Source of the DNA: a virus
Direction: 5' to 3' (one strand)
Length of the DNA stretch: 64,000 bases
Virus record (IMG/VR): IMGVR_UViG_3300027747_004779
Location: 62,001 to 126,000 of that record
The notes beneath the pieces were generated by a model that was not told the DNA's origin, did no database searches, and saw only the letters and a list, made by a program, of their open reading frames with translations. The position numbers and the translations under genes are program-made. Within the stretch, counting starts at the first letter, position 1. Every line of letters starts with the position of its first letter. Positions 1-64,000 of this stretch are shown here, piece by piece.

Positions 1-446
1 CCGTCCTCTTTGAAAAGACCGGATATTACTCTCCATAAACCCTCAATAGCTTTCTTAAAATTAGCTATATATCCACCTACAAATTTTATAAATCCTGAAA
101 TTAAACCGGCTAGTATTAATCCTAATATCTTCCAATAACTCCTTTTCGGATCTTCCTTTTTATCAGGCAATTGCATTGAAGCAGTACCACTTAGTAGCTT
201 TTGTATCGCTTTCTTGCCCTCAAGAGAAATATTATCTATAACTACTGGCGCGGCTTGATACAGCTTTTCTTTTTGTTTTAGTCTTCTTGTTCTATCTTTT
301 TCACGTTTATCATCTGTAAAAAGATCTGTAATCTTACTCATTAACCCTTCTTTACCGGATGGTTTACCTTCGGACAGAAGGCCCATAATACTAGCTAATT
401 TTTCATTAATACCTAGTATATTGCTATCGAGAGTAGCTTCATTCAT
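1..446 (-). CDS. Membrane-anchored phage protein, C-terminus cut off by window edge
   Basis: Reading from ATG at 446 gives 148 codons with no stop before base 1. The first ~95 residues are polar and charged with a KREKDRTRR basic stretch. They are followed by a hydrophobic, glycine-rich segment (YWKILGLILAGLISGFI) that looks like one transmembrane helix. A late element CTTTAAATA-type lies 6 nt upstream. It sits beyond the baseplate genes on the same strand, so a late tail or lysis role is possible, but I do not recognise the family. Confidence 0.7.
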   Translation of the reverse strand, partial: MNEATLDSNILGINEKLASIMGLLSEGKPSGKEGLMSKITDLFTDDKREKDRTRRLKQKEKLYQAAPVVIDNISLEGKKAIQKLLSGTASMQLPDKKEDPKRSYWKILGLILAGLISGFIKFVGGYIANFKKAIEGLWRVISGLFKED

Positions 447-452
447 TAATAA

Positions 453-460
453 TATTTAAA
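453..460 (-). promoter_or_regulatory. Late promoter (TTTAAATA)
   Basis: gp55-type late element ending 6 nt before the ATG at 446. Confidence 0.55.
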
Positions 461-473
461 GATTTTTTACTGT

Positions 474-1223
474 TTAGACAGTAAAAAGAGAGGGATCAAT
501 ATTAATATCTACCTCTTTACCATTATCTGTAAAGTATCCTTTTTCGAACAGTTTAGCGCTATTAATAAACTCAATAAGTTTAGTATTAATGGTAAGCGGA
601 AGCTTTTCGACAAGTTGCGTCTTTTGCGCAAGATTAAGCTCATCAAATGCAATGCTAACAACATTACCACTGTTATTAATGTCTACTTTATCAATGTATT
701 TTGTAAGCTCATTAATATACAATTCACCAACAGCTTCTTTGGGTAGGTCGTCGTTATCTGGAAGAGGTGCAAGTTTCTTTTTAGATTCGATATTAATTGA
801 ATTATCGCGGTTTAACGAAGGAATTGCAGCAGTAATCTTAATATTATCTACTGTAATTTCTGTTGTCTTAAGCTCTGTAGGTAGCGGTAAGTTGTTATTA
901 AGTACAAAATCTAAATTAATAATTTCATCTTCTTTTTTATATGTTGATGAAAGTGAAAGCACTCTTAAACATACAGCTATATAACTACGATCAGATAAAA
1001 GTAAATCAGCAGGCTCTTGAATATTTTCACGTAAAATAGAATTTAAAAGAAGCGAAAACGAAACACCAGCAGTCGCTTTCTCTAAAGCGCTTTTTACCGC
1101 ATCTTTTTGCTGCTTTGTATTTAGTCCTTTAAATTTTACCTTTCGGTTTAAAGAAGGAACAAAAATTTCAAAACTTTTAGATAAACTGTCAAGCGTATTT
1201 AACGCACTAGTAAACTTCTCCAT
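474..1223 (-). CDS. T4 gp26-like baseplate hub protein (paralogue 1)
   Basis: 249 aa. The N-terminal pattern (FEIFVPSLNRKVKFKGLNTKQQKDAVKSAL) is a beta pair followed by a 'target the hub, then helix' start typical of the T4 gp26/gp51 baseplate family (Pfam T4_baseplate). In T4 these proteins help assemble the baseplate hub and are needed in small amounts. The neighbour at 1228 has the same N-terminal layout, so they look like paralogues. A late element lies 5 nt upstream inside the end of the neighbour. Family call is by pattern only. Confidence 0.6.
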   Translation of the reverse strand: MEKFTSALNTLDSLSKSFEIFVPSLNRKVKFKGLNTKQQKDAVKSALEKATAGVSFSLLLNSILRENIQEPADLLLSDRSYIAVCLRVLSLSSTYKKEDEIINLDFVLNNNLPLPTELKTTEITVDNIKITAAIPSLNRDNSINIESKKKLAPLPDNDDLPKEAVGELYINELTKYIDKVDINNSGNVVSIAFDELNLAQKTQLVEKLPLTINTKLIEFINSAKLFEKGYFTDNGKEVDINIDPSLFTV

Positions 1224-1227
1224 AATG

Positions 1228-2079
1228 CTATTTATTTAGCCCCATAGGGTTAGCAACCGCTTTGGATTGTTCTTCTTGCATTTTGGCAAGCTCTGCTTCA
1301 TATATTTTGCAAAGTACAATATTCTCTGTCAGTGTATTATTGTCTATAGCCTCACATGTAAAAAACATTTTGCTCACTAATAGATACTGCATTTCATATA
1401 TATTTTTTAAATTAGCTGAAAAAAGAGCTTTTAGAATCTCGAATAACGTTGTATTGTAGGGAGATATCTCAATTTTATCAGAGTCTTTTAAACCTACTTT
1501 TAAAACAAGGTCTTTAAACGCCTTTATATTATCTTTACTAAACTTATCAATACGGCTCGTTACTTCTGCAGGAAGCTGTTCAATAATTTTCTGCCTCTCT
1601 TCTGATGTAGCAGAAAAAATGTCAATTTCTTCGTCGCTAACAAACACTTTATCTATTGAGCTGTAATAAGCATCTAAAAGGTTTTCAAAGTAAAGTGCTT
1701 TGGGTAGAGTGATTTGTATTTTTAAAGTGTCAATAACATGCTCACTTATAAATTCTGTTTTAAAATCGAGGCATTTATTTAAAAAAGGCACTAAAGGTAT
1801 TTTAGTTACCGATGTACTTTCTTTTAATTCTATTTCTGGTGATACAAATATACAGCGAAGTAAATAAAGCATACAAAATTTGTCAAAGTTTGTAAGTTTA
1901 TCATAATATTCTTTTTCTATTAAACATTCTTTTACGATTTCTTCAAAGCATTCAGAAATATGAAAGTTGTTGTTGTTTAACAAAAATTTATTTAGTACAC
2001 GATACTGCTTAAATGTGAGTTCTTTGACTCTTAAGTCTTTATCTAATGTTGGGGAATGAAAATTTAAATAAAATGACAT
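1228..2079 (-). CDS. T4 gp26-like baseplate hub protein (paralogue 2)
   Basis: 283 aa. It begins MSFYLNFHSPTLDKDLRVKE followed by LTFKQYRVLNKFLL, the pattern of T4 gp26-type baseplate proteins ('elTvkqYr.ilk'). The rest is mainly helical and rich in Lys, Glu and Phe. Its ATG overlaps the stop codon of the tube-fold gene upstream (TAATG), so it is probably translationally coupled. It may act with its paralogue at 474 in hub assembly. Confidence 0.6.
   Translation of the reverse strand: MSFYLNFHSPTLDKDLRVKELTFKQYRVLNKFLLNNNNFHISECFEEIVKECLIEKEYYDKLTNFDKFCMLYLLRCIFVSPEIELKESTSVTKIPLVPFLNKCLDFKTEFISEHVIDTLKIQITLPKALYFENLLDAYYSSIDKVFVSDEEIDIFSATSEERQKIIEQLPAEVTSRIDKFSKDNIKAFKDLVLKVGLKDSDKIEISPYNTTLFEILKALFSANLKNIYEMQYLLVSKMFFTCEAIDNNTLTENIVLCKIYEAELAKMQEEQSKAVANPMGLNK
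1229..1236 (-). promoter_or_regulatory. Late promoter (AATAAATA)
   Basis: Late element 5 nt before the ATG at 1223; it overlaps the stop codon of the upstream gene. Confidence 0.7.
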
Positions 2080-2987
2080 TATAAAAATCCGTACGGATTG
2101 ATATAGCCAAGTCCGTTTTGAAAACTCGTGACTCGGGGTATCGATCCGTTAGATATTCTATTAACCAAATCACCAATAGGCAAGTAAAGATTGTTTTCTA
2201 CTGCGTAATTCGAATATGTCCACCGTGTAGTGTATGTAGGCAATTTATCCTCTGCATAATCCATTGATTGCTCAGAAATTTGATAAGGAGTGCAGTTATA
2301 GAATGTATAAACTTTTCTAGGTACCATCGATATACCTTGATACGTTTTAGTATATTGCAGTAAAGTCATATTAACTTTCATATTTTTAAGATCTTTTTGA
2401 CCAGGGCGATCTCCCGGGCGTGCTGCCATACCAAAATGTGCTCCTAAGATTACCCAAGGTCTAATTACAAAGTCAACAAAAGAAGTATTAGTTTCGCGAA
2501 AATCGACAACTAATGTATTATAATCGGGATTTCTTGGACCGCCTAAAATACCTGGTAAAAAGCCTGCATTGTTATTTACTGAAGCAGATCCCGGGGTATA
2601 TTCTTCTGCAGGGACTGTAACTTCATGTGCGAATAAACAGCCTATTACTTTTTGCAAAGGGTAGCTTTTAAGTATATTAACGGCAGTACTGATGTCGTAC
2701 CCCTTTTTACCACCGTCAGTTCTTTCTAGTCCTTGAATTATACTTGTACGCAATGCCGGAGGATATCTATCTATAACAACAATCCATTGTGTGGTATTAG
2801 GAATCGCTGTAAACCATGATTCCATTTGTGTAAGAAAATAATCTCTTACGCTAATAATAGGAACACCGGGTATATTAAACCCAAAAAGATTAGTGACTTG
2901 AGGGGCGAATAACGGGTTTGTACCGGTTACAAGGCCTTGAAAATTATTACCTAGACCATTGAGCGCGTCTGTTAATGGATTGTCCAC
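2079..2987 (-). CDS. Tail-tube-fold baseplate protein (gp48/gp54-like)
   Basis: 302 aa with a GTG start, chosen because a late element ends exactly 5 nt before it. The C-terminal half (VYTFYNCTPYQISEQSMDY, then PTYTTRWTYSNYAV) matches the beta-rich signature shared by T4 tail tube gp19 and the tube-initiating baseplate proteins gp48 and gp54. Its place between the tube gene and the gp26-like genes fits a cap on which the tube polymerises. I cannot say which of gp48 or gp54 it corresponds to. Confidence 0.5.
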   Translation of the reverse strand: MDNPLTDALNGLGNNFQGLVTGTNPLFAPQVTNLFGFNIPGVPIISVRDYFLTQMESWFTAIPNTTQWIVVIDRYPPALRTSIIQGLERTDGGKKGYDISTAVNILKSYPLQKVIGCLFAHEVTVPAEEYTPGSASVNNNAGFLPGILGGPRNPDYNTLVVDFRETNTSFVDFVIRPWVILGAHFGMAARPGDRPGQKDLKNMKVNMTLLQYTKTYQGISMVPRKVYTFYNCTPYQISEQSMDYAEDKLPTYTTRWTYSNYAVENNLYLPIGDLVNRISNGSIPRVTSFQNGLGYINPYGFL

Positions 2988-2992
2988 CTAAT

Positions 2993-3000
2993 TATTTAGG
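2993..3000 (-). promoter_or_regulatory. Late promoter (CCTAAATA)
   Basis: Late element 5 nt before a GTG codon at 2987; decides the start of that gene. Confidence 0.65.
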
Positions 3001-3013
3001 ACAAATTTACCAA

Positions 3014-3562
3014 TTACGAGGTTTTTCTCCAGTAATGATAGGAGAGAGTAGCAGTAAATTCAACAGTATTTCCAACACCTTCAGCAATTAGATAATTTAA
3101 AGGACCGACATTGCGTACAGAAACACCAACAAGTTGATACTGTGCGGTCTTGTTCATTTGGTTATCAAGCTGTACAAGATCCATTACAGCGGTCTGCTTC
3201 GGGGCGAAATAATTACCAGTTGAGTTTGAATCATTAAAGATATCTGATGACCACTGTTCAAACTTTTGACGAATCTGTGAATTAGCATCAGTATAGAATG
3301 TTAATTCATAAGCTTCACTGTTAGGATACGTAACATTACCAGGTAGGTTAAAATTTAATCCCATATACGGCACAGCAACATTGGTAATTGAACGAGCAGG
3401 TAAGGAAGCCGTCTTAACATAGATAAGATCGTTATTATCAAATGTTACTGTGCTCGCTCCACCGGTATTAATATTCAATACACGGAAGTTAAAATCACGT
3501 GCGAACTCACGTGTAGTTGCTGCTGTGTAAAAGTCTGTAATGAGTTGATTAACGTCTGCCAT
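3014..3562 (-). CDS. 19: Tail tube protein gp19
   Basis: 182 aa, close to T4 gp19 (163 aa). The N-terminal region (TREFARDFNFRVLNI), the LPARSITN loop, PGNVTYPNS and the C-terminal TATLSYHYW strand follow the gp19 pattern. Subunits stack as hexameric rings inside the sheath. It lies directly downstream of the sheath gene, in the T4 order gp18-gp19, and has its own late element 5 nt before the ATG. Confidence 0.85.
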   Translation of the reverse strand: MADVNQLITDFYTAATTREFARDFNFRVLNINTGGASTVTFDNNDLIYVKTASLPARSITNVAVPYMGLNFNLPGNVTYPNSEAYELTFYTDANSQIRQKFEQWSSDIFNDSNSTGNYFAPKQTAVMDLVQLDNQMNKTAQYQLVGVSVRNVGPLNYLIAEGVGNTVEFTATLSYHYWRKTS

Positions 3563-3567
3563 AAAAT

Positions 3568-3575
3568 TATTTATC
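3568..3575 (-). promoter_or_regulatory. Late promoter (GATAAATA)
   Basis: Late element 5 nt before the ATG of the tail tube gene at 3562. Confidence 0.75.
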
Positions 3576-3577
3576 TA

Positions 3578-5869
3578 TTACGATACAATCTCCTGGAAGT
3601 TTGTACCAGTTCTTGTCGCATAGAAATTACAGAGGATGTATTCTGCTGATCTTACAGGTTTAATATAGATATCTACAACAATTGTATTGTCGTCGATTAC
3701 AGAAGGTGGATTATTGCGCTCATCGCAAATGAGAAGATAATCGTATATCCCTTGCGTATTCTTAGCATTATCAAATATCGGTGTTAAGCTATTTAGAACC
3801 TGTGTTCTTGTAAAGAGTGTATTAGGCTCAAATACGAAATATTTTACGGTATCTCTTGTTGCTGTCTCGAGATTTAAGAACAGACGGCGAACGTTAATAC
3901 GGTCAAACGCACTTGGCTTCTTCTGTAGAGTCTTTTGACCGAAGATTACAAACCCTTCTGATGGAAAGAACGTTACCGGGTTTAAATTAATCTTATAGAG
4001 GTTATCGCGTTGCTTCTGTTTCGGATAAATTGCAATATCAACAAGACCTGTTATCACACCGCGTGTAAAGCCGGCTGGTGCATACCAAGGTTGGAATGAA
4101 GAATCTGTATTTGCCATTGCGCCTGCAGCAAATCCCGAGAAAGGAACCCATACTTGCTGATTTGAAGCAATATCAGCTACTTTGCCGCAGTTTGCAAACG
4201 TACAAGCATAACTAGTATCAATACCGGCAAACTGATTCTTTAACGGCCAGTATACATTATCTGAGAATGTGTTTGTTGGTATATCTAAAACTTTAATATT
4301 CGCACCTTGTACAAATATGTTTGTAAAAGGATCGGCGAGAAAGATATGATCTTTGCGTGTTTGCGCGAGATTTAAAAACGCGTTAGCAACTGCAGCGTAT
4401 TGTGCAGCTGGTGTTGATACGCTTGAAGAATTCTGAATAGAAAGTGCTTCAACAGCTGCGTCATACGGAACTGTATCATCAAAGTAACCATATGTTGCAA
4501 GATTGAATGAATTAATATAGATTGTACCGAGACCAGCTTCACAGGTAATATTAATCGGATAGAGATCTACGTTATTAAGCTTTTCTGCAGCGCGATTAAC
4601 TTTACCTGGAACATTGCCAATAATTTTTGTAGCGAGATCTTGGTTGTCATATACACCAATGGGGAAGAGTGAAGCGGTAGATCCAAGATCAAAAAGAGCG
4701 GATGAAACATCGAACTGCGGTGCACCAACACGAGCAGTGTATTCAGCATCAGATTCGCCAGCGAGTGGGGTTGCAAGCGCTTGTGTTAAGAAACGAACTT
4801 TCTTTGTCGGTACACCGGAAAGATTAAGCCATGTTGTCTTATTCTTGTTTGAAATATTAGGATTAATTATGGTTGTAATATTAAGCGATGGACGGTCAAC
4901 AATTTCCATAAAAAAGCTAATAGCGGGGCCACCGTTTATACTGTTAATTTGCCTATTAGCATCAAATGAAGCTGTATAACCATCTTGTAAGAGGTAATCG
5001 AGAGCGATTGTATCAGGCGAAAAGACCGACTGGCGAAGTTTAAAAACACCGATTGTGGCAGTATCATCAAATTGATTAGATGAAATATCAAATGTAGGTA
5101 TATTTTCAAGTACTTCAGAAACACTTCCCTGTAGCCCTGTTGCATCAGCTGAAAGTGTAAAATTTAATCTTACATCAGGAATTCTTACATAATCAGTTCC
5201 AAAAATTGATGTTGAATTATTGTTGATTGAATAAACACTGTTAACATCATTAAATGGTGTTGCAGGGTTGAGATTTGTATTATCAATAATTCCAATATAT
5301 GTACCTTCGAACTTGCTGTTTATTGTTGATTGTGCTTTGTTAAGAACAATTAAACCAGCAGCGCTTAATGAAGCAACATTATCAAAGGTCGTTGTGCCGT
5401 ATGTATCATCGGCCCAAGTAAATCCATCGCCCTTCAATATTGAAAGATATTCAGTCTGTGAAAGTTGAATGTGTGTCGGTTCACCAAAGAAATATGTACT
5501 ATCGTCACCGGTTAGATCTGTAGTTAGTGCACCATGGCTATAAGCTTGTACAGGATATACTAATGCACTATATTCATTACTTGTATCAACGCCGAGACCT
5601 TCACCATAAGGTAGTCTATAAACTATTACGCTAGCAGAAGATTGTAGAGCTGCTTTGACAGAATGGTAAAAATATCTCTCTGCTCCATTAGTAGGTATAC
5701 CAAAAATTTGTTCAAATTCAGAAAGCGATGTTACTGTGATAGGTTCAGAAGAAGGTCCTTTAGAAGCGAATCCAGGTATAAATACTGTGGTTGCTGGGGT
5801 TCCTGTACCTCTCAAGGATAAATCTACTTCATTAATCTCGACTCCGGGGCTTTGAATTGTACGTGCCAT
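3578..5869 (-). CDS. 18: Contractile tail sheath protein gp18
   Basis: 763 aa, somewhat longer than T4 gp18 (659 aa). The N-terminus (MARTIQSPGVEINEVDLS) and the C-terminal domain (WYAPAGFTRG, NPVTFFPSEGFVIFGQKT, INVRRLFLNLE) are typical of the phage sheath family. Many copies surround the tube and contract to drive injection. The extra length is in the central, surface-exposed part. A late element lies 6 nt upstream. Confidence 0.95.
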   Translation of the reverse strand: MARTIQSPGVEINEVDLSLRGTGTPATTVFIPGFASKGPSSEPITVTSLSEFEQIFGIPTNGAERYFYHSVKAALQSSASVIVYRLPYGEGLGVDTSNEYSALVYPVQAYSHGALTTDLTGDDSTYFFGEPTHIQLSQTEYLSILKGDGFTWADDTYGTTTFDNVASLSAAGLIVLNKAQSTINSKFEGTYIGIIDNTNLNPATPFNDVNSVYSINNNSTSIFGTDYVRIPDVRLNFTLSADATGLQGSVSEVLENIPTFDISSNQFDDTATIGVFKLRQSVFSPDTIALDYLLQDGYTASFDANRQINSINGGPAISFFMEIVDRPSLNITTIINPNISNKNKTTWLNLSGVPTKKVRFLTQALATPLAGESDAEYTARVGAPQFDVSSALFDLGSTASLFPIGVYDNQDLATKIIGNVPGKVNRAAEKLNNVDLYPINITCEAGLGTIYINSFNLATYGYFDDTVPYDAAVEALSIQNSSSVSTPAAQYAAVANAFLNLAQTRKDHIFLADPFTNIFVQGANIKVLDIPTNTFSDNVYWPLKNQFAGIDTSYACTFANCGKVADIASNQQVWVPFSGFAAGAMANTDSSFQPWYAPAGFTRGVITGLVDIAIYPKQKQRDNLYKINLNPVTFFPSEGFVIFGQKTLQKKPSAFDRINVRRLFLNLETATRDTVKYFVFEPNTLFTRTQVLNSLTPIFDNAKNTQGIYDYLLICDERNNPPSVIDDNTIVVDIYIKPVRSAEYILCNFYATRTGTNFQEIVS

Positions 5870-5875
5870 ATAAAG

Positions 5876-5883
5876 TATTTATG
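5876..5883 (-). promoter_or_regulatory. Late promoter (CATAAATA)
   Basis: Late element 6 nt before the ATG of the sheath gene at 5869. Confidence 0.75.
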
Positions 5884-5919
5884 TTTTTTCGGATAAAACT
5901 TTTTGGTTTTTTTGTTTTT

Positions 5920-6528
5920 TTATAGTATATCTACATCTTCAACTAATGAGATTACTAATTGTGAATAGGAAAATGTTACAAAAGATTCAACTTCACCGGA
6001 ATCACGGTGATTAAAGTTAACACCGCCAAGGGTTGTAGGAAATGCATTTAAGTACTTAAACTCTACTGTTCTTTTGTCGTATTCATCTAGAGCAAATATA
6101 GAAAGGTTAGCAGCATATACAAAATTAGCGCTATTATTACTACCTGGAGGGGGCACTAAATTGTCGGCATTAAAGATGTTTAGTTTAACGTCGTTTAAAA
6201 TATTTAACCATTTATATATGACCCAGTAATTATTAAATCTGTTGTCAACATCAAAATTTACAGTTATAGGTGGATACGGTTTTCTTGATTGGCTTGAAGC
6301 GGCTAATGTTTGGCCACCGTATCGTACATCTAAATGCGAAACTTCCATATCTGGTACAACAACACCGTAAACAGAGAACTGTAAAGAGTCAGGAATAATA
6401 TTTCTATTAGCGCGATCGAGCTTAGAAAATATTTCTTTAAGACCGTCAGGAAAATTTAATACGAGTAAAAATTTATCTTTACGCGCTTTATTAAAAGGAC
6501 TCTGTAAAAAATTAGTAGGTGTGGCCAT
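5920..6528 (-). CDS. Second tail-tube-like (gp19-like) structural protein
   Basis: 202 aa from ATG 6528. A longer reading from 6555 uses a weak TTG and reads through the late element, so I reject it. Features such as FLLVLNFPDGL, VPDMEVSHLDVRYGGQT and SFVTFSYSQL suggest the tube/initiator fold. It lies between terminase and sheath, upstream of gp18. It may be a tail terminator, a tube variant or a baseplate initiator. Confidence 0.6.
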   Translation of the reverse strand: MATPTNFLQSPFNKARKDKFLLVLNFPDGLKEIFSKLDRANRNIIPDSLQFSVYGVVVPDMEVSHLDVRYGGQTLAASSQSRKPYPPITVNFDVDNRFNNYWVIYKWLNILNDVKLNIFNADNLVPPPGSNNSANFVYAANLSIFALDEYDKRTVEFKYLNAFPTTLGGVNFNHRDSGEVESFVTFSYSQLVISLVEDVDIL

Positions 6529-6533
6529 ATAGT

Positions 6534-6541
6534 TATTTATT
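6534..6541 (-). promoter_or_regulatory. Late promoter (AATAAATA)
   Basis: Late element 5 nt before ATG 6528; it overlaps the last codon of terminase and fixes the start of the tube-like gene. Confidence 0.75.
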
Positions 6542-8246
6542 AAAGCCTTGTCCAACCCTGTGACTCTAAATCGGTAATTTCGTTAAAATCATTACTATTA
6601 TCACCTTGCATAACAATGGGAAGAGGCGGTGTACCCATGCCTCCATCTTTTTCGTTACTGTAGATTGACGCAGGGTTTATAAAATATTTTATACCAAAGT
6701 CAAGTGATTTAATTCTTTGTGGCTTTTTATTTGCATCGTATTCTGCTATTTCAAAATACTTCTCAACGAGATCATTTTCTAAAATCATTAATGCCCACAT
6801 TAAGCTCATTACCCGGTCATCCCAATTATCTGCTCCAGGTTTAGCTGCCCAGGTGCCGTTAGGATAACGTACAAATCCTTTTAGCTCATTTAATGTCTTA
6901 AGATCTCTAATTTTTAAAACTTTTAATTCTCCCATCCAGTAGCGCATATTCATAACACCTTTATATTTTGTGTTAGTATGGGCTTGTACGCCAATTTTAT
7001 TAAAATTAACAGGGCCAGCTTTTATCCCGTAAGAAACAATATTTTCATAATTTAAAGTATTTTTAAGTTGGTCAACGACTTGCGCACCGCAATTATTTCT
7101 TTCAATCATAGCAAGAGGCGATCCCCAATGCTGTAATATTTCATGTAACTTGGTTGTAAAGTTGTATGGGCTAATTGTTCTATCGTGATAGATGGCAACT
7201 TGCTTAATTTCTCTTAGATCAGTGATATCTAGTATTTGTACAACGCTAGCAGCCTCACCAACACCTTCACTTATATCAACACCTGCAACATAAATTTTTT
7301 CTTTATTCGGTTCGTCCCACATCAGATATTTGCCTTCATTAAAAACAAATTTTGGTTCTGTGCATTCACCTTTCATCTCTTCAAACAGCTTTTCGTCTAG
7401 CGCACTTTCACCGGTCTGTAGGAAAACATTTCCAAACTCTTGATCAAAAACTTCTCTACTACCTAAAGTACGAATTGTTTTTTCTTTCCACGCTTCATCA
7501 CGACCAGGAAATTCCCACCAATCAACTTTTTCCGCTTTCCAATCATTCTTACCATCAATAGCACCGGAGTAAAGTTCGTGAAAAAGATTTCCTGTACCGT
7601 TTGGCGTTGACGCCACAAATATTTTGGACTTCTTAGAGGATGATATGATGGGGTACACAGAGCTCCAGAATTGCTCCACCAGATGATTGTCAATGAAAGC
7701 CAACTCGTCCAAAATGAGCACATTGCAGCTGTCACCTCGGCCGGCATCACTGCTGGTGGTGGATATGCCAATGCTGCTTCCATTGCCAAGTGACATGGCA
7801 GTTTTGCCATATTCTACTGCTCCTGGTTTGAGGTAGTTGGGCAGCTTCTCATAAGCCATGCGTATTCTCTTGAAAATGTTGATGGCTGTTTGTTCTTTGT
7901 TTGCCACAACCAAAATGCGTTGGTCCTCAAAGAAACATGCAATCCACAATGCATATATGGTCATCAATGTGGTTTTGCCCACTTGTCTTGATGCTAATAG
8001 GCAAACAAATCTACTATCTCTGAGACTTCTTAAAATACGCTTTTGATAACTGTGAAGCTTAATTTTCATCTTACCTTCATCAAGATTAGTAATAAAGAAA
8101 AAGTTCTCTGCAAAGTATAAGACATTCTTTCTCGATTTAGCTATATCCTCTACCCATTCAGGGTGTTCAGAATAATCAAAGACAGCCTCTGAGGTAGGTA
8201 AATTCTCATTCCCTAAATAAAACTTATTTTCTGGTTTTTTAGGCAT
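6540..8246 (-). CDS. 17: Terminase large subunit gp17
   Basis: 568 aa, near T4 gp17 (610 aa). The N-terminal ATPase has Walker A SRQVGKTT (about residues 86-93), Walker B VLILDE (176-181) and the coupling motif VASTPNGTG (211-219). The C-terminal RNase H-fold nuclease begins around VAGVDISEG, with the later DDRVMS acidic motif. It packages DNA through the portal and cuts concatemers. Codons between the Walker A and coupling motifs (7615-7985) differ sharply from the rest of the gene. Confidence 0.96.
   Translation of the reverse strand: MPKKPENKFYLGNENLPTSEAVFDYSEHPEWVEDIAKSRKNVLYFAENFFFITNLDEGKMKIKLHSYQKRILRSLRDSRFVCLLASRQVGKTTLMTIYALWIACFFEDQRILVVANKEQTAINIFKRIRMAYEKLPNYLKPGAVEYGKTAMSLGNGSSIGISTTSSDAGRGDSCNVLILDELAFIDNHLVEQFWSSVYPIISSSKKSKIFVASTPNGTGNLFHELYSGAIDGKNDWKAEKVDWWEFPGRDEAWKEKTIRTLGSREVFDQEFGNVFLQTGESALDEKLFEEMKGECTEPKFVFNEGKYLMWDEPNKEKIYVAGVDISEGVGEAASVVQILDITDLREIKQVAIYHDRTISPYNFTTKLHEILQHWGSPLAMIERNNCGAQVVDQLKNTLNYENIVSYGIKAGPVNFNKIGVQAHTNTKYKGVMNMRYWMGELKVLKIRDLKTLNELKGFVRYPNGTWAAKPGADNWDDRVMSLMWALMILENDLVEKYFEIAEYDANKKPQRIKSLDFGIKYFINPASIYSNEKDGGMGTPPLPIVMQGDNSNDFNEITDLESQGWTRL
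7615..7985 (-). other. Codon-usage island inside terminase
   Basis: About 370 bp from the Walker A motif to the coupling motif uses TTG, CTG, CTC, GTG, AGC, GGC, ACC and CCC, whereas flanking codons are TTA, AAA, TCT and AT-rich. The protein stays in frame and in family. Suggests a recombined segment. Confidence 0.75.
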
Positions 8247-8252
8247 ATATCT

Positions 8253-8260
8253 ATTAAATA
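8253..8260 (+). promoter_or_regulatory. Late promoter (ATTAAATA)
   Basis: Late element 6 nt before the ATG at 8267, in the 20 bp between divergent genes. Confidence 0.65.
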
Positions 8261-8266
8261 CTTAAT

Positions 8267-9163
8267 ATGAACCAGACTAGAACGCTAGTAGAAATGGGTG
8301 ACTTCTATGAAAAGAGTGTCATCGAAGAAAAGAAATCAGTATTCCCCCCTAAGGGTACTTTTAAGAAGGCTGAAGATAAAAAGCCTGTTGAAGCTACTGC
8401 TGATAAAAAAGCGTTCGTCCAAAAAGATTCTGGCCCGGAAAACGCTGACGGCTTTAAGAAAGATCTTATTGATCCTAAGACAGAGAAAAAAGAAAATTTC
8501 TTTGAACCTAAGAAATTCTCACAAAACTATGAAAAAACAGAAGTACAAACAATAAATAATTGTATGAGCAAATCTATTTTTGACAAATTGTATGAGGATG
8601 TAATGTCCGATCAAGCCGTTGACACCGACACCACAGATGCCGCTGCCCTCGGTTTGCCTTCAGTTGACGCTGGAGAAGGTGAAACAAAGGAAGAAGTAAC
8701 ATTAACTCTTCCGCATGATTTAGCTGTTAAGCTTCATGAACTTCTCGCCACTGTAATCGGTGGTGAAGAAACATCCGGAGAAGAAACGGGTGAAGAAGCC
8801 GGTGCTGAAGATAGCGAAATGGCCGCTGCTGAAGGTGCTGATGAAGATAACGAAGAAAAAGAAGAGGATAAGGAAGAAGAAGAAGTAGCAAAAGAAGCTA
8901 CTGAACTTAAGGAAGTTCCTGCCTCAGCCGGTCAAGGCCTTCAGAAGAAGGATAATAAGGTCGGTGATGTAACAAAGAGTTTAGTATCACACGGTGCTGG
9001 TGATGGTAAAGTCACTGACAAATGTGGTAATGATGGTGAAAAAGGCCATGCTCTAGTAGGAAGCGGTGTAAAGGGTGGTGCCTCAACATCGCCTAAGGGC
9101 AAAGCTAACGTAGTTAGCAGCAAGACATCGAAGGTTGGTTCGTATCTCGCTGGTTTAAAATAA
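8267..9163 (+). CDS. Acidic low-complexity virion or scaffold-like protein with possible capsid-targeting tag
   Basis: 298 aa. The N-terminus MNQTRTLVE ends in L-V-E, a fit to the T4 gp21 cleavage rule (L/I)-x-E. Then comes a Lys-rich segment, a short folded part (SKSIFDKLYEDVM ... LPHDLAVKLHELL), a very acidic Glu/Ala run, and a Gly/Lys/Ser-rich tail. This composition resembles prohead core or internal head proteins. It follows a late element and ends before a strong terminator. No definite family. Confidence 0.6.
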   Translation: MNQTRTLVEMGDFYEKSVIEEKKSVFPPKGTFKKAEDKKPVEATADKKAFVQKDSGPENADGFKKDLIDPKTEKKENFFEPKKFSQNYEKTEVQTINNCMSKSIFDKLYEDVMSDQAVDTDTTDAAALGLPSVDAGEGETKEEVTLTLPHDLAVKLHELLATVIGGEETSGEETGEEAGAEDSEMAAAEGADEDNEEKEEDKEEEEVAKEATELKEVPASAGQGLQKKDNKVGDVTKSLVSHGAGDGKVTDKCGNDGEKGHALVGSGVKGGASTSPKGKANVVSSKTSKVGSYLAGLK

Positions 9164-9191
9164 ACTAACTAATCAAAAATAGTAAAAATTA

Positions 9192-9221
9192 GGGCCTAAG
9201 TCAAATTAGGCCCTTTTTTTT
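9192..9221 (+). terminator. Rho-independent terminator
   Basis: Perfect 8-bp stem GGGCCTAA/TTAGGCCC with a 6-nt loop followed by eight T residues, 28 bp after the stop of the acidic protein gene. It is the only clear intrinsic terminator I found in the window. Confidence 0.92.
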
Positions 9222-9222
9222 G

Positions 9223-9230
9223 CTTAAATA
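9223..9230 (+). promoter_or_regulatory. Late promoter (CTTAAATA)
   Basis: Late element 5 nt before ATG 9236, starting 2 bp after the terminator T run. Confidence 0.75.
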
Positions 9231-9235
9231 TCTAT

Positions 9236-9562
9236 ATGACGTTTAAGAAATATTATATTGAAAACACTGACATAGGAATGAAGAAGCGTCATATGAATCC
9301 TATAGGTAGAGATGTAAGTTCGCATTCCAAGCATCCTGGTAGATTTGTACCACACATGCACAGAACAATAAAGAAAAATCAGAAAGTAGAAAGCCTATTA
9401 AACAAACCATCAGGTAGAATAGTTTTAAATGTACAGGATATTGCAGAGATTGAAAAGGAGTTTAATCTTAATTTTGATCAGCAAGCGCCTAAAAAGCTTG
9501 GTAATACAGGCATTACTATAAAGTTTGATCCAATACTATATAAGGCTATCTTAGAGAAATAA
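9236..9562 (+). CDS. Unknown late protein
   Basis: 108 aa, basic N-terminal half with several His (KKRHMNPIGRDVSSHSKHPG). No motif recognised. It precedes the neck gene by 1 nt, so the two are probably co-transcribed from the late element at 9223. Likely a small virion or assembly protein by context only. Confidence 0.7.
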   Translation: MTFKKYYIENTDIGMKKRHMNPIGRDVSSHSKHPGRFVPHMHRTIKKNQKVESLLNKPSGRIVLNVQDIAEIEKEFNLNFDQQAPKKLGNTGITIKFDPILYKAILEK

Positions 9563-9563
9563 T

Positions 9564-10283
9564 ATGGAAAGTAAAGATTATTATACAGGTAATCCAGAAC
9601 CTAAAATATATCCTTTCTTTTACGAGGAAAATTGCTTTAGATATACAGACAAGGAGAACAATGCATGTGAACGAAACACAATCTCTAACTATTGGAGAGA
9701 ACAGATAAATCTTTATGGTCAAAAAGTAGGGTATATTGTTAATAATACAACAACGTTAAGTGCAGATATGCTATACGGTGAGCATCCTACACAAGCATAT
9801 TCGCCACCTCAGTATATTGTCATCGCCATGAATTTAAACGAGAATGCCTTAATGCTAAGTAAGTTTGGATTAGTATCAGATGATGAAGTAACAGCGTTTA
9901 TTCATATAAGCGCGTTCTATGATACGTTTGGCTTTGGTGCAGAACCTAAATCAGGTGATCTATTTCAGTTAACGGAGTATGGTAGTGATAGACCAGGTGG
10001 TAGAAATGGTAATATATACGAAATTACACAACGATTAGATCAAGATATTGCACAGATTAATCCATTAGCCGGTCATTATGTTTGGTTGATTAAAGCAAAA
10101 CGTTTTGAATATTCTTTTGAACCGGGCGTTACACCGGAAGCTCAGAATCAACAAATATTCGATGACACTAAAAACCCTGCTGCTTCAGGTGCTGATAAGC
10201 CTTATACATATTCTGTTGATGTAGCATCAAAAGCTGTCTTCAACTCTGATACAGATTATTCAAATGTATATGGTGGGTATTAA
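9564..10283 (+). CDS. 14: Neck protein gp14
   Basis: 239 aa (T4 gp14 is 256 aa). The segment SNYWREQINLYGQKVGYIVNN followed by a LYGE element and LSKFGLVSDDEVTAFIHI matches the gp14 pattern (LYG..V.YI, then SKFGL). gp14 and gp13 form the neck that seals the filled head before tail joining. Its stop overlaps by 4 bp the end of the convergent gene at 10280. Confidence 0.8.
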   Translation: MESKDYYTGNPEPKIYPFFYEENCFRYTDKENNACERNTISNYWREQINLYGQKVGYIVNNTTTLSADMLYGEHPTQAYSPPQYIVIAMNLNENALMLSKFGLVSDDEVTAFIHISAFYDTFGFGAEPKSGDLFQLTEYGSDRPGGRNGNIYEITQRLDQDIAQINPLAGHYVWLIKAKRFEYSFEPGVTPEAQNQQIFDDTKNPAASGADKPYTYSVDVASKAVFNSDTDYSNVYGGY

Positions 10284-10558
10284 TCTAATCTAAAAAATTC
10301 GTCTAATTCAGCTTTTGAAGCAGGTAGCTTTTCGTTACGATATTTAGCAATAAATTGATCACCTTCGTTGCAGCTTAAAAACAAAACATCAATAACAACG
10401 CCGTTAGACCCTTTAAACTTATAATTATATTGCTCTTCTACTTTATTTATGTTTAGTAAAGCATATGTAACACCAGGTACAAATTGTTTGTCGCGAACGC
10501 CGCGAGCAAACTTAATACCAGGCGTTACTGCGAAACGAGTTCCGACGATGTAGTGCAT
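10280..10558 (-). CDS. Unknown small protein
   Basis: 92 aa, last gene of the small minus-strand operon that starts at 11669. The sequence looks like a small beta-rich domain (GTRFAVTPGIKFARG ... GSNGVVIDVLFLSCNEGDQFIAKY). It overlaps the 3' end of the preceding gene by 34 nt. No function assigned. Confidence 0.65.
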   Translation of the reverse strand: MHYIVGTRFAVTPGIKFARGVRDKQFVPGVTYALLNINKVEEQYNYKFKGSNGVVIDVLFLSCNEGDQFIAKYRNEKLPASKAELDEFFRLD

Positions 10559-10839
10559 GTGTCAGGTTTTACTATTACGGGGATACGTACATTTTCATGA
10601 TTACCGACTTCATCAATCATTGATTCATATCGCTCTGTAATATATTTTTGAAATGCTAGCGGCTTAACCCAATCGACATCTTTACCCTGCAAATCAACTT
10701 TAAACTGCGAAGCTTTTTTCGTAATATAATCAAGTGCTTCAATTAAACAAAGCCAACGAGTATATTCTTCTACTTTTAGCTTATGTTTTTTTGTTTTTGT
10801 TTCAACAGTTATATATTTTTTTAATGGTTCCAATTGCAT
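10525..10839 (-). CDS. Unknown small protein
   Basis: 104 aa from ATG 10839. A TTG at 10845 is a weaker alternative. Lys-rich, mixed alpha/beta, no motif I know. It overlaps the genes on either side (37 nt upstream, 34 nt downstream), a strong sign of one coupled operon. Confidence 0.6.
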   Translation of the reverse strand: MQLEPLKKYITVETKTKKHKLKVEEYTRWLCLIEALDYITKKASQFKVDLQGKDVDWVKPLAFQKYITERYESMIDEVGNHENVRIPVIVKPDTCTTSSELVSQ

Positions 10840-11254
10840 ATCCAAGTATTATCAAGGAAATCTGTTTAGGGTCAAGAAGATTCTTTTGTTCATTTAAATT
10901 AATTATAACGCTATAGAGCGCGTCGAACCCTTGCTGCACTGCGTCAATAGTTTGCTTCAACCCTGTATTAATACCGTCTTTATATTCCTCATTAACGCTA
11001 CTTTCTTTAAGAGATTTTATATAGGCCTCACAAAGCATCTTTATATAATTTTTAATAATTTGTCTATCGGATTTAACGTCTGAATTAAAATACGCTAAAC
11101 CAAATTCAAAATCTGTAAGTTCTTTTGTGGTGAGTGCTCGTCTAACTAAAAGAACAAGATCATCTAGTACTAACGGTGGTGTCTGTATTTTAGGTGTTAA
11201 TGCGCTTGCAGATATATCTGTCGTTAATTTATCAATACTTTCAGGAAGCTGCAT
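10802..11254 (-). CDS. Unknown helical protein
   Basis: 150 aa from ATG 11254 (MQLPESIDKL), which overlaps the end of the upstream gene by 14 nt. A TTG at 11284 would lengthen it by ten residues. Mostly predicted helix, with a hydrophobic C-terminal stretch (PKQISLIILGYAIGTI). Function unknown. Confidence 0.6.
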   Translation of the reverse strand: MQLPESIDKLTTDISASALTPKIQTPPLVLDDLVLLVRRALTTKELTDFEFGLAYFNSDVKSDRQIIKNYIKMLCEAYIKSLKESSVNEEYKDGINTGLKQTIDAVQQGFDALYSVIINLNEQKNLLDPKQISLIILGYAIGTIKKIYNC

Positions 11255-11669
11255 TTTTAATTTTCTCCAGTAAAGCGGGCTCAATGTTAGTTGCGATTAC
11301 GGGCTCAGTTACAACTGCTGTTTCTGTTGTGGTATGCACGCTTATAGTCTTGCTACATTCCCGGCATTTATAATAATTCGCAGTATTGAATCTAAAAGGT
11401 ACAATATCGGTAACTTGCTTAAAGCAGGGGCACATGACTTCAATACTCTGAAAAGACATTTCTCGCAATTTTTCAACCTCAAGCTTTTTAGCTTTTATTA
11501 TAATGTAAAGGTTGAGTAAGTTTGAATATAAATAAAACCCTAATATTTGTGCGCTAGCACCAATAAAAATACCAACGAAAAAATTTAAATGTATAGTATT
11601 AAAAATAAATCCGCAAAAAAGTGAAACGGATATTAAAGCTAATAGCTGTAGCGCTAACTTTTTAAACAT
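11241..11669 (-). CDS. Membrane protein with C-terminal zinc-ribbon-like cysteines
   Basis: 142 aa. Two hydrophobic helices at about residues 4-25 and 29-57 are followed by a basic stretch. Then come two cysteine pairs, C-P-C and C-R-E-C, separated by about 22 residues, which could bind one zinc on the cytoplasmic side. It opens an early-type operon with a sigma70-like promoter 6 nt before its ATG. A membrane-bound takeover or exclusion role is possible but unproven. Confidence 0.65.
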   Translation of the reverse strand: MFKKLALQLLALISVSLFCGFIFNTIHLNFFVGIFIGASAQILGFYLYSNLLNLYIIIKAKKLEVEKLREMSFQSIEVMCPCFKQVTDIVPFRFNTANYYKCRECSKTISVHTTTETAVVTEPVIATNIEPALLEKIKNAAS

Positions 11670-11675
11670 TATAAT

Positions 11676-11703
11676 ATTATAATGACTTCTTATTTTTTTG
11701 CAA
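11676..11703 (-). promoter_or_regulatory. Sigma70-like promoter TTGCAA-16-TATAAT
   Basis: -10 box ends 6 nt before ATG 11669, so transcription should begin at the start codon. Confidence 0.65.
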
Positions 11704-12067
11704 CCGGTTTCTCAGTAGCGTAAAATATTTTTTTTAACTCAACAATAATATTGGAAAGCTTTTCAATGACAGACATGACTTGCTCTTTTGCCGCATCATT
11801 TTCCTGGACAACAGGATTATTAAGTGACGCTTTGAAAAGCATGCGTGCGTTGCAGGCATTAATATATAGATCACCAAGCTGGCCGATAACGTTAGGCAAT
11901 GGATAAGGTAGGGGCTTATCTGCTTTAGCACTATTGGGATCTTGATCTACCGACTTATCAAATAAATCTTTTAAAGTAACTCTTTGAGTTGCAAGCTCTC
12001 TTGAAGCAATACCTGAAGTCCATTTATTGTAGTTTAAAACCTCTTCAAATAAAAGCTTTCGTTTCAC
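11690..12067 (-). CDS. Unknown late protein with L-F-E tag
   Basis: 125 aa, GTG start set by a late element 5 nt upstream. The N-terminus MKRKLLFEEVL contains L-F-E, a possible gp21-type cleavage site. The remainder is mainly helical and ends in a basic PVAKK. It is divergent from another late, similarly tagged gene at 12101. Function unknown. Confidence 0.6.
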   Translation of the reverse strand: MKRKLLFEEVLNYNKWTSGIASRELATQRVTLKDLFDKSVDQDPNSAKADKPLPYPLPNVIGQLGDLYINACNARMLFKASLNNPVVQENDAAKEQVMSVIEKLSNIIVELKKIFYATEKPVAKK

Positions 12068-12072
12068 TAAAA

Positions 12073-12080
12073 TATTTAAT
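12073..12080 (-). promoter_or_regulatory. Late promoter (ATTAAATA)
   Basis: Late element 5 nt before the GTG at 12067. Confidence 0.65.
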
Positions 12081-12087
12081 CTATTTC

Positions 12088-12095
12088 AATAAATA
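12088..12095 (+). promoter_or_regulatory. Late promoter (AATAAATA)
   Basis: Late element 5 nt before ATG 12101; only 7 bp separate it from the opposite-strand late element. Confidence 0.75.
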
Positions 12096-12100
12096 ATATT

Positions 12101-12514
12101 ATGAGTCTATTCGAACGTAAATTTGGCATAGTTTTAGAAGCTAATGATGATGTTGAACCGACGCCTGCTGCTTCTAATGCACCTCAAACTGATAAAGAAG
12201 CGATGGCACAGTCATTAAATACTGCAAAACCTGAAGATTTTGATGTTGAAGGAAAAAGACAAGAACTTGTAGATCATGTTAAAGGTGAACAGACAACAAA
12301 GCTTAAAGAATGGATTGGACAAATAGATCAATTTATTACATTTTTAAATGGTACTGATGCAAGTTCAATGCAAGTTCAATTACATGCTGCACCTTGTGAC
12401 TCTACGTTCGAGGATATTGCAAGAAGTGAAAAGAAAAAAATTGCACGTCTTGCTGCTGAATTAAGTTCGCTCAGCGAATCACTTAAAGGCTATTTAATTT
12501 CTGCTAACGAGTAA
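12101..12514 (+). CDS. Unknown late protein, possible internal head protein
   Basis: 137 aa. The N-terminus MSLFERKFGIVLEAND resembles the capsid-targeting tag seen on several late proteins here, with a weaker site (V-L-E). A Pro/Ala-rich linker and a helical body follow. Its end overlaps the primase gene on the other strand by 11 bp. Confidence 0.65.
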   Translation: MSLFERKFGIVLEANDDVEPTPAASNAPQTDKEAMAQSLNTAKPEDFDVEGKRQELVDHVKGEQTTKLKEWIGQIDQFITFLNGTDASSMQVQLHAAPCDSTFEDIARSEKKKIARLAAELSSLSESLKGYLISANE

Positions 12515-13538
12515 TAGAAGACATTACTAGTCGGGCTTTTAAGCCTGTAAAAGCATTATCAACAAAAAACGAAGGCTCAATTTCGCTTAGATTTTTTGCT
12601 TCACACATTTCATTAATATCTTTGTAAGATTTAGAAAAAGTTTCAGGCCATATAAAAACTGTTTCACCGCTCTCAATAAGCTTTTGCGTTTTTTTTCTAC
12701 CTGCATCGTCAAGCCATTGATTATCTAACACCCAAATCTTTTTATGAAACTTAAATGATGCTAACTGTGCTTCTTGTAGCAATGTAAAGTTGGTATTACT
12801 GTTCTCCTGAATACCTGCAACAGCTGTACCATTCTTTACAAAAAACGCATCAATAGGGCCTTCAAAAATGAATATAAAATCTAAATCTGCAGATATTTTA
12901 TTAATATTATAAAGTGATTTTTCACCGTTTATTTTACTCAAATATTTCGGATAAAACTTCATATCTTCCTTATAAATTACCCGGGACTGATAGAATATAA
13001 CTTCGTTATCCTCGCTATAAAAAGGTATAATAATTCTATTCTTGTGCGTCTTGTCTTTTAATGAAACGTAGATAGCTTCTGGTCGATTAACAGCGGCATC
13101 TATTTTACGCTTTCTTATTAGTTCCAGTGCATCGTTAACAATCTTATTGTCTTTAAAGTATTCAATCTGATTCGCATCAAACAAATTAATTGAATCAGTG
13201 GGGAGAGGTTCAACCTGACGTTTAGGTTTTGGTATCTCGTCTGCACTAAGCACGTCTACTGGTATAACATCATAGTTTTGAGCCTCTTGAATGATTTCGT
13301 TGAATGTAAGGCCAGAAACCTCTTGTATCCATTTTGTTGCATCGCTATACCACCCACAGTTATGACAGCATATAGCGTTCTTATCAACTATATAAATACA
13401 TCTACGTTTTTTACCCCAAGACTTACCTTCATGACATATAGGACAGCCGGCGATATACGTGTTACTAAATCTTTTAAATTTTGGCGTACCAGCGTACTGA
13501 TAGAATTTTTGTATAGTATATTCTTGCGGTATTAGCAC
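12504..13538 (-). CDS. 61: DNA primase gp61 (DnaG-type)
   Basis: 344 aa, equal to T4 gp61 (342 aa). An N-terminal zinc-binding domain has CPICHEG and CCHNCGW; a TOPRIM domain has FIFEGPIDAFF with the catalytic Glu, then WVLDNQWLDD supplying the acidic pair. It makes RNA primers for lagging-strand synthesis with helicase gp41. GTG start chosen because the -10 box of a sigma70-like promoter lies 6 nt upstream. Confidence 0.93.
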   Translation of the reverse strand: MLIPQEYTIQKFYQYAGTPKFKRFSNTYIAGCPICHEGKSWGKKRRCIYIVDKNAICCHNCGWYSDATKWIQEVSGLTFNEIIQEAQNYDVIPVDVLSADEIPKPKRQVEPLPTDSINLFDANQIEYFKDNKIVNDALELIRKRKIDAAVNRPEAIYVSLKDKTHKNRIIIPFYSEDNEVIFYQSRVIYKEDMKFYPKYLSKINGEKSLYNINKISADLDFIFIFEGPIDAFFVKNGTAVAGIQENSNTNFTLLQEAQLASFKFHKKIWVLDNQWLDDAGRKKTQKLIESGETVFIWPETFSKSYKDINEMCEAKNLSEIEPSFFVDNAFTGLKARLVMSSITR

Positions 13539-13544
13539 AGAATA

Positions 13545-13572
13545 ATATTAAAGGAATTACCTGTAATTACAA
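13545..13572 (-). promoter_or_regulatory. Sigma70-like promoter TTGTAA-16-TAATAT
   Basis: -10 box ends 6 nt before the GTG of primase at 13538. Confidence 0.55.
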
Positions 13573-13574
13573 GC

Positions 13575-13754
13575 TTATTTTTTTTCAATATCTCTAACAG
13601 AAACAACACCCTTGCGAATAAAAGCACCTGAAGCGGGGTCAATATACTCTGCTTCAACTATTTCTTTACCTTCGCGAATATATGTCTTTAATCTCGGCTT
13701 TACAGGTTGACCACTAATAGGCGAGACAATTATCTTCGGCTCAATAATATCCAT
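13575..13754 (-). CDS. Unknown 59-aa late protein
   Basis: 59 aa from ATG 13754: short, beta-like (EPKIIVSPISGQPVKPRLKT ... AEYIDPASGAFIRKGVVSVR). Late elements lie 2 and 6 nt upstream. It starts 1 nt after the stop of the gene at 13756. Coding is supported by the late element and clean frame; function unknown. Confidence 0.65.
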   Translation of the reverse strand: MDIIEPKIIVSPISGQPVKPRLKTYIREGKEIVEAEYIDPASGAFIRKGVVSVRDIEKK

Positions 13755-13755
13755 A

Positions 13756-13953
13756 TTATTTATTTAATGTTTTAGCGAGCTTAGCTTTTAACTGTTCTGT
13801 ATATTTTGATACAAAGCCATCAATAGCGTTATTAGCTGCTGCAGGGCCTGATGCATTAGCAATCTTTACAATTTCAGCTGTTTCAATACCAACTGTAAAG
13901 GCATCGGTTTCCCTTGTATCGAGTCTTAGAACTGTTTCAATAGTTAATTTCAT
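13756..13953 (-). CDS. Unknown 65-aa late protein
   Basis: 65 aa with an Ala-rich helical C-terminal half (SKYTEQLKAKLAKTLNK). Late element AATAAATA 5 nt upstream. No family recognised; likely a small structural or assembly protein. Confidence 0.65.
   Translation of the reverse strand: MKLTIETVLRLDTRETDAFTVGIETAEIVKIANASGPAAANNAIDGFVSKYTEQLKAKLAKTLNK
13757..13768 (-). promoter_or_regulatory. Late promoter (overlapping TAAATAAATA)
   Basis: Two overlapping TAAATA copies; the distal one ends 6 nt before ATG 13754. Confidence 0.6.
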
Positions 13954-13958
13954 ATAAC

Positions 13959-13966
13959 TATTTATT
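13959..13966 (-). promoter_or_regulatory. Late promoter (AATAAATA)
   Basis: Late element 5 nt before ATG 13953, overlapping the stop of the upstream gene. Confidence 0.7.
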
Positions 13967-14249
13967 AAGGTGTCTGAGAAAGCAAACTTTTATTTTTTTT
14001 ATATTGCACACAACATGTTTCATAAACATCTTTAGGTAGTTTTTCGACAATATCAACAATACCTTCTTTTAACCCGTAGTCAAATTTGTCATGAGGAATT
14101 TCACGTATCTTCATATCAGGTAATGATAAAAAACTTAAGCTATCATTCTCTAATGTCATAAAGACGAGAAGTTCGCCTAAATAAGCCCCTTTTGTAACCG
14201 CGTAAATATATCTTTGTTGTGGGTGTTCTTTAGATACTTTAAAGATCAT
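13965..14249 (-). CDS. Unknown protein coupled to the RmlD-like gene
   Basis: 94 aa from ATG 14249, which forms an ATGA overlap with the preceding stop. A start at 14288 would overlap by 43 nt and is less likely. Contains a beta-rich N-terminus and an acidic helix (GIVDIVEKLPKDVYETCC). No function known. Confidence 0.55.
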   Translation of the reverse strand: MIFKVSKEHPQQRYIYAVTKGAYLGELLVFMTLENDSLSFLSLPDMKIREIPHDKFDYGLKEGIVDIVEKLPKDVYETCCVQYKKNKSLLSQTP

Positions 14250-15118
14250 ACACTTAACTGCTTTATGCAGCTTTCCATTGATACACATGAATCGGGTAAT
14301 GCTAGACCTAAGCTCTTTATTTTATCAGTAGAAAGCACGCAATTAGAACGATTAGCTTTAAGAGAGAGCGACTCAATATCTACGAATTTCCAATTAGGGT
14401 TAATAATGTTATATTTCGAAAGAAGCTCTACAACATCCTTACCATCGAGTAAACCTTCATTGACGACGTTATAAATCCCCGGATAGTTTTTATAAAAGCG
14501 ATGCATTAAGAATTCTTTTGTAAAAGTACACAGATCATCAATTGACGTCATGCTATTTTTATAACAAACTAAATTATCATAATTAATAATTTTATTAATA
14601 TAGTTTCTTTCAGAATTATAAGCACAAAAAGGCATGCGTATACGAAATGTAGATGCAGCGTTTTTATTAATTAAAGCTTCTGCCAGGTGTTTTGTCTTTG
14701 AATAGAAGCTGCTTATAGGGTTAAACATTCCAAAATTTGGAATATCAAGCTCTGTGAAGTCTTTTTCATAACCTGTAAAAATACAGCCGCTAGAAATATT
14801 AATCAGCCAATAGTTGTATTTGTCGCAAAAATTGCTTAAAAAGACCGGAAGCTTGGTATTATAATCAAGACAAATTTCTTTATTTGATTCACATGCATCG
14901 ACGTTCGGACGACCCGTATAACCGGAGCAATTGATAATAACAATATCATTAACATTATCATGGTGCGATTCGCGTATATACCTCTTTAAAGCTATCTCAT
15001 CAAAATAATTTACTTCCTTAAGACTGACAATATTGAGATGAAAATTATTTTCATTCGAAAAACTATTGTATATATGAGTACCTACAAAACCTTTGCCGAG
15101 TATAAAGACATTAACCAC
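14246..15118 (-). CDS. RmlD-like NAD(P)-dependent sugar reductase/epimerase
   Basis: 290 aa, extended SDR fold. The nucleotide-binding loop is FILGKGFVG near residue 5, the catalytic pair is YSKTK (Tyr-x3-Lys), and CSGYTG sits where NCAAYT is found in dTDP-4-dehydrorhamnose reductases. GTG start. Together with RmlB at 44196 it suggests synthesis of a deoxysugar nucleotide. Exact substrate cannot be read from sequence. Confidence 0.7.
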   Translation of the reverse strand: MVNVFILGKGFVGTHIYNSFSNENNFHLNIVSLKEVNYFDEIALKRYIRESHHDNVNDIVIINCSGYTGRPNVDACESNKEICLDYNTKLPVFLSNFCDKYNYWLINISSGCIFTGYEKDFTELDIPNFGMFNPISSFYSKTKHLAEALINKNAASTFRIRMPFCAYNSERNYINKIINYDNLVCYKNSMTSIDDLCTFTKEFLMHRFYKNYPGIYNVVNEGLLDGKDVVELLSKYNIINPNWKFVDIESLSLKANRSNCVLSTDKIKSLGLALPDSCVSMESCIKQLSV

Positions 15119-15142
15119 GAAAATATTTTATATTAAAAATTA

Positions 15143-15466
15143 TTAATCTCCAGAGCTATTCTGGTTAAAAAGAAATTTATTAATTAAAGTTCCGAGTGAA
15201 TCGGCTTCTTGCTGGTTATGGGCAGAAATAATTGTTATAGGCTCACCGTCGAAATTATATCCGAGAAGAACAAAGCTGTTTAAAAATTCTAATACCTGAC
15301 TTGTTAAAACGTCTAAATCTTTTTTTGATTCATGCTTATTTTTAAGCTGATCGCGTAAAAAAGAGACAAGCGCTTTATGCGTTAGTTCTTTGACTTCCTT
15401 ATTTGCATTAGGATCAAAGCTACGATCTTTATCGCTTCCACTAGACTTGTTCTTGTCTTTCATCAT
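15143..15466 (-). CDS. Unknown protein
   Basis: 107 aa, charged N-terminus then a helical body. Two Met codons open it; the late element is 6 nt from the second (15463) and 3 nt from the first, so 15463 may be the true start. It overlaps the preceding gene by 26 nt. Function unknown. Confidence 0.6.
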   Translation of the reverse strand: MMKDKNKSSGSDKDRSFDPNANKEVKELTHKALVSFLRDQLKNKHESKKDLDVLTSQVLEFLNSFVLLGYNFDGEPITIISAHNQQEADSLGTLINKFLFNQNSSGD

Positions 15467-15815
15467 AAGTATTTAGTCTTTTTGACAGATATCTATCCCT
15501 ACCCGGGTAGTCAGTATTATTAGAAACACCGTGTCCGAGCAGATAATCTACAATTACTTCAATACTCGATGTTTTAATAAAGAAATTCTTAGGTACACGT
15601 TTGCCGCCATCATCTATTTCAAATAGAATTTCATCTATATTATTTTTATTAGCATAACACGTAATAAGAACAGAAGCTTCAGTTGGGTTGACCATTACGG
15701 TCCACTGCCTAGGATCAGATTTAGAATATATTGCAAATAACTTGACAACAATAAAGCCATTGTCACGTAGACGTTTAATAAAATAGCTTGGTGTTCTTAG
15801 TTTATTTTTACTCAT
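15441..15815 (-). CDS. Conserved-looking phage protein of unknown function
   Basis: 124 aa, compact alpha/beta composition: RTPSYFIKRLRDNGFIVVKLF, DPRQWTVMVNP, then VPKNFFIKTSSIEVIVDYLL. It follows the clamp gene by 1 nt and is probably expressed with it. It may be a replication accessory protein; I recognise no catalytic motif. Confidence 0.65.
   Translation of the reverse strand: MSKNKLRTPSYFIKRLRDNGFIVVKLFAIYSKSDPRQWTVMVNPTEASVLITCYANKNNIDEILFEIDDGGKRVPKNFFIKTSSIEVIVDYLLGHGVSNNTDYPGRDRYLSKRLNTYDERQEQV
15470..15477 (-). promoter_or_regulatory. Late promoter (ACTAAATA)
   Basis: Late element 6 nt before the second ATG (15463) of the following gene. Confidence 0.55.
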
Positions 15816-15816
15816 A

Positions 15817-16548
15817 TTAATTAGCTAATGCAGAGATTACAAATTTAAAAGATGTATTCTCTAGATTTAAATCAAATAGCATTACTCCCATTTTTGTTAC
15901 TAGCTTGGCTTGTATCTCTTTGAATCTCATAGAAGAAATTATTCTAAAGATTTCAAAATTCAACGGTATCGGTAGATTAAACTGTACTCCGCTATAATTG
16001 TCAGATATTCTGATTCCATACGAATCTATATTAGCCCGCATCTTATCTGTAAGTTCACCGGTAACAAAATTATCTTTTACAGAAATATATAGTTTATTTG
16101 ATTCTGTACTAATAGTACTACCTTTAATTAAACTGACTGTCGAACCGTGTGATAAAGTAAAGCTCCCATCATATTCTAAAGCTTTAAGCTTATCGATATT
16201 CACTTTAGGCGTTGTAATGATGTTATCATCATATAGGTGGTATTTAAAACGTACACTATCAGATTTAAATCCAATATAGTTAGCAGATATATCTAGTTCA
16301 AATAAATCGGTTTCAATACAGCTTAATACTCTGCATAGTTTTTTGAGATCAGGAACGTTTAATACTTTTTCAACATCTATTTTATCATCAGAATATTCTG
16401 CACTAACAATAATAGTATTATCGCAAGCAGATATTAATGAGGATATTTTTTGTTTGGTTACCTTTAAAACAGCGCTATCAGCAACTTTACTAAGAGGGGT
16501 TATAAAATTAGTTAGAAATTTATCTCTATCAGATATAACAAGAGTCAT
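15817..16548 (-). CDS. 45: Sliding clamp gp45
   Basis: 243 aa (T4 gp45 is 228 aa), with the repeated beta-alpha-beta pattern of a trimeric clamp. Segments such as LSKVADSAVLKVTKQKISSL and the closing MGVMLFDLNLENTSFKFVIS fit gp45. It tethers DNA polymerase and, in T4, is the mobile activator of gp55-dependent late transcription. Sigma70-like promoter immediately upstream. Confidence 0.85.
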   Translation of the reverse strand: MTLVISDRDKFLTNFITPLSKVADSAVLKVTKQKISSLISACDNTIIVSAEYSDDKIDVEKVLNVPDLKKLCRVLSCIETDLFELDISANYIGFKSDSVRFKYHLYDDNIITTPKVNIDKLKALEYDGSFTLSHGSTVSLIKGSTISTESNKLYISVKDNFVTGELTDKMRANIDSYGIRISDNYSGVQFNLPIPLNFEIFRIISSMRFKEIQAKLVTKMGVMLFDLNLENTSFKFVISALAN

Positions 16549-16555
16549 TACTTTA

Positions 16556-16583
16556 ATAATAACCTCTTTATACTAGCAATCAA
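16556..16583 (-). promoter_or_regulatory. Sigma70-like promoter TTGATT-16-TATTAT
   Basis: -10 box ends 7 nt before the ATG of gp45; -35 overlaps the end of the upstream gene. Confidence 0.65.
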
Positions 16584-17011
16584 TCTATTTTTTCTACTAA
16601 AGGAGTTTTTTTTAAAATACTATTAAGTGTATCTAGCTTACGTTCTATTCTATCTAATTGCTCAAATATTTGCTTTGAATATGGTGAGCTATCAAAATCA
16701 AATTCTAATTGATTGGGATCACTCTTTACTGCTTCTATTGTTTGAACGTTAAGGTTATGCTGTGGTTGAATATTATTAATATGCGGTTGAGCAATATTAA
16801 TGCCTGCGTTTACCACATTTGCAACCGGGTTCTGTGAACCGGGTATAGTGTTAATAACCCGCAAAGGGTCGATAGTTAACCCTTGTAAGGATGTAGTTTT
16901 GTTAGTAATGTGCTGGTCTAATACTTTAAGATCACCAGTCAGGTGCTGACCCATAAACTGGATCGTAGCAAGCCTAATCTCTTCTGGTGTTAATTCCTTA
17001 AAACTATCCAT
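16580..17011 (-). CDS. Unknown protein between SSB and clamp, with clamp-peptide-like motif
   Basis: 143 aa. A helical N-terminus, an Asn/Gln-rich middle, the peptide NQLEFDFD at about residue 97, then a heptad-like C-terminal helix (IFEQLDRIERKLDTLNSILKK). QLEFDF resembles short clamp-binding peptides (QLxLF type), and the neighbour is the clamp gene; this is inference. ATG overlaps the gp32 stop (TAATG). Confidence 0.6.
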   Translation of the reverse strand: MDSFKELTPEEIRLATIQFMGQHLTGDLKVLDQHITNKTTSLQGLTIDPLRVINTIPGSQNPVANVVNAGINIAQPHINNIQPQHNLNVQTIEAVKSDPNQLEFDFDSSPYSKQIFEQLDRIERKLDTLNSILKKTPLVEKID

Positions 17012-17859
17012 TACAGGTCCTTGAGCAGTTCCTTAATCGAAGCATCTTCGTCTTCGGTTGGCTTTGCAGCCTTCTTAGCAACTACTTGAACCGATGGTGT
17101 TGGAGCTGACGTTTTCGGCGTTACAGCTTCTACAGCTTCTTCAACATCCTTAGTACCATGATAATGCTCATCCAGGATATTCTTAAGCTCATCATAACTC
17201 TTAACACTTACATAAGATTCAAGATCAAATGCACTATTATAGATCTTATTATAGCCATCTTCATCAAGACCTTCAATTTCTTTAGGGGTAGAGAACTTCG
17301 ATGAAACGTATGTTGGATAATCGCCCTGTTTTTCAACCTTAATACGAAGGTTACAGCCTTTGGGCGAAAGATCAAAGATACGGGCGCCTAGCTCTGCAGC
17401 TTCTTCACCTTCGATTGCGTCCATAATAATCTTATGAAGCTGGCGACCAAAACGTACAATTTTTACTTTACCGTTATTTTCAGAGTTAACAGGATCATTT
17501 ACAACATATACATTCACCAACCAATTTTCACGACGCTTAATAGCGAGAGCTTTTTCTTTTTCTTTTTCTGTACCATTGCGAAGAACTCTGTAGCGCTCCT
17601 CGGCAATAGGATCACGCTGATTCCAAGTTGTCGGGCTAACAGCGGTAACTAACTGACCGGTCGTAAGACTATTCCAGCCATAAGAATAATAATGAAAGAA
17701 TGTCTTTGCAGCATCCTTAACATTAGGTAAAAGTCTAACAGTATAAGTATTGCCTGCCTCTGTGCGCAAGTAATCCTTAATTTTAGAAGAAGTAGACTCG
17801 TTATTTTTTGTCAAAGCACCCTTAATGCTTTCAAACATCGATGTAGTAAATGTATTCAT
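17011..17859 (-). CDS. 32: Single-stranded DNA-binding protein gp32
   Basis: 282 aa from ATG 17859 (T4 gp32 is 301 aa); 12 earlier codons are ignored because a sigma70-like promoter overlaps them. It has a basic N-terminus, an OB-fold core (TYTVRLLPNVKD, FFHYYSYGWNS, NWLVNVYVVNDP, VKIVRFGRQLHKII) and an acidic tail (EDEDASIKELLKDL) for protein partners. Unlike T4 gp32 it has no Cys/His zinc cluster: the only Cys is in KGCNLRI. Confidence 0.9.
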   Translation of the reverse strand: MNTFTTSMFESIKGALTKNNESTSSKIKDYLRTEAGNTYTVRLLPNVKDAAKTFFHYYSYGWNSLTTGQLVTAVSPTTWNQRDPIAEERYRVLRNGTEKEKEKALAIKRRENWLVNVYVVNDPVNSENNGKVKIVRFGRQLHKIIMDAIEGEEAAELGARIFDLSPKGCNLRIKVEKQGDYPTYVSSKFSTPKEIEGLDEDGYNKIYNSAFDLESYVSVKSYDELKNILDEHYHGTKDVEEAVEAVTPKTSAPTPSVQVVAKKAAKPTEDEDASIKELLKDL

Positions 17860-17867
17860 ATTAAAGT

Positions 17868-17895
17868 ATGATATATTCAAATAAAAATAAATCAA
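17868..17895 (-). promoter_or_regulatory. Sigma70-like promoter TTGATT-16-TATCAT
   Basis: -10 box ends 8 nt before ATG 17859 of gp32; -35 overlaps the stop of the upstream gene. Confidence 0.6.
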
Positions 17896-18533
17896 GCATA
17901 TTTGCTAGAAATCTTTTTAAGGCCGAGGTCTACAAGTCTTAAAGCCTTTTTTGAATTATAAAGCTTTGTTCTATACGTAGATATGTTGTTGTAAAAATCG
18001 TCGCCAATAATAAACCGTATTATTTCAGGATCTCTGCTCTTGAGATTTTTCTCAAATACCTCAAACCCTAAAAGCGTATATATGTTAACTTTATGCTCTT
18101 TTAAATGAACCATAAATGAATATTCATTATTTGTTTTGTGATTAATATAATTTTGAGGGCTTACCTTAGCTTCATTGCAAAAATTTAGTATAAACACTAG
18201 TGATTGTTTAATATTGGATAATTGTTCTTCGCTATCAGGATCCATATTAACAATTTTTTTCTGAAATAGGGTATAGGATTTTGTAGCTTTAAGACTGGCA
18301 TAATAGTCAAGAGGAAAATAAGGCTCGTCAGGGTAGAGACTATAAGGGGCTTTAAAATAGTCCTCAATCTTAATATGAGGGAACTTTTTTAAAAATGTTG
18401 CAATGCGTTTAATTGCAATAAACTGCGCTTCGTCAATTTTTTCAAAATTTTTACGAAGCTTAAAGGGCTTGTTCTTACTCGATCTAGAAACAGCTAAGTA
18501 TGTGTTGTAAATGTGCTTTTCGAATGTCGTCAT
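17892..18533 (-). CDS. Unknown protein next to gp32, position of helicase loader
   Basis: 213 aa, almost all helix, basic. In T4 the gene beside gp32 is the helicase loader gp59 (217 aa), so size and place match. I cannot align the sequence to gp59 by eye. Notable segment: RFIIGDDFYNNISTYRTKLYNSKKALRLV. ATG overlaps the stop of the bS21 gene. Confidence 0.55.
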   Translation of the reverse strand: MTTFEKHIYNTYLAVSRSSKNKPFKLRKNFEKIDEAQFIAIKRIATFLKKFPHIKIEDYFKAPYSLYPDEPYFPLDYYASLKATKSYTLFQKKIVNMDPDSEEQLSNIKQSLVFILNFCNEAKVSPQNYINHKTNNEYSFMVHLKEHKVNIYTLLGFEVFEKNLKSRDPEIIRFIIGDDFYNNISTYRTKLYNSKKALRLVDLGLKKISSKYA

Positions 18534-18748
18534 TAATTATAGAATTTCCACTTATTACGGGAAAGTTCTTTTTTGACGCGACGCATCTTACTTGGCTTGT
18601 AGTGACACCTTTTAAGTCTTAAAACGTCTAAAACGCCTGACTTTAAAAATTCTCTGCTAAACTTATTAAGGGCTTTTTCAAAATAAGCTTTATCAAGACT
18701 CTTCTTACCATTTAAAGATACTTCTGCATTAGGGTGTTTTTTACTCAT
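18533..18748 (-). CDS. rpsU: Ribosomal protein bS21 homologue
   Basis: 71 aa, very basic. The core FEKALNKFSREFLKSGVLDVLRLKRCHYKPSKMRR-type pattern follows bS21 (F..AL..FKR...K.GvL.e.r.r..y.kPs..R). bS21 sits on the small subunit near the 3' end of 16S rRNA and affects mRNA start-site choice. Phage copies are known in pelagiphage HTVC008M and large phages. Coupled by ATGA to the gene upstream and TAATG downstream. Confidence 0.75.
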   Translation of the reverse strand: MSKKHPNAEVSLNGKKSLDKAYFEKALNKFSREFLKSGVLDVLRLKRCHYKPSKMRRVKKELSRNKWKFYN

Positions 18749-19032
18749 AAAAATAGACTCTTTTTGGAACTGTTTAAAAACTTCATAACGTATTTACTTT
18801 TATACAATGTTGAATCAAAATGCAAGAAAAATTTAATTGCACTAAAATCATTTTTAATGTCACAATATGCTTTAAAAAGATCTCGAAGTGCTCTTTTTTT
18901 AAGTAATAAAATAAAAACATTAGCTAAATTAAGCTTCTTAGTATTGGTAAGTGTCACAAATGAACAAAAAGATAAGAACAAATGTGTCTGCTCATACTCT
19001 GTCATTTGCTTAGATGGATCAAATGTATTCAC
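18745..19032 (-). CDS. Unknown protein upstream of bS21
   Basis: 95 aa from GTG 19032 (a TTG at 19038 is the alternative). Hydrophobic helix-rich middle and Lys/Phe/Ser-rich end. It is kept as real because its stop overlaps the bS21 ATG (ATGA) and the opposite frame has no such coupling. A weak TTTACA-16-TAGTAT promoter lies just upstream. Confidence 0.5.
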   Translation of the reverse strand: MNTFDPSKQMTEYEQTHLFLSFCSFVTLTNTKKLNLANVFILLLKKRALRDLFKAYCDIKNDFSAIKFFLHFDSTLYKSKYVMKFLNSSKKSLFL

Positions 19033-19070
19033 TGTCAATACTAATTATTGACTATTTATTGTAAATCCAT

Positions 19071-20396
19071 CTATCCCAACGCTAATTTTGTCAATGTATT
19101 AATCGATGATGCACTCCCTTCTGTATCGTTTATATGTTCGTCCTCTGTAATAGTAAGTGTAGTATAATCAATTCTCATAGGGCAGAATCCGAAATTGGGT
19201 CCAAATCGATTTTTCATAAAGCCCATCTTGATAACACCTAGCTCTTTATCAGTATCTTCCTGCCATACACTTAATATCACGTCACCGGTCATTGCTAACC
19301 CAATACTTTCTGAGATAGTTTTAAGACCGGGCTCAGATATTTCATAACCATCTCTATTGAGCTGTGTAGCTGAAATAATAGGGCAATTAAAGTCATACGT
19401 TAATGCGCGTAGTTGTTCAGTGCAGATTTTAATTCTTTCATAACTGCTATCGCCCATTGTTGAGTTGAGCAAATTAACGTAATCGAGAACAATAGCATCA
19501 ATTTTTATTCCTTTTTGTGTAAGTTTTCTTACAAAAGCTTTTAAATGATTGCAAGTTATTGTAGCAGGTGGAAACTCTTTAATAATAATTTTAGAGCTTG
19601 GATTCTCGATACAATACTCGGAAATTTGACTCTTAAGATTCTGAGATTCAACTTTAAGCTGGCCAAGGGGTATCTTAGATACACTTGAACAGAGTCGCTT
19701 TGCATATACAAGCTCAGGCATTTCAAGAGAGACTAAGAGTACTGTCTTGCCTTGTTTAGCAATATTAATTGCAACGTTACCAAGAAAAATACTTTTTCCA
19801 ATATTAGTTTCACCAGCAAACAGGTATAATGCACGACCGGATTCTAAAAAACCTCCACCGATTTTATCATCAAGCCATTTCCACTTTGAGGGAATATATC
19901 TGTCTGTAGAGTTTAAATCATCAATAACACGATCCACATCAGTAAATAAATCTAAACCTATTTCAGTTGCGAGGGTAATACTGCATGCCTTTTCAAACTT
20001 ATCCAAAATTTTAGATGTATCGACTTCGTTTTTATTAATATCATCTACTACATCCATCATAGTATGATATACTGCCTTCTCTTTTAAAAATATTTCTGTA
20101 TTCGTCGAGAGCTCATCATTATTAAGATTTTTATCTATGCCAGTAAACAGATTAACAACATTTTTAAGAGATGTCTTTAGTTCGTCTGTTGTTAAATAGG
20201 ATTTAATTTCAGTAATAGTCGGTTTAGTATTTCTTTTTTCGTAAAAATCGCGAATAATGGTAAAAATAGCTTTTATATCTTTGTTTTTAAAATAAAGTGG
20301 TTTAACGTAATCAACAATAGAAGCAAGGTACGTATCGTCAGTAAGGCTTTTGTAGGCGATTACTGTTTCAAAATAGTCTAAATCTAACTTCGCCAT
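19071..20396 (-). CDS. 41: Replicative DNA helicase gp41 (DnaB type)
   Basis: 441 aa (T4 gp41 is 475 aa). N-terminal helical domain, then a RecA-like core: Walker A AGETNIGKSI near residue 192, Walker B DAIVLDYVNLL, and the SATQLNRDG sensor loop. It forms a hexamer that unwinds DNA at the fork and works with primase gp61. Own promoter with the -10 box 6 nt from the ATG. Confidence 0.93.
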   Translation of the reverse strand: MAKLDLDYFETVIAYKSLTDDTYLASIVDYVKPLYFKNKDIKAIFTIIRDFYEKRNTKPTITEIKSYLTTDELKTSLKNVVNLFTGIDKNLNNDELSTNTEIFLKEKAVYHTMMDVVDDINKNEVDTSKILDKFEKACSITLATEIGLDLFTDVDRVIDDLNSTDRYIPSKWKWLDDKIGGGFLESGRALYLFAGETNIGKSIFLGNVAINIAKQGKTVLLVSLEMPELVYAKRLCSSVSKIPLGQLKVESQNLKSQISEYCIENPSSKIIIKEFPPATITCNHLKAFVRKLTQKGIKIDAIVLDYVNLLNSTMGDSSYERIKICTEQLRALTYDFNCPIISATQLNRDGYEISEPGLKTISESIGLAMTGDVILSVWQEDTDKELGVIKMGFMKNRFGPNFGFCPMRIDYTTLTITEDEHINDTEGSASSINTLTKLALG

Positions 20397-20402
20397 TAAT
20401 CT

Positions 20403-20430
20403 ATAATATAGTATTTTTTCTTGTTATCAA
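20403..20430 (-). promoter_or_regulatory. Sigma70-like promoter TTGATA-16-TATTAT
   Basis: -10 box ends 6 nt before ATG 20396 of gp41. Confidence 0.7.
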
Positions 20431-21095
20431 TGTGTGCTATATTCTTTTAGAAATTTCTCTTGGCTAGCATTAAAGTTTTTATCTTCAAAGCTTAATAGCC
20501 CGGGCGAATTATGCATAACCCAGATAGGGGCAACTCCAAGCTTTAGTTTCTTTTTATTTGCATCAATACAGCTAGCAATATCGTAATGATGAAACTTGTA
20601 GTTTTCATTAAACTTCCAGCCGGTCTCTTTGACACTTTTTGTTTTTATAGAAAGAAATAACCCATCTAATATGGCAACGCGTGCGGGTGTCGGTCCAAAA
20701 TTGGTAACCATAATTTGGTCCTTGCTACATGGGTGTGAAACTGCGCCATGTAAATTGTTACTTTGAAATCCTCCGCACATTAAATGCCATAAAGCTGGTG
20801 CTTTAATTGTAGGGTTAACGCCGCCTGCAAGGCCAACAATATCAAATTGAGTATGTGCTTTGATTAATTTTTCACAAACACCGAGATCGTCAACATATAC
20901 GTCATCATGGAGAAAAACAATATAATCAAAATCATTTAAATGTTCTTTTAAAATAGAATTATACATTACGCTCAGGCCTTCTTTGTTGTTAGCGTCATAA
21001 TACACATCGATATCATTCAACCGTGATAATGATTTGTAAGCTAATGTCTCTTCAGCATTATCTCCTTTTGTTGTAAAATAAAAAGCGATCTTCAT
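20427..21095 (-). CDS. GT-A type glycosyltransferase
   Basis: 222 aa. The N-terminus ends in YIVFLHDDVYVDD, placing an Asp pair where GT-A enzymes bind the metal and nucleotide sugar. Later features are GLAGGVNPT, DGLFLSIKT and FHHYDIASC, as in StrF/GT2-like proteins. It overlaps the amidotransferase upstream by ATGA, so the two are co-expressed and may act on one compound. Confidence 0.7.
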   Translation of the reverse strand: MKIAFYFTTKGDNAEETLAYKSLSRLNDIDVYYDANNKEGLSVMYNSILKEHLNDFDYIVFLHDDVYVDDLGVCEKLIKAHTQFDIVGLAGGVNPTIKAPALWHLMCGGFQSNNLHGAVSHPCSKDQIMVTNFGPTPARVAILDGLFLSIKTKSVKETGWKFNENYKFHHYDIASCIDANKKKLKLGVAPIWVMHNSPGLLSFEDKNFNASQEKFLKEYSTH

Positions 21096-21775
21096 GGTGT
21101 AAAAAATGGTGAGTTAGGGGTAAATTTACCAACAGAAGTAATGCCTTCTTGTGTTAAAAGATATAATAACCCCTCTTCTAATGCAACATATCCGGGTTCG
21201 GGTAGAGATGAAAACTCATTATTAATAAAGTCAGCATATAGTGTACTACCGGAGCGAGCAATATATATGTTCCCGCTCTTTTGATTGTACATCCAGAGCC
21301 CGAACGTGCCTTTGAGTTGTGAAAGCGTTCGAACAATGCCTGCTACCTCGTCCTTAATACTCTTCTCGTTTATATGCAACAGTACAGGTATTACAGATGA
21401 ATCAACAACGTTAAAAGCTTTCTTATCCGGTATCAAGGCTTTAAGCTGCTTATCGTTAGTTAAGACGCCGTTATGAGCTATTAGCCAATCTTTATACTGA
21501 AATGGATGTGAAGTTGCTGGAGTAAACTTTCGTTGCGATGAAGTAGGGGCTTGCGTATGGCCTAAGTAATAATTAAAGTCATTAATATACTTCTTCTTTT
21601 TACCGTATTCAATAATTAGCTTATTGTTTAATTGTGTAACGCCTGGAGTCTTCAAAATAGCGTGCAATCTCTTGCCAATCAATAAGCCTCCATAAGAAAA
21701 GTTACCTCTTTTCTTGTTATTATTATAAAGCTTTACGTATTTCGTAAACTCTTTAGCTCCAAATATGCCGCAAAT
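21092..21775 (-). CDS. Class II glutamine amidotransferase, ATT start
   Basis: 227 aa. Reading from ATT 21775 gives M-C-G-I-F-G, with the catalytic Cys at position 2 that this N-terminal-nucleophile family needs. YLGHTQAPTS and SHPF...WLIAHNGVLTN are the family's glutamine-site motifs. No ATG, GTG or TTG exists in frame upstream of the Cys. AGGAGG lies 8 nt before ATT. It releases ammonia from glutamine, but no synthetase domain is attached. The partner could be QueC (22716) or the glycosyltransferase downstream. Confidence 0.85.
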   Translation of the reverse strand: MCGIFGAKEFTKYVKLYNNNKKRGNFSYGGLLIGKRLHAILKTPGVTQLNNKLIIEYGKKKKYINDFNYYLGHTQAPTSSQRKFTPATSHPFQYKDWLIAHNGVLTNDKQLKALIPDKKAFNVVDSSVIPVLLHINEKSIKDEVAGIVRTLSQLKGTFGLWMYNQKSGNIYIARSGSTLYADFINNEFSSLPEPGYVALEEGLLYLLTQEGITSVGKFTPNSPFFTP

Positions 21776-21782
21776 AACATTA

Positions 21783-21788
21783 TCCTCC
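21783..21788 (-). promoter_or_regulatory. Strong Shine-Dalgarno AGGAGG for the amidotransferase
   Basis: Perfect AGGAGG ending 7-8 nt before ATT 21775, and 3 nt before an out-of-frame ATG. Such a site is otherwise almost absent from this window and supports the ATT start. Confidence 0.75.
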
Positions 21789-21794
21789 TGATTT

Positions 21795-21822
21795 ATTATA
21801 ATAAAAAGAATAAATAATTCAA
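21795..21822 (-). promoter_or_regulatory. Sigma70-like promoter TTGAAT-16-TATAAT
   Basis: Would give the amidotransferase mRNA a leader of about 13 nt carrying AGGAGG, unlike the other promoters here. Confidence 0.65.
21809..21816 (+). promoter_or_regulatory. Late promoter (AATAAATA)
   Basis: Late element 7 nt before ATG 21824; abuts the -35 box of the opposite-strand promoter. Confidence 0.7.
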
Positions 21823-21823
21823 G

Positions 21824-22732
21824 ATGAATAAGGATAGTAAACTCATATTCGAGGCATATTTAACAAAGAAACCTGTATTAAGTGAAGCTCCAATATATGG
21901 GCCGGGAGATTTAGACTATACCGGCGATATTGAAAGCGCCCCGGGAGGTGGTTACGGTGTTGGAACAGCTGCGGCAAAAGAGGGTAAAACAAAGACTGAG
22001 ATTGCCAACCGTATTCTTAATGCTGTCAAAACAAAGCTTTTTAAACCTGCAGCACATACAATCGATGGCAAAGAATATCAACTTTATTATCCTGGTAGTA
22101 AAATGAAGTTTAGAACAGAACTAGAAAATTTAATTAAAAACGAACTTAAGATAGGTGGTACAGCAGCCAAGTATACGGCGCGAGTAATTGATAATTTACT
22201 TAACGTTTTACGTGTAGATGTTGAAGGTGGTGCAGCTGCGTCGCCCGTACAGGTTAAGAAAGCTATTGACACCGGTGTACAGGGTAAGCCGGTATCTGGT
22301 GAGGGATCAACACAACCTGCTGCTCCTCAAGCTGCAGCAAACGTTTTCGTAAAAAATCCTCTTGTTCGTTTTATTAAAGAGTTTATGCCGATTTTTGTTG
22401 AACTACCTGATGAAATTACAACTTCAGGTAAGAAAGACTTTTACGAGTCGGATGAACTTCAGAACGAAGTCAAAGAAGCTATTACAAGAGCTTACGACGA
22501 AGCAAAAGCTAAGGATAAAGAGCTTATAAATGATTTCATCGATTCACTCAAACACAAAAACAGTTATATGCCTCAAGCTGAGGCACAAGCTAAAGAAGGT
22601 GAAGGTACCGGTGAAACCCCAACGGTTGATGAATATCCGGAAGATGATGATGTTACCGGTACATTAAGAGATATTGGCGCGTTACCGGGTAAAGTCGGTC
22701 GTGACCCGGGTAGCTTTAGCTACGGCGATTAA
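21824..22732 (+). CDS. Late protein with double capsid-targeting-like tag
   Basis: 302 aa. The N-terminus has two (L/I)-x-E sites: KLIFE at about residue 10 and VLSE near residue 21. A Gly-rich linker follows, then helical segments separated by Ala/Pro linkers and an acidic C-terminus (EYPEDDDVTG). Composition fits an internal head protein. Its last 17 bp overlap the end of queC. Function unknown. Confidence 0.65.
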   Translation: MNKDSKLIFEAYLTKKPVLSEAPIYGPGDLDYTGDIESAPGGGYGVGTAAAKEGKTKTEIANRILNAVKTKLFKPAAHTIDGKEYQLYYPGSKMKFRTELENLIKNELKIGGTAAKYTARVIDNLLNVLRVDVEGGAAASPVQVKKAIDTGVQGKPVSGEGSTQPAAPQAAANVFVKNPLVRFIKEFMPIFVELPDEITTSGKKDFYESDELQNEVKEAITRAYDEAKAKDKELINDFIDSLKHKNSYMPQAEAQAKEGEGTGETPTVDEYPEDDDVTGTLRDIGALPGKVGRDPGSFSYGD

Positions 22733-23465
22733 TTGTTTTACAATTATACTTTTTCCAGGGTATCGTTATTTTATAAGAAATAGGGTCTATATACCCCGCA
22801 TCTATAAAGCCTTTTATTCTCAAAGAGCACGCAGTACATTCACCGCAAGCCTGTTCTTCACCCTCATAACAAGTCCAAGTCTGGCTAAAATCCACTCCAA
22901 GCTTTATACCCAGTTTAATGATTTCTTCTTTGGATTTATCAATTAACGGTGCTTGAACAGTAATTCTATTTCTGCGGTTCAAAGCTGATACATTATTAAT
23001 TTGCTCCAAAAATTCTTCGCTACCATCCCAGAACCCTGCAACACTGTCAGCCTGTGCAGCACCATGAAAAACAGTGCTGGCCCCATAGTTTTCTGCTATT
23101 GCAAGTGAAATGCTAAGCAGCATTAAGTTTCTATAGGGAACATAGTTTACCGTCTGCGGGTCGCCCATTACATCCTTGGCTTTAGCTACTGCAACCTTGT
23201 TGTTAAGAAGTGAAGAAACTTGACATATATCTTTAAAAAACGGTAATTTTATATGTTGACTATCAACTGGCATGTCAACTGATTCAATCTGAAATGACGC
23301 GCAGTTTATTTCTTTATCACGATGCTTCTGCCCGTAGTCATAGTTGACCGTAATTACTTTATCATACTCGCTTGCAGCTAAATGTAACAGTACAGAACTA
23401 TCCATTCCCCCGGAAATAGGGACTACTGCTTTACGCGATAGGTGCTTCTTCGCTTGGCGCTTCAT
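22716..23465 (-). CDS. queC: 7-cyano-7-deazaguanine (preQ0) synthase QueC
   Basis: 249 aa, normal QueC length. PP-loop SGGMDSS near residue 18 binds ATP; C-x7-CGECTAC near the C-terminus is the zinc site. It converts 7-carboxy-7-deazaguanine to preQ0 with ATP and ammonia. The only in-frame ATG overlaps uvsX by 35 nt, so it is expressed from the uvsX transcript. FolE, QueD and QueE are elsewhere in the window. Confidence 0.93.
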   Translation of the reverse strand: MKRQAKKHLSRKAVVPISGGMDSSVLLHLAASEYDKVITVNYDYGQKHRDKEINCASFQIESVDMPVDSQHIKLPFFKDICQVSSLLNNKVAVAKAKDVMGDPQTVNYVPYRNLMLLSISLAIAENYGASTVFHGAAQADSVAGFWDGSEEFLEQINNVSALNRRNRITVQAPLIDKSKEEIIKLGIKLGVDFSQTWTCYEGEEQACGECTACSLRIKGFIDAGYIDPISYKITIPWKKYNCKTINRRS

Positions 23466-24549
23466 TTAAGTTATATTTGTATTCCTCTGTTAAGCGCTTG
23501 TCGAGTTCTGGAATAATAAATTCCTCGTAGAAAGCGGGGTCTTTAGCAAAAGTCTTTGCATAACCCAGTTTATCACCCTTCTTATACTTACCACTAGTAA
23601 CTCCTATGGTATATGTTGCACCATTTTGTTCAACGATACCTCTTGCTGCTGCCATTCCAAGCAACCCACTATACTTGTTAAGTCCTGTCTTAAAAGAAAG
23701 ATACATTTCTGTCTCTAAGAACGGCGGTAAAAAGCGATTCTTTACAGTTAATGCACGAAGTGTTGTACCGCTGTATTTGTTAGCTTCTGCGAGCTTCTTA
23801 TCTTCTGCATCCATGGAGTCCCCCTCGCCTTCCTTCTCGTGGCGCTTGGCTAGCTGTACAAGAATACTAGCCATATATACAGGCCCTGAACCGCCAGCTT
23901 GATTCTTTACAAGACTTGGAAACATTGCAGCTGGATCATCGTATGTATGGTTCGTAAAGAGAATTGTCACGCCAGCTTTTGCAGCTTTAAATGTTAATGT
24001 ACGGAACATGCTCTTTAAAGACTTTGCACGAAGACCCATATCTGATGCGGATTTATCCTTAGCAACGTCATCGAGTTCTTTCTGTGATGCAAGATTACCA
24101 AGACTATCAATACTAATAATAAACTTACCTCTCGCATTATTTTCGATTACGCTATCAAGAAAAGCACTAATCTGATTACGACATTGATCGATGGTATCTA
24201 CTGGTACATATTTTGTATTTTCTGGATCCAATCCAACACCTTTTGTACTATTCTCATCAATAGCGATTTCAGTATCAAATATAACGGGAGTGAGGCCTCT
24301 CTTCTGAGCAGTAGCAAGAATCTTATTTACGATAAAAGTCTTACCCGTTTGACTAGGTCCAGAAAACCCTGTTATTCTTCCCTTAGGCACGCCGCCACCA
24401 CGACAACTGCCACCAAGAATAGCATTAAGAGCGTAGCATCCAGTATCAAACCACTCATCAACTTTACTAAGTGCATTTTCATTTAACATCGAAGCCTCGC
24501 TGTTAAGTTTATCTAGCGACGCGAATATTTTATTAAGATCTTTACTCAT
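23431..24549 (-). CDS. uvsX: RecA-like recombinase UvsX
   Basis: 372 aa (T4 UvsX is 391 aa). Walker A GPSQTGKT near residue 68, Walker B KFIISIDSLGNL, and the LFTNHTYDD segment. It forms filaments on ssDNA and catalyses strand exchange for recombination-dependent replication; partners UvsY and gp32 are present. Promoter -10 box 6 nt from the ATG. Confidence 0.94.
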   Translation of the reverse strand: MSKDLNKIFASLDKLNSEASMLNENALSKVDEWFDTGCYALNAILGGSCRGGGVPKGRITGFSGPSQTGKTFIVNKILATAQKRGLTPVIFDTEIAIDENSTKGVGLDPENTKYVPVDTIDQCRNQISAFLDSVIENNARGKFIISIDSLGNLASQKELDDVAKDKSASDMGLRAKSLKSMFRTLTFKAAKAGVTILFTNHTYDDPAAMFPSLVKNQAGGSGPVYMASILVQLAKRHEKEGEGDSMDAEDKKLAEANKYSGTTLRALTVKNRFLPPFLETEMYLSFKTGLNKYSGLLGMAAARGIVEQNGATYTIGVTSGKYKKGDKLGYAKTFAKDPAFYEEFIIPELDKRLTEEYKYNLNEAPSEEAPIA

Positions 24550-24555
24550 AGATCT

Positions 24556-24583
24556 AGTATATATGAAGTAAATTTAAAAACAA
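24556..24583 (-). promoter_or_regulatory. Sigma70-like promoter TTGTTT-16-TATACT
   Basis: -10 box ends 6 nt before ATG 24549 of uvsX. Confidence 0.6.
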
Positions 24584-24591
24584 GTAAAAAA

Positions 24592-24951
24592 TTACTCGTC
24601 AAACAACTTAATTACTTTTTCGTCGCCGGAATTGCCTGCAGTAGGAGCTACTGTGGCAGCAAACAACTTGTTGTATTGATCAACAAGCCTAGGATCGTTG
24701 TCAATATCTTGACCAAGAACGATCGTCGCGAGGTTAAACTTCCAAACAGTTTCATTCTTTGATTTATCGCCAATAAACTCACGGAAATAAAGTGGAATAG
24801 TCTGCACATTAAGTTGACCCTGTTGTGTGGGCTGTACATGAATAATGGCAGGGTTCTTTACTGTAAGAGATGTCTTGTCAGAATCTACTTGTTCAGCAAG
24901 GATTGTTCTTCCGATGTGATCAATAAAAGTAACTAAATTTTGTTTGCTCAT
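24592..24951 (-). CDS. Unknown beta-rich early protein
   Basis: 119 aa. N-terminal half looks like a small beta barrel (VTFIDHIGRTILAEQVDSD, LTVKNPAIIHVQP), perhaps Sm-like; the rest is irregular. It lies between polymerase and uvsX with its own sigma70-like promoter, so a replication or RNA-related early role is plausible. No firm family. Confidence 0.65.
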   Translation of the reverse strand: MSKQNLVTFIDHIGRTILAEQVDSDKTSLTVKNPAIIHVQPTQQGQLNVQTIPLYFREFIGDKSKNETVWKFNLATIVLGQDIDNDPRLVDQYNKLFAATVAPTAGNSGDEKVIKLFDE

Positions 24952-24957
24952 ACAACT

Positions 24958-24985
24958 AATTTAAAATAAGAAAAAAGAAAATCAA
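24958..24985 (-). promoter_or_regulatory. Sigma70-like promoter TTGATT-16-TAAATT
   Basis: -10 box ends 6 nt before ATG 24951. Confidence 0.55.
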
Positions 24986-24988
24986 CTG

Positions 24989-27577
24989 TTAAACTGCAAG
25001 GAGATCAAATAAATCTGTTTGTACTTGTGTTCCTGGTGTTTGTAGTTTCCAATTAACAGCTTCATAAAATCTTTCAATAACAGAAAAGATAATTTTCTCA
25101 AACATTAGTTCGTAGTTCAATGCAAAAACGCTCTCAAACTCTTTAGGAAAATCATATTTGTATCCGATAACAGAAATACCAAATTTATTAGGCTGCTGTG
25201 CATAAAAGTATCTTACCTTATCACCAGATGATATTTTTTCGTATTTTTTACCGGTATTAAATCTATCCAATAATATATTGTGATAATAAGCAGCTTTTAC
25301 ATGAATAGGCATATGTTTGGCAGTATTAAACCCATCACACTGCGCAGCATACTTTTCATAGCCTTTGATACCCATTACAAAAGCTACGTCTTGAATTGGA
25401 AGCTTCTTAAAAATATCATACGTTTCATTAAAAATTTTGTTTGTGGTTGCAAGGTCTTTTGATAGGAGCATTGTTTCAATAATCTTTTTAACATACGGTT
25501 TAATAGGTGCTGGCATAGTTGTACGCACTACTTCTACGCCGGTATATTTGAACTTATCGCACGGAATGCCTTCATCATCTAGAACATGTAATACGTATCT
25601 CTTTTTTTGTAAAAATAACCCTACATTAGCAATAGCCTCGCGCTTAAAAACTAAACGGCAGTCAATCGATCCAAGCGCTTGTTGACCCCAAGTAACTATA
25701 TGTTTATTAAGATAGTCTTCGATATCTTGAACTTGTTTGTAGTATTCAGGTGTTATTTTTCCTTTCTTATCTAACATACTAATATCTAGATATTTGACAA
25801 TATGCTTAATAGAAATATATGAGCTGTCAGTATCATTATAAATAATTGGTGTATCTTTAGCTAATGTTTCATCAGTTAGTCCCGCTTTTTCCTTTACATA
25901 CTCTACTAGTAATCTGTTTGATTCTTTAATGACTGCTTGGCCGGTTAGTGTAATCGATTCAGCGAGTTCATCATCGCCAAGAGGGCTATGCTTATTACCA
26001 AAGTAGCCATAGATTGTATTAATTAGAATCTTTATTGTATGTTGGGTTATATTTAGATTATCTATCTCGTGCTTAAGTTTAGCATACTCTTCGGTTCCTT
26101 TCTCTATATGTAATATTTTTCTCTTTAGTGAAGCTAGAGCGCGTTTAATTTCTACGCGTTTTTTATAAAAATGATCTACTGTAACAGGTATGATGCCTTT
26201 TTCTTTTTGCGTAAAGAGTACTTTTGCTTTCGAAATTGCAATTTTCTCCTTTTTGATAAAGTTAACAAAGTTTTCATTAGTTAAGGTAAATGACTGGCCA
26301 TTTACATGCTGAATAGTTACGCCTTTATCATCCTTATCAACAATCGTACCTACCTTAGTTTCGGGTGATAGGTTCAAAGTAATCATAACGTTAGGATATA
26401 GACTATTAGCGTCAAATGAAATTACATTTTCCTGAAACCCTTTTTGCGGTTCGCCCACATATGCACCGGCGTTCTGTTCATTGTTTTGCTGATCTTTTTT
26501 ATTAAAGGTAGGTATACGTTGTCCTCTTGTACGTGCTCTAATTGCACATAGACCGGTAATAACAGAAAGGGAACCAAGCGCGCCCTCAAATGTGGTAAGA
26601 CCGGCATATGCAATCATACGAAGTAGCTCTAGATACTGTAATTTCTCTTCTAGTCTTACCAGCAAATTAACGTCCTGAATATTATACTCAACAAACAGCT
26701 CCCAATTATCATCAGCTAGACTTGCTAAATTTGTATCACCGTAATCTACTTTATTCTGACTAAGCTCTGTTTCACCAATTGCATCGAGTTTATACGATTC
26801 TCGCAATACGGGGCAAAACCGTTTATAAATATCGAGATAATCTACGCACGATACGCCTTCAATATGCCAATGAACTTGCTCTCTACCGAACTTACCCGTA
26901 AAGGTAATGGGTCTAATATAACCGACAGGCGATAATCTTTTTACTTCATCTTCTCCTAGAATACGCGTAATACGATTTACGATATAGGGCATATCGAAAA
27001 ATTCACTATTCCATCCAGATAAAATATCGGGATAATCAGAGCAAATATAATTAACAAATCTAGATAAAAGATCTTTTTCTGTTTTACAGTATATGTAGGT
27101 AAGCTGCTCGGTTTTTTTGTTATATGGCTTTAACCCCCAGGTTATAAAATGCTTTCTGATAGAGTCATAAACAGTTATAATATTAATAGGATGCTGAGGA
27201 TCGTCCGGTTTTGGAAACTCATCTGGGCTATACGTCTCGATATCAATAAAAAGCGTACGAATAGGGTGCTGGGTAAATTCAGGCTTCTCGTTCTGCTCCC
27301 AAAATGTATCGATAAGAAATTGTTGCTGTACATTAATATTTTCAAAAATACGCGTTACTTTATTATCTTTTAAATACCGCGAGCGTTCAGCCTGATTACG
27401 AAATCTCTTTTTCTTTAGCTTTGTATTAAAAATACTGGTACAATCTGGGTGATTATTTGTCTCTAAGTAAATATATGGCTCAAATGTCGTATCATAGGAT
27501 ATACGTTTGCCGTCTTTATCCCAAGTAAAAAGACGCATTAATTGATCTTTAGGAAGATAGGCTACTCCTCTATACAT
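24989..27577 (-). CDS. 43: Family B DNA polymerase gp43
   Basis: 862 aa (T4 gp43 is 898 aa). Exonuclease motifs: TLFIDIETYSPDEF and GWNSEFFDMPYI. Polymerase motifs: SFDANSLYPNVMITLN (motif A), NTIYGYFGN (B) and YNDTDSSYIS (C). The last residues, QTDLFDLLAV, look like a clamp-binding tail as in T4 gp43. No intein or intron. Two blocks of partial charge repeats occur in the thumb. It replicates the phage genome with gp45. Confidence 0.96.
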   Translation of the reverse strand: MYRGVAYLPKDQLMRLFTWDKDGKRISYDTTFEPYIYLETNNHPDCTSIFNTKLKKKRFRNQAERSRYLKDNKVTRIFENINVQQQFLIDTFWEQNEKPEFTQHPIRTLFIDIETYSPDEFPKPDDPQHPINIITVYDSIRKHFITWGLKPYNKKTEQLTYIYCKTEKDLLSRFVNYICSDYPDILSGWNSEFFDMPYIVNRITRILGEDEVKRLSPVGYIRPITFTGKFGREQVHWHIEGVSCVDYLDIYKRFCPVLRESYKLDAIGETELSQNKVDYGDTNLASLADDNWELFVEYNIQDVNLLVRLEEKLQYLELLRMIAYAGLTTFEGALGSLSVITGLCAIRARTRGQRIPTFNKKDQQNNEQNAGAYVGEPQKGFQENVISFDANSLYPNVMITLNLSPETKVGTIVDKDDKGVTIQHVNGQSFTLTNENFVNFIKKEKIAISKAKVLFTQKEKGIIPVTVDHFYKKRVEIKRALASLKRKILHIEKGTEEYAKLKHEIDNLNITQHTIKILINTIYGYFGNKHSPLGDDELAESITLTGQAVIKESNRLLVEYVKEKAGLTDETLAKDTPIIYNDTDSSYISIKHIVKYLDISMLDKKGKITPEYYKQVQDIEDYLNKHIVTWGQQALGSIDCRLVFKREAIANVGLFLQKKRYVLHVLDDEGIPCDKFKYTGVEVVRTTMPAPIKPYVKKIIETMLLSKDLATTNKIFNETYDIFKKLPIQDVAFVMGIKGYEKYAAQCDGFNTAKHMPIHVKAAYYHNILLDRFNTGKKYEKISSGDKVRYFYAQQPNKFGISVIGYKYDFPKEFESVFALNYELMFEKIIFSVIERFYEAVNWKLQTPGTQVQTDLFDLLAV

Positions 27578-27586
27578 TTAACATGT

Positions 27587-27614
27587 ATTATATAACAAGC
27601 TATATATTATACAA
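27587..27614 (-). promoter_or_regulatory. Sigma70-like promoter TTGTAT-16-TATAAT
   Basis: -10 box ends 9 nt before the ATG of gp43. Confidence 0.6.
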
Positions 27615-27626
27615 CTTAATTATTGA

Positions 27627-28841
27627 TTATATGCCGTTTACAGCGTTAATAAGCTTACGCTCTTTAGAGCCAAATGGATGTGTATATAACTCAGCATATT
27701 TGTTTAGATTGTCGTCGTTTTCTAACCATCTCTCTTCGGCTACTTTTCTATACTTAGCAGATAGGTTCATATACCTACCTTTCTTAGCTAAAGTATCTTC
27801 GATACAACCAATCATTTCATCACCGGTCTTGAACTTAATTGGCGCCTCAGAGTAAGTAACAAGATCTTGACATGCAATTGGAAGGCCATAACAACATGCT
27901 TCAATATACTTTAAATCGCTTTTAGCTTTGTTAAAGGTATTGTTTTGCAGCGGAGCAACCAACATATTAACACGTAGATTATAAATTTTTTCCGGGTAAG
28001 AATAAAGTTGTTGCCAGGTATGAAACTCTAGATCGCCGTTAGAAACATAAGGATGAAGCGGGAGCGGAAATGCACCTAAAAACACCCATCTATATTTGTG
28101 CCTTGTTTTGATAATAGCATCACATACATGAGCAAAGTCATCATTCTGACCAACACGATTGTCTACATCAAAATGTGCACCGGAACCAGCATATAAAATA
28201 CGAGGGCGCTTATCATTGGCATCATAATTTTCAGAAATACGTCTTTCGTTATAAAAATTACCCATCCAAAACTTTGGTGGGTAGTTAGGAATAACAGTAA
28301 CATTTTTATTGCTTGTTTTATCAATATAATACTGTTTCATGAAATCACAAGTTACAGTAATTTCATCGCACATCTCCATGATTGTTTGCGCTGTTCGACG
28401 AATCTCTGGATCAGTAAATGCAGGTTTAAACTTATTATATTCAGGTATATCTTCACTAAAAACTAAGTCGTCAATTTCATAAATTAACTTAAATCCAACT
28501 TTACTGCTCATTTCTTTAAGGAACTTAATAAACTGCAATTGAGAGGTTGTAGCTTGGCGTTGAATACGAACAGCCTTAACGCCGCGATAATAATTAGGAT
28601 CAAAACACATGACTGTACTTCCATGTACAATGAGCTTTTGATGTGCATTAAGCATATGCTCTGGCCATATCATTCTCCAGAACCCACAGCCGCTATAATC
28701 AGCGTAGTAATTTAAGCAACGCGATAAATCAAGCTCCGGGGGTCTTGGTAAACTTTGCTGTGGCGATGCAGGTGCTATCTGCGATGGAAATGGTGAGGGA
28801 AAGGGAGAAGCAAAAGGCGAAGCAAAAGGACTTGGATGCAT
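27627..28841 (-). CDS. GT-B glycosyltransferase with SPF-repeat N-terminus
   Basis: 404 aa. Residues 3-21 are a low-complexity Ser/Pro/Phe/Ala repeat (SPFA/SPFP units). The body has the two Rossmann-like halves of group 1 glycosyltransferases: YEIDDLVF, TVIPNYPPKFW, RPRILYAGSGAHF and the C-terminal donor site KSDLKYIEACCYGLPIAC. It transfers a sugar from a nucleotide donor. Sits between gp43 and gp46 with its own promoter. Acceptor unknown: DNA, host envelope or virion. Confidence 0.8.
   Translation of the reverse strand: MHPSPFASPFASPFPSPFPSQIAPASPQQSLPRPPELDLSRCLNYYADYSGCGFWRMIWPEHMLNAHQKLIVHGSTVMCFDPNYYRGVKAVRIQRQATTSQLQFIKFLKEMSSKVGFKLIYEIDDLVFSEDIPEYNKFKPAFTDPEIRRTAQTIMEMCDEITVTCDFMKQYYIDKTSNKNVTVIPNYPPKFWMGNFYNERRISENYDANDKRPRILYAGSGAHFDVDNRVGQNDDFAHVCDAIIKTRHKYRWVFLGAFPLPLHPYVSNGDLEFHTWQQLYSYPEKIYNLRVNMLVAPLQNNTFNKAKSDLKYIEACCYGLPIACQDLVTYSEAPIKFKTGDEMIGCIEDTLAKKGRYMNLSAKYRKVAEERWLENDDNLNKYAELYTHPFGSKERKLINAVNGI
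28779..28835 (-). repeat. Short tandem repeat encoding SPFA/SPFP units
   Basis: Codons 3-21 of the GT-B gene: 12-bp-like units for Ser-Pro-Phe-Ala/Pro. Confidence 0.7.
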
Positions 28842-28847
28842 ATTATA

Positions 28848-28876
28848 ATATTAACTACTATATTCAATATAATCAA
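28848..28876 (-). promoter_or_regulatory. Sigma70-like promoter TTGATT-17-TAATAT
   Basis: -10 box ends 6 nt before ATG 28841 of the GT-B gene. Confidence 0.5.
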
Positions 28877-30662
28877 CTCGACGAGTAATACCGTTATTTT
28901 TTTCTAGAAAAATAATATCGCCTGTAGCAGCCTTAATACTCTCTTTTCTATGACTAATTACCATAATACATTCATTATATTTTTCAACTCGCTCTTTTAA
29001 TATGCTAATTACAAGCTCTACGCCTCTTTCATCAAGGCTCGAATCAAAGAGCTCATCATATATGCTAAAGTTAAAAGATACATCACCTTGAAGCCTTCTA
29101 ATATCCATAAACGTAAAGAGACATGCAAGATCAACATTCTTACGCTCTGCGCCGCTAAAGTTAAAATAGGAGCAAGGTTTGCCTTTGTTATCAACAATCT
29201 CCTCTTCAAAATATTCGTTAAATGTACAAATACAGTTAGCATCCATCTTTTTAAGATAATAAGCAAGCTTACTATTAAAGAGTTGTAGGATCTTTTTAAC
29301 AATATAGGATTTTACACCTTCTTCTGAAACTATAAACTTTACAACGTCCAGAGTATTAAGCTTTTCTTTTAATTTCTCTATTTCTGCTTTAACACCATCC
29401 AATCGATTGGTTTGGTCAGTAATAAGCGCGTCGTGTGTATTAGTATCTGTTTCTAAATCTTTTAAGTCTTGCTCAAGCTCTATCTGCCATTGATTAAGCT
29501 GTTTAAGACGGTCGTCGAGGTTTTGCTTTTCTGTAATTTTATGTTTAATAGAATTAATACTGTCTTTTAAATGCTGTATTTTTGTTTCGACTTTAGTCTG
29601 CAACCCAAGTAACTGCTTCTCTTCTTTCTTTAATTCAACAATTTTTCCTTCATGTACTTCTATCTCATCGTTAATTTTCTTTTTTTCGTTTTTAATATGA
29701 TTACGATCCGTGTCTTCAATCGATCTTAAGCATGTAGGGCAAACATCTTTTTCTGTACCAACAGATGTAAGTTTTTTATTATTTTGATTTATAAGTGTCT
29801 GATTCTCACTAATAGAATGCCTTGCGTCTTGTATTTTTTTATCTAATTTTAGATTACTTGTATTATATTCCTCTATCTCTTTTTTTAATTCGTTAGCGTC
29901 AGGTATTTCAAATTTTTCGAGTTTTTTAGTAATTTCCTTTATTTCTTTTGTATTACTTTCTTGCCGACCGAGATATTTCTCTTTTTTTCTAGCCCTCTCT
30001 TGCGAAAGAGTTTCTTGTTGCTTTTTATGTGTAAGTATGTTTTTTTCTATTTCATCATGCTTGATAGCTTCCATGTCAAACTGCTTTTTATGATCGCTTA
30101 TGTCAGTTTTGAGTAAATTTAACATATCGCTAAAAATACTAAGATTAAAAATATCTTCAATAAATTTTCTCTTCTCTTGTTTTTTCTTAGCCATAAACGG
30201 AATTGTATTGTTTATGGTCATAATAACACAGTTTTGAAATATCTCTGGCGTACAATTAAACTTCGACATAATAAACGAGTTAGTATTTGAAATGCTATCT
30301 CGTGTCTTATCTTCCTTATCAACGTATATAAAGCACTTTGAGGGTTCAAGAGTACGAATAATTTGTATTTCTTCTGTTTTATCAAACTGCTGTATTGTTA
30401 CATCTAAAATAACTTCACAGTTCTTTTTATTAACATTATTAATAACATGCTCTTTTTTTAGATCTCTTAACGTCTCTCCAAAAACAGCGAAATATACAGC
30501 ATCGGCAATAGTAGATTTTCCGACGCCATTTCTTCTGTCTTCTTTGTCCTTATTAATACCCGTAATAATATGAAGGCCTTTCTTAAAGTCGACAGTAACC
30601 GGTTGATTACCAACAGATAAAAAGTTTTTAATACTAATTTTATTAAAAGTAATATTCTTCAT
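28851..30662 (-). CDS. 46: Recombination nuclease ATPase subunit gp46 (Rad50-like)
   Basis: 603 aa (T4 gp46 is 560 aa). Walker A NGVGKSTIAD at about residue 45, long coiled coils, a zinc hook DVCPTCLRS in the middle, the signature FNFSGAERKNVDLA and Walker B FSIYDELFD. With gp47 it processes DNA ends for recombination and degrades host DNA. ATGA overlap with gp47. Confidence 0.95.
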   Translation of the reverse strand: MKNITFNKISIKNFLSVGNQPVTVDFKKGLHIITGINKDKEDRRNGVGKSTIADAVYFAVFGETLRDLKKEHVINNVNKKNCEVILDVTIQQFDKTEEIQIIRTLEPSKCFIYVDKEDKTRDSISNTNSFIMSKFNCTPEIFQNCVIMTINNTIPFMAKKKQEKRKFIEDIFNLSIFSDMLNLLKTDISDHKKQFDMEAIKHDEIEKNILTHKKQQETLSQERARKKEKYLGRQESNTKEIKEITKKLEKFEIPDANELKKEIEEYNTSNLKLDKKIQDARHSISENQTLINQNNKKLTSVGTEKDVCPTCLRSIEDTDRNHIKNEKKKINDEIEVHEGKIVELKKEEKQLLGLQTKVETKIQHLKDSINSIKHKITEKQNLDDRLKQLNQWQIELEQDLKDLETDTNTHDALITDQTNRLDGVKAEIEKLKEKLNTLDVVKFIVSEEGVKSYIVKKILQLFNSKLAYYLKKMDANCICTFNEYFEEEIVDNKGKPCSYFNFSGAERKNVDLACLFTFMDIRRLQGDVSFNFSIYDELFDSSLDERGVELVISILKERVEKYNECIMVISHRKESIKAATGDIIFLEKNNGITRRVDYIEYSS

Positions 30663-31732
30663 GTACTGTTAGCCCTCTTATAAAGATCTGTACAATAACG
30701 AGAAACGTCATCTTTTTTCTCTATGTCTAGCAAGGTAACGAACTCTTCAATTGCTTTGCTCATATCAACACCAGATAAGTCATAAGCTTGCTCTTCATTA
30801 ACAGTGATTGCATCGTTATATAACGAATAATCAACCGATAAATTAAAAGGCTTATGTGCAGATATTTTCTGTAAAAGCAGATCAATACTATCACTTGTAA
30901 TTTTCTTATCAACTACAAGTTTAATAATATTATTACCTACTGCTGCTCTCACTTCAGCTGCTGTAAGAGTTTTAAATGTAGTAAGATCTGTTAACGATAA
31001 TTTCTTATGTTTAGGTGAAAGTTCATTTTCAAAAAATGAATAGCTAAGATCGTTAAAATCTAAGATGTAATATCCTTTAACAGAGCCGGTATCACCAAAA
31101 TCCATTTCAAAGGGATTACCGACATACAAAATAGTTTTTTTATCATATTTTCTTTCATCCCTTAGATGAAAATGACCGGTCATAATTAGATCTGCCTTTG
31201 CAAGAAGATCAGAGGTTTTCATACCATGATCACAGTGCTTATGGCTATTCATCTTAAAGCTCTCAATCTCTAAATGCCCAAAAATTACATCGGACTTCTC
31301 AACATCTCTTACATCTGCACCCCAAGGTAAAAATGTGCATTGCTTACCGTAAATTGTATATGTCGCAGGCTCACTTATAATTTGTATATTTTTCCATCCA
31401 TTAAGAATAGAAAGTGAGTTAATATCAGATCTATCCTTATAAAAAGCATCGTGATTACCAACAAGAATAACTATATTAAACTCATCCCATAAATTAAGAA
31501 TTTGATTTACGACGTGAATCGTATTGACAGCAATTTCATCACGATAGTGATATAGATCTCCGAGTATAAAAATGTCTTTTATTTTCTTTTTATTGAGATC
31601 GTCACGAAGCCATTCGGCCCATTTAATAGCTGTTTCATGCCAAAAAATACTGTTCTGATGTACGCCAATATGAAGATCAGCAATACAACAAACTTTATTA
31701 CTTTTTGTTATAAGTTCTTTTTTATTTTTCAC
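30659..31732 (-). CDS. 47: Recombination nuclease subunit gp47 (Mre11-like)
   Basis: 357 aa (T4 gp47 is 339 aa). Metallophosphoesterase motifs in order: CIADLHIGVH, ILGDLYHYRD, ILVGNHDAFY and MTGHFHLRDE. Manganese-dependent nuclease that works with gp46. Overlaps gp55 by 4 nt and gp46 by 4 nt in one operon. Confidence 0.95.
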   Translation of the reverse strand: MKNKKELITKSNKVCCIADLHIGVHQNSIFWHETAIKWAEWLRDDLNKKKIKDIFILGDLYHYRDEIAVNTIHVVNQILNLWDEFNIVILVGNHDAFYKDRSDINSLSILNGWKNIQIISEPATYTIYGKQCTFLPWGADVRDVEKSDVIFGHLEIESFKMNSHKHCDHGMKTSDLLAKADLIMTGHFHLRDERKYDKKTILYVGNPFEMDFGDTGSVKGYYILDFNDLSYSFFENELSPKHKKLSLTDLTTFKTLTAAEVRAAVGNNIIKLVVDKKITSDSIDLLLQKISAHKPFNLSVDYSLYNDAITVNEEQAYDLSGVDMSKAIEEFVTLLDIEKKDDVSRYCTDLYKRANST

Positions 31733-32340
31733 TCTGTAGTGTTGTAATTATCATCTGCAGGTTCAACGTATATATGCGCGCCGGATGCAATATCCGGGTC
31801 AAGCATAAGATCGGTATATACTTTATCGCGATATTCATTTAATACTTCATGATGCTTATTTTCTTTTTTAATACGGTTAATGAAAGCATGAAATGCAATA
31901 GTAGTAAAATATGAAAAGGGACTAAACCCGGTATCAAGTTTAAATTTTTGATTACGCAATGCTGAGAACATCTTAACGATTGCATCTCCGATCATATCGT
32001 CTTTGTAGGAATAATTAATGAAGTTTGGTGCATAGGATAACCCGTTAGCAATTTTAGTTAAGCTCTCTCCAAGTTTTTGTGTTACAACCCCTGACTTATA
32101 ATATGCGCGTATCTCCTCTTCAAACTCCTTACCATTTACGTAATGAACTTTTTCTTTCGGTTTAAGCTTTCTTCCTGTAGGTGTTACTGTTGGTGGTAAA
32201 ACAATACCTTTAGAAATAATTTTCTTGAGATCAGGATCGCTCTCAATTATTTCTTCTTTTGAAGGCTTAGCCTTCGAAGGCTTAACCTTTTTAGATTTCA
32301 TTAATTCTTTTGATGGAGTATTTAATTTTTTCTTTTTCAT
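31729..32340 (-). CDS. 55: Late-transcription sigma factor gp55
   Basis: 203 aa (T4 gp55 is 185 aa). A Lys-rich N-terminus is followed by a minimal sigma2-like region: DDMIGDAIVKMFSALRNQKF and the aromatic GFSPFSYFTTIAFHAFINRI. It directs host RNA polymerase to TATAAATA-type promoters, 27 of which I mark here. The first ATG overlaps uvsW by 50 nt; ATG 32301 would cut this to 11 nt and remains possible. Confidence 0.9.
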   Translation of the reverse strand: MKKKKLNTPSKELMKSKKVKPSKAKPSKEEIIESDPDLKKIISKGIVLPPTVTPTGRKLKPKEKVHYVNGKEFEEEIRAYYKSGVVTQKLGESLTKIANGLSYAPNFINYSYKDDMIGDAIVKMFSALRNQKFKLDTGFSPFSYFTTIAFHAFINRIKKENKHHEVLNEYRDKVYTDLMLDPDIASGAHIYVEPADDNYNTTE

Positions 32341-33748
32341 AAAGTGCGCGACGTTTTTCCATATGAGCTAGGCTATATTTGAAATTATCTGCGATGTCGA
32401 ATATTATAAGCTTATCTTTATCCTTATGCAAGCGAAGACCTCTTCCAATCGATTGAACTATCTTTATTTTTGCTTTTCCGCCGCATGCAAAAACAATATA
32501 ATGTAGGTTTTTAATATTAATACCGGTAGAAAATATTTTTGAAATGGCGACAACAACAATATCAGTTCTTTTCTCCATAAGCTGTCTAATTTCATCTCTC
32601 TCTGCTACTTCGACTTCACCGCGTATAAAATAGCACTGTTTCTCCGGACATTGTTCTTTTATTGTCTTGTATAATAATTCTCCATGCTCAATATAATCAA
32701 CCAGAATTAAGGAATTGTTTGTAAGCTTACAAACAATTTTGCTTATAACATTATTTCTAAACCCGCTTCTCATTAAAAATCTTTGCTCTTCACGATAAAG
32801 ATTTGACGAAGATATTACGACGTCTTTAAACGGGTCTTCATTATAATTTAGTTCTATGATTTGCACCTGCACGCTACTTACATAACTTTCTAATCGAAGT
32901 TCGTAGCTGTTCTTCTCGTATATTACAGGGCCGATTTTACCTATAATATTCCACTGATCCATTAAGCTCTCAGGCATTGTACCGGTAAAACCAAATCTAA
33001 AAGGTGTTTTTATTTTTTTAAGAATTTTGTTTACTTCATTACCTTTACGTATTTTATGTACTTCGTCAACTATTAAGACATCAATTGTTTCAAGCCAAGA
33101 TAAATCTGTATTTTTACTTTGTAAGATACCTAGATTTGCTATAGTAACGTTGGCTTCATTTTTTAATTCATAACTCCCTGTCCATTTTCTAACAGAAAAT
33201 GGAACGTTATAAGAGAAAAAATCTGAAGATGTCTGTTCTACTAGCCCTAAATCAGGCACTATATATAAGCAATTAAATTTTGATCCGTACAATAAAAATA
33301 ATTTTGTAAGTAAAGAGGCAGCAGTAAGTGTCTTTCCGCCTGCTGTAGCAAGTATGATTGTACCGCGGCCAATTGATAAAGCTTTTTTAACAATTTCTTC
33401 TTGATAATCTCTCAATGGTAGTTTAAGAGGTATCGGATCGTATGAAAATCTTGTATCGGATTGAAGATTTTTAACAGGCATAATAACCTCAAGAAGAGAT
33501 TCGTCTGTCTTTACTTCACCGACATATTGATTGTTATTAAGATATTTTCTTATTTCAAAATAAAGACCCGGGTCAAATCTACCTGTTGGCGTTATTGCAT
33601 AAGTTCTTTGCGGTAAAAATCTCCCGTATCTTTTTCTCATAAAAAAAGCAGCTTCATTTTTAACAGAAAATGCTTCTCTTATTTCTTCAAATTTATCACC
33701 AGAAATAATACCGACCCCTTTATTAGAGTCAAAAGAAAAATTAATCAT
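32291..33748 (-). CDS. uvsW: SF2 helicase UvsW
   Basis: 485 aa (T4 UvsW is 503 aa). Q-like PLRDYQEEIV, Walker A LATAGGKTLTA, DEAD-type box IVDEVHKIRKG, motif III FTGTM, and motif VI QSIGRGLRLH. It remodels branched DNA and R-loops, shifting replication from origins to recombination. Coupled to UvsY upstream (ATGA). Confidence 0.95.
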   Translation of the reverse strand: MINFSFDSNKGVGIISGDKFEEIREAFSVKNEAAFFMRKRYGRFLPQRTYAITPTGRFDPGLYFEIRKYLNNNQYVGEVKTDESLLEVIMPVKNLQSDTRFSYDPIPLKLPLRDYQEEIVKKALSIGRGTIILATAGGKTLTAASLLTKLFLLYGSKFNCLYIVPDLGLVEQTSSDFFSYNVPFSVRKWTGSYELKNEANVTIANLGILQSKNTDLSWLETIDVLIVDEVHKIRKGNEVNKILKKIKTPFRFGFTGTMPESLMDQWNIIGKIGPVIYEKNSYELRLESYVSSVQVQIIELNYNEDPFKDVVISSSNLYREEQRFLMRSGFRNNVISKIVCKLTNNSLILVDYIEHGELLYKTIKEQCPEKQCYFIRGEVEVAERDEIRQLMEKRTDIVVVAISKIFSTGINIKNLHYIVFACGGKAKIKIVQSIGRGLRLHKDKDKLIIFDIADNFKYSLAHMEKRRALYEKEKIKYSIKRINEI

Positions 33749-34137
33749 GTTGTCTCAAGCTTAATAATATCAACAAGATTTTTTATATCATAAGATGTCG
33801 AGCTCAACGTCTTTTCTGACTTTTCTAGTAGCTCAATAATAAGCTCTAATTCTTTTATTTGCGTATCGATCACAATTACTTCGCTATGCTTTTCTGCAGT
33901 ACGCTCAACAACCGGTGTAGCTAATTTTACCGGGCTTTGTTCTTGTATCTTATCAACTAATGTACGTTTTAATAGCTCGCGCTTCTTACGTAACTCATTG
34001 ATTTGTAATTTGTGTCTAATGCATCTGCCGGCCCATTTATGCTTAATACCAGGCAGTTTTAACTGATAATCTTTGAGAATAAGCTCGTCTATTTTTAAGT
34101 CGTTCTCAAGTTCTTTTATGTAATCTTCTAGTAGCAT
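33745..34137 (-). CDS. uvsY: Recombination mediator UvsY
   Basis: 130 aa from ATG 34137 (T4 UvsY is 137 aa). Helical, basic, with the pattern of UvsY: DLKIDELILKDYQLKLPGIKHK-type N-terminus, a Lys/Arg-rich middle helix, then a coiled coil ending SYDIKNLVDIIKLE. It loads UvsX on gp32-covered DNA. uvsY-uvsW adjacency is the T4 arrangement. A longer reading from 34191 is rejected because it reads through the promoter. Confidence 0.72.
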   Translation of the reverse strand: MLLEDYIKELENDLKIDELILKDYQLKLPGIKHKWAGRCIRHKLQINELRKKRELLKRTLVDKIQEQSPVKLATPVVERTAEKHSEVIVIDTQIKELELIIELLEKSEKTLSSTSYDIKNLVDIIKLETT

Positions 34138-34140
34138 TAA

Positions 34141-34148
34141 CTTAAATA
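34141..34148 (+). promoter_or_regulatory. Late promoter (CTTAAATA)
   Basis: Late element 15 nt before ATG 34164, overlapping the opposite-strand -10 box. Confidence 0.45.
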
Positions 34149-34173
34149 ATAGTATACATCTATATGAAATCAA
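34146..34173 (-). promoter_or_regulatory. Sigma70-like promoter TTGATT-16-TATTAT for recombination operon
   Basis: -10 box ends 8 nt before ATG 34137; -35 lies inside the divergent gene at 34164. Confidence 0.6.
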
Positions 34174-34424
34174 TAGGTTTATTCGAATCAAAGTTTTGCA
34201 AACTTCTTGAAGAAGATAATGTTGCAGGTGGTACGGGCAGCGCTTTTGGTTCCGGTACTTTAGCTCCTATAGGTAATTTTGGAAATCAATTTCCATCACA
34301 AAATGATGATGCTTACGCGCCAAATGATGCTAGAGTACCAAAGATATTAGGCACTAAAAAGAAAAAAAAGAAAAAAGATAAATTCTTAGTTCAGCGCCGT
34401 CCGCTTCCTGGTCTTAGCCTTTAA
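34164..34424 (+). CDS. Small basic late protein with capsid-targeting-like tag
   Basis: 86 aa. Tag-like start MKSIGLFESKFCKLLEE with L-E-E, then a Gly/Ser/Phe-rich linker and a run of seven lysines (TKKKKKKKDK) before QRRPLPG. Small Lys-rich proteins with a cleavable N-terminus are typical T4 internal head proteins; the lysine run could touch packaged DNA. Function inferred only. Confidence 0.6.
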   Translation: MKSIGLFESKFCKLLEEDNVAGGTGSAFGSGTLAPIGNFGNQFPSQNDDAYAPNDARVPKILGTKKKKKKKDKFLVQRRPLPGLSL

Positions 34425-34434
34425 TAGGTAATTA

Positions 34435-34442
34435 GCTAAATA
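34435..34442 (+). promoter_or_regulatory. Late promoter (GCTAAATA)
   Basis: Late element 4 nt before ATG 34447. Confidence 0.65.
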
Positions 34443-34446
34443 TAGT

Positions 34447-34860
34447 ATGGATCTTGGACATTGGTTACTTTCAGAAGGTATTTTTCTAAATGAAGATACA
34501 TTCGGCTTCATTTATGAAATAACAAATACAGTTACAAGTAAGAAGTATATTGGTAAAAAGCAGTGTAAATCAAAATTAAAAAGAAAACCATTGAAAGGTA
34601 AGAAAAACAAACGTATAGAAATAAAAGAGTCGGATTGGAAAGAATATACTAGCTCATCTAATGAATTAAATGAAGATATAAAGAAATACGGTAAAGATAG
34701 ATTTATATTTAAAATCTTGCGTGCATGCGGATCAAAATGGGAATTGGCATATTTTGAAATAAAAGAACAATTAGAAAAAAACGTTCTCTTAAGAGATGAC
34801 TATTATAATGGTATTATTAATGTTCGTATTGGCCGTCCTCCAAAAAGTTTTCTTGATTAG
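34447..34860 (+). CDS. GIY-YIG endonuclease with N-terminal capsid-targeting-like tag
   Basis: 137 aa. Residues 1-17 (MDLGHWLLSEGIFLNE) carry L-S-E and L-N-E sites. The nuclease then starts: GFIYEITN ... KKYIGKKQ is the GIY-YIG core, with the catalytic Arg/Lys-rich helix and a Glu (YFEIKEQLE) after it. It is late-expressed and not inside another gene, unlike homing enzymes. It may be packaged and delivered with the DNA. Confidence 0.8.
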   Translation: MDLGHWLLSEGIFLNEDTFGFIYEITNTVTSKKYIGKKQCKSKLKRKPLKGKKNKRIEIKESDWKEYTSSSNELNEDIKKYGKDRFIFKILRACGSKWELAYFEIKEQLEKNVLLRDDYYNGIINVRIGRPPKSFLD

Positions 34861-34881
34861 TTTGTATGTTTCATACATAAT
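34853..34881 (+). promoter_or_regulatory. Sigma70-like promoter TTGATT-17-CATAAT
   Basis: -10 box ends 5 nt before ATG 34887; -35 overlaps the end of the nuclease gene. Confidence 0.5.
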
Positions 34882-34886
34882 GTAGC

Positions 34887-35450
34887 ATGCTCAAAAAACT
34901 TGAGTTTAAGCAATATAACTTTCGTATAGTCGACTTTAATTCTATTTTTATTAAAAAAATTGAAGTTGATCTGATCAACGATCTGCATCGGTTTGAGCTA
35001 TTTAAAAATAGAATAACATCGCATACAAAAAAGTTTTTTTATCACCATATAATTTTCGGTTTATGTGAGTTCTTATTACATGAAAAAGCTAAAGAAAAAA
35101 CAATTATATATTTTAATAATACACAAATGTCTGATTTAGAGCTTTTTAAGTATTTTAAAGAGGATGAAGTGCGAGATGTAGTAGAACAAATAGTAAGAAG
35201 AATAAAGATACTACTACCCATTAGAGTCTTTATTACAAATATTTCTTATGATTTCCTTCAGCATCTTATAGACAGAAAAGATGGTAGAGGCGTGGAAGCT
35301 ATAAACAGTCTTAGAACATATATCGATAGTGTTAATTATGAAAAATATACATTTAGTAGGGTTTTAACATTTACAAAGCGCAATGATCTTATTTTTTTAA
35401 GTAAAGAATATTTTGATAAGCTTAAAGCAAAGCAACTTATAATAGTTTAA
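34887..35450 (+). CDS. Unknown early protein
   Basis: 187 aa, helical, rich in Phe, Ile and Lys, with no tag. It is the only gene in the 34-38 kb plus-strand block with a sigma70-like rather than late promoter. Segments TIIYFNNTQMSDLELFKYF and YTFSRVLTFTKRNDLIFLS suggest an alpha/beta fold with P-loop-like spacing, but no motif is intact. Function unknown. Confidence 0.65.
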   Translation: MLKKLEFKQYNFRIVDFNSIFIKKIEVDLINDLHRFELFKNRITSHTKKFFYHHIIFGLCEFLLHEKAKEKTIIYFNNTQMSDLELFKYFKEDEVRDVVEQIVRRIKILLPIRVFITNISYDFLQHLIDRKDGRGVEAINSLRTYIDSVNYEKYTFSRVLTFTKRNDLIFLSKEYFDKLKAKQLIIV

Positions 35451-35453
35451 AAC

Positions 35454-35461
35454 AATAAATA
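35454..35461 (+). promoter_or_regulatory. Late promoter (AATAAATA)
   Basis: Late element 5 nt before ATG 35467; likely drives the operon 35467-38885. Confidence 0.75.
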
Positions 35462-35466
35462 ATATT

Positions 35467-35907
35467 ATGACCTTTAATGAACGTATGGCAAAATACAAAT
35501 CTCTTCTAAATGAACAAGAGCCAGTTCCGCAAGATGCAGCTGCCCCTGCACCGCAAGCAGAGCAACCTTCAGCACTACCTGCAAAAGCTGCACCAATGGC
35601 TGTTCCACCCGAGGGATATGTAGATATGGTGAGATTACTTGCTAAGGCTTTAGTGATGAATGTACCTGCAGGGTCGGTTGATACATTGTTTACAAAGCCT
35701 ATAACAAAAGAGAACGCAATAGAAATGAGAGAGCAAATTGAAAATGCTATTTCAACAAGCGAGAGTGTAGGTGATAATGAAATGCGAATAACAAATCCTA
35801 ACGTTGAGAAATTTGTTAATTCAATTAATGAAAATAATTTTATGGCGAAATATAAGCAAATTCTTGCTATGATGAGAAATTATAGTAACGACCCGAAGTT
35901 AAAATGA
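35467..35907 (+). CDS. Late protein with capsid-targeting-like tag
   Basis: 146 aa. Tag MTFNERMAKYKSLLNE with L-N-E, followed by a Pro/Ala/Gln linker and a helical C-terminal domain. The tag-like helix pattern recurs near the end (NNFMAKYKQILAMMRN). First gene of a four-gene late operon with nuclease-, ligase- and NMNAT-like products. Function unknown. Confidence 0.65.
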   Translation: MTFNERMAKYKSLLNEQEPVPQDAAAPAPQAEQPSALPAKAAPMAVPPEGYVDMVRLLAKALVMNVPAGSVDTLFTKPITKENAIEMREQIENAISTSESVGDNEMRITNPNVEKFVNSINENNFMAKYKQILAMMRNYSNDPKLK

Positions 35908-35908
35908 T

Positions 35909-37015
35909 ATGGAAAAATATCGAAGCTTACAGGATATTTATTTAAAAGAAAGCTTTGCAAAGTCACTACCCCCTTTGCCTAGACAGACAATTAATTGGTT
36001 AATGGAAGCTATAGCTGATGCCCCGCCTCCTGCTCCCAATTCAGCTTATGTACAGCTTTACGTAAAAGATCCTTCAAAAAATGAACAACAATTTGTAGGT
36101 AATATCGATATAGATTATTTTAATAAAGTTGTTAAGCCTGTTTTAAATAGAGGATCAGAGGGTGCAATTAATGTTAATAAGTTAATAGAAAAAAGACTTA
36201 AAGATGCAAATATAACAACTGAGAATTTAAATATAATTTTTGATTATATACAGAACACAGGAATAAAAATTTCTTCTGAAAATTTTGCTAAATGTCAGAG
36301 TATACTTAAAACTGCGATTGCTTCAGAAACACCTTTTAACATAACTACTGTTTTATCAGAGAGTTTTGATACACCTGTAGAGAGCATTTCAAATAAATCA
36401 AATGAGCTTCTAGGCCTTATGCGCTTAAAAGCACAAAGTGGTTCTGCAACATTTGAAGATCGTAGTCAGGTTGCGGGTCCTGGTGAAGTTGTTTTGAGCT
36501 TCTTTGGTAACGGTAGAAAGCTTATAACATCGAAAAAGAAAACAGAAGCCGCTACAGCAGAAAAAGGAGATATATCTTTAGGTGAATTGAGAATAGAGCT
36601 TAAAGGAACGCAGGGAAGAATATACCCAGCAACAAAAATTACTTATAGTCAGCACGGTACTCCGGGTGATTTTGCAAAGAAAAACTTACAGAATAATCCA
36701 TTAGATGTAGTAAAGTATTATACGTTCGGTGAAGAGGGGCTATCAATTGATAGATTCGATAATGAAATTAATGCTGGCCTGAAGCAAAATATAGATGTAA
36801 GACTTTTAGCAACAGGGCTAGCATTAAGAGAGTATCAAGTAAAAAGTGGATTTCATTATTATGGTTTTGTAGATTCAAAAACATTTAATTGTGTAGCTTT
36901 AACAAGCGCAGATAAAGATATTATCGCTATAGGTAAATTTTATACTTCTTATATTGGTAATTATTTAAGCTTTGATAGAGGCGGTCATAAATTACCGCCC
37001 GCTTTTAAAATATAA
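35909..37015 (+). CDS. Possible PD-(D/E)XK nuclease with capsid-targeting-like tag
   Basis: 368 aa. Tag MEKYRSLQDIYLKE (L-K-E). The C-terminal half holds GPGEVVLSFFGNG, then KGDISLGELRIELKGTQGRIY: Glu (GPGE), Asp (GD) and E-x-K (ELK) are spaced as in PD-(D/E)XK nucleases. A virion nuclease is a reasonable reading, but the active site is inferred. Overlaps the next gene by 1 nt (TAATG). Confidence 0.6.
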   Translation: MEKYRSLQDIYLKESFAKSLPPLPRQTINWLMEAIADAPPPAPNSAYVQLYVKDPSKNEQQFVGNIDIDYFNKVVKPVLNRGSEGAINVNKLIEKRLKDANITTENLNIIFDYIQNTGIKISSENFAKCQSILKTAIASETPFNITTVLSESFDTPVESISNKSNELLGLMRLKAQSGSATFEDRSQVAGPGEVVLSFFGNGRKLITSKKKTEAATAEKGDISLGELRIELKGTQGRIYPATKITYSQHGTPGDFAKKNLQNNPLDVVKYYTFGEEGLSIDRFDNEINAGLKQNIDVRLLATGLALREYQVKSGFHYYGFVDSKTFNCVALTSADKDIIAIGKFYTSYIGNYLSFDRGGHKLPPAFKI

Positions 37016-38235
37016 TGATGACGTTTAAACAGTTTCTGCTTGAAGGCGGAGTTGCTGGTCATATGGCACATCCTTACGATCTGCCTAATGTTAATACAGG
37101 AAGAGATCTTATTAACGTCTTTAATAAAATAGCTACTAGCTTAGTTAAAAAGCCTTCTGTAGTAAAAATAGATGGTGTTAATGCCTCTATTAAGCTTATT
37201 ACAAATAAAGAGGGTAATAAAGAGTTTGCTATGGATAGAGGCTCAAATAAGCCAGAAGATGTAGAGGGTGTTACTATCGATAAGCTCAGCTCACGCTTTC
37301 CAGAGGGTCATGGTATGAGAGAAACGGGTAAAGTTGTATTAGAAATTTTTAATCAAGCTTTACCTTCAATAGAAAAGGAGCTCAAACAATTAAAGATGTG
37401 GGATAATAATCGCATTCTCTTTAATATGGAATTTGTTAAAGGTGCGACAAACGTAATTGGATATGCAAATAACTTTCTTGCTATTCACGGGTTAAATGAA
37501 ATAGTTGAGGTTAAAAGCCCTGTTCGAGGAAGTGTAAGTCGTGCATCGCGTGAAATACCTTATGATAAAAAAGCTTTACAATCGCTAATAGAAAAAGTCA
37601 AACCAATTGCTGAAAAATATAATTTTGACGTGGTAAATGAGTTTGTTGTTACACTAGCGAATAGGATTGATTTTAATCCAGAATTAAATTCAAAATTTTC
37701 TGTTAGTTATGATTCACGTAACATTCAAACAAAACCTTTAAAAGATTGGCTTAGTGAGGCAAAAAATCCTCGTGCTGATAAGATTAAGCTTGCATCAGGT
37801 AAATCTATTAGTGCGGTGAGTTTAGAAAATTATAAGAACATGTCTGCAGGGGTGCCTTTAGATCATTATCTTGGTAAGAATACAAAGGATTATCAAAAAG
37901 CAATTGATGGTGCGGTATTAATACACGCAACAATTTTAATGGGTCAAAAGATAAAAGATACTGCAACTTCAGAATTAGGTAATGTAGGTACACAAGAGGG
38001 TATTGTTATAAGAGATTCAAGTATATCTGTTAATCCGTTAAAAATAACAGGTAATTTTTTTACCGGCAAGGAAACAGGTCGTATTAAGCAGCTTAAAACA
38101 CAAGAGGAAGAAGAGGGTATTAAGGGTCAGCTCTCAAATACTAATAAAGTATTAAATTATAAAAACTATCAAACTAACCCCCCTTACGGAAAAGAAGGTG
38201 CGCGGTTAACATTAACACCAGGAATGAGTCTATGA
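37015..38235 (+). CDS. KxDG nucleotidyltransferase (DNA/RNA ligase-like) with capsid-targeting-like tag
   Basis: 406 aa. Tag MMTFKQFLLE (L-L-E). Ligase motif I is VVKIDGVNASIKL (K-x-D-G, the Lys that takes AMP); FNMEFVKG resembles motif III; QEGIVIRD is motif IV; NPLKITGNFF resembles motif V. These motifs fit a DNA or RNA ligase or related adenylating enzyme. Overlaps by 4 nt with the NMNAT-like gene. The true substrate is unknown. Confidence 0.7.
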   Translation: MMTFKQFLLEGGVAGHMAHPYDLPNVNTGRDLINVFNKIATSLVKKPSVVKIDGVNASIKLITNKEGNKEFAMDRGSNKPEDVEGVTIDKLSSRFPEGHGMRETGKVVLEIFNQALPSIEKELKQLKMWDNNRILFNMEFVKGATNVIGYANNFLAIHGLNEIVEVKSPVRGSVSRASREIPYDKKALQSLIEKVKPIAEKYNFDVVNEFVVTLANRIDFNPELNSKFSVSYDSRNIQTKPLKDWLSEAKNPRADKIKLASGKSISAVSLENYKNMSAGVPLDHYLGKNTKDYQKAIDGAVLIHATILMGQKIKDTATSELGNVGTQEGIVIRDSSISVNPLKITGNFFTGKETGRIKQLKTQEEEEGIKGQLSNTNKVLNYKNYQTNPPYGKEGARLTLTPGMSL

Positions 38236-38885
38236 AGTTTGATACATTAGTAGAGCAGATATTACAGCCACAGAAAAATAATCTTATTGTTATTTTTCCC
38301 GGGCGGTTTCAACCTTTTCATGTTGGTCATAAAAAGCTTTATGATGCTGCAAAACAGAAATTTCCTGGTGCCGATTTTTATATAGCCACAGCAGATACAA
38401 CAGAAAATAGCGCTAAAGAGCCTGATCGTTATCCTTTTAATTTTGCAGAAAAAAAAGAAATTATTAAAGCGACGGGTATACCGGAAAAAGAAATTGTACT
38501 TACAAAACAACCTTACAAGCCTATTGAAATTTTAAAAAACTATGATCAAAATGTTGCAAAAGTAATTTATATTGTAGGTGAAAAGGATATGAGAGAGGAT
38601 CCGCGATTTTCCTTTAAGCCTAAAAAAGATGGCTCTGCTCCTTACTTTCAGCCATTCAAGAGCTTAAATGAGCTCGAACCGTTTAAAGAACAAGGTGGTC
38701 ATGGCTACATCTATGCACCGGGTACAATACAGTTTAATCTCGGTGGTAAAAATATTACTAGTGCAACAGAGCTGAGAAATATGTATAAAGCAGCTGACGA
38801 GGCTACAAAAAAGCAGTATATAAAAGACGTTTTAGGTAAATTTGATCCAAAAGTCTATAATCTGTTTAACACAAAATTGCGTTAA
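38232..38885 (+). CDS. NMNAT-like nucleotidyltransferase with capsid-targeting-like tag
   Basis: 217 aa. Residues 1-9 MKFDTLVEQ hold L-V-E. The enzyme begins right after it: IVIFPGRFQPFHVGHKKLY has the HxGH motif of nicotinamide/FMN/CTP nucleotidyltransferases, and TSATELRNMY resembles the second (ISSTxxR) motif. NMNAT joins NMN and ATP to form NAD. The last gene of the tagged operon. The neighbouring ligase-like enzyme also uses nucleotidyl transfer. Confidence 0.78.
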   Translation: MKFDTLVEQILQPQKNNLIVIFPGRFQPFHVGHKKLYDAAKQKFPGADFYIATADTTENSAKEPDRYPFNFAEKKEIIKATGIPEKEIVLTKQPYKPIEILKNYDQNVAKVIYIVGEKDMREDPRFSFKPKKDGSAPYFQPFKSLNELEPFKEQGGHGYIYAPGTIQFNLGGKNITSATELRNMYKAADEATKKQYIKDVLGKFDPKVYNLFNTKLR

Positions 38886-39535
38886 TTTTTATTTTCAAGT
38901 AAAACAATGGTTTCTAGTAATACCTTTTCGAGTGTTTCTCTCGATTCTTTTCTCAATACCGTCCTAAGCTGGCTTACTAAAGAATCACCGCCATTTGCAA
39001 TTGCTTTATAAAGATCTTCTTCGTTATTTTCTTCAACGCCCATCATCTCCATCTGACTACGAGCGGCTTCGTAATCCTTATAATCAAATACGGATTCAAG
39101 GTCATCATGAGCATTAGTAAGCTTGCTTAATACCCATGCTTCAACATTACCGCCCTTGCGTATAATATCGTGAAGCATTGCTGAAAGTTTAAAAATTCTA
39201 AATAATAACTGTTTGGACATGTATTCATTCTTTTCAGTTTCCTCAAGACCGTCTTGAAGGTTCATTCCGCCGTCACATCCCTCGCATTCTTCATTTTTTT
39301 GATTTGCTTGACATTCCTCACATTCACTACAATCACATCCTTTAGCAGCATAAGGACAATGAGCGTCTTCTTCGTTTTCGCAGCCGCATTCTTTTTCTGG
39401 AACCTTAAAGCTCTGTATCTTCGAAGGTGTAGGTGTTACACTCTGATTATCAGCTTCTGGTCCAAGACCGAGATTCTCCTTAACGATCTTTTGATTATAG
39501 ATCTCATTTAAGAGGTGAAAGTCCTTATGGAACAT
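38882..39535 (-). CDS. Cysteine-rich late protein with capsid-targeting-like tag
   Basis: 217 aa. Tag MFHKDFHLLNE (L-N-E). Residues ~50-95 contain 13 Cys among many acidic residues (CGCENE, CPYAAKGCDCSECEEC, ECEGCDGG), enough for several metal ions. The C-terminal half is helical. Late element 5 nt before the ATG. A metal-loaded internal protein is one reading; function unknown. Confidence 0.65.
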   Translation of the reverse strand: MFHKDFHLLNEIYNQKIVKENLGLGPEADNQSVTPTPSKIQSFKVPEKECGCENEEDAHCPYAAKGCDCSECEECQANQKNEECEGCDGGMNLQDGLEETEKNEYMSKQLLFRIFKLSAMLHDIIRKGGNVEAWVLSKLTNAHDDLESVFDYKDYEAARSQMEMMGVEENNEEDLYKAIANGGDSLVSQLRTVLRKESRETLEKVLLETIVLLENKN

Positions 39536-39540
39536 GTAAT

Positions 39541-39548
39541 TATTTATT
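39541..39548 (-). promoter_or_regulatory. Late promoter (AATAAATA)
   Basis: Late element 5 nt before ATG 39535. Confidence 0.75.
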
Positions 39549-39951
39549 CTAATTCGATAAAATTATTACTGTTAGTTGAGTAAAATATCTTCTTAAAGTT
39601 CAACTGTTTAACGAGGTTTAAACAGCTTTTGCAAGGTTTTGACAAGTCTAATTGATTATTTCTATTAATACGAGTGTTTACTAGTGTATATTTACTGCAA
39701 TCTTCTTCGCCTAATCTTAATATTGCTGACAACTCAGAATGAACTCCTACGGTATGTGATATGTCGTCACCAGTACGGCTAAAAAAACCTATTTCCAAAT
39801 TCTTTGGGTGTGTTTTAGTAGGGTTATTAATACCTATAGAAAGAAGTCTATTTTTATGAAATATAAAAGAGAAGTGTTTACATCTGTAGTTTCCATGCTT
39901 CTTTAATAAAGCATAAGATATTTCTGTTGTCTTTCTAAACAGGTTTTCCAT
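39544..39951 (-). CDS. Cytidine/dCMP deaminase-superfamily protein
   Basis: 135 aa. Zinc-site motifs VGVHSELSAIL (H-x-E) and KPCKSCLNLVKQL (P-C-x2-C) are intact, as in cytidine deaminases. The domain is short for a T4-type dCMP deaminase (193 aa). Sigma70-like promoter 5 nt from the ATG, so expressed early. It may serve pyrimidine nucleotide metabolism or base editing. Confidence 0.75.
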   Translation of the reverse strand: MENLFRKTTEISYALLKKHGNYRCKHFSFIFHKNRLLSIGINNPTKTHPKNLEIGFFSRTGDDISHTVGVHSELSAILRLGEEDCSKYTLVNTRINRNNQLDLSKPCKSCLNLVKQLNFKKIFYSTNSNNFIELE

Positions 39952-39956
39952 ACTTA

Positions 39957-39985
39957 ATGTTAAATGAAAAGTGTTTAAAAATCAA
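39957..39985 (-). promoter_or_regulatory. Sigma70-like promoter TTGATT-17-TAACAT
   Basis: -10 box ends 5 nt before ATG 39951; -35 overlaps the late element of the divergent gene by 2 bp. Confidence 0.55.
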
Positions 39986-39991
39986 TAAATA
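39984..39991 (+). promoter_or_regulatory. Late promoter (AATAAATA)
   Basis: Late element 5 nt before ATG 39997. Confidence 0.75.
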
Positions 39992-39996
39992 TTACT

Positions 39997-40398
39997 ATGG
40001 AAGCGTTTAAAGATTTTTACAATAAACCAGTACTAGGTGTTGATGAAGTTATTGACGTTGAGGGATTAGGTGAGGTAAAGGCAAAAGTCGATAGCGGTAA
40101 TGAGGCGTATAATGTTATTCACGGTATAGATATCTCGCAAGAAGGGGATAACATATCTTTTACAACAGTAGGTGGAAAAAGAATGACAGCACCAAGAGAT
40201 GGTGAAATAAAAATACATATAGGAAGTGGTGTTAAGGAAGATAGGCCTACGGTAAAGCTTAATATTAAAATCGGCGATAAAGCTTATAAGGGTGTAACGT
40301 TTAGTGTTGCAGATCGATCTGAGAATCAAGATCCTATCTTAATAGGTGAACCGTTTCTTAAGCAATTAAACGCTGTTATCGACGTAAATAAAAAATAA
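39997..40398 (+). CDS. Retropepsin-like / ATP-dependent zinc protease family protein
   Basis: 133 aa. KAKVDSGNEAYNVIHG aligns with the catalytic D-(S/T)-G loop of retropepsin-like proteins (RimB/PF05618 type) and DPILIGEPFLKQL with the 'IG.dFL' closing motif. Late-expressed. It may be a virion-maturation or internal protease, or a catalytically weak relative. N-terminus MEAFKDFY resembles the tag helix but lacks an early (L/I)-x-E. Confidence 0.65.
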   Translation: MEAFKDFYNKPVLGVDEVIDVEGLGEVKAKVDSGNEAYNVIHGIDISQEGDNISFTTVGGKRMTAPRDGEIKIHIGSGVKEDRPTVKLNIKIGDKAYKGVTFSVADRSENQDPILIGEPFLKQLNAVIDVNKK

Positions 40399-40400
40399 AA

Positions 40401-41042
40401 TTAATTCTGCGCAAACTCGACAAACTTGTAAAACTCAGCTCGTGAATTATCATTATTATCTAGAAACGCACCAGACATTCTGGCTGTACGCATCGTTGAA
40501 TCATGTCTAATACCACGATTAGAACAGCAGGTATGATTGGCTTCAATCATTACAGCTACCCCATTATTTTTTTCACATACTAGATCAATATGAGCATGAA
40601 TTTGCATGGTAAGGTTTTCCTGTACCTGCGGACGGCGGGCAAACCAATCAACAATACGATTGAGCTTGCTTAAACCAATAACCTTACCTTCCTTAGATGG
40701 TATATAAGCTACATGAGCTACACCAGTAAAAGGTGCATGATGATGTGAGCAAAGCGAAGTCAATTTAATATTATTTTGACAGACCATGCCATCATATTGA
40801 TCGATATTATCAAAGGCTGTAATTTTCGGTGGTTTACTATAACAGCCCCATGCAAAGTCTTCTACAAAGGCCTTAGCCACGCGATGTGGGGTATTATCGC
40901 TGTTAGGATCATTTCTCCAATCATAACCTAATGCATCCATGTATGCTTCATAAGCTTTAGATGCTCTTTCAATTATTTGTTCTCTTTCTTCTTGAGTATG
41001 AGGATGATTATGATTAGCGAAAGCGAGTTTTACTTTAGACAT
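40401..41042 (-). CDS. folE: GTP cyclohydrolase I FolE
   Basis: 213 aa. The core LTSLCSHHHAPFTGVAHVAYIP is the zinc and GTP site of type I GTP cyclohydrolases; QVQENLTMQI and HTCCSNRG also match. It makes dihydroneopterin triphosphate, the first step to preQ0. Its sigma70-like promoter has the -10 box 7 nt from the ATG. A late element for the divergent gene touches the -35 box. Confidence 0.95.
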   Translation of the reverse strand: MSKVKLAFANHNHPHTQEEREQIIERASKAYEAYMDALGYDWRNDPNSDNTPHRVAKAFVEDFAWGCYSKPPKITAFDNIDQYDGMVCQNNIKLTSLCSHHHAPFTGVAHVAYIPSKEGKVIGLSKLNRIVDWFARRPQVQENLTMQIHAHIDLVCEKNNGVAVMIEANHTCCSNRGIRHDSTMRTARMSGAFLDNNDNSRAEFYKFVEFAQN

Positions 41043-41049
41043 ATCTACG

Positions 41050-41077
41050 ATTATATGATAAGATGTAACGAGATCAA
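41050..41077 (-). promoter_or_regulatory. Sigma70-like promoter TTGATC-16-TATAAT
   Basis: -10 box ends 7 nt before the ATG of folE. Confidence 0.65.
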
Positions 41078-41085
41078 CATAAATA
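41078..41085 (+). promoter_or_regulatory. Late promoter (CATAAATA)
   Basis: Late element 5 nt before a GTG at 41091; adjoins the folE -35 box. Confidence 0.65.
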
Positions 41086-41090
41086 ATTAT

Positions 41091-41528
41091 GTGAAGTATA
41101 ATGACGTAATATTAGAAAGTCTAAAGAAAACAGCTTTAAAGCGTATTCGAATTAAAGTAGATCCTGCGCAAGTAAGTGCTGAAGCTGACTTTTCTAAAGT
41201 AGATGGTTATGAGGGATATGTATTAGAAGAAGGCAAAGGTCATTTAAAGATATTAGTTCTTTCACCAGAAATGTGTATACAAGATATACCGGAAGAGTTT
41301 ATTGAAGCGCTAGCAGCAGAAGCAGATTATGATTCATTTTGCTGTTTTAAAGAATATCTAATTAAGCATTTACTTAAGGATGGTAAAGTAATGAACGATC
41401 CGATAATCATACAAATAAATAATACAAGCTGCTTAAGTGATATTGAAGTTATTATTCGTCAATGTGGGTATACCGGAGATAAACTAGCAGACTTATATAG
41501 AGGATTTTTAACAGATGAAGAAGCTTGA
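41091..41528 (+). CDS. Late protein with capsid-targeting-like tag
   Basis: 145 aa from GTG 41091, fixed by the late element; earlier ATGs would read through both promoters. N-terminus MKYNDVILESLKK contains I-L-E. A compact domain follows (YEGYVLEEGKGHLKILVLSPEM) with Cys-rich FCCFKEYL. Overlaps the next tagged gene by 14 nt. Function unknown. Confidence 0.65.
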   Translation: MKYNDVILESLKKTALKRIRIKVDPAQVSAEADFSKVDGYEGYVLEEGKGHLKILVLSPEMCIQDIPEEFIEALAAEADYDSFCCFKEYLIKHLLKDGKVMNDPIIIQINNTSCLSDIEVIIRQCGYTGDKLADLYRGFLTDEEA

Positions 41529-42138
41529 ATTTAACGATCTTGTAAATGCTGTCCTTAATGAAGATAATTTTCTTCAAAAAATAGGTAAAGGTGCAGCAAA
41601 TTGGGCCTCAAAACCATCTAATTGGGTTGGAGCAGCTGCAGCAGCTGTAAATGCACCAAAAGCTATACACACTGCTGTAACGGGTAGAGGTCAAATAGGG
41701 AGAGGTTTGAACGCATTACAGGGTGCGTTGGCTAAAAGAGAGCAAAAAAAGGAAGAAGAGCGTAAAAAGCAAGAAAAAGATGCAAAGGGACAGAGGCCAA
41801 CGAGAACAGCAACTGATACAAAGATAGAAGATTTTGATAAAGATGTTATAAAGACACTTCTTGCAAAGTCAAAAACAGGAACGTCTGCAGCACAGCAAAC
41901 AACAACGGGTACTGTACAAGCACCCGGGCAAGTAGCAGGGGGCACTGCAACACCGACTTCTGCTAGCGGGACAAGTTCCGGAGCAGTATCGGCTCCGATA
42001 ACGCAATCACCTTCCGCGACTCAAAGAGATCCTAAAGAAGGCGATGTATTTGCTTTAGTTGGAAAATACGGTCGTGTAAAAAGATATCAGGTTAAAAAAA
42101 TAGATGGAAACATTGTAAGTGCAGCACCCATGATATAA
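41515..42138 (+). CDS. Late protein with capsid-targeting-like tag and low-complexity body
   Basis: 207 aa. Tag MKKLEFNDLVNAVLNE with L-N-E. Then an Ala/Gly-rich, membrane-active-looking stretch (WVGAAAAAVNAPKAI), a highly charged Lys/Glu helix, a Thr/Ser/Ala/Gly-rich linker and a small beta C-terminal domain (GDVFALVGKYGRVKRYQVKKI). An internal or injected protein is plausible. Confidence 0.65.
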   Translation: MKKLEFNDLVNAVLNEDNFLQKIGKGAANWASKPSNWVGAAAAAVNAPKAIHTAVTGRGQIGRGLNALQGALAKREQKKEEERKKQEKDAKGQRPTRTATDTKIEDFDKDVIKTLLAKSKTGTSAAQQTTTGTVQAPGQVAGGTATPTSASGTSSGAVSAPITQSPSATQRDPKEGDVFALVGKYGRVKRYQVKKIDGNIVSAAPMI

Positions 42139-42141
42139 ATA
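42134..42141 (+). promoter_or_regulatory. Late promoter (TATAAATA)
   Basis: Exact T4 late consensus, 5 nt before ATG 42147. Confidence 0.85.
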
Positions 42142-42146
42142 CTAGT

Positions 42147-42341
42147 ATGCCATCAAAATCTGAAAAACAAAGAAAATTCTTTGGTGCCGTAATGAGTGCT
42201 AAAAAAGGTGCTAAAGGTGTAACTGGCGCGGCAAAAAAAGCTGCTAAAGAAATGCCAGAAAAAAAAATTAAAAAATTCCTTAAAAAAGAATCATTTGACA
42301 GCACGGTTAATAATATATTAAAAGGTCTTTATAATGTCTGA
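42147..42341 (+). CDS. Small basic DUF3008-like protein
   Basis: 64 aa. MPSKSEKQRKFFGAVMSAKKG matches the DUF3008 start (MPxKSxxQqrfmg...KkG), then a Lys/Ala-rich, histone-like helix. Likely DNA- or RNA-binding late protein. Overlaps the next small gene by 8 nt. Confidence 0.7.
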   Translation: MPSKSEKQRKFFGAVMSAKKGAKGVTGAAKKAAKEMPEKKIKKFLKKESFDSTVNNILKGLYNV

Positions 42342-42495
42342 AATACCAGCATATCTCCAGAAAAGAGGCTTTTTAATTATTGACTCGAATAATAAAGTTT
42401 TACTCGACGAAAAGCTTTATCCTCTTATCTTTAACAGTAAAGAGGCGGCCGATTCGTATATAAAAGAAAATAATATTATTGGAACTGTAAAATAA
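42334..42495 (+). CDS. Unknown 53-aa protein
   Basis: 53 aa from ATG 42334, starting inside the end of the DUF3008-like gene. Pattern YLQKRGFLIIDSNNKVLLDE followed by IFNSKEAADSYIKENNII looks like a small beta-alpha domain. Probably a real coupled late gene; function unknown. Confidence 0.6.
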   Translation: MSEIPAYLQKRGFLIIDSNNKVLLDEKLYPLIFNSKEAADSYIKENNIIGTVK

Positions 42496-42498
42496 CAG

Positions 42499-42526
42499 TT
42501 GATTTTTAAAAAAATATCCTTATAAT
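42499..42526 (+). promoter_or_regulatory. Upstream sigma70-like promoter TTGATT-16-TATAAT
   Basis: No start codon follows closely; it would make a queD transcript with a leader of about 75 nt. Confidence 0.55.
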
Positions 42527-42573
42527 AATACAGGATATAGAAAAGACAGTTACTACACATTCTTTGTTGTTAG

Positions 42574-42602
42574 TTGATATAGTAGTTAACTAGGTATATA
42601 AT
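42574..42602 (+). promoter_or_regulatory. Sigma70-like promoter TTGATA-17-TATAAT with palindromic spacer
   Basis: -10 box ends 6 nt before the queD ATG. The spacer holds the 10-bp palindrome TAGTTAACTA (42583-42592), an operator-like position. Confidence 0.75.
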
Positions 42603-42608
42603 AAAAAT

Positions 42609-43274
42609 ATGAAATACGAGAGTACAAAGATAATTGAATTAGGTAGCTGTGCATTTAGACAATGGAAAGCTGATAGTCATTGCAAATTTATACATGGATA
42701 TAGATTAGTAGCTAAATTTTGGTTTGCATGCAATTATTTAGATGAAAAAAATTGGGTAGTAGATTTTGGTGGGTTAAAAGGTCTTAAGCAAGTTTTGGAG
42801 AAACAGTTTGATCATACATTATGTATTGCAGCAGATGACCCTTTACTTGAAGTGTTTAAACAGCTACATTCAACAGGAGGATGTGATTTGAGAGTTATGT
42901 CTAAAGGTGTTGGAATTGAAAGAACTGCGGAATGGTGTTTTGATGTAGCTGATGGGCATGTAAGAGGTATTACAAATAATAGATGTTGGGTCGAAAAGGT
43001 AGAAGTATGGGAACATGATAAAAATTCTGCTATTGTTTCTTTTAGTACTACGGCTGAAGTTCACCAATCGATTGGTGAGACGGTTGCAACAACAATACAA
43101 GCACCAATAAATCAAGTTAGAGACTTTTTAGAGGATGTAGCAGAAGAGACAGGTGTTAATGTTTCTAATGTACTCAAGAATGCACCTCCAACAGAGTCTC
43201 AGGCTGCGCGTGTAGGCAATAAGATAACAACAGGTTATGCAAACTTATTTGGCGGTACAAGCTGGGGTCAGTAA
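42609..43274 (+). CDS. queD: QueD-like 6-carboxytetrahydropterin synthase
   Basis: 221 aa, longer than usual QueD (~120 aa) by a C-terminal extension after ~140. The active Cys lies in SHCKFIHGY, corresponding to the C-x3-HGH motif, but the last His is Tyr; the first zinc His of the family (AAHRL) aligns with CAF. WVVDFGGLKGLK and QFDHTLC match family motifs. It would make 6-carboxytetrahydropterin for preQ0. Confidence 0.8.
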   Translation: MKYESTKIIELGSCAFRQWKADSHCKFIHGYRLVAKFWFACNYLDEKNWVVDFGGLKGLKQVLEKQFDHTLCIAADDPLLEVFKQLHSTGGCDLRVMSKGVGIERTAEWCFDVADGHVRGITNNRCWVEKVEVWEHDKNSAIVSFSTTAEVHQSIGETVATTIQAPINQVRDFLEDVAEETGVNVSNVLKNAPPTESQAARVGNKITTGYANLFGGTSWGQ

Positions 43275-43450
43275 TGGATGCTGAAACAAAGCAGCAACTT
43301 TATGGCGGTGAAATAACCGATTTTTTACCAAAACCTCAAGAGAAGGAATTAAAAGACGATTATAAAGCAATTGAGAATATATATCTTAATTTAAAGAAAA
43401 AATCATTTGGTCTTGATACCGGCGATAACTTTAACAATAAACTTAAGTAA
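43274..43450 (+). CDS. Unknown 58-aa protein
   Basis: 58 aa; its ATG overlaps the queD stop (TAATG). Acidic/Lys-rich, ends in a repeated Lys run and KLK. Its last 48 bp overlap the end of phoH on the other strand. Real coding is supported by the coupling; function unknown. Confidence 0.55.
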   Translation: MDAETKQQLYGGEITDFLPKPQEKELKDDYKAIENIYLNLKKKSFGLDTGDNFNNKLK

Positions 43451-44143
43451 CTTACTTCTCGTTATATCTTCTTCTGTAAAGTGAAAAGTCTGAATACCGT
43501 TTTCCCTGCTTACATCTGTATCAAATGCTTTCATAATATTTGCAAAACCTGATTTTTGAATATCAGATTGCAAGGAATCACCTATAACAAATAATTTACA
43601 ATTTTTACCAAATCGCGTAAGAATAGTAACTAATTCGCTATGCTCGAGATTTTGAGCTTCATCTACTATTACCACATTATTCATAAACGTTGCACCGCGT
43701 AGAAAATTTACCGGTATACTTTTTAAATAATCGCTTTGAAATAACATTTCTGTAATTTGTTTTCCAACCAGTTCATCGCATTTCTCAATTAACGGAATAC
43801 TCCATGGTTTAAATTTTTCATCTACTTCTCCGGGTAGACTGCCTAGTTTACGCGTTGCAGATTCAACAATACTTCTAATGTATACAATCTCGTCTATTTT
43901 TTTATCTCTAAGCATACTAAGAGCAACAAATACAGCCAGATAGGTTTTTGATGAGCCTGCAGGTCCATCACAAAAGATAATTTGTGAAGCATCATCTATA
44001 GCTTTTTCAACAAAGGCTTTATGATGTTCGTTTAAATGAAATTTCTGGTCAATTTTAAAGTTAAGAAAGATATCATTCTTAATAATACCGTTCTCATCTT
44101 TAGCTTTGGCAGCTTTTTTAAGCTGTCTGTCTTTTTTTGACAT
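43403..44143 (-). CDS. phoH: PhoH-like ATPase
   Basis: 246 aa. Walker A CDGPAGSSKTYLA near residue 58, Walker B NNVVIVDEAQNLE and LFVIGDSLQSD are the PhoH family core. PhoH is common in marine phages; its role is unsettled (RNA or phosphate stress). Late element 7 nt upstream, so this copy is late. Confidence 0.93.
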   Translation of the reverse strand: MSKKDRQLKKAAKAKDENGIIKNDIFLNFKIDQKFHLNEHHKAFVEKAIDDASQIIFCDGPAGSSKTYLAVFVALSMLRDKKIDEIVYIRSIVESATRKLGSLPGEVDEKFKPWSIPLIEKCDELVGKQITEMLFQSDYLKSIPVNFLRGATFMNNVVIVDEAQNLEHSELVTILTRFGKNCKLFVIGDSLQSDIQKSGFANIMKAFDTDVSRENGIQTFHFTEEDITRSKLLKFIVKVIAGIKTK

Positions 44144-44150
44144 CTATATA

Positions 44151-44158
44151 TATTTATT
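44151..44158 (-). promoter_or_regulatory. Late promoter (AATAAATA)
   Basis: Late element 7 nt before the phoH ATG at 44143. Confidence 0.65.
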
Positions 44159-44159
44159 C

Positions 44160-44187
44160 TGGATAATCTTCTTTTGTAACATATAAT
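44160..44187 (+). promoter_or_regulatory. Sigma70-like promoter TGGATA-16-TATAAT
   Basis: -10 box ends 8 nt before the rmlB ATG; begins 2 bp after the opposite late element. Confidence 0.5.
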
Positions 44188-44195
44188 AATAATAA

Positions 44196-45149
44196 ATGAA
44201 CATTGTTGTTACTGGTGGCTTGGGGTTTATTGGCTCGCATTTAATTGAGGTTCTTTTAGAAAAAACAGATGCAGATATACATTGTTTAGATAATGAAACA
44301 TATGCAGCAGATCTTGTTTTTAAGGGTAAAACGAGTCATAATAATAGAGTATTTTTTCACAGGGTAGATGTAGCTAAGAGCGATCAAATTAAATTTGTTT
44401 CACCTTATTTAAATGATATTGATTATGTGATTCACTTAGCAGCTGAATCGCATGTGGATAATAGTATAAATGGACCTGAGATATTTGTTTTAACTAATGT
44501 CCTCGGTACCTTTAATATGCTAGAGTTCGCTAAGAGAAAGAATGTCCGGAGATTTGTACACGTCAGTACAGATGAAGTTTATGGCTCTATTAATACTCTA
44601 GAGCAACAAGCTTTTTTAGAATCTACAATACTTGATCCAAGCTCTGTTTATTCCTCTACTAAAGCATCCTCTGATCTTATTGTAAAAAGCTATAATAGGA
44701 CATATAATTTAGATGTTTGTATTACAAGATGCTGTAATAATTATGGACCGAGACAGAACAAAGAGAAACTACTACCAAAATTAATAACCAATGCTTTAAC
44801 CGATCAGCAAATACCTGTTTATGGTAATGGTCAAAATGTAAGAGAATGGATATATGTTGTAGATCATTGTAACGCGATTTTATCTATATTGAATAAGGGT
44901 AAAACAGGCGAAATATACAATATAGGAACAGGGTGTACAATTTCAAATATAGATCTAGTAAAACGTGTACTTAACAAATTAGACAAAAAAGATGATCTCA
45001 TAACATATGTTGAGGATAGAAAGGGCCACGATTTAAAATATGAGATTAACTCTAATAAACTAAGAACAGAGCTTAATTGGCAGCCTGAGGTTGATTTTTT
45101 TGACAGTGGATTAGATTTAACTATTGATTATTATAAAAATACGCTATAA
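44196..45149 (+). CDS. rmlB: dTDP-glucose 4,6-dehydratase-like (RmlB) epimerase
   Basis: 317 aa, extended SDR. TGGLGFIGSHLIE binds NAD; HLAAESHVDNSI, VSTDEVYG (catalytic Asp-Glu) and YSSTKASSD (Tyr-x3-Lys) are diagnostic for RmlB-type dehydratases; REWIYVVDHC also fits. Supplies 4-keto-6-deoxy sugar nucleotides. The RmlD-like gene at 14246 and the glycan operon at 48311 are probable users. Confidence 0.88.
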   Translation: MNIVVTGGLGFIGSHLIEVLLEKTDADIHCLDNETYAADLVFKGKTSHNNRVFFHRVDVAKSDQIKFVSPYLNDIDYVIHLAAESHVDNSINGPEIFVLTNVLGTFNMLEFAKRKNVRRFVHVSTDEVYGSINTLEQQAFLESTILDPSSVYSSTKASSDLIVKSYNRTYNLDVCITRCCNNYGPRQNKEKLLPKLITNALTDQQIPVYGNGQNVREWIYVVDHCNAILSILNKGKTGEIYNIGTGCTISNIDLVKRVLNKLDKKDDLITYVEDRKGHDLKYEINSNKLRTELNWQPEVDFFDSGLDLTIDYYKNTL

Positions 45150-45150
45150 T
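45124..45150 (+). promoter_or_regulatory. Sigma70-like promoter TTGATT-15-TATAAT
   Basis: -10 box ends 8 nt before the queE ATG; overlaps the end of rmlB. Spacer is one base short. Confidence 0.5.
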
Positions 45151-45158
45151 AAAGGCTA

Positions 45159-45896
45159 ATGAACGATAAGACTATTTTTTTGAGTGACGATAAACTCTTT
45201 TATACCCTCGAGGGTGAAGGTGAATATGTAGGATATCCTTCTGTGTTTATGCGTCTCTCTATGTGTAACTTGACATGTAAAGGCTTTGCATCTGCAGATT
45301 CGCCTAATGGTTGTGATAGCTTTATTAGCTGGTCGGTGAAAAATAGAATGACTTTTGATCAAGTATTTGACTATATGACACAACGCGGTTATCAATGTCA
45401 TTTAAAGGACGGTGCTATTTGGAAGATTACTGGCGGCGAGCCGCTTATTCAGCAGAAAGCTCTTCTTGAACTTGTGGATCAATATATTTTTAGATTTGGA
45501 TATATACCTAAGATTGACTTTGAAACTAATGCAACAATATTACCTGATCAACAATGGAAAGACTGGGGTGCTACTTTTACTACATCACCTAAGCTTAGCA
45601 ATAACGGCGACCCTGTTGAAAGGAGATATAAGCCCGAAGTTTTAAAATGGCATGCTCAAAACCGATCCGGATTTAAATTTGTAGTCAGTAGTGAGGATGA
45701 AGTAAAAGAAATTTTAGAAAAATATGTATATGAATGTAAAGTGCCAACAGATCGCATTTGGCTTATGCCATGCTGTGGCAGTAGAGATGAACATACCGAA
45801 AAATGCCCGGGTGTCGCCGACTTATGTAAAAAACATAATCTTAAATTTAGTCCGAGATTGCAGCTTGTAATTTGGAATAAAGCTCTTAAAGTATAA
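45159..45896 (+). CDS. queE: 7-carboxy-7-deazaguanine synthase QueE (radical SAM)
   Basis: 245 aa. FYTLEGEGEYVGYPSVFMRLS and KITGGEPLIQ are QueE motifs, and FSPRLQL matches the C-terminal site. The cluster-binding cysteines are C-x3-C-x11-C (MCNLTC, then NGCDSF) rather than the common C-x3-C-x2-C. Extra Cys occur near the end (MPCCGS, EKCPG, DLCKK). It converts carboxytetrahydropterin to CDG. Confidence 0.88.
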   Translation: MNDKTIFLSDDKLFYTLEGEGEYVGYPSVFMRLSMCNLTCKGFASADSPNGCDSFISWSVKNRMTFDQVFDYMTQRGYQCHLKDGAIWKITGGEPLIQQKALLELVDQYIFRFGYIPKIDFETNATILPDQQWKDWGATFTTSPKLSNNGDPVERRYKPEVLKWHAQNRSGFKFVVSSEDEVKEILEKYVYECKVPTDRIWLMPCCGSRDEHTEKCPGVADLCKKHNLKFSPRLQLVIWNKALKV

Positions 45897-45897
45897 C

Positions 45898-46638
45898 ATG
45901 AGAATTGCAATATCAGGCACAGCATGTCAGGGCAAGTCGACATTTATTAATGATTTTATCAAATATTGGCCTGCATATAGTCGATCGCAGGAATCATACA
46001 GGAAAGTTCTTAAAGACGAAAAACTTAATATTAATAAAAAAGTTGATAAAGAGGGGCAATGGAAAATTTTAAATTGTTTAATTGATGATATTCAAAAAAC
46101 AGAAAAAGGAGATAAGATTTTATTTGATAGATGTCCGCTAGATAACCTTGTATATTCATTATGGAGTGAAGAAAAACAAACTTCAGATATTGATAAAAAA
46201 TTTATTGATAAATGTATACCGCTTGTACAAGAGAGTATGCGTGCAATTGATATTATTCTTTTTATACCTATTACAAGAGCTGCACCGGTTAAGCTTGAAA
46301 TAAAAGAGAATAGAGAGCTTGATAAGGAATTTATTGAAGAGATAGATAATATTTTTAAAGCCATAGCACGTAATTTAATGTCTAAAGGGGTCTGTCCATT
46401 TATGAAAGAAGATGATAGACCTCCTATGATAGAAGTCTTTGGTAACCCTGAACAACGCGTTGAAATGTGTAAACTTTATATTGATAATCAAGGAGATCTC
46501 ATTGATGAAGGTAAAAGTATTCTTGATGCAGATAACTTAAGTAAGATGGAGCAACTTTTAAATATGCAGAAAGGCATTTTAAAAGATGAAAAATTAGAAG
46601 CAGCTATTGCAAATAGAATCATTACTGGCCATAAATAA
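45898..46638 (+). CDS. P-loop kinase/ATPase (AAA_28/NadR-like)
   Basis: 246 aa. P-loop ISGTACQGKSTFI at residue 4; ILFDRCPLDNLVYSLW provides the Walker B-like DRCP element seen in AAA_28 and deoxynucleoside kinases. It follows queE by 1 nt, so is likely co-expressed. Probably phosphorylates a nucleoside or related small molecule; substrate unknown. Confidence 0.65.
   Translation: MRIAISGTACQGKSTFINDFIKYWPAYSRSQESYRKVLKDEKLNINKKVDKEGQWKILNCLIDDIQKTEKGDKILFDRCPLDNLVYSLWSEEKQTSDIDKKFIDKCIPLVQESMRAIDIILFIPITRAAPVKLEIKENRELDKEFIEEIDNIFKAIARNLMSKGVCPFMKEDDRPPMIEVFGNPEQRVEMCKLYIDNQGDLIDEGKSILDADNLSKMEQLLNMQKGILKDEKLEAAIANRIITGHK
46630..46637 (+). promoter_or_regulatory. Late promoter (CATAAATA)
   Basis: Late element 5 nt before ATG 46643, inside the end of the kinase gene. 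Confidence 0.7.
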
Positions 46639-46642
46639 TAAC

Positions 46643-46855
46643 ATGGCACAGTTTAATGATAAGTATGAAGAGCTTTTAGAAAGCTTTAAATACATTAAAA
46701 CAGTTAAAAGAGAGTTTTATCCTAAAAACTTTAGGCTATCAGAAACGTTTGTTAAAGCTTTTAGAGCAGAATATAAGCGCTTACTTGATGAAGGTATTCA
46801 TCCTCGCAAAGCTTTAATTAAGCTTAATAAAGCGCTCTTGTTTCACTCAAATTGA
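46643..46855 (+). CDS. Unknown small late protein
   Basis: 70 aa from ATG 46643, chosen by the late element. Two basic helices; no motif. Its last 9 bp overlap the fibre-like gene on the other strand. Confidence 0.65.
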   Translation: MAQFNDKYEELLESFKYIKTVKREFYPKNFRLSETFVKAFRAEYKRLLDEGIHPRKALIKLNKALLFHSN

Positions 46856-47557
46856 TTCTGAGTAAAAGATGCGCCAGAGTAGCGGAGTATCATAACGCAC
46901 TCTATAGCCAGTATTGACAGTAAAAACTAAATTATCAAAATTAGCTCCTCTAACATCGCGACTAATATCAAAAGCGTATGGGGCACCAGAAAGAGCATTT
47001 TGTGGCATGAAACGAAAATGGTATGATTTTAAATCCGCAACATTAACTCTTGGATATTTGATAAAAAAGCCTGATACAATACATTTTCTAGAATCTGTGT
47101 TTTGTAAAATAGTAAAAGGGTCCGGATTACTAATAAGACCGCCCGAAGCTATTGGTGTGTTATTTGATACATCAACAATATATTTGTATAAGCTATTTTG
47201 ATATGCCGTAAGTGCAGGTAAAATTGTACCTGTTAATGTTTTAAACTCTAATGACCCTATAGCACTAAATGCGCTTGTAATTAACCCACCGTTAACGGTA
47301 AGTTTATTATATGATCCTGGTCCCGACCAGACACCTGAAAGGCCATTAAGACTGTAATTTTTACTCGATATAAGTGTTGTGGCAGAAACTTTTGAAAAAA
47401 AACTATCGCTACCTGTTAAATTACCAAACACTGTAGCGTTTTTATTTGCATCCGTCTTTACAACGTTAAAATTTTCGAAATCTATTGTTTTAGTATAATT
47501 ACTTGATTGAATGACAAGTAAATCGCCATTATTCACAATCGAAATTTGCGTACGCAT
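46847..47557 (-). CDS. Fibre-like structural protein (paralogue B)
   Basis: 236 aa. Shares with the next gene the N-terminal NGDLLxIQ...TIDFxNFNVVKTD module and a closing xANxGYRVxxxxPLxWR element. The NGD-x-IQ...IDF pattern is typical of marine phage tail or fibre proteins. Lies 4 nt after its paralogue, so a tandem duplication. Confidence 0.65.
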   Translation of the reverse strand: MRTQISIVNNGDLLVIQSSNYTKTIDFENFNVVKTDANKNATVFGNLTGSDSFFSKVSATTLISSKNYSLNGLSGVWSGPGSYNKLTVNGGLITSAFSAIGSLEFKTLTGTILPALTAYQNSLYKYIVDVSNNTPIASGGLISNPDPFTILQNTDSRKCIVSGFFIKYPRVNVADLKSYHFRFMPQNALSGAPYAFDISRDVRGANFDNLVFTVNTGYRVRYDTPLLWRIFYSESI

Positions 47558-47561
47558 TTAA

Positions 47562-48281
47562 TTATGTTGTTGTATATGTATACAACAATCTCCAATACAG
47601 AGGCGATTCTTCTTTAACTCGGTAGCCCGCATTTGCAGTAAATGTTAAACCATTTAACCCATCGTTAAGAACATTAGTTACATATGGGCAGGTTGAAAGC
47701 GGTACTGTAGATGTGAGTAGAATATGTTGTGGTTGTATTGAGCCTGGCGATATATCAGGATGACGATTAAAGAACCCTGCAATGTTATATGCTTGTGAGA
47801 CATTATTTGCATTAATTGTTACATAGCTTTGACCCGGATCGTTGCTTGATTCATCAACAACAATTCTATATATAGTATTTTGAAAAGTAGTTAATGCTGG
47901 TAGAACAGTATTATTTATATATTGATATTCTGGAGACCCAAGCACATAAGATGCACTAGTAACCAGACCACCGGTAATTGTAAAGACGTTGTAATAACCA
48001 GCAGGCGCAAAAACACCCGCTTTATCATTAGCAGTAAAATTTAAGCTCGATACTGTTTCACTGCTCTTAATATTAGTAAAGTTACAACTACCACCAGAAA
48101 GACCACCCTCAACAGTAGCATTACCAGCAGCATCTGTCTTTACTACATTAAAATTTTGAAAATCTATTGTTTGAATACCGCTATCTGTTTGAATAAGCAA
48201 CAGATCACCGTTAACTGCTTCTTGTGTTTGCGGTAAATCAGCTATATTAATACTATTACTATTTGAAGAGGTAATTGCCAT
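47562..48281 (-). CDS. Fibre-like structural protein (paralogue A)
   Basis: 239 aa. N-terminal EAVNGDLLLIQTDSGIQTIDF-type module, Gly/Ser/Thr-rich beta middle and C-terminal TANAGYRVKEESPLYWRLL. Perfect T4 late consensus 6 nt upstream. Probably a virion surface or fibre protein, next to the glycan operon. Confidence 0.7.
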   Translation of the reverse strand: MAITSSNSNSINIADLPQTQEAVNGDLLLIQTDSGIQTIDFQNFNVVKTDAAGNATVEGGLSGGSCNFTNIKSSETVSSLNFTANDKAGVFAPAGYYNVFTITGGLVTSASYVLGSPEYQYINNTVLPALTTFQNTIYRIVVDESSNDPGQSYVTINANNVSQAYNIAGFFNRHPDISPGSIQPQHILLTSTVPLSTCPYVTNVLNDGLNGLTFTANAGYRVKEESPLYWRLLYTYTTT

Positions 48282-48302
48282 TTCTTTTATTTATACTAAT
48301 AT
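48275..48302 (+). promoter_or_regulatory. Sigma70-like promoter TTGCCA-16-TAATAT for the glycan operon
   Basis: -10 box ends 8 nt before ATG 48311. No other promoter is evident up to 56696. Confidence 0.5.
48288..48295 (-). promoter_or_regulatory. Late promoter (TATAAATA)
   Basis: Exact T4 late consensus 6 nt before ATG 48281; lies within the spacer of the opposite-strand promoter. Confidence 0.8.
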
Positions 48303-48310
48303 ATCTGAAT

Positions 48311-49111
48311 ATGCAAAAGATTGGAGTAGGTATAGTCACTTGTAATCGACCCAAATTTTTCTTAAAATGCTTTAAATCTATACCACAAAACGTTGAACTT
48401 GTAGTTGTTAACGATGGCGCTGATTTTGAAGACATTATAAAACTGCACAACATACGTAAATTTGAATACATGCATAACAAGGAAAACCTTGGTGTTGGTA
48501 AAACGAAGAATAAAGCTTTAAAATATCTTCTCGAACAGAATTGCGATCACATTTTTCTTATTGAAGATGATATTATTATTAAAGACTCCACTGTTTTTGA
48601 CAAATATATAGAAGCACGAAATATAACAGGAATACAGCATTTTAATTTTGGTTATCACGGACCAGCTAATAAAAACAATATATCCGGTGGTAAGCCATGT
48701 CCGCGGTTTATTGTTGACTATGGTAGTATAAAGATAGCTATTAACTCTGCCAGTGTTGGCGCTTTTTGCTATTACACACGCGAGGTACTTGAAGAAGTTG
48801 GCCTGATTGATGATGATTTTCTTAACGCGTTTGATCATGTAGATCATGATTATAGAATACATAAAGCCGGCTATACGACACCTTATTGGAATTGGCCAGA
48901 TCTTGCTAATAGTATGGACTATCTAGACGAAATTGAATGTTCAGAAAAGAGTAGCGCAATAAGACCAAGAAAAGATTGGCAAGAAAATTTTACAAAAGGA
49001 GCTGAATGTTTTAGGAAAAAACACGGGTATATGCCTGCATGGCAAGGTTGTGTACCAGATACATCAAAAGAAGACGTTATTAAGTTTCTTAAATCAATAA
49101 AACCAAAATGA
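48311..49111 (+). CDS. Glycosyltransferase, GT2-like
   Basis: 266 aa from ATG 48311. IGVGIVTCNRPKFFLKCF opens a GT-A fold; HIFLIEDDIIIKD holds the metal-binding acidic cluster, and AFDHVDHDYRIHKAGY the acceptor-side acidic residues. First gene of an eleven-gene overlapping operon. Confidence 0.78.
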   Translation: MQKIGVGIVTCNRPKFFLKCFKSIPQNVELVVVNDGADFEDIIKLHNIRKFEYMHNKENLGVGKTKNKALKYLLEQNCDHIFLIEDDIIIKDSTVFDKYIEARNITGIQHFNFGYHGPANKNNISGGKPCPRFIVDYGSIKIAINSASVGAFCYYTREVLEEVGLIDDDFLNAFDHVDHDYRIHKAGYTTPYWNWPDLANSMDYLDEIECSEKSSAIRPRKDWQENFTKGAECFRKKHGYMPAWQGCVPDTSKEDVIKFLKSIKPK

Positions 49112-49857
49112 AAATAAGTTTATTAGTACCGAGTAGAGAGAGACTAAATCTGAAGCTAACACTTATAAGCTCAATTATTACTACCGTAAGCGATATTAAT
49201 AATGTTGAGTTAGTTTTTGGTGTCGATGAAGATGATCCTAAGAGAGACATTGTTTATAAAATTGCTCAAGCAATACCGTTCGTACGTATTGTTGATATTA
49301 AGAATAATGGAAAGTTTATAGGTATAAATCGTATTTGGAATATTTTAGCAGCTAATACAAATAATGAGCTTTTTGGCTACATAGGTGATGATATGATTTT
49401 TATGACACCTGATTGGGATAAAAAAATTCTTTTAGAATTTAACAAAACGCTTTGTCCTGCAGATAACATAAAACTTTTACATTGTTATGATGGACATCGT
49501 AATTTTGATGAAATTTGTGTTAATGCTTTTGTACATAGAAAATATTATGAAGTGCTTGGTTACTTTTGTAAAGAGGACTTTTTAATTAATTGGTCTGATC
49601 AATGGATGTATCAAACATTTAATGCATTTGGCAGGATAACTTACCGACGAGATATACATATACAGCATAATCATTGGATTTACGGGGGTAGAAAGAAAGA
49701 TAATACTGCTGACAGAATGCTTTCAGATAATCATGATACAATAAGCGATCAACTTTGGCATGACTTAGCACCGGAGCGAGTTGAAGCAGTAAAAACTCTT
49801 AGTAAGTATCTTAATATATCTCCCGATTGGTCAAAAGTCGATTGCGGAAAAAAATAA
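49108..49857 (+). CDS. GT-A type glycosyltransferase-like protein
   Basis: 249 aa. KISLLVPSRERLNLKLTLISS start and FGYIGDDMIFMTPDWDKKIL (GDD) are GT2-like. The C-terminal part is rich in His and aromatic residues (HIQHNHWIYGG). ATGA overlap with the gene before. Confidence 0.68.
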   Translation: MKISLLVPSRERLNLKLTLISSIITTVSDINNVELVFGVDEDDPKRDIVYKIAQAIPFVRIVDIKNNGKFIGINRIWNILAANTNNELFGYIGDDMIFMTPDWDKKILLEFNKTLCPADNIKLLHCYDGHRNFDEICVNAFVHRKYYEVLGYFCKEDFLINWSDQWMYQTFNAFGRITYRRDIHIQHNHWIYGGRKKDNTADRMLSDNHDTISDQLWHDLAPERVEAVKTLSKYLNISPDWSKVDCGKK

Positions 49858-49860
49858 TCT

Positions 49861-50463
49861 ATGAGCAAACATTCACCGAAACCAAAATTATCAATTTTAA
49901 TTCCGAGTACACCCAACCGTGTAGCTAATAAAATGCTTAAATTATTTACTAATCTTGAAGCGCAGGTTGCTAAGCTTGCTAACCCGGATGATGTCGAGCT
50001 GCTTGTATTTTTGGATAATAAGAGACGTTCAATTGGATTTAAACGCGAATCACTTCTTTATATAGCTCGTGGGGATTTTGTGGCATTTATGGATGATGAC
50101 GACGTGGTGCATGATTTTTATATTGAAGAAGCTATTAAAGCTATTAATAGTAATCCTGATGTTGATGTGATAACGTTTAAAGAGTACGTTTATATAAACG
50201 ATTCACCACGCTATGAACTTACATTTGAACTTGGATATCCAAAAAACGATTCTGTGCAAATACCGAATGCAAAGCGCCCGCCATGGCATTGCTGTTTTTG
50301 GAAGCGTAAACTAGCACAGAAATATCATTTTCCCGATCTTATGTATGGTGAAGATTGGGCTTGGGCCTCAGAAATTAATAAAGAAGCAAAAACAAGCTAT
50401 CATATTGATAAGTTTATGCGCACATACATATATAATGATAAAGTTACAGAAGCTATTGAATGA
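49861..50463 (+). CDS. Glycosyltransferase family 2
   Basis: 200 aa. LSILIPSTPNRVANKM at the N-terminus, GDFVAFMDDDDVVHDFYIEEA as the DxD motif, and LMYGEDWAWASE as the C-terminal ED motif. Short but complete GT2 catalytic domain. Confidence 0.82.
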   Translation: MSKHSPKPKLSILIPSTPNRVANKMLKLFTNLEAQVAKLANPDDVELLVFLDNKRRSIGFKRESLLYIARGDFVAFMDDDDVVHDFYIEEAIKAINSNPDVDVITFKEYVYINDSPRYELTFELGYPKNDSVQIPNAKRPPWHCCFWKRKLAQKYHFPDLMYGEDWAWASEINKEAKTSYHIDKFMRTYIYNDKVTEAIE

Positions 50464-50474
50464 GGTAACATAAG

Positions 50475-51122
50475 TTGCGCCTACAAGATTTAAATCAATA
50501 TTTAAAAAATAAGTGTTGTCTTGAAATAGGCGGTCCAAGTCGACTACTTTTTTCACTCTATAGTGATGTTAATGCAATTTCATTTTTTAATTATAAAGTA
50601 GCTATGGATCGACATGCATCTGCTGAATGTCCCTCTAATACAACAAATACGTTTTTTGGCGATGCAACAGAAACAAAAGATTTTGTACAATTAAACAATC
50701 AGCAATTTGATACAATAATTTCCTCACATACCTTAGAACATATTGCAAATCCTGTTAAAGCTCTAAAGCTTTGGTATACGCATGGTAGCAATTGCGGTAC
50801 CATAATTACAATAGTTCCAGAAAAACAGTGTTGCTGGGATCGCTCAAGAGATTATACAACTAAAGAACATTTAATGGAAGATTATAATAATGATATAACA
50901 GAACAAGACATGACACATCTACATGAAGCTTCATGTATGCAAGAGTCAAGACCTACCTATTATAGTGATGTCGGTGATACCAATAATGCTAGAATTATAC
51001 ACCATCATACATTTTGTAGAGAGACCTTAATCGCAATTCATAAAGCTGCAGGATTTGAGGAAATATTCTGTAATAATCTGGAAGATGATAAATTACAATT
51101 AATTTATATAGGTAAAAAATGA
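50475..51122 (+). CDS. SAM-dependent methyltransferase
   Basis: 215 aa, TTG start with GAGGT a few bases upstream. CLEIGGPSRLL is the SAM-binding loop and DTIISSHTLEHIANPVKAL the motif IV/V region of class I methyltransferases. Several His near residue 170 may bind metal. Likely methylates a sugar in this operon. Confidence 0.78.
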   Translation: MRLQDLNQYLKNKCCLEIGGPSRLLFSLYSDVNAISFFNYKVAMDRHASAECPSNTTNTFFGDATETKDFVQLNNQQFDTIISSHTLEHIANPVKALKLWYTHGSNCGTIITIVPEKQCCWDRSRDYTTKEHLMEDYNNDITEQDMTHLHEASCMQESRPTYYSDVGDTNNARIIHHHTFCRETLIAIHKAAGFEEIFCNNLEDDKLQLIYIGKK

Positions 51123-51760
51123 AGAACGTTTGCTTTCTACATGTCGCTACTGTCGGTAAATATCAAGCTGTAGTTAATGATATTTTTACAAAACTTAAGA
51201 CAAGCGGGCTACTCGATGAGCTTCATCGTATATATGTAAACATCGCCGGGGATGAGATGGTAGTTATACCGCCTGAAGATAAAATAAAAATATTTCCTGA
51301 TAAATGTGATTTAGGGATGTATGAGTTAAGCACCCTTAACTTACTCAAGCAATATTCTGATATTAAGAATGCAAATATTCTCTATGTACATACAAAGGGT
51401 GTGACATCTTTTAATAATCCCTGTATAGAAGAATGGAGAGAGTATATGCTATATTTTAATATTTTAAAATATAAAAACGCTATTAAACAGCTCGAGACAA
51501 ATGATGCGGTAGGAGTAGATTTAGTTGACACACCGACCAAGCATTTTTCAGGCAACATTTGGTGGTCAAAGACGTCACATATTAAAACTCTTCCTCCGGT
51601 ATCTTGCTTACCGGTAATATTGAGTGAACGACATAAATGTGAATTTTGGGTTTGTAGTAAAACAACAGGAACGTATAAATCATTGCACAATAGTAACATT
51701 GATGTATATAGTAGACACTTAACTCGCTATCCTAAGGAAAAATATGAAAATATCAATTAA
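51119..51760 (+). CDS. Unknown glycan-operon protein
   Basis: 213 aa. NILYVHTKGVTSFNNPCIEEW is a motif seen in glycan-associated proteins of unknown fold; FSGNIWWSKTSHIKTLP follows. ATGA overlap upstream and 17-nt overlap downstream. Probably a glycosyltransferase of an undescribed family. Confidence 0.6.
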   Translation: MKNVCFLHVATVGKYQAVVNDIFTKLKTSGLLDELHRIYVNIAGDEMVVIPPEDKIKIFPDKCDLGMYELSTLNLLKQYSDIKNANILYVHTKGVTSFNNPCIEEWREYMLYFNILKYKNAIKQLETNDAVGVDLVDTPTKHFSGNIWWSKTSHIKTLPPVSCLPVILSERHKCEFWVCSKTTGTYKSLHNSNIDVYSRHLTRYPKEKYENIN

Positions 51761-52691
51761 TTATATCCCACATGATAGATATTTATATGTCGATAGTTTC
51801 TTAAAAGAAATTACTAAAATCTCTAGCAGCCTAAAAAAAGATATTGTTGTTAATTTCTTAATATCATCAACTAAAAGGGACTGGAGAGCAGATAAAGATT
51901 TTCTCGCTTCTAAAGATGTTTACTCTAACGTCTTTTTGATTAATAACGGCGACTACATGACGAAGATTAAAACAGCACTAGAAAACAGCGATCAATATGC
52001 TATTAAGCTTGATGAAGATATTTTTGTACCAGCTAATGTCTGGGAATATATGCTTAGTAATTTAAATGTTCTAGAGGATAAAAATAATCTATTTATTTCA
52101 CCAATACTGTCTACCGGAATCCCTACGGTAGATAAATTTGCTAATCAATTTCTTGCACAAGAAGAGCGTGAAACATTATATAATATTTTTCTTAAAACAG
52201 CATTACCGAGCATATGGGGCGCAAATTATGAACCTCTTATTGAACACACATTCAATGCAAAAGAATGGAATTCAGATAATTTTTATAACGAGGTAGGCAG
52301 AATTCAACATTATTATAAAGGTGTTCACCCTGTACGGTTTTCATCTGCTGCACAGACATTTCTTCTTAATTGTGTATTGAAGAATCTAGATAAAATATTA
52401 AACGAAACAAATTTTTCTCTCTATACAGATCAAAAGCCATATTTTTGTAATAGTGTTTTTGGAATTAAAAAAGACGTCTGGACAAAAATTTTAAATGATA
52501 CAAGCCTATTTAAAGACGGGTTTGATGAAGTACCTCTTAATCTATATCGAGAAGATAATAAGTTGAATATGGTATTTATTAATAACGGCTTTAGTGTACA
52601 TCCATCCTATAATACAATAAACGTTTTTGGCGATAATTATAAAGTTCTTTCTGATAGGTTCTTTAATCATGAATACTTCAAGCAACAGTAA
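51744..52691 (+). CDS. GT-A-like glycosyltransferase
   Basis: 315 aa. YAIKLDEDIFVPANVWEYML supplies a D-x-D element after a strand; the rest is alpha/beta with many aromatic residues. Overlaps both neighbours (17 and 23 nt). Function by context and D-x-D. Confidence 0.6.
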   Translation: MKISINYIPHDRYLYVDSFLKEITKISSSLKKDIVVNFLISSTKRDWRADKDFLASKDVYSNVFLINNGDYMTKIKTALENSDQYAIKLDEDIFVPANVWEYMLSNLNVLEDKNNLFISPILSTGIPTVDKFANQFLAQEERETLYNIFLKTALPSIWGANYEPLIEHTFNAKEWNSDNFYNEVGRIQHYYKGVHPVRFSSAAQTFLLNCVLKNLDKILNETNFSLYTDQKPYFCNSVFGIKKDVWTKILNDTSLFKDGFDEVPLNLYREDNKLNMVFINNGFSVHPSYNTINVFGDNYKVLSDRFFNHEYFKQQ

Positions 52692-53382
52692 TTGGACTTT
52701 TGGCATTATTACTGAAAATATTACGCTTACAGAGAGCGGTGATATTTGTAAAGAGCAAAACCAGATTTTATATAGTGCTATTCAAAGTATCTTAGATCTC
52801 AATATATCTTTAAACAAATATGAGCTTATTATTATTGGTGGTAATAACCTAAAGAAAGATATTCAAAAAGATAATATTACTATCTTATATTTTGACGAAA
52901 ATATTAAAAAAGCCTGGATAACAAAAAAGAAAAATATTATTTTTAATAGAGCGCAATTTGAAAATACTATTATTATTCATGACTATGTTTCGTTCGATAA
53001 AAACTGGTATAGCGGGTTTCTTTCTTTTGAGACAGATTGGGATGTTTGTATGTGTCAAATAAGAAATAAGGATAATATTAGATGGCGGGATTGGCTTCTT
53101 TGGTGGTGTGGTACAGCTCCCTATAGATTAGAGCATAACGGAAAGCGGCTTCCTGCTAACAGATTATTATACGACGACTATCAGTTTGTTAATAATGATA
53201 TGTATATAAACGGTACCGTTATTATTGGAAAAACAAACTACTTAAAAAATAATAAATTTGATGAAAATCGCTGCTGGGGACAAGGTGAAGACTGTGAGTG
53301 GTCCGCGCGTTGCAGACCTACATGGAAATATAAGATGAATGTTAATTCGACCTTAAGATTATTAAAACAAAAAGAGGATTAA
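52669..53382 (+). CDS. Glycosyltransferase with galactosyltransferase-like C-terminal motif
   Basis: 237 aa from ATG 52669. YELIIIGGNN, a short GT-A core, then CWGQGEDCEWSARCR, resembling the G-x-G-x-E-D-x-E/D motif of beta-1,4-galactosyltransferases and polypeptide GalNAc-transferases. Earlier in-frame ATG at 52627 is less likely. Confidence 0.68.
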   Translation: MNTSSNSNWTFGIITENITLTESGDICKEQNQILYSAIQSILDLNISLNKYELIIIGGNNLKKDIQKDNITILYFDENIKKAWITKKKNIIFNRAQFENTIIIHDYVSFDKNWYSGFLSFETDWDVCMCQIRNKDNIRWRDWLLWWCGTAPYRLEHNGKRLPANRLLYDDYQFVNNDMYINGTVIIGKTNYLKNNKFDENRCWGQGEDCEWSARCRPTWKYKMNVNSTLRLLKQKED

Positions 53383-54102
53383 GTGAACGTTGCTCTTTGT
53401 TTTTACGGACAACCTAGATATCTTGAAAACTTAAACTCTGTACAGTCACATAAAGAGCATATATATTCACAAGCTACTGTCGATGTGTATACTCATTTCT
53501 GGTTTAGTGAATCACAAAAATCATATCCTGTTTCCGATTGGTGTAGAGCAAGTGATCTTAAAGTTCATAAGAATACAGTAGAAGCGATTAAGGCATTTTA
53601 TAAACCTATTGCTTTAGCATATGAACAACAAAAAGAATTTACCCCTAGTAACGAAATTAAAGAAATATTAAAAATAAAACCATATTATACAGAAAATAAT
53701 GTTTTTAATTTATTATCTCACCTCTACTCACTACAAAAATGTATTGAATTATTCGAAGAGCGAAAAAATAAAAGTTATGACTTTGTTATTGTCTCTAGAT
53801 TCGACAACAAAATACATAAATTTCCTAACTTAACGCAACTATTAAAAAATAAATTCTATTTAACGGATTTTTACGGCAAAGGGTTTAATGACTATATATA
53901 CATAACGGATGAAAAATACCTTAGTGGGCTAAAAGTATATGAAAATTTTGATAGTATTTCTAAATTAACAATTGGTTGCGTACCGGAAGAATATAAGCAA
54001 ATCAATTTTCATCGAACTCATGGAAAAGATATCATCGAGTATATACCAAATTTGCAAGCTGGCATATTAAGATCTAGTCACGATACTATTGGACAGATAT
54101 GA
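53383..54102 (+). CDS. Unknown glycan-operon protein
   Basis: 239 aa, GTG start directly after the previous stop. VALCFYGQPRYLENLNSV is a motif of a little-studied glycan-associated family; FVIVSRFDNKIHKFPNL could hold a D-x-D-like site. Likely a transferase, unproven. Confidence 0.6.
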   Translation: MNVALCFYGQPRYLENLNSVQSHKEHIYSQATVDVYTHFWFSESQKSYPVSDWCRASDLKVHKNTVEAIKAFYKPIALAYEQQKEFTPSNEIKEILKIKPYYTENNVFNLLSHLYSLQKCIELFEERKNKSYDFVIVSRFDNKIHKFPNLTQLLKNKFYLTDFYGKGFNDYIYITDEKYLSGLKVYENFDSISKLTIGCVPEEYKQINFHRTHGKDIIEYIPNLQAGILRSSHDTIGQI

Positions 54103-55472
54103 TAAAACATATTATTTTTGATTTAGACGGTGTCTTAGTCGATGCACGTGAATTACATTACTATTCGCTTAACAAGGCCTTAGAGTCATTTGATAAAAAA
54201 TATATTATTACCAAGGAAGAGCATTTCTCTATATATGACGGCCTACCTACTAGTAAAAAATTAGAAATGTTGACGCAGCTTAAAGGCCTACCGGTAGAAT
54301 TTTATAAAGATATTTGGTCAAAAAAACAAGAATATACTGCGGAATTTATACTTTCTAATATTGATCCTGATGAAAGATTAATAACTGTTTTGGATAGATT
54401 AAAGCGAGAAGGTTATTCAATTAGTGTTGCATCAAATTCTATTCGTGAAACAGTAAAAAATATATTATTTAAAAAAGGATTTTTACCTTATATAAATTTT
54501 TTCCTATCTAATGAAGATGTCAAAAGAGCAAAACCGAATACAGAGATTTTTTTGCGTAGTATGATTCAGGCAGAAGTTGATCCAAAAGAGTGTCTTATTA
54601 TAGAAGACTCTAATATAGGTAAAAAAGCAGCACAAAATTCTGGAGCTTACCTCTGCCCTGTATTATGTACTAATGATGTTACGTATGAAAAAATACGTAC
54701 AGCTATTGATATGGCAAACAATACAGCACAAACTCATAAATGGGTAGGGGGTAATATTAATGTTTTAATTCCTATGGCGGGCGCTGGAACGCGATTTGAA
54801 AAAGCTGGATATACGTTTCCAAAGCCTCTTATTGAAGTAAGAGGTAAGCCTATGATTCAGGTTGTCGTTAATAATATAAATATTGAGGGACAGCATATTT
54901 TTATAGCGCAGCGCGCTCATAGCGAAAAATATAATTTAAAAGATACCTTAAATTTAATTTCACCTGGATGCAAATTAACAATTTCTGATAGCTTAACTGA
55001 AGGTGCTGCATGCACTACATTGCTAGCAAAAGAATATATTAATAACGATACGCCATTAATTATGGCAAATTCAGATCAATATATTGACTGGGATAGTAGT
55101 GAATTTATGTGGTCAATGATGGCTGATCACGTCGATGGTGGTATCCTGGTATTTGAATCAACTCATCCTAAATGGAGCTTTGCAAAACTTAATAATGAGG
55201 GGTATGTATGCGAAGTTGCGGAGAAGCGGCCTATAAGCAATCTTGCTACTGTAGGTATATACTTTTGGCGCAAAGGATCAGACTACGTAAAATATGCAGA
55301 ACAGATGATAAAGAAGAACATTCGTGTTAATAATGAATTTTATGTTTGCCCGGTTTTTAACGAAGCAATTCAAGACGGTAAAAAAATAAAAGTATTTAAA
55401 ATTGCTAATGATAAGATGTGGGGTATCGGTACGCCGGAAGATTTAAGTTATTTTCTTGAAAATCATCCATGA
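54099..55472 (+). CDS. Bifunctional HAD phosphatase - sugar nucleotidyltransferase fusion
   Basis: 457 aa. Residues 1-~215 are a HAD hydrolase: IIFDLDGVLVDA (motif I), VASNS (II), ECLIIEDSNIG (IV). Residues ~222-457 are a nucleotidyltransferase: VLIPMAGAGTRF...PKPLIEVRGKPMIQ, ANSDQYIDW and MWGIGTPEDL. It could dephosphorylate a sugar bisphosphate and then activate the sugar-1-phosphate with NTP, as GmhB and HddC do separately for heptose. Confidence 0.85.
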   Translation: MIKHIIFDLDGVLVDARELHYYSLNKALESFDKKYIITKEEHFSIYDGLPTSKKLEMLTQLKGLPVEFYKDIWSKKQEYTAEFILSNIDPDERLITVLDRLKREGYSISVASNSIRETVKNILFKKGFLPYINFFLSNEDVKRAKPNTEIFLRSMIQAEVDPKECLIIEDSNIGKKAAQNSGAYLCPVLCTNDVTYEKIRTAIDMANNTAQTHKWVGGNINVLIPMAGAGTRFEKAGYTFPKPLIEVRGKPMIQVVVNNINIEGQHIFIAQRAHSEKYNLKDTLNLISPGCKLTISDSLTEGAACTTLLAKEYINNDTPLIMANSDQYIDWDSSEFMWSMMADHVDGGILVFESTHPKWSFAKLNNEGYVCEVAEKRPISNLATVGIYFWRKGSDYVKYAEQMIKKNIRVNNEFYVCPVFNEAIQDGKKIKVFKIANDKMWGIGTPEDLSYFLENHP

Positions 55473-55900
55473 AGATTATATCACACCGCGGTAATATTTT
55501 TGGTCTCGATCCAAAAAGAGAGAATGTGCCTGAAATAGTAGAGGAATGTATTGATATGGGGTTTGATGTCGAAGTAGATGTATGGCTCAAGGATAACGTG
55601 TACTATCTTGGTCACGATGCGCCCAAGATACCAATAGCAAAAGAATTTTTATTGAGAGAACAGCTCTGGTGTCATGCGAAAAACCTTGAAGCACTTCATC
55701 ACATGCTTAATGATAATATACATTGCTTCTGGCATCAGGAAGACGATTTTACACTAACATCGAGAGGCGTTATATGGACATACCCGGGTAAGGAGATTAC
55801 CGATAAATCTATTCTGGTAACAAACGTTTTTCCAAAAGAAAAATGTTATGGTATATGCACCGATTTTCCCTTTAAAATGCACAATGAAAAGAATAGCTAA
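55469..55900 (+). CDS. Glycerophosphodiester phosphodiesterase-like protein (short)
   Basis: 143 aa. ISHRGN, ENVPEIVEEC, GFDVEVDVWLKD and YLGHDAPK correspond to the GDPD active-site motifs (HR, E-x-D, H). Shorter than the usual ~240 aa. Could act on a phosphodiester in the glycan. Confidence 0.75.
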   Translation: MKIISHRGNIFGLDPKRENVPEIVEECIDMGFDVEVDVWLKDNVYYLGHDAPKIPIAKEFLLREQLWCHAKNLEALHHMLNDNIHCFWHQEDDFTLTSRGVIWTYPGKEITDKSILVTNVFPKEKCYGICTDFPFKMHNEKNS

Positions 55901-56699
55901 TTTTACTCAAACATATAAGGGTACGCTACGTTGGTCTCCAGGCAGTGATGGTAAGAATAGAGATTTTTTAATTGATGCACTTTGCCATAATGAAGGAAAG
56001 ATTGAGAGCTACAAATTGCTCGATTTACAGACGTTTAATTTTCATAATATAGATGTTGAACATAGCAAACAATTAGCTAATAAAATTAAAACTGTCTTAC
56101 CATCTTGTGAGTTTTTTGTTTATCAAGATATGAGTCTTGGCAGTACTATATATAAACATCTTAACTTTTTAAAAGAGCGTGGTATGACAGATTTCATCTG
56201 GATACAGGACGATGAATTTTTTACATATAATAATTTTAATGATTTTAGGGATGTTATTAATTTTTACAGAGCACACAATGATATTAAACATATAAACCTA
56301 TTACATAGATTAAATGAGGGTGTACAGAGCGATGCATATTCAAATCATCCTGGAGTTAGACAAGCAGACAATATAAAAATATCTAATAATATAAATTTAA
56401 CTAAAACGCGCGCAAAAGATATTGAGCCTGCGAATAATTATGTAATGGACTTTTCAGCATTTATTTGTGACATTGATTATTTTCTTAATAATATGTTTCA
56501 CGAAACGTTTGCCGAACATCTTGATGCATATAGGCTAGAGGGTGCAGTAAATGAATTATGTCTTAAGAATAATATTCAAAGATGTTTTGTAAATGTTAAT
56601 TTTTTTGAATCATTTAATATTGTCGGCATGCCGCCTTCGCTTGGCAAGAGCGATGTCGCTTTGCAAAAACTTAAAAATTTAGTTAAAAAACCTTCTTGA
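55884..56699 (+). CDS. Glycosyltransferase-like protein, end of glycan operon
   Basis: 271 aa from ATG 55884. DFIWIQDDEFFTYNNFND gives a D-D-x-F acidic motif after a hydrophobic strand, as in GT-A enzymes; AFICDIDYF and the acidic HLDAYRLEGAVNEL follow. Overlaps the gene before by 17 nt. Confidence 0.6.
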   Translation: MKRIANFTQTYKGTLRWSPGSDGKNRDFLIDALCHNEGKIESYKLLDLQTFNFHNIDVEHSKQLANKIKTVLPSCEFFVYQDMSLGSTIYKHLNFLKERGMTDFIWIQDDEFFTYNNFNDFRDVINFYRAHNDIKHINLLHRLNEGVQSDAYSNHPGVRQADNIKISNNINLTKTRAKDIEPANNYVMDFSAFICDIDYFLNNMFHETFAEHLDAYRLEGAVNELCLKNNIQRCFVNVNFFESFNIVGMPPSLGKSDVALQKLKNLVKKPS

Positions 56700-56723
56700 A
56701 CTTTAAAGAATTGACGTTATTAT
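56696..56723 (+). promoter_or_regulatory. Sigma70-like promoter TTGAAC-16-TATTAT
   Basis: -10 box ends 6 nt before ATG 56730. Confidence 0.6.
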
Positions 56724-56729
56724 ATTAAT

Positions 56730-57317
56730 ATGATTTTAAACGATGTTAAATGCTACGACGGTAAACTTCTTCATTCTAGATTCGCTTACAAATATTTCCG
56801 TGAAAGGACACTCCCCATTGGTAATATAATTGCATTTCGCGCGCCAATGAAAGTAGAGGCTGAAGGGATGATTGATAGTGAAGATGTCCTTAACAACGAC
56901 TACATTTACAGCGATGATGCAATTAATTTTCTTTGGGAGATTCCTAACCTTGATCCCTTTGGCGCTGTCGCTTGGCAGCGTCTTTTTAATACTCAAATTG
57001 CACAAATTCTTAGTACGAGATATCTTGAAACGCCCATTGAAGTCGATGGAGACGATTTGATTGTACATAAAGAGCATATGCAAGCTGGTATTGCGCAACC
57101 TAAAGGTAAGTGTAGCGTGAGCATTACATATTCCTCAAATAATGTTGCTCTTGGTCATACAGGTATTAATATTACGGCTGGTAAAAAAGCGCCTGCGTTT
57201 GCTTATTCAACCAATCTTTCAAATGAGCAAGCAATTGCTTTCATGAAAGATATCGTAGAGTTGTTCTATAAAATGAATGATGATATTTTTATCGCGACGT
57301 CAAAAGTTATTTGTTAA
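56730..57317 (+). CDS. DUF366 family protein
   Basis: 195 aa. KCYDGKLLHSRFAYKYF, NIIAFRAPMKVEAEGMIDSED, YIYSDDAINFLWEI and WQRLFNTQI follow the DUF366 pattern. Function of the family is not known. Its stop overlaps the start of the clamp-loader gene (TAATG). Confidence 0.72.
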   Translation: MILNDVKCYDGKLLHSRFAYKYFRERTLPIGNIIAFRAPMKVEAEGMIDSEDVLNNDYIYSDDAINFLWEIPNLDPFGAVAWQRLFNTQIAQILSTRYLETPIEVDGDDLIVHKEHMQAGIAQPKGKCSVSITYSSNNVALGHTGINITAGKKAPAFAYSTNLSNEQAIAFMKDIVELFYKMNDDIFIATSKVIC

Positions 57318-57688
57318 TGACAATATTTGATTTTATTTCAAATATTGCTTATACAAAAAATAAAAACTGTCTTAATACTGTAGATGAAGAATCAGAGTTT
57401 CAGCCTTTTTTGGTTAATCGCTGGCTTAGTATGTATTCTCCGTCTATGGCTAAACTTTCGAACACTTTAAACAAATATATAGGTATATTTGAATCTAAGA
57501 AAGATCTCTTTTCATTATTTTGTGCAACCTTTCCTAAAGTACCGGCTAAAAAAATAACATATTTTAAGAAAAATAAAGAGCAAAAAAACGCTCAAGATGA
57601 AGAGATCGTAACACAAATATCAAAAAATATAGAGCTGTCTAAAAGAGAGATTCGTAATTATATCTTTGAACTAAATAAAAAAGATTGA
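57317..57688 (+). CDS. 62: Clamp-loader small subunit, gp62-like
   Basis: 123 aa from ATG 57317. FQPFLVNRWLSMYSPSMAKLSNTLNKY matches the start of phage clamp-loader A subunits (PF16790 type); KKITYFKKNK and a helical end (SKREIRNYIFELN) fit. It would open the clamp with gp44, which is not in this window. Confidence 0.68.
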   Translation: MTIFDFISNIAYTKNKNCLNTVDEESEFQPFLVNRWLSMYSPSMAKLSNTLNKYIGIFESKKDLFSLFCATFPKVPAKKITYFKKNKEQKNAQDEEIVTQISKNIELSKREIRNYIFELNKKD

Positions 57689-57712
57689 TTAAATAGCCAG
57701 ATTAATTAAATT
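57685..57712 (+). promoter_or_regulatory. Sigma70-like promoter TTGATT-16-TAAATT
   Basis: -10 box ends 5 nt before ATG 57718. Confidence 0.5.
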
Positions 57713-57717
57713 ACTTT

Positions 57718-58179
57718 ATGCCTATAGATATAGATGTTTTGCCAACACAAAAAAGCTTGTTAGATTTATCAGAATTACCTAAAAATACATTCAATTCAGT
57801 GTTTTATGGTTATAACCTTAAAGCTCTTTTAGATGATATTCTCTTAGTACAATATATGGATGAAACCTCAGATGGTACATCTATTGTACGCAATGGTATT
57901 GTTATACCAATTAACGCAGATACAAAAGCGTGGAGAATTGGTGAAGTGGTTTTGTGTGGGCCCAATGCCAAATATGTTAAGAAAGGCGACTATGTTTGTT
58001 TTCCAAACAATTTAGGTGTGCCTGTTGCTAACTTAGATATTGATGGTTTTGGTACTCTAAAGAAAGGGCTGTTCTTAAACGAGCAGCGTATTTTTGGTAT
58101 TTGTTCTTTAAGAAAAGACGATGAAAGTGTCGCTTCCCACATTAAAAAATCTTCTTCTAAGCAACGTGGCGGAAATTAA
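57718..58179 (+). CDS. GroES-like co-chaperonin (gp31 role)
   Basis: 153 aa (T4 gp31 is 111 aa). ALLDDILLVQYMDE starts a GroES-like barrel; TSDGTSIVRNGIVIP looks like the mobile loop that binds GroEL (I-V-I for I-V-L); VKKGDYVCFPNNLG closes the barrel. It would let GroEL fold the major capsid protein. Extra N- and C-terminal tails. Confidence 0.72.
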   Translation: MPIDIDVLPTQKSLLDLSELPKNTFNSVFYGYNLKALLDDILLVQYMDETSDGTSIVRNGIVIPINADTKAWRIGEVVLCGPNAKYVKKGDYVCFPNNLGVPVANLDIDGFGTLKKGLFLNEQRIFGICSLRKDDESVASHIKKSSSKQRGGN

Positions 58180-58498
58180 ATTTCTGCGCCGACGTCCTCG
58201 GGCAGGAGTTCCACCAGCAAGAAGAATGCTGTGTACTAATTCGCTTGCATTGCTAATGAGCCCAGAAGGCAGAATTGCATTAAATTATCGTCGGGCGATT
58301 AATTATCCGAAATTTGATCCTAACGTAAAAAATCTTTTAATTACTTGGGATATTTTTATGCAGGACTATAGATGTATTAACATGTCTGCTTGTGATTTAA
58401 TTAATGTAATTCCTGCAAATAAGCAGTTTTGGAAATTTTTTAACGAGCGTCTTTCTTTACTCGATGCGCAGCAAAAAATGAGGTTTATGAACTCATGA
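58166..58498 (+). CDS. Unknown early protein
   Basis: 110 aa from GTG 58166, overlapping the co-chaperonin by 14 nt. Arg/Pro-rich start (FLRRRPRAGVPPARRM), then ALNYRRAINYPKF and NLLITWDIFMQDYRCINM. It may be a transcription or assembly accessory factor; I do not recognise it. Confidence 0.55.
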   Translation: MAEIKFLRRRPRAGVPPARRMLCTNSLALLMSPEGRIALNYRRAINYPKFDPNVKNLLITWDIFMQDYRCINMSACDLINVIPANKQFWKFFNERLSLLDAQQKMRFMNS

Positions 58499-58842
58499 CA
58501 TCAATTGAACAAATAGAGGTGGGTGTCAATAAGCTTCTGCAAAGTAATATAATTTTTGCACTAGAAAATAAAATTGTAAAAAAAGGTAAGCTTATTTTAT
58601 TTTGTGTAAAAGATTTCTTTTGCGTCTTTACGCTTATATGTGAAGAAAAGAACAACAAAAAAATTATTTATGAAATTCCGTACCCATTTGCATTGAATGT
58701 GCTTAATAATAAAGTTATTTTTGACTATACAGTTAATACCTTTTGCGAAAAAAATAAACAAGTGGCAGATATTATTCGAACTCTCGGGATAGAGAAGACG
58801 TCAAAGCTCTTTAATAAAAGATTATCGATAACTGCAGTTTAA
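58495..58842 (+). CDS. Unknown early protein
   Basis: 115 aa, ATGA overlap with the previous gene. Beta-rich core (GKLILFCVKDFFCVFTLICE) with three Cys, helical ends. No family assigned. Confidence 0.6.
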   Translation: MTSIEQIEVGVNKLLQSNIIFALENKIVKKGKLILFCVKDFFCVFTLICEEKNNKKIIYEIPYPFALNVLNNKVIFDYTVNTFCEKNKQVADIIRTLGIEKTSKLFNKRLSITAV

Positions 58843-58865
58843 TTTTTGTTTTTATAGTATATAAT
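58838..58865 (+). promoter_or_regulatory. Sigma70-like promoter TTTAAT-16-TATAAT
   Basis: -10 box ends 6 nt before the GTG at 58872. Confidence 0.5.
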
Positions 58866-58871
58866 TAACAC

Positions 58872-60503
58872 GTGTTTAGCAGATATCTTTCGCATTTTCC
58901 AAGAGAGTATGAACCGAGTAATCAGCAAGTCAAACTTATTCGTGGCGTTGAGCGCGCGTTCAATAACGGAAAAAAATTTGTAATTTGTTGCGCTCCAACT
59001 GGGACAGGCAAAAGTTTTCTTGCTAAGACATTATCCGGGTTAGGTTCAAAGCCAAATACAACATTTGTTAACAGTATTGAGAGCTATGCAGCTTATAAAC
59101 AAGACTTTGCCGGTAATTATATTAATGAAGTTGATTGTTTGTCACAGCCACCATTTGGGACATTTGCTCTGACAATTACCAAATCACTGCAAGATCAATA
59201 TTTAAAGCTCTTTCCAGATACAGACATCCTTAAAGGTAAATCGAATTATATTTGTGATGTTGATCAAAATTTTGATGTTGAAACCGCACCGTGTGTATTA
59301 GTTTCAAAAATACGTGATGAGTGTTGGGAAAAAAACCGATGTCCTTATTATAATGCGCGTAACACATCACTCCTTTCAAATTTTTCTGTTTTAAATTATA
59401 AGATGTTTCTTGCATTACCAAATCATGTAAAGCGCAAAAATTTTATTATTTGTGACGAAGCTTCAGAATTAGAAGACGAGCTGGTTAAACGGTTTTCAGC
59501 TGAAGTTACCTATGACCGCTTGAAGCAGTATGGTATTAGCTTTAGCTCGCTTATTACCGATAATAAAGATAAAACAAGAGCGTGGATTTATGATTTAGTT
59601 TTTAACGTTAGTGAACAAATTAATACTTTAATTAACCGGGTAAATAAAAAACAACGAACTCTTTCGCAGCCTGAAAAGATAAAATTACAGTATCTAAAAA
59701 ACTTACACAATTCATTGACAACCGTTGACGGCCTTTGGAAGGATTGCGAATTTATTATTGATAAAGACAGCAAAAGGGTAACTTTTACTCCGCTAAAAGC
59801 TGATAGACTTACAAAATTTATTTTTGATTATGCTGAAAATGTATTGTTAATGTCAGCTACAATTATTGATCATAAGAATTTCGCAAAAACACTAGGCATT
59901 AAAGATTATGAATATGTAGAGGTTGAGAGCGATTTTGACCCTGCTAAATCGCCTATATACGTGTCATCAAAGCATAAGTTAAATTATAAAAACCTAACAA
60001 ATGTTCTGCCCGATATTTGCGAACAAATAAAAACAATTATTGAGTATCATAAGAACGATAAAGGTATTATTCATACACATTCGCGAGATATAACAAATTT
60101 TCTTAAAACGAAACTATCTAATAATAAACGATTCTTGTTTAGGGACGATCTAGCAAATAATGAGGAGATTCTTAAACAGCATTATGAAGCTGACTTTCCA
60201 ACGATTCTAGTTTCCCCCTCTCTGTCTTTTGGTGTCGATTTAAAAGACGATCTAGCAAGATTTCAGATTATTATTAAACTTCCATTCCCTCCTTTATCAT
60301 CAAAGCGTATTAAAAAATTATTTGAAACAGATAAAGATTGGTATGAAAATAAGATGTTAAATTCATTAGTACAAGCATGTGGCCGAGCGACTCGTAGTAA
60401 AAATGACTTTTCAACTACTTATATACTTGATGGTAATATAGTTAATTCGCTTAAACGTACAAAAGATAAGTTACCCAAATCTTTTATAGAGCGCATTTGC
60501 TAA
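58872..60503 (+). CDS. DinG/XPD-type Fe-S helicase
   Basis: 543 aa, GTG start placed by the promoter. Walker A CAPTGTGKSFLA near residue 40; IICDEASELED is the DEAH-like box; LLMSATI motif III; QACGRATRS motif VI. Four Cys between Walker A and B (YICDVD, APCVLV, DECWEK, RCPYYN) fit the 4Fe-4S site of DinG/XPD. 5'-3' DNA helicase, perhaps in the place of T4 Dda. Confidence 0.9.
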   Translation: MFSRYLSHFPREYEPSNQQVKLIRGVERAFNNGKKFVICCAPTGTGKSFLAKTLSGLGSKPNTTFVNSIESYAAYKQDFAGNYINEVDCLSQPPFGTFALTITKSLQDQYLKLFPDTDILKGKSNYICDVDQNFDVETAPCVLVSKIRDECWEKNRCPYYNARNTSLLSNFSVLNYKMFLALPNHVKRKNFIICDEASELEDELVKRFSAEVTYDRLKQYGISFSSLITDNKDKTRAWIYDLVFNVSEQINTLINRVNKKQRTLSQPEKIKLQYLKNLHNSLTTVDGLWKDCEFIIDKDSKRVTFTPLKADRLTKFIFDYAENVLLMSATIIDHKNFAKTLGIKDYEYVEVESDFDPAKSPIYVSSKHKLNYKNLTNVLPDICEQIKTIIEYHKNDKGIIHTHSRDITNFLKTKLSNNKRFLFRDDLANNEEILKQHYEADFPTILVSPSLSFGVDLKDDLARFQIIIKLPFPPLSSKRIKKLFETDKDWYENKMLNSLVQACGRATRSKNDFSTTYILDGNIVNSLKRTKDKLPKSFIERIC

Positions 60504-60509
60504 TAAATA
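60502..60509 (+). promoter_or_regulatory. Late promoter (AATAAATA)
   Basis: Late element 5 nt before GTG 60515, overlapping the helicase stop. Confidence 0.7.
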
Positions 60510-60514
60510 TTATA

Positions 60515-61330
60515 GTGAAACTCGAGACCTTTCATTTTGAGATTAAAGACCTTATAACACAGTTTGTAGCTGCGTTTGATGATATTATTATAAAAAGGTA
60601 TGATAAAAACCGTGTACCGCAAAATAAAGTACAAGTAAGATATGTTTATGCTCCCAAAGAGCGGGTTTTATATGATCTAGTTAACAAAGCACAAAATCTC
60701 ACAGTACCTGTAGTTGCTGTCAGTATAACAAATGTAGCTCGCGATGAAGATCGCGTTTTTAATAAAAATAGCGGGTTTTATCTAACAAGAGGACCTACAG
60801 ATAATTCAATAAGCTCTACATCACAATATTACAGAACACCAGTACCAGTTAATATAGGCGTCTCCATGTCTATTATAACAAAATTTCAATCAGATATGGA
60901 TCAAATTATTTCAAATTTTGTTCCATACAATAATCCTTATATTATTCTTTCTTGGCAGATTCCAAGTACAGTTGTACCAAGCGGGTTTGATCTTCCACAA
61001 GAAATACGAAGCGAAGTTTTATGGGATGGTGGAATCAATCTTTCTTATCCAATTGATATTCAGGCGAACGAAAAATATCGTCTTATTGGCGATACATCTT
61101 TTATAGTAAAAGGCTGGTTATTCCCATATATGCAACAGCCCGTTGGAAACATATATTTTATTAATAATAACTTTAATTCATCATCAATTATTACTGATTA
61201 TGACGCGCTTACTGGTAATACATATACATATCCAACTAGCACAAACCTTGTAAGCGATACAGAAACTGTATCAATTTCTGGAATTCCACAATTTACCAAT
61301 GTTGACTATACTACATCGCTCAATCAATAA
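60515..61330 (+). CDS. 15: Tail sheath terminator/stabiliser gp15
   Basis: 271 aa from GTG 60515 (T4 gp15 is 272 aa). KVQVRYVYAPKERVLYDL matches 'iRVPItYasKe', SIITKFQSDMDQIISNFVPYNNP matches the 'ftRyeddmfQIvEQILPyF' helix, and FIVKGWLFPYM the 'F.vnGWmyPp' strand. It caps the tail and joins it to the head. Confidence 0.82.
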   Translation: MKLETFHFEIKDLITQFVAAFDDIIIKRYDKNRVPQNKVQVRYVYAPKERVLYDLVNKAQNLTVPVVAVSITNVARDEDRVFNKNSGFYLTRGPTDNSISSTSQYYRTPVPVNIGVSMSIITKFQSDMDQIISNFVPYNNPYIILSWQIPSTVVPSGFDLPQEIRSEVLWDGGINLSYPIDIQANEKYRLIGDTSFIVKGWLFPYMQQPVGNIYFINNNFNSSSIITDYDALTGNTYTYPTSTNLVSDTETVSISGIPQFTNVDYTTSLNQ

Positions 61331-61365
61331 AGTTAATATTTATAGTTTAAGTTTAGAATAGAGCA

Positions 61366-61373
61366 CATAAATA
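61366..61373 (+). promoter_or_regulatory. Late promoter (CATAAATA)
   Basis: Late element 12 nt before the portal ATG, an unusually long gap here. Confidence 0.6.
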
Positions 61374-61385
61374 TAATAAAACAAT

Positions 61386-63191
61386 ATGGCAAACCAGGAT
61401 TCAAATAGAGAAAGTACATTCGGCAGAGACTTAATGAAGTTTGTTTCTTCGAAATTACCCTATCAGTCTCTTAATATTGAAGATAAGATTAACTCGCTTA
61501 ATCCAAAGTACGAGGAATTCTTTGATAAAGGTACAAAACGCGAAGAAGCATTGTCCAGACAATCGATTTCTTCATCGCTAGCTTTCACAGATGATTTATA
61601 TGCCAATGTAATTCAGAATAAAGATTATCATAACTACATGTATGCAAACTTGCAGCCTGATAAAGGTCGCAGGTTAATGGATTATAGAGTAATGGCGGCT
61701 TTCTCTGAAGTTGCAGATGCATTAGATGAAATATGCGATGAATTTATTAACAAGGATGATAACGGTGAAATTGTTAAACTAAGACTAAAAACAGATGCGC
61801 TTTCTGAAGAGCAGAAAGAAAAGCTTAAAAAAGAATTTCAAAAGTATATTAGTTACTTTGACCTTGAAAATAAAGGTTGGGAGTACTTGAGACAGCTCTT
61901 AGTTGATTCTGAGTTATACTTTGAACATATTGTTCATAAGAAATATCCTCAAGAAGGTATTCTTGGTGTTGTTGCTATTCCACCCGACCTTATTGACCCA
62001 ATCTTTGAAAATGTACAAAACCAGATTGTAAGAGGTTATTTGTTGCGTAAAAATATTTACGATGCTAAGAACCCTGGCAAAGTATCAAAAGTCGAGCTCG
62101 TACCGATGGATGTTAATCAAGTTACATACATTAATTCAGGCATATGGAATGAGTCAAAGACAGTTAGACTTCCGTTCATAGAAAATGCTAGAAGAGCTTA
62201 CAGACAGCTATCACTTATTGAAGATGCGATCGTAATTTATCGTTTAGTCCGTGCACCAGAGCGTTTGGTTTTTAACGTAGATGTAGGTAATATGCCCCCA
62301 CCTAAGGCAGAAGCATATCTACGCAAATTAATGACAAATTACTGGTCAAAAAGAACTTATGATGCTGATCAAGGTGCATCAGTACAGAAATTTAATCCAC
62401 AATCAATGCTCGATAGCTTTTGGTTTGCAAAACGCGCTGGTAGTGAGGGTACAACAGTTACCCAGTTGCCTGGCGGTGCTAATCTTGGTGAACTTACCGA
62501 TCTAATGTATTTTGTACAAAAGCTCTACAAGTCGCTTAAAGTACCAGTAACACGTCTCAATGTTGAGGATGTATTTAAAGATGGAACAGACATTCTTCGC
62601 GAAGAGCTAAAATTTGCACGATTTATTATTCGACAACAGCAGCGCTTTGCTTCCGGACTTAAGAACGGTTTTGTTACACATCTCAAGCTAAAAAAGTTTT
62701 GGGAAGAATATAAACTTAAAGAAGCAGAAATTGATATTACGCTTAATGTACCAACAAACTTTTATGAGCTTAGAGAAAATCAGAAGTTCCAGCTTAAAGC
62801 AGAAAACTTTAATTCTATTACACAAAGCGATCTTGTTTCTAAAACATATGCACAGAAAAAATATCTTGGCTGGACAGATACCGATCTTATGGCTAATAGA
62901 GAGTTTTTAAGAAAAGACAGAGAACTACTTTGGGAGTTAGATCAAATTACAAATGGTGGACCAAATTGGAGAGAGCAAGGCGCTGTAGCGCCTGGTCAAG
63001 GGCCTGAAGCAGGAGCCGGAGGAGCAGGAGGCGGTACAGCAGGTGGTGGAGGATCAAGATTACCACCAGAATTTGGCCCTGGGCCTGGTGGTGCTGGTGG
63101 AGAAGCAGGCGCAGCTACGCCAGCAGCTGGTGGAGGTACGACTTCTAATAGTGCAGCTGCGGGAGGCGAAACCGCTACTCCCGCGGCATAA
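61386..63191 (+). CDS. 20: Portal protein gp20
   Basis: 601 aa (T4 gp20 is 524 aa). Portal features: DYRVMAAFSEVADALDEICDE, VDSELYFEHIV, IVIYRLVRAPERLVFNVDVGNMP, LPGGANLGEL and VPVTRLNVEDVF. Twelve copies form the DNA entry ring. The last ~65 residues are an Ala/Gly/Pro-rich low-complexity tail that T4 gp20 lacks. Confidence 0.96.
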   Translation: MANQDSNRESTFGRDLMKFVSSKLPYQSLNIEDKINSLNPKYEEFFDKGTKREEALSRQSISSSLAFTDDLYANVIQNKDYHNYMYANLQPDKGRRLMDYRVMAAFSEVADALDEICDEFINKDDNGEIVKLRLKTDALSEEQKEKLKKEFQKYISYFDLENKGWEYLRQLLVDSELYFEHIVHKKYPQEGILGVVAIPPDLIDPIFENVQNQIVRGYLLRKNIYDAKNPGKVSKVELVPMDVNQVTYINSGIWNESKTVRLPFIENARRAYRQLSLIEDAIVIYRLVRAPERLVFNVDVGNMPPPKAEAYLRKLMTNYWSKRTYDADQGASVQKFNPQSMLDSFWFAKRAGSEGTTVTQLPGGANLGELTDLMYFVQKLYKSLKVPVTRLNVEDVFKDGTDILREELKFARFIIRQQQRFASGLKNGFVTHLKLKKFWEEYKLKEAEIDITLNVPTNFYELRENQKFQLKAENFNSITQSDLVSKTYAQKKYLGWTDTDLMANREFLRKDRELLWELDQITNGGPNWREQGAVAPGQGPEAGAGGAGGGTAGGGGSRLPPEFGPGPGGAGGEAGAATPAAGGGTTSNSAAAGGETATPAA

Positions 63192-63203
63192 CCCGCTAAA
63201 TTA

Positions 63204-63211
63204 ATTAAATA
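63204..63211 (+). promoter_or_regulatory. Late promoter (ATTAAATA)
   Basis: Late element 6 nt before ATG 63218. Confidence 0.65.
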
Positions 63212-63217
63212 ATAGTT

Positions 63218-64000
63218 ATGGCTGTATATTATCCATCTTTTGATAATTACAGACGCGCACAAATTCGTCAAAAACAACTCTTACACACTGATTATAAAAC
63301 AGTTATACAAGAAGGTATTGGTGTAGGGGCTATTCCAGCAGTAAACACTTCGCCTACACCAACGCCTACCCAAACAATAACGCCTTCATTAACTCCTTCA
63401 TTAACTAACACACAAACACCGACATTAACACCCACTATTACGCAAACAATAACACCAACAACAACACAAACAGCTACACCTTCTGAGACGCCCACGAATA
63501 CACCAACACAAACACCTACGTTGACTCTTACACAAACACCCACTGTAACCAAGACATCTACTATAACACCGACACAAACGCCCACAGTAACACCAACAAT
63601 AACCCAAACACCAACCATTACACCAAATTTGGTAACGGTATATTATTATTCCGATTCTACAACATCTTTCAGCATGGATACTACATTAACAAGTACAAGT
63701 CGCGATACTAATAAAACTCTGATTGCAGTTAATATTGGGAGTGTAGTAACTAGTATTGGTACTGCTTTTGTTAATTGTACAGAGCTTACTGATATTATTA
63801 TTCCTAGCAATGTGACTATTATTGAGTATGGTGCATTCCAAGGCTGTACCGGTCTAACTAGTGTTACCATTCCTAGCAGTGTGACGGCCATTGGGTCTTA
63901 TATGTTTTTTTATTGCACTAACTTAGTTAGTGTATATTTCTTAGGCGATGCTCCTACTGGGGGATTTGGAGCGTTTGAAGGTACAACGTGCACAGTGTAT
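63218..64000 (+). CDS. Adhesin-like protein: TPT-repeat stalk plus BspA-type LRRs, cut by window edge
   Basis: 261 codons to the window end without a stop. Residues 1-44 are a short head-proximal domain; 45-137 are Thr/Pro repeats (TPTQT, TPTxT units); after a linker, BspA-like leucine-rich repeats of about 23 residues begin (for example AFVNCTELTDIIIPSNVTIIE and AFQGCTGLTSVTIPSSVTAIG). A rigid stalk carrying an LRR is a plausible receptor-binding or surface-display protein. Late element upstream. Confidence 0.82.
   Translation, partial: MAVYYPSFDNYRRAQIRQKQLLHTDYKTVIQEGIGVGAIPAVNTSPTPTPTQTITPSLTPSLTNTQTPTLTPTITQTITPTTTQTATPSETPTNTPTQTPTLTLTQTPTVTKTSTITPTQTPTVTPTITQTPTITPNLVTVYYYSDSTTSFSMDTTLTSTSRDTNKTLIAVNIGSVVTSIGTAFVNCTELTDIIIPSNVTIIEYGAFQGCTGLTSVTIPSSVTAIGSYMFFYCTNLVSVYFLGDAPTGGFGAFEGTTCTVY
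63350..63628 (+). repeat. Degenerate tandem repeat encoding Thr-Pro stalk
   Basis: About 93 codons dominated by ACA/ACG/ACT and CCx in units of TPT or TPTQT. The reverse strand shows long artefactual open frames because of it. Prone to length change by slippage. Confidence 0.85.

Follow-up and report, generated by a model that had tools for sequence, protein, structure and literature searches.

Candidate capsid-targeting tags on otherwise unrelated proteins of a T4-like virus, one of them preceding a copy of the phage's own gp23 arm

Tagged genes in the window

The window analysed here, 64,000 nucleotides of virus record IMGVR_UViG_3300027747_004779 (positions 62,001 to 126,000), belongs to the 158-kb genome of a T4-like virus encoding the prohead protease gp21 (profile match to Pfam Peptidase_S77, E 9e-34), the major capsid protein gp23 (Gp23 profile, E 5e-88) and a gp22-like core protein whose match to T4_CASP (gp22), at E 6e-6, lies just under the profile cut-off. 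The phage thus has both the gp21 protease and the gp22 core that a T4-type capsid-targeting sequence (CTS) requires. An earlier, sequence-only reading had assigned such a sequence to thirteen proteins of the window, and all 13 open reading frames are found where it placed them, each with a hydrophobic-x-E stretch within about 20 residues. Tagged and tag-like genes of the window are given below, with arrows at the putative cut.

8267..9163, + strand: acidic protein, start MNxxR..xE.GD(F/L)Y(x)E↓, conserved in 5 of 6 relatives
11690..12067, - strand: MKRKLLFE↓EVL, GTG start; LLFE, LVFE, ILFE or VINE in relatives
12101..12514, + strand: MSLFERKFGIVLE↓AND, found in 12 of 12 records searched
21824..22732, + strand: MNKDSKLIFE↓AYLTKKPVLSE↓AP, D..LIxEAY class; two sites, both conserved
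34164..34211, + strand: capsid-targeting-like tag MKSIGLFESKFCKLLE↓ of the 34164 protein; Glu16 aligns with the gp23 maturation Glu
34212..34355, + strand: duplicates the N-terminal arm (N-fist/N-arm region) of the phage's own mature gp23, from blastp and alignment
34356..34376, + strand: heptalysine tail, then DKFLVQRRPLPGLSL, from the sequence
34447..34860, + strand: SegE-type GIY-YIG endonuclease (PF19835, E 4e-31), tag doubtful
35467..35907, + strand: MTFNERMAKYKSLLNE↓QEP, Pro/Ala linker, no known family; tag kept in homologues
35909..37015, + strand: MEKYRSLQDIYLKE↓SFA; homologues found retain IYL(K/S)E↓(S/T)FA
37015..38235, + strand: MMTFKQFLLE↓GG; F4, F7 and E10 unchanged across 11 sequences
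38232..38885, + strand: cytidylyltransferase-like enzyme (PF01467, E 9e-8), MKFDTLVE↓Q
38882..39535, - strand: Cys-rich protein, MFHKDFHLLNEIYNQKIVKE↓NLG, D..LLxE.Y tag class; phi-x-E↓N site near residue 20 conserved
39997..40398, + strand: retropepsin/Zn_protease-like protein (PF05618, sub-threshold), tag-like start without the Glu (MEAFKDFYNKP)
41091..41528, + strand: MKYNDVILE↓SLKK, GTG start; phi-phi-x-E↓SLKK in homologues, P2 variable
41515..42138, + strand: MKKLEFNDLVNAVLNE↓DNF; homologues with FDNLVDLILNE↓ and FDNLANLALNE↓
42147..42341, + strand: small basic protein, C-terminal ESFNDTVNNILTE resembling an F(D/N)xxVNxIL(x)E tag, similar in relatives

Ten of the thirteen assignments are well supported. 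That of the 34447 protein is doubtful, since its start, DLGHW, is conserved in the SegE family and the Glu is lost in some relatives, and two proteins need a cut site other than the one first proposed: at 8267 conservation falls on (F/L)Y(x)E around residue 16 instead of TLVE, and at 38882, because the Glu of LLNE is Asp in several relatives, on IVKE, IITE or ILNE↓N at about residue 20. Most of the proteins belong to no recognisable family, as had been claimed, according to profile and family searches, and searches of named phages with the 34164, 37015 and 12101 proteins gave no match. The 35909 protein, without a family match in profile searches, is possibly a PD-(D/E)xK nuclease, as judged by eye only. 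A KIDG motif leads us to suspect that the 37015 protein is a ligase-type nucleotidyltransferase; its predicted fold (mean pLDDT 74) has no significant structural match, and the weak ones (E 0.1-0.8) repeatedly include RNA/tRNA ligases and capping enzymes.

Further tags are found outside the window at record positions 1815, 5406, 52581, 134462, 147572, 148286 (- strand) and 150332 (- strand). The statement that most tagged genes follow a late promoter proves broadly right: TAAATA begins 10-13 nt 5' of the start codon in 10 of 18 tag genes vs 40 of the 147 others (Fisher P 0.017), and 11 of the 18 are first in their run. The gene at 17011-17895 (record g070, an ssDNA-binding protein by its look) was considered as a tagged gene and dropped; its relatives start at MFESI or MFDSI.

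A tagged copy of the gp23 arm and its parallel in T4 gp61.1

The body of the 34164 protein matches the arm of the phage's own gp23 with 65% identity over 46 aa in a blastp search within the proteome (E 9e-16), with a local alignment score of 153 (z 21 against shuffles), and the end of its tag coincides exactly with the expected gp23 cut position. In the relative G004 an equal body carries MITFKQYFNE↓ in place of this tag, and the polybasic tail and (V/I)QRR end are preserved in relatives. A tblastn search with the whole protein found no match in any named phage. A protein of the same plan occurs in T4. The hypothetical protein gp61.1, of 54 aa, opens with MKTFKEF, as T4 IPI does, and reads MKTFKEFIKE↓DMVAGD..., followed by a copy of the T4 N-fist (gp23 66-91) and a polybasic tail; in both proteins the tag Glu stands at the gp23 cleavage position. 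The two are not a sequence family, as their alignment score of 23.5 is that of shuffled sequences; what the 34164 protein shares with gp61.1 is the architecture of tag, N-fist of its own lineage and polybasic tail. Between the 34164 and T4 lineages, the gp23 copy matches the arm of its own lineage and not that of the other, and inside one lineage it is generally no closer to the gp23 of its own phage than to that of a sister. Gene 61.1 adjoins the primase gene in T4, where no late promoter was found within 700 bp upstream; one is present upstream of 61.1 in 4 of 7 relatives checked. Two other candidates were examined: Melnitz 22654 scored 42 as a gp23-arm copy vs 39 for the next ORF, and no claim is made for it, and for the small polylysine protein at record position 147572 a search of its own phage's proteome found no protein that it might copy.

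The T4 N-fist, gp23 residues 66-91, touches four subunits and shifts outward on expansion (PMC7136217; PMC9958956), and lysines of T4 internal proteins contact DNA phosphates (PMC3012670). The processed product of the 34164 gene, and of T4 gene 61.1, would most likely be a free N-fist peptide that fills N-fist sites once the shell has expanded, for example beside vertex or portal subunits that supply no N-fist, its lysine tail lying on the packaged DNA, a final step that is evenly balanced between true and false. For these two proteins a gp23-like part acting as an assembly decoy or carrier, for instance by titrating a capsid chaperone or gp21, with no permanent shell peptide, would explain the tag and the likeness to the lineage's own gp23 N-terminus too. 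We nevertheless regard a decoy as somewhat doubtful, given that the segment copied (T4 gp23 66-91) is one that is ordered once cleavage and expansion have taken place, while the removed propeptide is not copied, and that a lysine tail would suit contact with packaged DNA. Chances are perhaps even that the heads of T4-like phages contain a free copy of the N-fist of their capsid protein, tracking the capsid protein of each lineage and reaching the DNA by its lysine tail. If so, T4 would harbour, under the label of a 54-residue 'hypothetical', a shell component built out of part of the shell protein itself, and gp61.1 would have a function open to test in the best-studied of phage heads.

Frequency, conservation and exchange of the tags

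Across the whole genome the loose pattern [LIVFMY][LIVFM]xE within residues 2-25 occurs in 34 of 165 genes, compared with 16.3 +/- 3.5 in interior windows (34 was reached in 0 of 2000 draws) and 18.1 +/- 3.7 in shuffled N-termini; N-terminal hydrophobic-x-Glu stretches are about twice as frequent as chance would give. The pattern is shared by 80% or more of the members in 12 of 78 homologous families, vs 4.6 +/- 1.9 expected; a strict column-by-column conservation test is weak (6 families vs 3.8). The excess recurs in several relatives and is absent in Melnitz and S-ShM2, both gp21-bearing phages, and in SPO1 and lambda, in which no gp21 was found. A position scoring matrix trained on hand-picked tags of this clade only failed to pick up the T4 internal proteins and was therefore left out as a cross-phage test.

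The strongest evidence that the observation is real is the sharing of one tag class, D-x-x-L-I-x-E-A-Y (D..LIxEAY), which opens 27 proteins in seven related viruses, drawn from 14 unrelated families. It matches 1 of 15,515 interior windows, an N-terminal enrichment of 332-fold, and was found in none of five control phages. Since this class stands beside an F..F type, giving at least two, not all tags look like those of T4. Tags and bodies have been swapped independently, one tag occurring on unrelated bodies: tag and linker run in parallel on a SleB hydrolase (PF07486, record 147753-148286) and, in the relative G004, on a phage lysozyme (PF00959). Conversely, the cytidylyltransferase-like enzyme family bears at least four different tags; the site reads LVEQ in the phage and LVNE in most relatives, and similar enzymes carry MTFRKFFLE↓, MKSFKQFILE↓ or MKTFQQFFIE↓. 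Homologues of the 35467 protein differ in the linker but retain the tag in forms such as LLTE↓A, LFNE↓Q and LYKE↓Q, and G011_084, a homologue of the 39997 protein, begins with a complete tag, MIKFKQYFQE↓.

Such motifs might be real and yet serve a role outside the head, such as binding a factor of the phage or host late in infection, with x-E forming part of a binding helix and no cleavage. The D..LIxEAY class, which keeps D and AY flanking the Glu and is not seen in T4, would suit this explanation, which we hold to be unlikely: the F..F tags equal those of T4 internal proteins letter for letter in places, phi-phi-x-E is retained though spacing varies from tag to tag, and in the 34164 protein and T4 gp61.1 the Glu falls on the gp23 maturation site, with the mature arm coming next. 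That these are ordinary proteins picked out by a selection effect is very improbable, for although 16 of 165 genes would show the loose pattern by chance and the 34447 protein looks like such a case, the enrichment of D..LIxEAY already disfavours it, as do the excess in the phage and several relatives and a P1 Glu kept across homologues where P2 and flanking residues vary.

Predicted fate of the tagged proteins and comparison with known systems

We consider it likely that these are T4-type capsid-targeting tags cut by gp21, on packaged cargo that includes a free N-fist peptide. Nearly all points of this interpretation that can be tested on sequence agree, the exceptions in the original proposal being the doubtful 34447 tag and the two misplaced sites. 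About nineteen to twenty otherwise unrelated proteins would bear at the N-terminus a short targeting peptide with affinity for a gp22-type scaffold core, through which they would be built into the prohead; gp21 would then cut after the tag Glu, leaving the cargo in the head with the DNA, either to be ejected at infection or to be retained in the shell. Core binding, cleavage, packaging and ejection are steps that we infer. The sequence by itself would then predict which of the nameless late gene products are carried in the head, and at which residue they are processed, in uncultured viruses in which most of these genes are without named relatives. With enzymes among the candidates (cytidylyltransferase-like, cell-wall hydrolase or lysozyme, perhaps a ligase), delivery would extend beyond inhibitors to enzymes.

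The N-terminus of DarB of phage P1, N-terminal like the tags described here, is sufficient to package a reporter in the head, and, unlike these tags, the Dar proteins have no shared consensus or gp21-type site described in the part of the P1 account drawn on here (PMC9024508). The closer parallel is the CTS of T4 IPI, IPII, IPIII and Alt (PMC9026906; PMC3012670), which is likewise N-terminal, of about 10-20 residues with hydrophobic or aromatic positions, ends in a gp21-type L/I-x-E and forms one conserved tag on diverse bodies. The residues corresponding to F4, F7 and E10 of the 37015 protein matter for targeting and processing of T4 IPIII (PMC9026906); compared at IPIII positions 4 and 7, the other tags differ in length and spacing. 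Unlike the T4 set, the candidates described here include enzymes, fall into several tag classes and are known from sequence alone, some having two sites and one a tag-like C-terminus.

The virus and its head genes

The window covers positions 62001-126000 of an IMG/VR virus record of 157,857 bases, over which 165 genes were called with a simple custom script; gene starts, including the GTG start codons of proteins 11690 and 41091 (named, as below, by window coordinate), rest on that caller. The prohead protease gp21 (Pfam Peptidase_S77), the major capsid protein gp23 (Pfam Gp23) and a gp22-like core protein were identified just downstream of the window. To judge from its sequence the virus is a deep T4-like lineage, gp23 and the DNA polymerase being ~30% identical to named-phage proteins, cyanophages foremost, and close relatives of the record are metagenomic contigs throughout. 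Over the whole record, 46 of the 165 genes have a TAAATA whose first base lies precisely 11 or 12 nt ahead of the start codon; the next most frequent distances have 3. Should this be a late promoter of the T4 type, late mRNAs would be leaderless, with their first base on the start codon or no more than one or two bases from it. Outside the window, record positions 150706-157072 hold at least eight similar genes starting MAD(V/I/Q)TI or alike, apparently repeated paralogues.

N-terminal tags and their exchange

The sequence-only reading had picked out thirteen window proteins, all present as ORFs, with (L/I)-x-E within about 20 residues of the start, as packaged, mostly late gene products with a tag like the one that gp21 cuts in T4. 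Comparison with interior stretches bears out an excess at N-termini: [LIVFMY][LIVFM]xE falls within residues 2-25 in 34 of the record's 165 genes, where interior windows lead one to expect 16.3 ± 3.5. Chance would thus account for about half of these loose matches, and pattern alone is no basis for judging the list; conservation in homologues was taken as the deciding criterion for individual tags. The pattern is kept in 12 of 78 families against 4.6 ± 1.9, while a stricter conservation test gave a weak result (6 families against 3.8). Tags are retained in homologues (↓, predicted gp21 cut; phi, hydrophobic) of 35467 (LLNE, LLTE, LFNE or LYKE, then Q or A, ahead of a hypervariable Pro/Ala linker), 37015 ((T/S)Fx(Q/E)F(L/V)xE↓GG), 41091 (phi-phi-x-E↓SLKK, x variable), 35909 (IYL(K/S)E↓(S/T)FA) and, with small variations in 6/6 relatives, 12101 (F...F..(V/L)LE↓A or ↓Q), while 21824 has two sites, both retained. 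In 38882 a conserved site exists but lies later than the one proposed, and the tag of 34447 is doubtful on homologue comparison. Melnitz and S-ShM2 possess gp21 yet show no pattern excess; not every T4-like phage, then, uses tags heavily.

At the sequence level, the tags behave as modules. Across seven genomes, 27 proteins start with the motif D..[LFI]x.E[AIL]Y; without the tag they form 14 sequence families. Among 15,515 interior windows the motif turns up a single time, and it is absent from T4, Melnitz, S-ShM2, SPO1 and lambda. The cytidylyltransferase-like 38232 carries MKFDxLVNE, MKFDFLFE, MTFRKFFLE, MKSFKQFILE or MKTFQQFFIE depending on the virus. Further proteins with tag-like features are:

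Record 147753-148286, minus strand, outside the window: start with a packaging-type tag, MRFKEIFEKLLE↓AAVDLPPQPPAIVQKAQ, then a SleB-type cell-wall hydrolase; in relative G004 a parallel tag and linker (MNFYRKLKEILE↓AISDVPPPPPAIIQKAE) precede a phage lysozyme.
39997-40398: retropepsin/Zn_protease-like; tag lacking Glu here, complete in relative G011 (MIKFKQYFQE↓).
42147-42341: small basic protein; its relatives carry a tag-like C-terminal sequence (ESFNDTVNNILTE), reminiscent of the processing of T4 Alt at its C-terminus.

Free copies of the capsid arm

Two proteins share one design:

34164: 86 residues; tag MKSIGLFESKFCKLLE, middle part EDNVAGG...FGNQFPSQNDDAYAPNDARVPKILGT, the lysine run KKKKKKK, and a brief C-terminal stretch.
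T4 AF158101 18966-19130, minus strand: gp61.1 (MKTFKEFIKE↓DMVAGDSGGNPENISIGTTSGAVVNKGPEQIPKKKKEESKEKEE), which copies the gp23 N-fist between a tag and a lysine tail.

The middle of 34164 is 65% identical to residues 63-108 of the same phage's gp23 (E 9e-16), which there reads WCFE↓ASNIAG..., so that the tag Glu aligns with the expected gp23 maturation cleavage position. A six-frame pattern scan of the T4 genome retrieved the internal proteins IPII and IPIII and one further protein, gp61.1, whose middle copies T4 gp23 from residue 66 (AEIGGDHGYNATNIAAGQTSGAVTQIGP); T4 gp23 loses a propeptide of 65 residues (PMC9958956) and its N-fist comprises residues 66-91 (PMC7136217). Scored against the gp23 arm, gp61.1 is the best other T4 ORF (82, next 42). 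It matches ~1,400 phage records; among the matches listed nearly all are named hypothetical and one is annotated 'Major capsid protein Gp23', and T4 gp23 as query independently matches the 61.1-like ORF in several of those records. Some T4 relatives have the arm copy downstream of a longer domain in a single fusion protein, and there too a Glu precedes the arm. In 4 of 7 relatives checked, the 61.1-type gene, although its neighbours are replication genes, is preceded at 21-39 nt by a late-promoter sequence; T4 gene 61.1 has none within 700 bp. A search of the literature turned up no virion data for gp61.1.

Across 21 phages, each copy aligns with its own lineage's capsid arm (z 7-21 against shuffles) and only near chance level with the other lineage's; the T4 and 34164 copies show no resemblance, and within a lineage a copy does not single out its own phage's gp23.

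Proposed route into the head

The cut product of 34164 and gp61.1 may act as a free N-fist. N-fists of gp23* shift outward on expansion, binding four subunits (PMC9958956), and the five facing the portal are disordered (PMC7136217). N-fist sites at the vertices may be left unfilled, since gp24 is described with N-arms but without N-fists (PMC9958956). In the best-supported chain, late expression would be followed by binding of the tag to the scaffold core and gp21 cleavage after Glu, the cargo staying in the head. In T4 IPIII, mutagenesis traced targeting mainly to positions 4 and 7, and processing to positions 8 and 10 (PMC9026906); in homologues of 37015 F4, F7 and E10 are invariant, corresponding to the two targeting positions and to processing position 10 of IPIII.
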